From positions 1 to 20,036 of IMG/VR virus record IMGVR_UViG_3300047481_000202: a stretch of 20,036 nt of DNA; one strand, written 5' to 3'. The notes below the pieces were generated by a model. That model made no database searches, had not been told where the DNA came from, and worked only from the letters and a program-made list of their open reading frames with translations. Numbering within the stretch: position 1 is the stretch's first letter; every line of letters begins with the position of its first letter. The position numbers and the translations under genes are program-made. Shown piece after piece: positions 1 to 20,036 of the stretch. The stretch is from a virus.

Positions 1-921
1 AGACGTGCCAACTAAGAGGCGTCCCGAACTATCAACTCGCAATGTTTCTGAGTTGTCAACAGTGACTCTAAAGCCACTACCTGCTGCAGCATTTGCCGGA
101 TCACATTTCATTGTGACCAAACCACTGGTGTCTGTTGTCAGTTCGCCGTAGGCGTCAGTGCCAGCATCGCTTCGCTTAAAGCGAAAAGTAGGATCTGTAC
201 TTTGAATATGTAGCAGGGTACTTGGAGTAGTGCCAATCCCTAACGATCCTCCGTCAGTAAGAACCATTCGCGTGGTTCCAGCATTATTGCTGAACAGGAG
301 ATTGGGAGATGCTGAAGAGTGAACGCCGAGATAATAAGCGTTGGTCGCTCCAGACCTTGATATGCCTAGCGAATAATCTTCGTTGCCCGTTTGACAAAGT
401 GTTCTTCCGCCTGCAACGTGAAGTTGGGTGCTAGGCGAACTAGTCCCTATGCCAACTGCATCTGCCGAGGCGTCAACAAATAGCAGGTTTGCGTTTGTAT
501 CACCTTCGACGCGGAAGTCGTAGTTATTGCCGGCGTCGTTGAACACCACCTCGCTGGTGCCCCACTCAACCCGCTCGGTGCCACCAGTGGTGACGTTGAC
601 CTGATCAGTGCCGCCGCTAAAGAAGCCAGTGTCGGTTCCGCTGTCCTTGAAGTAGATCGACGGTGCAGCCGCAGAGCCGTTCTCGAAGGCGATGCTGGTC
701 CACTCGCCGTCCAGTTGGTAAAGGGTGATCCAGGCGCTATTGGCGCCGTTGCGGATCTTCATCACCCCCGCGTTGGTGTCCGCCCACATCTGATAGGCGT
801 AAGTGGTGGTCGGCTCGGTCGATCCGCTGTTCTGCGTGACGATGGCAGAGAGCGCATTGTTTAGATCAGAACGGACCGCGGCACCTGTGCCATTGGCGAT
901 CGCATAGTCGTGCTGTGCCAT
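1..921 (-). CDS. Tail fibre / side-fibre protein, N-terminal 307 residues (cut by window edge)
   Basis: My own reading of the minus strand gives an open frame from ATG at 921 to the window edge with no stop, 307 codons, so the gene continues beyond position 1. It begins MAQHDYAIANGTGAAVRSDL, followed by a region with DTGFFSGGTDQVNV and ERVEWGTSEVVFND, then repeated fibre-type phrases such as DASADAVGIGTSSPSTQLHV, GSLGIGTTPSTLLHI and ETLRVDSSGRLLVGTS. From memory, this N-terminal module and the (V/L)GIGT-S-P repeats are common in cyanophage and other marine phage tail fibres. It probably sits at the tail tip or side of the tail and contributes to host binding. It lies 34 nt downstream of the gpJ-like gene, the place lambda uses for side-fibre genes. 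The distal part (about 1-500) is visibly more AT-rich than the N-terminal part, suggesting module exchange. Function is by family resemblance; the receptor-binding end is not in view. Confidence 0.85.
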   Translation of the reverse strand, partial: MAQHDYAIANGTGAAVRSDLNNALSAIVTQNSGSTEPTTTYAYQMWADTNAGVMKIRNGANSAWITLYQLDGEWTSIAFENGSAAAPSIYFKDSGTDTGFFSGGTDQVNVTTGGTERVEWGTSEVVFNDAGNNYDFRVEGDTNANLLFVDASADAVGIGTSSPSTQLHVAGGRTLCQTGNEDYSLGISRSGATNAYYLGVHSSASPNLLFSNNAGTTRMVLTDGGSLGIGTTPSTLLHIQSTDPTFRFKRSDAGTDAYGELTTDTSGLVTMKCDPANAAAGSGFRVTVDNSETLRVDSSGRLLVGTS

Positions 922-955
922 TGAAGCTCACGCAATAGCGCAATTCTCGCAGGAA

Positions 956-3900
956 TCAAGCTGCCTTGCCATATCCCACGGCAGACCACGCAAAATCTCG
1001 GCTCACGGCAGTCCCTGCGGAGTTGCGGAAGGTCACCGTGAACTGGCTGCCGCTGACGCCAGTCACCTCGAAATAGTCGCCTGTGCCCATGTTCTGAGCA
1101 GTGATGCCGATGCTGGGCAGGCTGCTGTCCACGCCGCCCAGGCCTGCGGTGCCAGTGAAGAACGGCTTGTCGAATGTCACGGTCTTGGCGCCAGCGCCGC
1201 TGCTGATGCTGCCCACGCTTTGCTCCTGACGCCGCTGGAAGGTGGCCTCGTAGCCAAGCTCATCGATCAGGATGTTCTGCCCGACATCCTCGCTGGTTAG
1301 CTCCGCCTTGAACTGGAACGCCCTGGCCTTGAAGGTGCCGTTCACGAATTCCTGCCATGCCGACCAGGTGGGCGATCCGCTGGGGTTGTCGCTGGTGCTG
1401 CGCAGGTACAGCTTCGAGTTCACCTTGGCAGCAGCAGAGCCATCCCAATCGTTCCAATCATCGACGCTGCCAGTCCGGCTGTCGATCAGATCCGATGGGA
1501 AGTAGGCGCGCGTGACGAAGAACCGCTTGAGGTCGAGGCTGTAGGCCGCGGCCAGGTCGAGAGTGTTTAAGAACTCATAAGTGCCACTGCTGGCCACATC
1601 ACCCGTCACATCGAACGCTGTTATCGCATCAAAATCAGCGATGGAATCCAGCAGGGCGGTCCCATCCAGCGTGAGCGCGTCATATTCCTCGCTGTAAAAC
1701 ACCGTCGTCTTGCTGCCTTGGAAGGGCGGCGTGTCGGCATCTTCCCGCCGTGATTGCACCAGCAGATTGCCCAAGGTATCGGGCAGATCAATGATGACGC
1801 TGGCCTCGGTGGTGGATTGGCGGCCGCCATCGTCTTCGAACTTGACCAGCACCTCGCCTTCAACCAGCGGGATGATCGCCTCGGTAGCGCTGCCGGCCTT
1901 GGCCTCCACCAGGTCGACGCTGTTCGCCCAGGTCGCGGTGCCGTCGGTCAGGTTGCTGTGGCGGATGTGAACGCGGCCGCCGATCTTTACGTCAAGATCG
2001 ATGGTCGGATTCCAGCGCAGGCGGCCTGAGTTGGCGCTGATCGCCTCGAAGGTCAGGTTCTGCACGTTGCCAGGGACAGCGGTTTTACCGACTGCGGCGT
2101 AGCTGAGTTCAGCCGGCTGGGTGCTGGGAGTACGGACGCCGTTGAGGCTATAGACCCGGATCTGGTAGGTCTGCGCAGTCGTGTCCAGGATTTCGTAGTC
2201 CGTCCGCGGCACGTTGACCGTTGTCCAGTTGCCATTGGCTGGGCGCCATTGCACCTGATACTGCGAGACGCCAACCACTGCGCCCCAGCTCACGATCAGC
2301 TTCACGCGCACCTGGCCGTTGCTTTCGTAAATCGTTTCCGATGCAGAAAGGTTGCTGGGTGCAGGCCTAGGTTCGTTGACTTGGGTGATGTCGCGCGTCT
2401 GCAGCTTGAAGCCGCGCTCGACGTAATCGTATTTGCTGCTGTTGTAGGCGATCGCGGTGACTTCGTACTGGACGCGATCGACCTCGCTGACGGTCAACAC
2501 TCGCCAGGTGCTGGTCTGCACTGTGCTGTTGCTCAGCACCCAGATGCTGTTGGCGTTCGGTGCCGTGCTGAATGCTGAGGCGACGGTGATGTTCGCTCCG
2601 GCGATGCTGCTGATCGCCTTGGTCTCGACCGTGCCATCAGGCAGGATTACCGACAACGTGGCGCTGCCGCTGGTCACCAGGTCAGTCTCGGCGGTGTCGT
2701 CCACCGTGATCACCGTGGTGGTAGCCGATGCGATGCGACCACCGCGGCGCACGCCAGCCTTGACCGGATCAGCGATCTCAATCACCTGGCCAGGGCGCAC
2801 CAGCACACCGGCATCGACCGAGGTCTTGAAGTTGACCACCTCGGTTTCGTTCTGCTCGGTGTAAAGCAACCACTCGCCGAGGCGTGCAGCCTGGCCGCGA
2901 CTCGTGCAGGCAAAGGCTTTGATGTTGGTGGTGATCACGCCATACTTCGCGATGGCGTCCTTGTCCTCCACCACCTCATAGGCGATGTCTTGGGTGTCGA
3001 GATCGAGGTAGCTGACGATCGCGACGGTGTGCCTGGTCTTTAGGTCAGAGCCGGTGTAGTTGAAGCCATCAGCACTGACATTGGCCAGCGTGAATAAGTA
3101 GCTGGCATCGGTTGGCTTGTCCTGGCTGATAGTCAGCGATCCAGTGCTCCAGTACGGCATCACCCGCATCACAGAGCAGAGATCGTTGATCAGCTTGTAG
3201 GCCTCCTCCTGGTTCTGGATCAGGGCGTTGCAGGAGAAGCGTGGCTCGGTGCCGCCGAAACCATCATCGATGCTGGCCGATGCGTACTGGCTAGCGGAAT
3301 AGAAGGCGAACTTGTCCAGCTGGCTGGAGGTGATGTGATCGCCCAATCCCCAGCGGGTGTTGGTGAGCAGCGCATACAAGATCCAGGCTGGGTCGGATGT
3401 CCAGGCTGCAGCCGCGAAGGTGCCATCCCATGCGCCGGCATAGCTGATCGCGCCGGTGGTCTGATTCACCGTGCCATTGCTAGGGATCGGCACCTTAATG
3501 CCACGGATCCGATAGCTGCGGTTTGGGATGCTGCTGAACTGCTCAGCATCCAGGCGCATCGCCACTAGGGCGCTGTTGGGATACCTCAGCTTCTGCTCGG
3601 TGATCTCCGTGTAGCTCGACCAGTAGAAATCGTTCAGCAGATTGGTGTCGACGCTATCGGCGGTGACACGCACCACTCGCACGTCGATCGGATAGGCGCC
3701 GGAGAAGTTGATCTTGTAGTCCTTCTGATACTGATCAGCACTACGGCCGGCGATCGTGTCATTGATCACGGTGGTGTAGCCGCCGCCGTTGTATTGGACG
3801 CGGATCTCTAGCTCCACGCTGGTGCCTTTTACATCGCCGTCTGATGTGTATTGCTCCAACCGCGGCACGGTGATCGTCACCCGCATCGCGTTCACCGTGG

Positions 3901-4351
3901 TGTCGGTGACGGTGCGCGTGATCGGCGTGGCCTGCTCGACCTTAACTTGAACGCTGGTTTCGCGCTCTACATCCGAGAAGCCAGTTACATAGCTCTGCGC
4001 CTGGGTGCCATACCTGGCCTGCAGGGTGACGTTCTGGAAGTTGTAGTCAGCGTTCTGCGGATTGGTGGCATCAGCACCCTGCCGCAGGATCTGCGTGCCA
4101 TTCAGGAAGACATCCTTGAGCAGTGCCCGGTTGTAGTTATCAGTGCCACGTGCGTAGGCGCTAGCTGATGGGAAGCCTTCGATCTCGCCTTCGCTCAGCA
4201 GATCAACGAAGGTCGCGTACTGCTTAGAAGCGAGCGTATCTGGGTCGCGGACTGGCGTTCGAGTTGGCGCGACGATCGTCTGCTGAACGACTGTGGTGCC
4301 ACCACCGCCGCCACCGCCGCCACCACCTGCACCGCGGATCAGTTCGCTCAT
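956..4351 (-). CDS. J: Tail tip host-specificity protein, lambda gpJ family
   Basis: 1131 residues, against 1132 in lambda gpJ. Shared landmarks in lambda order: ATPITRT (about 141-147), WSSYTEI (244-250), YPNSALV (257-263), WDGTF (308-312), DGFGGTEPR (363-371), an IAKYG motif (467-471) and CTSRGQA (482-488). Two fibronectin-III-like domains follow, roughly 662-755 and 758-860, and the extreme C-terminus (about 1045-1131) contains PSIGITAQNMGTGDYFEVTG, a beta-rich segment likely to face the receptor. The N-terminus has a ten-glycine run (residues 9-18). gpJ forms the central tail tip and decides which host receptor is bound. Its start overlaps the gpI-like stop by 4 nt, so translation is probably coupled. 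The C-terminal third differs from lambda, as expected for a receptor-binding end. Family assignment is firm; the receptor is unknown. Confidence 0.96.
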   Translation of the reverse strand: MSELIRGAGGGGGGGGGGTTVVQQTIVAPTRTPVRDPDTLASKQYATFVDLLSEGEIEGFPSASAYARGTDNYNRALLKDVFLNGTQILRQGADATNPQNADYNFQNVTLQARYGTQAQSYVTGFSDVERETSVQVKVEQATPITRTVTDTTVNAMRVTITVPRLEQYTSDGDVKGTSVELEIRVQYNGGGYTTVINDTIAGRSADQYQKDYKINFSGAYPIDVRVVRVTADSVDTNLLNDFYWSSYTEITEQKLRYPNSALVAMRLDAEQFSSIPNRSYRIRGIKVPIPSNGTVNQTTGAISYAGAWDGTFAAAAWTSDPAWILYALLTNTRWGLGDHITSSQLDKFAFYSASQYASASIDDGFGGTEPRFSCNALIQNQEEAYKLINDLCSVMRVMPYWSTGSLTISQDKPTDASYLFTLANVSADGFNYTGSDLKTRHTVAIVSYLDLDTQDIAYEVVEDKDAIAKYGVITTNIKAFACTSRGQAARLGEWLLYTEQNETEVVNFKTSVDAGVLVRPGQVIEIADPVKAGVRRGGRIASATTTVITVDDTAETDLVTSGSATLSVILPDGTVETKAISSIAGANITVASAFSTAPNANSIWVLSNSTVQTSTWRVLTVSEVDRVQYEVTAIAYNSSKYDYVERGFKLQTRDITQVNEPRPAPSNLSASETIYESNGQVRVKLIVSWGAVVGVSQYQVQWRPANGNWTTVNVPRTDYEILDTTAQTYQIRVYSLNGVRTPSTQPAELSYAAVGKTAVPGNVQNLTFEAISANSGRLRWNPTIDLDVKIGGRVHIRHSNLTDGTATWANSVDLVEAKAGSATEAIIPLVEGEVLVKFEDDGGRQSTTEASVIIDLPDTLGNLLVQSRREDADTPPFQGSKTTVFYSEEYDALTLDGTALLDSIADFDAITAFDVTGDVASSGTYEFLNTLDLAAAYSLDLKRFFVTRAYFPSDLIDSRTGSVDDWNDWDGSAAAKVNSKLYLRSTSDNPSGSPTWSAWQEFVNGTFKARAFQFKAELTSEDVGQNILIDELGYEATFQRRQEQSVGSISSGAGAKTVTFDKPFFTGTAGLGGVDSSLPSIGITAQNMGTGDYFEVTGVSGSQFTVTFRNSAGTAVSRDFAWSAVGYGKAA
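4298..4327 (-). repeat. GGT/GGC triplet tract coding a ten-glycine run in gpJ
   Basis: Residues 9-18 of the gpJ-like protein are all glycine, coded by a near-pure run of GGT and GGC codons (seen as gcc/acc triplets on the plus strand). Glycine-rich N-termini are frequent in gpJ relatives. The tract could be prone to replication slippage in units of three, changing linker length without breaking the frame. Confidence 0.85.
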
Positions 4352-4962
4352 GCTTCGATCTGCACTGTGTCGATACCTGCCGAGATCACGATCGATCCGC
4401 AGATGATTTCACCAAAGGCCAAGGGCAGCGGTGTGCCGGCGCGACTGGTGTTCTGGATGCCGCTGAAGCTATAGGACTTCTGTGGATCTTGCTCCGTGTT
4501 GGCCGTCCCTTGGGGTCCGCTGTATGTGCCGGATGCAGCCAGCGTTGGCGTTGGCGTCAAGGCCTGAGAGATGCCGCCCAAGATCAGGGCGCCACCGAGC
4601 AGGCCGACCTTCGTCACGATCGAGCCAGCCAGGCCGAGACCCAGGCCGGGGATAAAGATCGCCGCGGCCACCAGTGCAACACCAGCAAGAATCTGCCCAA
4701 CGCCACCACCAGCCCCGCCGATCACCGGCACGATCTTGATCGCATGGCCGCCAGCTGGACCGTGCAGCTCTTCCATGCCAACAGAGTGCTCACCAACCAG
4801 CACGCGATAGTGACGGCCGTCTTGGCACATGTGCCGCTCGACCTGCGGGAAGTTCGCGATCAGAAAGCGGATCGCCTCAGCAGCAGAATCCACAGCGGCC
4901 ATAAACTTCCGCCGCCCGAGGAATTTGGCCAGCTGCCCATACACTCGGATCTCGCGGAGCAT
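4348..4962 (-). CDS. I: Tail assembly protein, lambda gpI family
   Basis: About 204 residues (lambda gpI has 223). The N-terminal ~75 residues look like a ubiquitin/beta-grasp-type fold (REIRVYGQL...GRRKF...AAEAIRFLIANFP), followed by a strongly hydrophobic Gly/Ala-rich middle (about 82-135) and a C-terminal segment with GTPLPLAFGEIICGS, typical of gpI. A TTG at 4968 is also in frame, but I place the start at ATG 4962, because GAGGG (4973-4969) lies six bases before that ATG and would abut the TTG. gpI works with gpK and gpL during tail-tip assembly and is thought not to remain as a major virion part. It follows the gpK-like gene by a few bases and overlaps the gpJ-like start by 4 nt. Confidence 0.9.
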   Translation of the reverse strand: MLREIRVYGQLAKFLGRRKFMAAVDSAAEAIRFLIANFPQVERHMCQDGRHYRVLVGEHSVGMEELHGPAGGHAIKIVPVIGGAGGGVGQILAGVALVAAAIFIPGLGLGLAGSIVTKVGLLGGALILGGISQALTPTPTLAASGTYSGPQGTANTEQDPQKSYSFSGIQNTSRAGTPLPLAFGEIICGSIVISAGIDTVQIEA

Positions 4963-4971
4963 GGGCAACCC

Positions 4972-5691
4972 TCAGCCTTCGATCAGTTTATCGGCGTTGC
5001 GATGCCGCAGCCTACGACCAGTGCAAACCTGCAGCCAGCCGCCGTACAGATCCCTACTCGATAATCTGCCGCGGAGGTGATGAAGAACCAACTGGTCGCC
5101 GATGTAGACGCCGCAATGGTTGAGACCGCGACCTTCGATGTTCATCAGCAGGCCATCGCCGAACTGCAGCGGCTCCTCATCCGGCAACTGATAGAAGCCC
5201 GCGTCCTTCCAGAACCCATCAAACAGGGGCTGCGCCTCGAAATCCGCATGGCTAGCAGGCCTTTCCCAATCCGGCAGATCGATCCCGTGCTCGCCATACC
5301 AGTCACGGACCAGCGTCCAGCAGTCGCTCACATCCCACACCCAGCCCCGACCGATCAGTGGCGCCTTGTAGCCGCTGGGATGCGTCTCTGACCAAGCTTC
5401 GGTCTTGGGGTTGTAAATGAACCAGGGCAGGCCGGTGGTTTCGATGCTGATCAGATCGGCCTGGCTCGGTTCTGGCGGCGTCACCGGATGGCTATGGAAG
5501 ACAGCAACCACCTCACCAGCATCCTCGGCAGCGGCATAGTCCTCAGGAGAGAGCACAAACTGTGTGCCGTCTTGATCCAGATTGCGGCAAGGCCAATAGC
5601 GGCGACGGCCTTTGATAACGACCACCAGGCCGCAAGCCTCACGTGGATCTTCCTTGGCCGCATGGGCAGCGGCATCATCTTTCCAACTCAT
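4972..5691 (-). CDS. K: Tail assembly protein with JAB/MPN and NlpC/P60 peptidase domains, lambda gpK family
   Basis: 239 residues with two catalytic modules. The N-terminal JAB/MPN (JAMM) metalloprotease module shows Glu18 (REACGL), His66-Ser-His68-Pro, Ser76 and Asp79, a complete zinc-binding set. The C-terminal NlpC/P60 module (about 115-225) shows Cys124 in [13 protein letters not shown], His192 in [10 protein letters not shown], and His204/His205 in [11 protein letters not shown]. Thus both active sites look intact. In the family, NlpC/P60 enzymes cut peptidoglycan peptide bonds, and gpK is needed for tail-tip assembly and possibly for cell-wall passage. The JAB substrate in phages is not established. 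The start overlaps the gpL-like stop by 4 nt. Confidence 0.95.
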
Positions 5692-6425
5692 ACGGTGTAG
5701 GCGCCAATGCCAGGGAAGCTGCCATAAGGCAGCTCTGCTGTTGCACCGAACCTGAGTTTGCAGCTGGTGAGCCGCTTGCCGCAGACATCATTCGCCGAAC
5801 TGGCGACTGATACATCATTGGCATCAAAGTAGTTGGTGCCGGTGTAGCCACATTCTGTGGAGCGGTAGACCCATTGGCAAATGTTGGCGATGCACTGCCG
5901 CTTCGGCGCACGCACGCCCACCAAGTCAAAGGCCGCGGCCAACTCAAACTCAACGATCTGGCGGTTCTCGGTTGACTTCCGAGCCACCTTGTAGATCTCG
6001 CGCGGGAACTCAGCAGTCGGGTCGGGCGTGCCGTAGGGGTTGGTGCCACCCGTGAAGTTGGCGCCATCGATGTAGCGCGCCATGGTGCGGATCCTAGTCA
6101 GCGTGGCGCCGGTGAGGTCATTGCCAGCCGTAGTCGAGTTCACGGTCAGCAGAATTGCAGTGACTGTTCCGAGCACATTGCTCACCTTGATCTTCGGCCG
6201 CGGCAGGCTGCCGGTGCCGGTGTACTCAAAGCCTTCGACCTCAACCGGGAAGCGCTGGTAGCTATTGCTATTCCAGACCAGCTCGCCGTTGGCGTCCATA
6301 TTGCTGCCAGCGTGGAAGCGGTAGACGGTGTTGCTGCCATGCAGAGCCGTGATCAGTTGCAGCTCGAACAGCTCGATGATGCTGCTCGGTGCAATCTTCT
6401 GAAGCTCTGAGACTGGGATCGCCAT
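5688..6425 (-). CDS. L: Minor tail protein, lambda gpL family (probable Fe-S cluster)
   Basis: 245 residues (lambda gpL 232). The N-terminal two thirds is the gpL core, with an [20 protein letters not shown] segment at 59-78 typical of the family. The C-terminal part has five cysteines, at 178, 183, 192, 215 and 222, in [18 protein letters not shown] and [16 protein letters not shown]. Lambda gpL binds an iron-sulfur cluster through conserved C-terminal cysteines, and the arrangement here is compatible. gpL connects the tail tip to the tube and recruits assembly partners gpK and gpI. The gene sits 3 nt after the gpM-like gene and overlaps the gpK-like gene by 4 nt. Confidence 0.93.
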
Positions 6426-6428
6426 CGG

Positions 6429-6764
6429 TTACGGCTCGTACACCTGAACAAAGGTGGCGGTGATGTTGTTGAAGTTGCAGGATCGCAGCGTGGTCTGCCA
6501 CTCCTTGCAGATGTACTTCCCAGCAGATCCACGCGGTGGCGTCCAGTCAAAGCTCTCGACGGCGCCTCTGGCCTCCAGGAAGGCCGTGATGTTGTCCCGC
6601 TCGGTATCGGTGCGGTTCAGGAACTGCAGCTGCCACTCCTTCCCATCACGGTGGAGGCCAAATCCAACGCGGTGCTGGTAGCCATCACCTGCCTCGAAGG
6701 TGACCACTCTCGGCTTGCTGACCTCGGTGGCCTCAAAGCTAGGTGTATAGGTGAAGGTGGCCAT
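6429..6764 (-). CDS. M: Minor tail protein, lambda gpM family
   Basis: 111 residues, against 109 in lambda gpM. It begins MATFTYTPSFEATEVSKPRV and contains FEAGDGYQHRVGFGLHRDG, NRTDTERDNITAFLEARGAV and ESFDWTPPRG, hallmarks of the phage minor tail protein M / DUF2460-like group (distal-tail-type fold). It probably forms a ring joining the tape-measure/tube end to the tip complex. AGGAGG lies about 12 bases before the ATG, and the start overlaps the tape-measure stop by one base (TAATG). The position between H and L is exactly lambda's. Confidence 0.92.
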   Translation of the reverse strand: MATFTYTPSFEATEVSKPRVVTFEAGDGYQHRVGFGLHRDGKEWQLQFLNRTDTERDNITAFLEARGAVESFDWTPPRGSAGKYICKEWQTTLRSCNFNNITATFVQVYEP

Positions 6765-8965
6765 TATGCGAGCAAGCCTCCTGGGCGCTTCTGGATCACG
6801 ATCTCATTCTTGACGGCTTCGCTGATCACGCGGCCGAACTCCTTGCCCTTTGCACTGTCACCTTGCACGCTGGTGCCCTGCGCGTCAACATTCACCACCA
6901 CGCTCACGGCACCACCACCGCCTGCTGCCTCAACACCAAGGCGGCCATCACGTCCGCGACGGAGGGGCATGATCGCCTCGGGTCCAGCTTCGCCCATCAG
7001 GCCAAGCTGCCCGGCACCGCCATTCGCGAAGGCGAACATGGTCGGCTTATTGATGATGCCACCGTTGGCGAAGAATCCAACAGTTGAGCTGAGTTTGCTA
7101 GCAGCGCCGAGAAGATCACCGCCGCCACCAAAAGTCAAGTTCTTGATGCCCTGAAGAATCGGAGCAATGATGACCAACCGGGTAATCATGCGAGTCGTCT
7201 CTTCAATGATCGACATCGCAAACTGCCTGAAGTTAAACGCGCCAGTCGTCATCAAGCTGACGATCGAATCCTCCAATCCCTTAAAGCCACTGATAGTCAC
7301 ATTGGCAAGGTTCGCGCCAAGCGTGCCGATGCTTTCAATGTAAGAACTGATGCCAGCATTGAAGTCCTCCATCGCGCTGGTTGTTTTCATGACCGAGATG
7401 TAGAACAGCTCGCCACTCATGCCAGCCTCAAAGCCAGCGCCGTAGAACTCCTTGAACGCTTTGGTGCCTTCATTGATTCCTTCAATCTCCAATCGACGTA
7501 AATCAATCGAACGCTGCCGTTGAATGTTGGCCTGCTGTTCACCGCTCAATGCCTCGCGGAAAGTTTTCTCAGACGCAGCAATCAGAGCGCGGCGCTTCTC
7601 CTCGTATTCCAGTGCAATCTTCTTGACTGGGTTGGTTTCACGAGCAATAGCAAGCTCGGCCCTTGATTGCTTCAAGGTTTCCTGCGAACCAAGCAGCGCT
7701 TCTCTACGACGTGCGGCTTCGTCTTTTGCTTTCTGTCTGCCACCATCACCAGTGCGCAAGCCAGTGATGTCTGGCGTTGTGCCCGGCGTAGGCGTCGGGA
7801 TGTTTGGCAGTTGCAATCCCTTGCCAAGCGTGTCGCCGATCCGCTTGGTGAGGTCGTCGATCATCTTGCCAACACCAGCGACCAGAGCGAAGGTGCCAAG
7901 AGTGCCGGCAGCAACGGCAGCGATCGCTTTTGTCTGAGCGGGCCCAGGTGTCTGCAACGCAGCGATCACACCCAACACCGAAGCGCGAGCAGTCTCGATA
8001 GCAAGCAGCGTGCGCTGCAGGATCACCATCGGACGCAGCACCTTGAGCACTCCACCAAGCGCAGTGGCGAAGGTGGTCACATTGGTGGCGATGAAGACTC
8101 CGGCAGTCACACTGCCCAGCACCACCATCGTCTTAATCAACGTGGCGACGATCTGCTGCAACCCAGCTGCACCACCGATCGCCTTGTAAAACTCGGTTGC
8201 CATGGTGCCCACGAAGGTGGCGACCTGACCGACCACAGTCACCAGGCCGCTGAGCACAGGCAGCAGAGCCGAGCCGATCTGCACGGTGAGCACAGTCACC
8301 TGCGCCTTCATGATTCCGAGCGAATCGTTGAACGCGTCGGCTTTGTTGGCGAAGTCTGGACCGATACCCAGGCCGAACCGCTGGATCTCTTTGCTGCCAA
8401 GGTTCAGGACTGGGATCAGTTCGGCGCCAGATTTGCCGAAGATCTTCATCGCCAGCGCGGCCTTTTCAGGACCATCGCGCAGTGCGGCAAAGCGATCAGC
8501 TACATCGAGGAACACCTTGTCGGCCTTCCGCAGCGTGCCATCGGTCTCGGTAGTGCTGACCGCCAGCGTCTTAAACGCAGCAGCGGCAGGACCACCCGCG
8601 GTGGCCGCGGCCACCATGTTCTTGTTCAGCAGCGTCAGTCCTTTGGCAACGCCTTCAATGCTGCTGCCGCTCAGTTCCGCTGCAACCTTGAACTGGCCAA
8701 GCGTCTCGATGCCAACGCCAGTGCGCTGCGACAGGTCGCGCATATCGTCTGCAAGGTCGATCGCGCCCTTGATGGCGGCAGTGAATCCACCAACCGCCAA
8801 CGCCGCACCCAGTCCCTTAAATGCTGCACCCAGGCCTGCAACTGCCATCGAGGTGTTCTTGACCTGCCCCTGCAATCCCTGCATGGAATTGCCAAGCCGG
8901 CGGATATTGTTTTCGCCTTGAACGTCTGCCTTGATCCGCAGCATGGCATCCATGTTCATCGACAT
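6764..8965 (-). CDS. H: Tail tape measure protein, lambda gpH-like
   Basis: 733 residues, shorter than lambda gpH (853). The N-terminus is Ala/Gly-rich and helical; hydrophobic segments lie near 42-65, 225-300 and 340-365, which may insert in the host membrane during DNA delivery. A charged, probably coiled-coil stretch covers about 405-500. The C-terminus (631-676) holds the lambda-type motif FFANGGIINKPTMFAFANGG followed by GLMGEAGPEAIMPLRRGRDG, shared by many lambda-like tape measures. It sets tail length and fills the tube; by the usual ~1.5 angstrom per residue rule a tail near 110 nm is expected. GGGAG lies about seven bases before the ATG, and the start is two bases after the stop of the chaperone fusion. 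Confidence 0.96.
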   Translation of the reverse strand: MSMNMDAMLRIKADVQGENNIRRLGNSMQGLQGQVKNTSMAVAGLGAAFKGLGAALAVGGFTAAIKGAIDLADDMRDLSQRTGVGIETLGQFKVAAELSGSSIEGVAKGLTLLNKNMVAAATAGGPAAAAFKTLAVSTTETDGTLRKADKVFLDVADRFAALRDGPEKAALAMKIFGKSGAELIPVLNLGSKEIQRFGLGIGPDFANKADAFNDSLGIMKAQVTVLTVQIGSALLPVLSGLVTVVGQVATFVGTMATEFYKAIGGAAGLQQIVATLIKTMVVLGSVTAGVFIATNVTTFATALGGVLKVLRPMVILQRTLLAIETARASVLGVIAALQTPGPAQTKAIAAVAAGTLGTFALVAGVGKMIDDLTKRIGDTLGKGLQLPNIPTPTPGTTPDITGLRTGDGGRQKAKDEAARRREALLGSQETLKQSRAELAIARETNPVKKIALEYEEKRRALIAASEKTFREALSGEQQANIQRQRSIDLRRLEIEGINEGTKAFKEFYGAGFEAGMSGELFYISVMKTTSAMEDFNAGISSYIESIGTLGANLANVTISGFKGLEDSIVSLMTTGAFNFRQFAMSIIEETTRMITRLVIIAPILQGIKNLTFGGGGDLLGAASKLSSTVGFFANGGIINKPTMFAFANGGAGQLGLMGEAGPEAIMPLRRGRDGRLGVEAAGGGGAVSVVVNVDAQGTSVQGDSAKGKEFGRVISEAVKNEIVIQKRPGGLLA

Positions 8966-8967
8966 GG

Positions 8968-9638
8968 CTATGCTCCCTGCTTATTGATCACCGACATCGC
9001 TGCGGCCTCCATCACCTGAAGATCCTCCAGCAGCGCACGCGGTTCCTCTACGTCGTACAGCTTAAACAACCAACGCACAGCTGCATAGTCCAAACCGATC
9101 ACGCCACTCATCGTGGTGCGCCATTGCGTCTGAACCCGCAGGAACATCTGCACGGCTGGCCAGTTCTCCGGCCAAATGCCGAAGTCCTCATCCGGTGGCG
9201 GTGGCAACTCCGGCAGCGGTAGGCCAAAGGCCGCGGCGTCGTCGGCGGTTTCGTCAATGACGCCACCGCCCGCCCAATGCTCAGCGGCCTCTGTCAGTTT
9301 TTTCGCTTGGCTCCCTGCAGGCTCTCGAAGTAAGCGACCGTGATGGCGCTCGCCAGCATCGGCACATCCAGCAACTGCTCCAGTGCCTTCTGGCTGAAAG
9401 GCACATCCTTGCCATCGCCATCGGTCACACCGGACCAGCCAACCAGAACTTCAGCGGCCAGGTCGGCATCAGTGATCTCTTCAGACTTGATCTGCTGCCC
9501 GATCTCGGTAATCCGAGACTGGCTCAGCCGACGAAACTCCCCGTCGAAGGTCTGCCGTTGCATACGGCCACCGTCGACGGGGATGTCAAATGCAATCGGC
9601 CACGAATAGGTGTCCGACTGCTTCAGTACAAAAGCCAA
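8968..9638 (-). CDS. Tail assembly chaperone fusion made by -1 frameshift (lambda gpGT-like)
   Basis: If ribosomes slip back one base at the A AAA AAC heptamer (9303-9297), the 114-codon upstream frame joins a second frame that stays open to TAG at 8970-8968, giving about 223 residues. The downstream part begins KLTEAAEHWAGGGVIDETAD and continues with PPPPDEDFGIWPENW, MFLRVQTQWRTTMSG and IGLDYAAVRWLFKLYDVEEP. The QTQWR...G..GLDY pattern is that of the small T-domain proteins (DUF1799-like) encoded before tape measures. No convincing independent start exists for the second frame; a TTG at 9207 would omit its N-terminal third. In lambda, gpG and gpGT coat the tape measure and recruit tube subunits; the same role is inferred. 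The low-frequency product should be the fusion. Confidence 0.88.
9244..9270 (-). other. Stem-loop downstream of the slippery site
   Basis: The coding strand contains GGCGGT, two bases, CGTC, ATT, GACG, two bases, ACCGCC: a 6-bp and a 4-bp stem stacked across a 2x2 internal loop. It begins 26 bases after the heptamer, farther than the usual 5-9 base spacing for stimulators, so a role in frameshifting is possible but unproven. Confidence 0.45.
9294..9638 (-). CDS. Tail assembly chaperone, unshifted product (lambda gpG-like)
   Basis: 114 residues from a TTG start at 9638, two bases after the tail-tube stop; the next in-frame Met is residue 26, so TTG is preferred. No clear Shine-Dalgarno is seen, so translation is probably coupled to the tail-tube gene. 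Helical, acidic, ending AKRKN then TGA at 9296-9294. It contains WPIAFDIPVDGG, FDGEFRRLSQSRI and EVLVGWSGVTDGDG, which fit the gpG-like chaperone group found between tube and tape-measure genes. It should be the major product of this gene, the fusion being the minor one. The gpG role (tape-measure chaperone, absent from mature virions) is inferred from position and the frameshift. Confidence 0.9.
   Translation of the reverse strand: MAFVLKQSDTYSWPIAFDIPVDGGRMQRQTFDGEFRRLSQSRITEIGQQIKSEEITDADLAAEVLVGWSGVTDGDGKDVPFSQKALEQLLDVPMLASAITVAYFESLQGAKRKN
9297..9303 (-). promoter_or_regulatory. -1 ribosomal frameshift slippery site A AAA AAC
   Basis: On the coding strand the codons read CGA AAA AAC TGA. 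The heptamer A AAA AAC is a canonical X XXY YYZ site, in the correct zero-frame phase and placed immediately before the zero-frame stop. A one-base backward slip re-reads AAA AAA CTG ACA and opens the 109-codon T-like frame. Position, phase and the identity of the second frame agree with the conserved G/GT mechanism of long-tailed phages. Confidence 0.9.
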
Positions 9639-9640
9639 GG

Positions 9641-10579
9641 TCAGGTAAAAACGAGACTCAGCTCATCATTGCCCGAACTGGTCGGAACTGCAATAAACGG
9701 CATGTTCAGCATCTGCACCCCGTCCTGATCGCTGTAGGTCAGGTTGCCCAGGTCAGACTGCGCAGTGGTCACCGTGCAGATGTTGCCGGCGGTGGTGCCG
9801 TGCTGGAAGGTAATGCTGCCAGTGCTGCTGCCGGTAGCAATCGTGAAGAAGTCCTTGGCCGTGATGGTCGGAGCTTCGATCACGATCGTGCCGCTGGGGG
9901 CGCGGTTGGTGATCATGATCTCCTTGGTGCAACCCACCAGCTCGCGGTAGATCACATCGTTCGCGATGCTGAAGTTGTAGGACTGCAGGCAACCGCTGTA
10001 GGAGAAGGCCGAGAAGTTGGTGGTGTTGCCCTGCTTGAAGATCAGCGGGGTGGCTTGGTTGGCGTAGGTGGGGGTCGGCAGCGTCTCGTCGGTCGGGGCG
10101 TTGTAGATGCCGGTCATCGTGAAGGCGATCACCGGGATTTGGCCGACCTCGCCAGTGATCTCAAAGGTGCCGCGGCAGCCGGTCACCTTATGGCGGATCC
10201 CATCTTCGTGGTAGTAGATGGTCACGCTCTCAAAGCCGCTGCTCTCAGGCGCATAGGTGGCGCTGGTGCTGGCCGAGATGGTCTCGCTCAGGCCGCAGCT
10301 ACGCAGCACCGGACCATAGGCCGGGGCGGTGCCAGCAGCACCGGAACCAGCCAGTTCAACCTCGAAGCTCACCTCGACGCGAGTCTGCGCCAGCAGCTGA
10401 TCGGCCTGCCCCATGTAAGGGCGCACCAGGTCGCGGTTCACGGTCTCAGCGACCAGCGGCTGGATCTCCAGGTTGCGAACCAGGATTGCGTTGCTCGATC
10501 CGGTCGGAGTGGGATCCGTGCCGTAGGTCGATTCAATCTTCGCCAGGATCAGGCGCCGGCGTGTCAGAACTGAGGCCAT
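9641..10579 (-). CDS. Major tail tube protein (gpV position)
   Basis: 312 residues, larger than lambda gpV (246). Begins MASVLTRRRLILAKIESTYG and continues with TDPTPTG and AILVRNLEIQPL; later GFESVTIYYHEDGIRHKVTG, CRGTFEITGEVGQIPVIAFT and TGIYNAPTDE. This N-terminal pattern (RRRLILAKIESTYGTDPTPT) and beta-rich body match the phage tail tube family found in many siphoviruses (Phage_tube_2-like). Hexamers of such proteins stack to form the tail tube through which DNA passes. The gene lies after the tail terminator gene and before the chaperones, as in lambda. CGAGG lies about nine bases before the ATG. The start codon falls inside the preceding small ORF, which overlaps it by 47 nt. Confidence 0.9.
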   Translation of the reverse strand: MASVLTRRRLILAKIESTYGTDPTPTGSSNAILVRNLEIQPLVAETVNRDLVRPYMGQADQLLAQTRVEVSFEVELAGSGAAGTAPAYGPVLRSCGLSETISASTSATYAPESSGFESVTIYYHEDGIRHKVTGCRGTFEITGEVGQIPVIAFTMTGIYNAPTDETLPTPTYANQATPLIFKQGNTTNFSAFSYSGCLQSYNFSIANDVIYRELVGCTKEIMITNRAPSGTIVIEAPTITAKDFFTIATGSSTGSITFQHGTTAGNICTVTTAQSDLGNLTYSDQDGVQMLNMPFIAVPTSSGNDELSLVFT

Positions 10580-10697
10580 TGGTGGCTACCTCGGGTGTTG
10601 GATGGGGAGCCGGCTGAGTCCGGTGGACGAGCTTTCGCTTGCCGGTTTTCTTGTCGACCAGATAGCTGCCGCCCTGGCCTTGGTATTCGTCCATCAT
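10533..10697 (-). CDS. Small protein of unknown function overlapping the tail-tube gene
   Basis: Found by reading the minus strand between the tail terminator and tail-tube genes: ATG ATG at 10697/10694 opens a frame to TGA at 10535-10533, 54 codons. The product begins MMDEYQGQGGSYLVDKKTGK, then RKLVHRTQ, then a Pro/Thr/Asp-rich tail ending APDPGED. It fills the 126-nt gap that would otherwise be non-coding and runs 47 nt into the tail-tube gene in another frame. The N-terminal half (GQGGSYLVDKKTGKRKLV) looks like real protein, and from memory similar tiny ORFs sit before tail-tube genes of other lambda-like phages. No strong ribosome site is seen, so which of the two Met codons is used is unclear. 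Function unknown; a tail assembly helper is only a guess. Confidence 0.7.
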   Translation of the reverse strand: MMDEYQGQGGSYLVDKKTGKRKLVHRTQPAPHPTPEVATNGLSSDTPAPDPGED

Positions 10698-10705
10698 CGT
10701 AGCTA

Positions 10706-11137
10706 CTACGGACTCTGAGCCAAATTAGCTACTTGCGTCCGATACTTCACCACGAAGTCGCAGGAGATCACGCCAGATGGCTGGTCGGCCTCCTGCAGAT
10801 CAAAGCTAACTCCAGTCGGTTGTACGTCATAGGCAAAGCCGTTACAGGTCAGGTCCGCCATGATCTTGGCGTGCAGTGATTCGACAATCGGATCTGCAAC
10901 CTGATCAGGAATATCTCCCCGAACGATCACCGCAACTCGCACCGTCAACGTCCAGTCGAGCGTCGGCGCACTGGTCAGCTGCACGCAGACATCGTTGATC
11001 GGCTCGACCACCAGTGCAGGCAGCTCGCCCCGTGCAAGCGGCTCCACCCTGCTGCGGTAGATCCGCGTGCTGACCCCAGTGGTGCCGGTCAGATTGCTGC
11101 GGATCCTGGCCAGGATCGACTCACGGCGCGTTGTCAT
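10706..11137 (-). CDS. U: Tail terminator protein, lambda gpU-like
   Basis: 143 residues (lambda gpU 131). Contains RRESILARIRSNLTG near the start, TRIYRSRVEPLARGELPALV, a beta strand run with LDWTLTVRVAVIVRG, then DQVADPIVESLHAKIMADL, and a final strand VISCDFVVKYRT. The order helix, YRSR-P-ARGELPA, paired strands, ADP-helix is that of minor tail protein U / tail terminators. It should form a hexameric ring capping the finished tail and offering the head-joining surface. AGGTGG lies about seven bases before the ATG; the start overlaps the upstream gene by 4 nt. The position directly before the tail-tube region fits. Confidence 0.87.
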   Translation of the reverse strand: MTTRRESILARIRSNLTGTTGVSTRIYRSRVEPLARGELPALVVEPINDVCVQLTSAPTLDWTLTVRVAVIVRGDIPDQVADPIVESLHAKIMADLTCNGFAYDVQPTGVSFDLQEADQPSGVISCDFVVKYRTQVANLAQSP

Positions 11138-11775
11138 GCGGATGCCACCTGAACCACTGTGCAGATGATGCCAGGGATGCTGGGGCGCGCGAACGGGCTA
11201 CTGGCTGCAGCCTCGGCATGGATGTAGGCCGCAACGTTGCTGGTTGCCCAGATCAGCTCGATGTAGTCACCAGCCACCAGACCCAACACAAAGTTCACCG
11301 TGCCGATCACATTGCCATCGATGCCGCCATGGCTGCTGATGATGCTGAACTTGCTGTCGCTGGCCGGCACATCGCCAGCGCTGCCATCGTTGTTCTTGCG
11401 CAGCCAGACGTTGATGTCATGAATCTGCGTGTCGGTATTGCTGAACTGGATCGAGAAGGTGATGCTGTAGATCCCCGGATGATCAACCGTCATGCGGCTA
11501 TCGGAGATAAGCCTCACGCCACGGTTCGCCAAATCCATCTGGCGCAGGTTGATGGAATAGGGCGTGTTAATCGCCGCGGCCACCTGCGAAGTGGTATCCC
11601 AGAACGATCCCCAATAGCCAGGGCAACCGTGATACGGCAACTTATTCCAAGCCGTCAGGCCATCACCGATCTTCAGGTTGTCGGTCTCCTTCTCGACGCC
11701 AGGTTCTCCTGCCATCAGCACTGGGTTTAGCGCTGACCACTGGCTGCGGGTGTTGACCTTAAAGGGACCGCTCAT
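11134..11775 (-). CDS. Virion protein with adhesin-type N-terminus and C1q-like C-terminus
   Basis: 213 residues. The N-terminal ~50 residues (GEPGVEKETDNLKIGDGLTA, then WNKLPYHG) match the short repeat at the start of many phage fibre and tropism proteins (Mtd-N / hyaluronate-lyase type, NLKIGDG-T-WN-LPY). Residues about 70-213 form a beta-rich unit with HPGIYSITFSIQF, DINVWLRKNNDG, GLVAGDYIELIWATSN and a closing PSIPGIICTVVQV, the pattern of a trimeric C1q/TNF-like jelly roll, which I associate with cyanophage structural proteins. It lies between the FII-like and U-like genes, overlapping both by 4 nt, where lambda has gpZ. It could be a head, collar or neck fibre, or a decoration protein binding host surface sugars. 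No gpZ candidate is seen elsewhere. The role is inferred. Confidence 0.75.
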   Translation of the reverse strand: MSGPFKVNTRSQWSALNPVLMAGEPGVEKETDNLKIGDGLTAWNKLPYHGCPGYWGSFWDTTSQVAAAINTPYSINLRQMDLANRGVRLISDSRMTVDHPGIYSITFSIQFSNTDTQIHDINVWLRKNNDGSAGDVPASDSKFSIISSHGGIDGNVIGTVNFVLGLVAGDYIELIWATSNVAAYIHAEAAASSPFARPSIPGIICTVVQVASA

Positions 11776-12050
11776 GTCTTCTGGATCCCGAGTTGTACAA
11801 ACTTGCCGTCATCGAGCAGCATGGTCTCTCTGACGGTGTAAGCAGTCCCATCCACAGTGATCGAGTCGCCGCGGATGAGACTGCCGAATGCGGAGGTTCT
11901 GGCGGTCAACGTGTAGTCGGTGGTGAGCACCATCCCATCGCTGATCACCTGGCTGGGCATATCCAGGATTCCGTTAGCGGTAGTGGCGCCAGCCGTACAG
12001 CTGACGCCAAAGTCCGCCAGGAAGATGTCCAGATCCTCCGTCAAAGCCAT
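11772..12050 (-). CDS. Head-tail joining protein, lambda gpFII-like
   Basis: 92 residues (lambda gpFII 117). Begins MALTEDLDIFLADFGVSCTA, then a DYTLTARTSAFG strand region, RGDSITVDGTAYTVRETMLL and DDGKFVQLGI. The strand pattern ending in G..Y.VRE....DG.F..L is that of the gpFII / phage head-tail attachment family. Such proteins bind the connector and provide the docking site for the tail. It starts two bases after the stop of the 126-residue head protein and overlaps the C1q-like gene by 4 nt. Assignment rests on pattern, size and gene order. Confidence 0.78.
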   Translation of the reverse strand: MALTEDLDIFLADFGVSCTAGATTANGILDMPSQVISDGMVLTTDYTLTARTSAFGSLIRGDSITVDGTAYTVRETMLLDDGKFVQLGIQKT

Positions 12051-12052
12051 GA

Positions 12053-12433
12053 TCAGCCGTACTTCGCAGAAGCCAGACCGAGCACAGCCACAGCACCGGC
12101 GCCGGTGCCGCCAGCCACCGTCACAGAGACCTTCACATAGCGCTTCAGGGAAGTCACGTTGACGAAGATCTTCTGCAGCGAGGCAGTGTTGGCAGAGGTG
12201 GTGGTGAAGGCGCCACCAGTCACGTCGGTATAAGTACCGCCGGAGGTGTCGGATTCGGTCAGCTTGACGGCGTAGGTGATGCTGGCACCACCGGCTTCGG
12301 CGTCCAGAAGGACAGCCATGTCGCCTTCGTAGCCCTGCAGATCGATGGCAGAGCCGGTCCCGGTGGCGGTCACAACGTCGTTGCGCAGCAGGCCGAGGAC
12401 CGTGGTCTTAGAACCAAGGTTGTGGATGGTCAT
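12053..12433 (-). CDS. Small beta-rich head protein, possible capsid decoration
   Basis: 126 residues, Thr/Ser/Gly/Ala-rich and beta-rich: SAIDLQGYEGDMAVLLDAE, ITYAVKLTESDTSGGTYTDV, GGAFTTTSANTASLQKIFVN and KRYVKVSVTVAGG. Proteins of this look are frequent, mostly unnamed, just after major capsid genes of tailed phages; a single Ig/jelly-roll-like domain on the capsid surface or near the connector is plausible. A strong GGAGGG site lies seven bases before the ATG, the best in this region, so high expression is expected, which fits a decoration protein. The start overlaps the 68-residue gene by 4 nt (ATGA). It occupies roughly the D/FI interval of lambda. Function is inferred, not recognised. 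Confidence 0.7.
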   Translation of the reverse strand: MTIHNLGSKTTVLGLLRNDVVTATGTGSAIDLQGYEGDMAVLLDAEAGGASITYAVKLTESDTSGGTYTDVTGGAFTTTSANTASLQKIFVNVTSLKRYVKVSVTVAGGTGAGAVAVLGLASAKYG

Positions 12434-12636
12434 GATTTAGCCCTCCGTCGAGGGGTAGATGGTTTGGGTGTTGGTTGAGCAATGACCTCAACCAGGTCGG
12501 CCACCTTGTCAGCGACCTCAACAGCTTTGCCAATACCGATCAGGAACTTGGCGTCGGAGGGAGAGGCCTCATGGACCTCCCCCAACCGGATCACCTGTCC
12601 AGCCAGCACGGTTTGCCGTAGGACCTTGATCAACAT
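12430..12636 (-). CDS. Small head-region protein of unknown function
   Basis: 68 residues: MLIKVLRQTVLAGQVIRLGE, then HEASPSDAKFLIGIGKAVEV, ending with a Pro/Arg/Lys-rich tail (PTPKPSTPRRRAKS). The N-terminal half looks like a compact alpha/beta domain of a kind often found beside capsid genes (V..G..I..GE.hE.S..DA..LI..GKA). It starts two bases after the stop of the capsid fusion (TGATCATG) and overlaps the next gene by 4 nt. No Shine-Dalgarno is seen, so translation is probably coupled to the capsid gene. The basic tail might touch DNA or the capsid interior; this is only a guess. Confidence 0.75.
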   Translation of the reverse strand: MLIKVLRQTVLAGQVIRLGEVHEASPSDAKFLIGIGKAVEVADKVADLVEVIAQPTPKPSTPRRRAKS

Positions 12637-12638
12637 GA

Positions 12639-15269
12639 TCAGAGGGTGTCGTTGCCGCGGCTGAACGATTCGGGATGACGGATTGCGATGTCGCAGTCCT
12701 GCATCGCCACAACGCGAACGGTGCCGCTGGTGCTGTGGGTGTAGGGGTCCACCATCAGATCCAGGCCGGAGAAGTAGCCGATGATCAGGTCAGCGAAGTT
12801 GCCGAACCACAGATCGCCAGAGGCAACTTGGTTGGACAGCACACCGCGGTAGCCGTTCACTTCACCGTTTTCCATGATGAAGATGCCGGAGCCGGCGTCC
12901 TTCTTCGTGGTCTTCAGGTTGCCGCGCATGGCAGCGTTCATCAGATACACGGGGGAACCGAGCAGAGCGTTGGCGGTAGCCACATCGCTTTCCAGGTCCA
13001 CCACCTCAGCGAAGGTAGGAGCAGCAGCGGCGAAGTCGACGGTGCCGATGCCGGTGGTGTTCTTCAGACCCAGGGGCTCATTGCTGGCACCAGTGCCGTA
13101 CAGACCAGCAGCATCGATCTTGAGAGCGATCACGCGAGCCAGGTCATTGCGCACCATGTTCTCCACGTCGATGGAGGACTGGATCATCAGGCGACGGCTG
13201 AAGTCGGTGTAGGCAGCCACGGTGCGGGGCACCAGGCTCACCTGATCGACGGTCTGCTGGCTCTCGGTGGGGGAGCCGGACTCGGCCACCCAGTAGGCGG
13301 TAGCAGCGCCGGACTGGCGGGGAATAGCCACGTTGCCGGTCAGGCCGGTCAGCACGGTGGCGCCAGCCTGATCCAGAGCCGAAGCGTTGCGCAGCAGGTC
13401 GATGAAGGAGCCAGCATCCAGCTCGGTAGCAACCAGGTTGCCGCCGGCAGAAGCGGTGCCCACGTTCAGGTCACGGCGCAGCACGTCCTGGGGCACGGTG
13501 ATGCCACGGGACTGGCGACCGAGCTTGGCAGCAGCAGCTTCGGAGGCCTCGATCTCGAACGCAGCAGCCTCACGGGCGGAGCGGTCGGTCGGGTTGGAGA
13601 GATAGTTGATGGCACGCAGGAAGGAGAAGCTGCGGCTCTCCTTCTCGCTAAGGCCGATTTCAGCGGCGCTCATGTTGACGGGCTCCTGGGGGATGTTCAT
13701 TTTGTCCAGAACAGCAGCGCGAGCCTCGTCGATAGAACGACCAGATTCGATCAGCTGGCGGCCGAGATCGGCCATCCCGTGCTTGTCGCACAGGGCGGAA
13801 ATGTCAGAGATGCGGGAGCGTTCAGCCTCAGCGGCTTCAGCCCGCACCACTGCCAGATCAGGGGTGGTGTTTTCCATTAGAGGAAGGGGATCGGGTGTTG
13901 GTGCTGCCGAAGCAGCGTCATCAGTGGGCTCCAGCGATCGGCCGATGCCCACAGTTTTGTCCGCCGGTACAGAGACCACAGAGATCTCATACGGGGACCA
14001 GGCAGTAGCAACGAAATCGCCACTGCCGCGCTCCTCCATTTTGTCGATGGAGTAGCCAAAGGAGACATTCCGAAGAATGCCATCCTTCACATCGCTCAAG
14101 ATTTCTTGGGCGAATGCGTTGCGGCTGAACCGCACACGCGCATAACCTCTCCGGCGTTTGCCATCGATGTATGCACGCTCCACCACTCCGATCACGCGAT
14201 CAGGGTTGTGGTTGAACAACAGCGGAGCACTGTCATTCAGGCGACTGAGATCAGCCGCCTTGGGCTCATGGCTCAGGATCTCGTTGCCGAAATACCGAGC
14301 CACTGGATACTCCGAGCTAAATGGAAACTCGAAGGTCCGATCCTCAATCGCTTCAACCTCGACAACCTCGCTCCGCTTGTACTTGCCCTCCATCGCCCGC
14401 AGCATCGGGATCTTCGTCAGCGTCGAGAACCGATGACCCACCAGAGTCTCGGTAGCTTCCCAGCCTTCATCGCCTTCGCTATAGATCCGAATCAGTGCCG
14501 CAGGATCCTCGGCGGTGGCTTCAATCGTGAAGTCGCTGTCGGGCACGTTCAAGCTGCCCTCACGCCGAACATCCACAATCCGGCCGCGAGCAATGCCGCC
14601 GCTCGAATCCCAACGCACAAAGTCACCCTCCTTCAACGCATCAGGCTCAGCACGCTCAGCCTCACCATCGCCAGTGGCTTCCTCGAACATGATCGGATCG
14701 AAGTCATGCTCAGACAACCACGCCCGCGCCTCGGCCGGCGTGTACTGCGAGCTACGGAACCGGATGGCCTGAATCTCGCTGGTGCCTTCCTTGATCCCGT
14801 AGATGAAGTCAATGCCTGAGCCGCCCGCATCGTTCTCTCGACGTAACGAGTCGTACTGCTCGGGATCTGTCAGCCGAGCAGCATGTTCGTTCGGATAGGG
14901 GCGCTCTGATTCCACCGCGCTTCTGTCTTGTAATGCCTTGATTCTATCGGCCTTCGATGTAGCCCAATTCTGCCCTGCATCTCCACCCCACGCTGCCCAT
15001 GCCACGCGGCCTGGTGACGGATAGCCATCCTCTCCTGGATTGAATCCTTCGCCCTGCTTGTCCACCTCATGCCGAGCGAACCACGCCGACATCGTGATCA
15101 CCGTGTCGGCGCTCAACTCGTCACCGCTCAAGATCTGCCCAGCTCTGGTCGCCGCCACCTCGGTGCCACCTGCATTGCCTTCAGCTTTCCAATCCCGATA
15201 GCGCTGCGCCTCCTCCCTCATGCCTTCAGTCGGCATCAGGTCCACCTCGGTGCCAGCGATATTTGCCAT
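12639..15269 (-). CDS. Fusion of accessory head modules, HK97-type prohead protease and major capsid protein
   Basis: 876 residues in one uninterrupted frame. (1) About 15-105: REEAQRYRDWKAEGNAGGTE, RHEVDKQGEGFNPGEDG and GRVAWAAWGGDAGQNWA, a module I know from phage head-maturation proteins. (2) About 153-200: IQAIRFRSSQYTPAEARAWL. (3) About 208-285: EGDFVRWDSSGGIARGRIVD to LVGHRFSTLTKI, a small SH3/Tudor-like barrel. (4) About 300-445: S78-type prohead protease, with His354 in LFNHNPDRVIG, Ser403 in RNVSFGYSI and Glu428 in WSPYEISVVSVPAD. (5) About 465-585: helical delta/scaffold-like region. (6) About 588-876: HK97-fold major capsid protein with NLVATELDAGSFIDLLRN, AIPRQSGAATAYWVAESG, YGTGASNEPLGL and FADLIIGYFSGLDLMVDPYT. 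The protease must cut itself from the capsid part during maturation. GGGAG precedes the ATG by about seven bases. No internal ribosome site is seen at Met465. Confidence 0.93.
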   Translation of the reverse strand: MANIAGTEVDLMPTEGMREEAQRYRDWKAEGNAGGTEVAATRAGQILSGDELSADTVITMSAWFARHEVDKQGEGFNPGEDGYPSPGRVAWAAWGGDAGQNWATSKADRIKALQDRSAVESERPYPNEHAARLTDPEQYDSLRRENDAGGSGIDFIYGIKEGTSEIQAIRFRSSQYTPAEARAWLSEHDFDPIMFEEATGDGEAERAEPDALKEGDFVRWDSSGGIARGRIVDVRREGSLNVPDSDFTIEATAEDPAALIRIYSEGDEGWEATETLVGHRFSTLTKIPMLRAMEGKYKRSEVVEVEAIEDRTFEFPFSSEYPVARYFGNEILSHEPKAADLSRLNDSAPLLFNHNPDRVIGVVERAYIDGKRRRGYARVRFSRNAFAQEILSDVKDGILRNVSFGYSIDKMEERGSGDFVATAWSPYEISVVSVPADKTVGIGRSLEPTDDAASAAPTPDPLPLMENTTPDLAVVRAEAAEAERSRISDISALCDKHGMADLGRQLIESGRSIDEARAAVLDKMNIPQEPVNMSAAEIGLSEKESRSFSFLRAINYLSNPTDRSAREAAAFEIEASEAAAAKLGRQSRGITVPQDVLRRDLNVGTASAGGNLVATELDAGSFIDLLRNASALDQAGATVLTGLTGNVAIPRQSGAATAYWVAESGSPTESQQTVDQVSLVPRTVAAYTDFSRRLMIQSSIDVENMVRNDLARVIALKIDAAGLYGTGASNEPLGLKNTTGIGTVDFAAAAPTFAEVVDLESDVATANALLGSPVYLMNAAMRGNLKTTKKDAGSGIFIMENGEVNGYRGVLSNQVASGDLWFGNFADLIIGYFSGLDLMVDPYTHSTSGTVRVVAMQDCDIAIRHPESFSRGNDTL

Positions 15270-16855
15270 CAGTCTCCCTGCAGTTGCTCGCTCAGATCTT
15301 CAGTCCCGACTTCCTCGGGGTACTCCTCCTCCCCCTCGATCACCGGCTCGGTCTCCTCGAACGGCGCCTCGGTGCCCATCGGCCGCGCAGCCTGCACCGC
15401 ACCGCCTTCCGTCACCTCGCTCGGGTCGGTGTCCGTCACGATGTGCAGCTCATCGAGCATCGCCAGTTCGCTCTGACGCATCAGCAGCACATCATCCAGA
15501 TCACCGCCCTGCTCCGCGATCACCTGCGCCAGCGTCTTGAAGCCGCACCGCACCGCGGTCTTGTAGGCATCCACCTCCTTCTGCGGATCCACCCACTCCC
15601 AGCTCCGCGGCACCCACTTGCTAGCGCGATAGCGGTCAGGGTTGGACTCATAGCCAGGCAGGCTCAACGCACCGCTCAGCACCGCCATATCCAGCCAGGC
15701 CTCGAAGATCGGCTGGTGGAAGTTCTCGATCATGTACCGCTGCAGCACGCGGTACGCATCACGCTCCTCCAGCAGACTCAGCCGGCTGCTGCTGTAGTTG
15801 CTCTCGGAGAAGTTCTTGCTGATGCTCTCGAAGCTCACGCCCAAACCTGCAGCCACAGCGCGCAGCATCGATCGGGTGAATGGCTCCAGCTGGCCGTCGG
15901 GTGCGTTCATGTCCGGCACCGTCACGCTCTGGCCTGGATCCAGGTACTTGAACACCCCAGGCTGGAACTCGCTTACGCGCTCGCCTTCGTAGATCTCATC
16001 CGCAGTCAGCTCACCCTCGGGACTGGTGATGAATCCCATCAACGCACTGCTCGCCCGAGCACGCACCAGCTCGGCCTCCTCATAGCCCTGCAGCATGTGC
16101 AGCCGCATCAACGCTGAGGCGAACCAAGTCACGCCTCTGGTCTGCCCAGGCCGCTCAGGGATGAACAGATGGATCACCTCATCAGCAGGCACCCGGATCC
16201 GACGGCCAGTGGTCCGCGCATTGCCGGCATAGGTATCGCCCGGATGGTTTGCATAGAAGTGGTACGCCTGCGGCCGCAGGTACTGATCCACCTCGATGCC
16301 CATCCGCACCGTGTTGCCATCCTTCGCCTGCGGCACATCGTCATCGATCAGATAGTCCGCCTCCAACACCTGCAGCGCGAACGGCACTTTCGAGTCGCCG
16401 AATGGCCGGCGGATCATCCTGATGAACACCTCGCCAGACTCAGCCAGGCTGCGCACCACCAAGCGCTCAATATCGTGGAAACCCAGTAGCCCGCTGACAT
16501 CGCAGCGGTACTTGTTCATCCACTTCTCGAACGCCTCATGGATCTGGGCGTTCATCGCCTCATCCAGCTTTCCGCCGCGCAGCATCCGCACCTGACCCTG
16601 GTGCCGGATGCCGTGGCCGATCACGTTGTTCTGGATGGCGCGCAGTGCTTGCCGCGCATAGTCCGAGTCGCGGCACAGCTGCCGCGCACGGTTACGCAGT
16701 GCCTTGAAGCTCGACTTGACCTCACTATCGGCGCTGGTGCCACTGGTTACCCAGTCGCTAGTCAGCCTGCTAACCCGCGCGCCCATATACGCACGCTGCC
16801 GCGGCCGTACTGGCTCGAATCCCATCGCCTTGAACAGCCGGGTGCGCAGTCCCAT
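15269..16855 (-). CDS. B: Portal protein, lambda gpB family
   Basis: 528 residues, against 533 in lambda gpB. Early helical segment FKALRNRARQLCRDSDYARQ followed by AIQNNVIGHGI, then DIERLVVRSLAESGEVFIRM, VLEADYLIDDD, VIHLFIPERPGQTRGVTWFA and SFESISKNFSESNYSSSRLS, all typical of lambda-family portals. The C-terminus is acidic (EETEPVIEGEEEYPEEVGTE), probably exposed inside the procapsid. Twelve copies form the portal ring at one vertex: entry channel for packaged DNA, docking site for terminase and later for the head-tail joiners. GAGG lies five bases before the ATG; the start overlaps the gpW-like stop by one base (TGATG), as does its own stop with the next gene. Confidence 0.96.
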   Translation of the reverse strand: MGLRTRLFKAMGFEPVRPRQRAYMGARVSRLTSDWVTSGTSADSEVKSSFKALRNRARQLCRDSDYARQALRAIQNNVIGHGIRHQGQVRMLRGGKLDEAMNAQIHEAFEKWMNKYRCDVSGLLGFHDIERLVVRSLAESGEVFIRMIRRPFGDSKVPFALQVLEADYLIDDDVPQAKDGNTVRMGIEVDQYLRPQAYHFYANHPGDTYAGNARTTGRRIRVPADEVIHLFIPERPGQTRGVTWFASALMRLHMLQGYEEAELVRARASSALMGFITSPEGELTADEIYEGERVSEFQPGVFKYLDPGQSVTVPDMNAPDGQLEPFTRSMLRAVAAGLGVSFESISKNFSESNYSSSRLSLLEERDAYRVLQRYMIENFHQPIFEAWLDMAVLSGALSLPGYESNPDRYRASKWVPRSWEWVDPQKEVDAYKTAVRCGFKTLAQVIAEQGGDLDDVLLMRQSELAMLDELHIVTDTDPSEVTEGGAVQAARPMGTEAPFEETEPVIEGEEEYPEEVGTEDLSEQLQGD

Positions 16856-17424
16856 CAGAACCTCACAAACAGATTGAACGGATTGCCCAGACCATTAGCA
16901 ATCAGCTGAGCTTTCTGCTCGCGGTTGACGTCAGCTTTCAACTTCGTCTCCAGCGCCAGCAGGTCTGCTAGATCGTATTTCTTCAGGCTCCGGTTGCCGA
17001 TGGTGTATTCCTTCGCGACCCCGCCGTTGATGATCGTGCGGATCGCAGCCTGCACTGCATCCAGATCCTTCTGCGCCTGCGTCCGACCATCCAGCGCAGC
17101 AGGCGAACCCGAATAGCTCAGCGCTGCCAGCACCTGCGACTGACCGCTGCCCAGCGTGATCGTGCTGCCAGTCTTAGTCGCAACAGCCTGCCAGTACCAG
17201 GTGCCAGCATCGAATCCAGCGCTAGTGCCAGCCGCGATGCTGAACTCCCAGCCTGTCCCATACGCAGTGCCCACCACCGTCGCGCCTTCACTGGCAGCGT
17301 TAAACCGCAGGTAGTAGGTCAGCGTATAAGCAGCGCTGCTAACCGTATTCCCCAAGTTGTCCACGCCAGCATCATCCCGCCACTGGATCGTGTCACCTGC
17401 TCTGATCTCGCTCGGGATGTTCAC
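16855..17424 (-). CDS. Head-tail joining protein: beta-rich N-domain plus gpW-like C-domain
   Basis: 189 residues from a GTG start, three bases after the terminase stop. Residues about 1-105 are beta-rich, Ig-like in texture (RAGDTIQWRDDAGVDN, YTLTYYLRFNAASEG, DAGTWYWQAVATKTG). Residues about 112-189 are helical then strand-forming: RTQAQKDLDAVQAAIRTII, NGGVAKEYTIGNRSLKKYDL, ADLLALETKLKADV. This second half resembles lambda gpW (68 residues), where an N-terminal helix, a two-strand hairpin and a C-terminal helix occur in that order. The gene occupies the exact gpW position between terminase A and portal B. gpW acts after packaging to seal the connector. The N-domain is an addition to classical gpW; it may be displayed on the neck or help folding. 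Confidence 0.72.
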   Translation of the reverse strand: MNIPSEIRAGDTIQWRDDAGVDNLGNTVSSAAYTLTYYLRFNAASEGATVVGTAYGTGWEFSIAAGTSAGFDAGTWYWQAVATKTGSTITLGSGQSQVLAALSYSGSPAALDGRTQAQKDLDAVQAAIRTIINGGVAKEYTIGNRSLKKYDLADLLALETKLKADVNREQKAQLIANGLGNPFNLFVRF

Positions 17425-17427
17425 GGC

Positions 17428-19320
17428 CTACCAGTTGCTGACGAAGCTGCTAGCACCAACCGCGGCAGGCGGCTGCTTTCTCGATCTTAGCGGCGTCTTC
17501 TTACCTTCCTCCAACTGTTGCCGCAACTGCTCCCACATCGTTGCCTGGTTCATCCTTCTCGAATAAATCAACAACGCCGCATAGCCATAGACCGCACAAT
17601 CGAGCGCTTCATTTCGATCGCCTGCCTTCTTCACCCATTCGCGAATCGGGAACCCCCGGTGATACCGCAGCGCCTGCCGCTCGCTTGTGAGTTGCTTGAA
17701 ATACTCAGCATCGGCAGCCATGCCGAAGTTCAAGCTGCCGCTGCCTTCGTTGTGCCGCAACCTGCCGAACAGCGTGGTCTTGATCGTGTCGGTCCCCAGC
17801 TGATACAACACCACGCCCTTCTTCAGCACCTTGCCGCGCCAGTTCACGTCCACCTTGCTGCCCTTGCCAACGGCTGGACTGTTGCGCCTGCTGCTGCCCT
17901 TGATCGCCACCACGCCCTGGCGCACGCGCTCGCGCACATAGTTGTACACCTCATGCGTGCAGTGGCCGCCCGAGTCGATCGCCATCTGCGCAATCTTCAA
18001 CTCCTTCCCGCAGGCCGTTGCCCAGCCAGTAGCCAACACCTGATCGAGCTGCTTCCACACCTCCACCTGCGTCGGGTCGCCCATCAGCTCCTGATGCCAC
18101 ACCAGCCAGCCCGTCTCACCTTCGCCGAAACCCCAAACACTGACCGCGATCCGGTTATCCTGCACGTCAACACCAGCCGTCAGTAGCACCACCCCATCAG
18201 GGCAGGTGCCTGGTTCATATGCCAGCCGCTTCGCCAGCAGGCCATCAGCATTCACGGCCGCGGCGTAGTCCTCCTCCCATGTCTCCGCCAGCCGGGTGTT
18301 CACGAAGGCCTTCAACGCCGGACCATCGCCCTTTGCACGCAGGAAGTCATCCACCAACTGCTCCCAACTGCACCACCCCAGTGGGCTATACAACCCCGAC
18401 AGATGGAACCCAGCAGTCTTTCCATCGCTCGGTGCCGTTGCTCGCCATTCGCCAGCGCTCAGCATCCGCGGCTTATGCACCTCCTCGAATCGCTCGCCGC
18501 ATTTCTCACACTCATACTTCGCAGTCTCTGGCCTGCCCTCATCCCACTTCAGCCGTGACCACTGCAGCCACTGCATCTCCCCACAACATGGGCACGGCAC
18601 ATAGAACCGCCGCTGGTCGCTGCGTTCATACTCCGTCTCGATCCTGCTGAAGTCCTTCACCGTTGGCGTGCTGGTCAGCAGGATCTTCCGCCTGGCGAAC
18701 GTCGTGGTTCGCCTCTCAGCCAGTGCCACCGGATCGCCCTCCCCATCCACGTCGCTCGGGAAGGCGTCGATCTCATCTGCGAATAAATACCTGCACGGCG
18801 CCGACCTCAGTCCCGTCGCACTGTTCGCACCAGTTAGCAGCAGGATGCCGCCCTGGTACTCCTTCGAGAACATCGTGTTCCCAGAGTCCCGCGCACGCGC
18901 CGGTGCGATCTTGTCGGCCAGGCATGGCGTCTCGCTGATCAGACTCTCCAGGCGCTGCTTGCTCAGGCGCTTCGCCATCTCCACAGTCGGCTGCACGCAC
19001 AGCATTGGACCCGGCGCATGGTCGATCACATAGCCGAGCCAGTTGCTGCCCGCCTCCGTCTTGCCCGTCTGCGCAGCGAACATCATCACCACACGCTGCA
19101 CGCTGCTGGTGCTGCTAAGGCAGTCCATCGGCTCCTTGAGGTAAGGCGTCCTTGAAGTCCGCCACGGTCCAGGCTCCGCGCTTGCCTTGCTGCTCAGCTT
19201 CCGGTAGCGGTCCGACCACTCAGAAACCGTCAGCGGCTCCTCAGGTCGCAGCCCATCTATGAACCCAGCGCGCCATGGACTAACCATCAGCCAGCTCCAC
19301 CAGTGCCGCACGGTGCTCAT
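17428..19320 (-). CDS. A: Terminase large subunit, lambda gpA family
   Basis: 630 residues (lambda gpA 641). ATPase domain: Walker A-like FAAQTGKTEAGSNW (about 81-94), Walker B with catalytic Glu in CRYLFADEIDAFP (176-188), coupling motif LLTSTPT (214-220). A four-Cys zinc-ribbon-like insert follows: CPCCGE (243-248) and CEKCGE (271-276). The nuclease domain shows AGVDVQDNRIAVSVWG (Asp385, Asp388), MAIDSGGHCTHEVYNYVRER (Asp449) and GDRNEALDCAVYGYAAL (Asp573), the metal-binding acidic set of GpA terminases. It pumps DNA into the procapsid and cuts concatemers. AGGTG lies eight bases before the ATG. It overlaps the small-subunit gene by 41 nt. Confidence 0.97.
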   Translation of the reverse strand: MSTVRHWWSWLMVSPWRAGFIDGLRPEEPLTVSEWSDRYRKLSSKASAEPGPWRTSRTPYLKEPMDCLSSTSSVQRVVMMFAAQTGKTEAGSNWLGYVIDHAPGPMLCVQPTVEMAKRLSKQRLESLISETPCLADKIAPARARDSGNTMFSKEYQGGILLLTGANSATGLRSAPCRYLFADEIDAFPSDVDGEGDPVALAERRTTTFARRKILLTSTPTVKDFSRIETEYERSDQRRFYVPCPCCGEMQWLQWSRLKWDEGRPETAKYECEKCGERFEEVHKPRMLSAGEWRATAPSDGKTAGFHLSGLYSPLGWCSWEQLVDDFLRAKGDGPALKAFVNTRLAETWEEDYAAAVNADGLLAKRLAYEPGTCPDGVVLLTAGVDVQDNRIAVSVWGFGEGETGWLVWHQELMGDPTQVEVWKQLDQVLATGWATACGKELKIAQMAIDSGGHCTHEVYNYVRERVRQGVVAIKGSSRRNSPAVGKGSKVDVNWRGKVLKKGVVLYQLGTDTIKTTLFGRLRHNEGSGSLNFGMAADAEYFKQLTSERQALRYHRGFPIREWVKKAGDRNEALDCAVYGYAALLIYSRRMNQATMWEQLRQQLEEGKKTPLRSRKQPPAAVGASSFVSNW

Positions 19321-19828
19321 CAGTAAGCACCTGATGGATCACCGCTGGATCGGTCTCGCCTGCCAACTGGTGACTCAACCGATCCGCCAAATTTGCCAAT
19401 GCCTCACGCACACTCCGCCCCAACGCGAAGGCCTCTTTCTTCACCTCAACCGCAGGCACCAGCTCACGCCGCTTCAGGTCCACCTCCAGCTTCGCCAGCT
19501 CCGCCTGGTAGTGCTCTCTCCGTGCCCTGCTCTCATTCAGCTCCGGGATCAGATCATCAGGCAACCCAGCCACCCGCTGCCGCAGCTCACGCGCATCACG
19601 AGGCGGGGACTCCACTGGGTCGGGACGGCTTACCTTGCTCGCATGTGTAGCCGCTGTGTTCTTGTTCCACAGCTCTAATGCCAGATCACGATCAAGCCAC
19701 TTCTTCTCATCCTTCACCACAACCGCCTCAGCGATTCGGCTCTTGCTGGCATGAGTCACCGCAGCCTTCGTGCATCCCCTGATCGCTGCAAACTCAGCGA
19801 ACGTAACTAGCACAGAGTTAAGTAGCAC
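19280..19828 (-). CDS. Terminase small subunit, Nu1-like
   Basis: 182 residues from GTG at 19828, against 181 in lambda Nu1. The N-terminus holds a winged helix-turn-helix of Nu1 type, FAEFAAIRGCTKAAVTHASK (10-29), then DEKKWLDRDLALELWNKNT. The middle and C-terminus are helical and charged (LNESRARREHYQAELAKLEV, then REALANLADRLSHQLAGETD). It recognises the packaging site and recruits the large subunit. The start is uncertain: the frame is closed by TAG further upstream and has no ATG; GTG at 19828 and GTG at 19813 are both possible. The AGGAGGG at 19860-19854 is 25 nt from the first, and an inverted repeat lies between it and the second, so the true start may depend on RNA folding. Confidence 0.9.
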   Translation of the reverse strand: MLLNSVLVTFAEFAAIRGCTKAAVTHASKSRIAEAVVVKDEKKWLDRDLALELWNKNTAATHASKVSRPDPVESPPRDARELRQRVAGLPDDLIPELNESRARREHYQAELAKLEVDLKRRELVPAVEVKKEAFALGRSVREALANLADRLSHQLAGETDPAVIHQVLTDEHRAALVELADG

Positions 19829-19843
19829 TAGAGCTAACTTAAC
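19817..19843. repeat. Inverted repeat around the small-terminase start
   Basis: Plus strand: gttaagt agc, six-base loop actaga, gct a acttaac. A 7-bp and a 3-bp stem are separated by a one-base bulge. The GTG at 19828 sits at the edge of the loop, and the alternative GTG at 19813 lies just outside the stem. It could hide the first start or bring the strong upstream AGGAGGG nearer to the second. Confidence 0.6.
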
Positions 19844-19853
19844 TGCCGCTAAA

Positions 19854-19860
19854 CCCTCCT
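19854..19860 (-). promoter_or_regulatory. AGGAGGG, strong Shine-Dalgarno-like site upstream of small terminase
   Basis: Coding-strand AGGAGGG lies 25 bases before GTG 19828 and 40 before GTG 19813, too far for ordinary initiation unless the intervening inverted repeat folds. It is also part of the 13-bp inverted repeat, so it may be a structural element rather than a ribosome site. Confidence 0.4.
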
Positions 19861-19902
19861 AAACTGTCTTAGGGATAGTCTTGTTTGAGAAAAAGGTGAG
19901 AT

Positions 19903-19919
19903 CCCTTGCGTCGCAAGGG
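19903..19919. repeat. Perfect 8-bp inverted repeat with one-base centre
   Basis: Plus strand cccttgcg t cgcaaggg. As RNA it would fold as about a 6-bp stem with a five-base loop. On the plus strand it is followed by only three T residues, and on the minus strand by GATCTC, so it is not a clear terminator in either direction. A protein-binding dyad is equally likely. Confidence 0.65.
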
Positions 19920-19934
19920 TTTAGGAGGGTTGGC

Positions 19935-19954
19935 CGCTGTCGCTAGCGAAAGCG
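19935..19954. repeat. 20-bp palindrome with one mismatched pair
   Basis: Plus strand cgctgtcgctagcgaaagcg, centred between 19944 and 19945, equals its reverse complement except at one symmetric pair. The inner tcgctagcga is a perfect 10-bp palindrome. Such a dyad would suit a dimeric DNA-binding protein or a staggered cut site. Confidence 0.65.
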
Positions 19955-20036
19955 TGCGCGATTGGACGACCCGCTATAAACACCCCCGGAAGGACCCAAA
20001 CGAGGGCACCCCCTCCCCCTACCTAGCCGTCGACAC

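Follow-up and report, generated by a model that had tools for sequence, protein, structure and literature searches.

A single long frame joins a prohead protease to a major capsid protein

The window analyzed here is the whole 20,036-nucleotide stretch of IMG/VR virus record IMGVR_UViG_3300047481_000202 (positions 1 to 20,036), a 20-kb piece of a lambda-like tailed phage from a cyanophage-like virus, in which the genes for terminase GpA and portal are followed by an 876-amino acid open reading frame (ORF), head-tail genes, and tail genes. The ORF (12639..15269) encodes N-terminal modules, an S78 prohead protease, a delta domain, and an HK97-fold capsid protein. It is uninterrupted on the minus strand, from an ATG at 15269 to a stop at 12639; stops are present on the plus strand across 12639-15269, which is not open. 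The start codon overlaps the lambda-type portal gene at its 3' end and is preceded by GGGAG at about 15274-15278, a good ribosome site with an anti-Shine-Dalgarno (anti-SD) energy of -6.8 kcal/mol. A 213-amino acid protein encoded at 11134-11775 (minus strand) matches the Pfam domain Mtd_N (Major tropism determinant, N-terminal; 3e-6), and genes annotated as mtd occur in the matching region of S-CBS1 and S-CBS3.

The single 876-residue frame of the original prediction is present and intact, but lies on the minus strand. It is conserved at full length: dozens of independent IMG/VR contigs carry relatives with 82-95% identity, and the fused gene is also carried by the isolated Synechococcus phages S-CBS1 and S-CBS3 and the Roseobacter phages CRP-811 and CRP-831. 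Hundreds of relatives have a head-maturation protease and a capsid protein in one long frame, and protease, delta, and capsid share a single frame in nearly all of the approximately 280 complete relatives. A frame error in the assembly, which the original prediction had itself named as a way in which it could fail, is excluded because full-length relatives recur in dozens of contigs and in isolates. The chance that a sequencing or assembly artefact fused two genes is negligible, since full-length homologues from dozens of independent contigs, and from several isolates as well, refute it; nothing in the window suggests such an event, and what could be cited for it are single-base breaks in a handful of relatives, CRP-823 among them. 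The fusion ORF is broken in L090 (CRP-823), L150, L269, and L080 by isolated single indels or stops, which are probably sequencing errors. We rejected the split gene of CRP-823 as a natural two-gene form, as it results from one extra nucleotide in an A/T run, relative to CRP-821.

Protease, delta, and capsid domains

The S78 protease domain occupies residues 309-445 (13935..14345, minus strand). Pfam PF04586 matched residues 336-443 (E 1e-9, 39.1 bits against a cutoff of 21), and the equivalog TIGR01543 scored 37.8 bits, below its cutoff of 59. The catalytic residues His354, Ser403, and Glu428, judged intact in the original prediction, do not vary in an alignment of 38 relatives. The protease is followed by a helical delta (scaffold) domain at residues 465-608 (13446..13877, minus strand), and then by the mature capsid protein at residues 609-876 (268 amino acids; 12642..13445, minus strand), with cleavage predicted at or just before residue 609. 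The capsid part matched Pfam Phage_capsid PF05065 over residues 609-871 (E 4e-46), and Foldseek matches to 8gta (1e-16) and HK97 (about 1e-8) identified an HK97 fold. Spanning both enzymatic and structural parts, phrog_617 ("major head protein") covers residues 296-875 (E 4e-175) and corresponds to the PHROG 617 protease-capsid fusion; the NCBIfam model NF045541, "prohead protease/major capsid protein fusion protein", scored 183 bits, far under its cutoff of 525. These matches confirm that protease and capsid share one frame, and the fusion is conserved in relatives. Its novelty had been overstated, because protease-capsid fusions form an existing family (PHROG 617, NF045541, R4C); the PHROG 617 and NF045541 listings describe no N-terminal modules and no internal start.

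In structure, the closest relative is the Dinoroseobacter phage R4C capsid, which contains 415 copies of the major capsid protein (PMC10276861, PDB 8GTA). R4C gene product vBDshSR4C_006 (629 amino acids) and that of Rhodobacter phage RcCronus (619 amino acids) are the same protease-delta-capsid ORF, although, unlike the window ORF, they have no N-terminal modules. The deposited R4C chain is the last 268 residues of the 629-amino acid gene product, shares about 40% identity with the capsid part of the window ORF, and aligns from residue 609. The start of the 8GTA chain may be either the cleavage point or the edge of visible density; a text search of the R4C paper (PMC10276861) found no mention of protease or cleavage. 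Removal of the upstream part and a mature N terminus at or just before 609 are nevertheless supported, because the R4C chain starts there. By this comparison, the residues upstream of about 609 are probably lost at maturation, in agreement with the release originally proposed.

Optional N-terminal modules

Three optional modules, all on the minus strand, precede the protease: M1, residues 9-108 (14946..15245), is helical and phrog_2859-like; M2, residues 119-200 (14670..14915), is alpha/beta and contains the motif PYPNEHAARL; and M3, residues 208-288 (14406..14648), is beta and may be Hva1_TUDOR-like. These boundaries refine earlier ones, placed roughly correctly at about 15-105, 153-200, and 208-285. 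AlphaFold modeled the three as confident, separate domains of these same fold classes. Against Hva1_TUDOR, M3 scored 26.8 bits when scanned alone and 22.1 bits within the whole protein (cutoff 24.1). A PDB fold search with the N-terminal modules gave no significant match, only weak Tudor/KOW-like ones, and structural matches among viral proteins were to prohead proteases, XkdF, and portals.

A survey with hidden Markov models (HMMs) for four modules (M1-M4) over about 340 loci revealed a constant protease-delta-capsid core behind at least 13 different arrangements. The most frequent were M1-M3 (59 loci), M1-M2-M3 (57), no module (45), and M1-M2 (29), followed by M1 (20), M2-M3 (19), M1-M4 (18), and M4 (13); rarer ones include M1-M2-M4 and the permuted order M1-M3-M2. 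On a tree built from 113 core sequences, each module changed 8-21 times, and the nearest relative of the window, L051, with a 98% identical core, lacks M1. Outside this family, unrelated phages and haloarchaeal viruses carry M1 on separately encoded prohead proteases and on portals or minor head proteins, and M2 occurs before ClpP-like and XkdF-like proteases and after an S78 protease on bacterial and archaeal contigs, these protease classes having been read off the sequence by eye rather than by profile scan. The modules shuffle freely, and unrelated prohead proteases and portals carry them too. Since they are optional and are found on proteases, portals, and minor head proteins, we conclude that they are optional accessories of the head interior, for which an internal-scaffold or cargo role is plausible.

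Other N-terminal additions were also seen. In Roseobacter-type relatives there is a further, different module of about 130 amino acids (..FATGIKKNNNEVWRLGGNIRGNEAYEFWTKARDG..), located within residues 1-186 of the L342 ORF. In L067, a Cys-rich module (CSNCAFYAGPRACELVEGDIDPAGICKLW), which we take to resemble high-potential iron-sulfur protein (HiPIP), is inserted between M2 and the protease; in Actinomycetia phage DSL-LC01, a gene annotated as HiPIP adjoins the capsid maturation proteases.

A conserved, probable start codon at the protease/delta junction

The original prediction held that the frame contains no internal start and that protease and capsid would be made 1:1. Comparison of the junction across homologues argues otherwise. 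Met465 (13875..13877, minus strand), at the protease/delta boundary, is a proposed internal start codon for a nested gene (12639..13877, minus strand) encoding a 412-amino acid delta-capsid precursor, residues 465-876. The junction codon is ATG in 321 of 330 homologues and GTG, in the same alignment column, in the other nine, although the surrounding linker is variable in sequence and residues 448-470 are predicted to be disordered. An anti-SD energy of -6 kcal/mol or lower was found at 54% of junction ATGs, whereas the proportion was 6% for in-frame ATGs elsewhere and 7% for those out of frame (p 6e-11). In the clade defined by its SD, 43 of 53 junctions reach this value against 14.8 expected after synonymous shuffling, a comparison that is descriptive, as the clade was delimited by the very feature being scored. 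Relatives with the SD mostly infect proteobacteria; examples are AAAAGGAGGTCAAAATG (L323), TAAGGAGAACACTATG (CRP-811), AAAGGAGTGATCCCATG (CRP-831), and CGGAGGACGCAATG (R4C), and the SD is also present in RcCronus, phiHAP-1, and E. coli phage Bas97. The junction Met is residue 189 in R4C and residue 217 in Bas97. Distant isolates of other lineages have ATG at the junction, with an SD in most. No SD precedes Met465 in the window (anti-SD energy +0.3) or in cyanophages generally. An efficient start near Met465, which the original prediction had recognized as incompatible with its proposal, is indicated by the comparative evidence.

Other candidate starts were considered. GTG218, with an AAGGAGG-like upstream sequence, was rejected as the upstream codons are not conserved, and a TAATG stop/start overlap in another frame of the window (ORF 13877-14083) is not conserved in relatives. 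Around Met533 (13671-13690), in the delta domain, AGGAG and ATG are kept in nearly all 38 members of the window's clade, and this codon could possibly serve as a second, minor internal start. As the main start it was rejected, being clade-specific (7 of 42 in other lineages) and with the codon step described below falling at 465 instead.

A hairpin and an unstructured leader precede the proposed start in cyanophages

In the window, codons 452-456 can form an RNA hairpin, GCUGC-UUCG-GCAGC (13903..13916, minus strand), that ends 25 nt before the internal ATG, and the intervening C/A-rich leader (13878..13902, minus strand), within the disordered linker at residues 448-470, is unstructured. The hairpin codons hardly vary among the 38 sequences of the window's clade. 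A four-base loop closed by a perfect 5-bp stem occurs in 93 of 94 distinct cyanophage junctions, versus 36% after synonymous shuffling; the distance from its end to the start codon is 25 or 28 nt in 92 junctions and 22 nt in the remaining one. All stem pairs are kept in 37 diverse sequences, in which the middle pair is G-C, U-A, or C-G; 12 cells are changed on both sides, and all cells pair. Stem covariation was 0.269 versus 0.108 in shuffles, and RNAalifold found the same stem unprompted. Because an Ala-Ala-x-Ala-Ala peptide by itself produces four of the five pairs, with no selection on the RNA, the covariation signal in the alignment rests mainly on one pair together with codon invariance. 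Rfam searches returned no known RNA family at the junction.

The start region is the least structured RNA of the ORF (mean -4.0 versus -14.1 kcal/mol per 50 nt) and falls within the lowest-structure 5% of the ORF in 29 of 30 cyanophage representatives. Synonymous diversity, computed on 38 non-redundant relatives from the window's clade, reaches its minimum for the ORF at codons 451-480, with 0.17-0.26 of expectation (mean 0.61, s.d. 0.15). Codons 445-451, just upstream of the hairpin, are not conserved, and we saw no conserved promoter-like stretch there.

These observations bear on how a separate precursor might arise. It could come from an internal promoter or from mRNA processing, with the hairpin perhaps stabilizing a 5' end: a hairpin of the stable UUCG type might act in processing or in protection of the mRNA, and the same start codon and the same codon step would be expected. 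We consider this route unlikely, as no conserved promoter is visible, given that codons 445-451 are unconserved, and as the SD in relatives that infect proteobacteria works at translation. Internal initiation on the long mRNA is instead the likely route to the precursor.

Codon usage steps up at Met465

Codon usage was scored within amino acids, with training on other sequences. Codon bias was higher downstream of the junction in all 83 of 83 representatives. The change point in cyanophages, the best over 400 codons, has an offset of 0 from the internal start (bootstrap 0 to 2); in the SD clade it lies at -1 or, under a second training scheme that leaves it broad, at +5 (interval -1 to 28). 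In the window's clade, residues 441-464 average -0.23 and residues 465-498 average +0.17, and in the window's own ORF the scores of the modules and protease resemble those of the terminase and portal genes, and the scores of the delta and capsid parts those of high-copy genes. Two genes past the capsid ORF, a gene for a 126-amino acid protein (phrog_5707; 12053-12433, minus strand) also has capsid-like codon usage (+0.13), in contrast to terminase and portal, and its product is a candidate high-copy decoration protein.

The step weighs against a polyprotein in which the 876-residue chain is the only product, so that every subunit is made with a protease and modules and about 608 residues are then removed. 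The ORF is open from end to end, public annotations give the full-length CDS alone, and Met465 in the window has no SD, all of which agree with such a polyprotein. A 1:1 product, however, gives no reason for a codon step at 465, so the step counts against it; it likewise fails to explain why the junction codon is always ATG or GTG although the linker is variable and disordered, and it does not account for the SDs of relatives, the hairpin, or the synonymous minimum. Extending from R4C, it would also place approximately 415 copies of a 608-residue part inside a T=7-sized procapsid. We regard this explanation as quite improbable, and the 1:1 stoichiometry of the original prediction is unsupported, the comparative signals pointing to a start at Met465. 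It is very probable that a separate capsid precursor beginning at Met465 is made by some route.

A proposed nested capsid gene and its closest known counterparts

We propose that initiation at 15269 would yield the 876-amino acid module-protease-delta-capsid fusion as the minor product, and initiation at Met465 (13877) an abundant 412-amino acid delta-capsid precursor, equivalent to HK97 gp5. The C-terminal delta-capsid part of the fusion would co-assemble with the short precursor, so that proteases and modules would enter the procapsid in limited number. The protease would then cut both products near 609, giving an identical 268-residue shell subunit and releasing the upstream part. Protease copies need not equal shell copies, contrary to what all database annotations imply, because ribosomes apparently also start mid-frame. 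The internal start would be driven by a Shine-Dalgarno sequence in the relatives with mostly proteobacterial hosts, and in the cyanophage clade that includes the window it would be tied to the hairpin 25-28 nt upstream and to the C/A-rich unstructured leader.

In lambda, a nested in-frame start within the protease gene C produces the scaffold Nu3. Similarly, an in-frame start inside the prohead protease gene of Mu (I/Z) and of Mu-like PaMx73 yields a second assembly protein (PMC4378225). An internal start of this type is indicated here indirectly, by comparative genomics. The nested product in Mu and lambda is a scaffold and the capsid gene is separate, whereas here it would be the capsid precursor with a built-in delta scaffold; a nested scaffold beside a separately encoded capsid was not found at this locus. 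The literature that we searched, which included few subscription journals, contained no earlier report of a nested protease-capsid start, save for the Mu-like protease/scaffold case. The protease-capsid fusion is already known, and a capsid precursor nested inside the protease ORF would be new in that literature.

In HK97, a protease gene (gp4) and a delta-capsid precursor gene (gp5) follow each other as two separate ORFs. In Faecalibacterium phage FP_Epona, too, the protease homologue (44% identity) and the capsid precursor have a gene each. The early region of that precursor matches residues 470-546 in the delta domain here (E 5e-8), and the boundary between the two genes reads stop, GGAGG, ATG where the window ORF reads through. 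FP_Epona, with two genes and an SD at this boundary, could be taken to mean that the codon step and hairpin are non-functional relics of an old fusion, in which the stop codon between two genes was lost. A relic would decay, whereas SD strength, start codon, and stem are kept though linkers have diverged, and double-sided changes preserve the stem; we find it highly improbable that these features have no function.

Closer to the window, the Synechococcus phages S-CBS1, S-CBS3, and S-LBS1 have the fused gene and gene order seen here, with the cyanophage hairpin at the junction; S-CBS1 and S-CBS3 have M1 and M2, and S-LBS1 has none of the three modules. At the same junction, R4C and RcCronus have an SD and ATG, and the window has the hairpin and leader instead. 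We favor, by a modest degree, a widespread, unannotated nested capsid gene shared by a large group of tailed phages, for which the cyanophage branch would use a hairpin-plus-leader cis element without a Shine-Dalgarno sequence.

Implications

In S-CBS1, S-CBS3, and S-LBS1 the fused gene is annotated as one capsid protein only. Many database "major capsid proteins" of 600-970 amino acids are probably mis-annotated in the same manner, with the real precursors beginning at an internal Met. The 1500-amino acid "major capsid protein" listed for ORF 030 of Prochlorococcus phage P-SS2 (PMC2784084) may be another long fusion. The N-terminal modules would constitute a portable kit, passed between genes for proteases, portals, and minor head proteins in viruses of bacteria and archaea.

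With a nested start, the apparent puzzle of a protease on every subunit becomes a testable mechanism for dosing the maturation protease, in which the fused copy would address protease to the procapsid and the nested start would supply the bulk subunit. For the study of how cyanobacteria initiate translation without an SD, the hairpin and C/A-rich leader of cyanophages provide a natural model and, if this proposal is true, would be a new cis-acting translation signal that helps to set the protease:capsid ratio.
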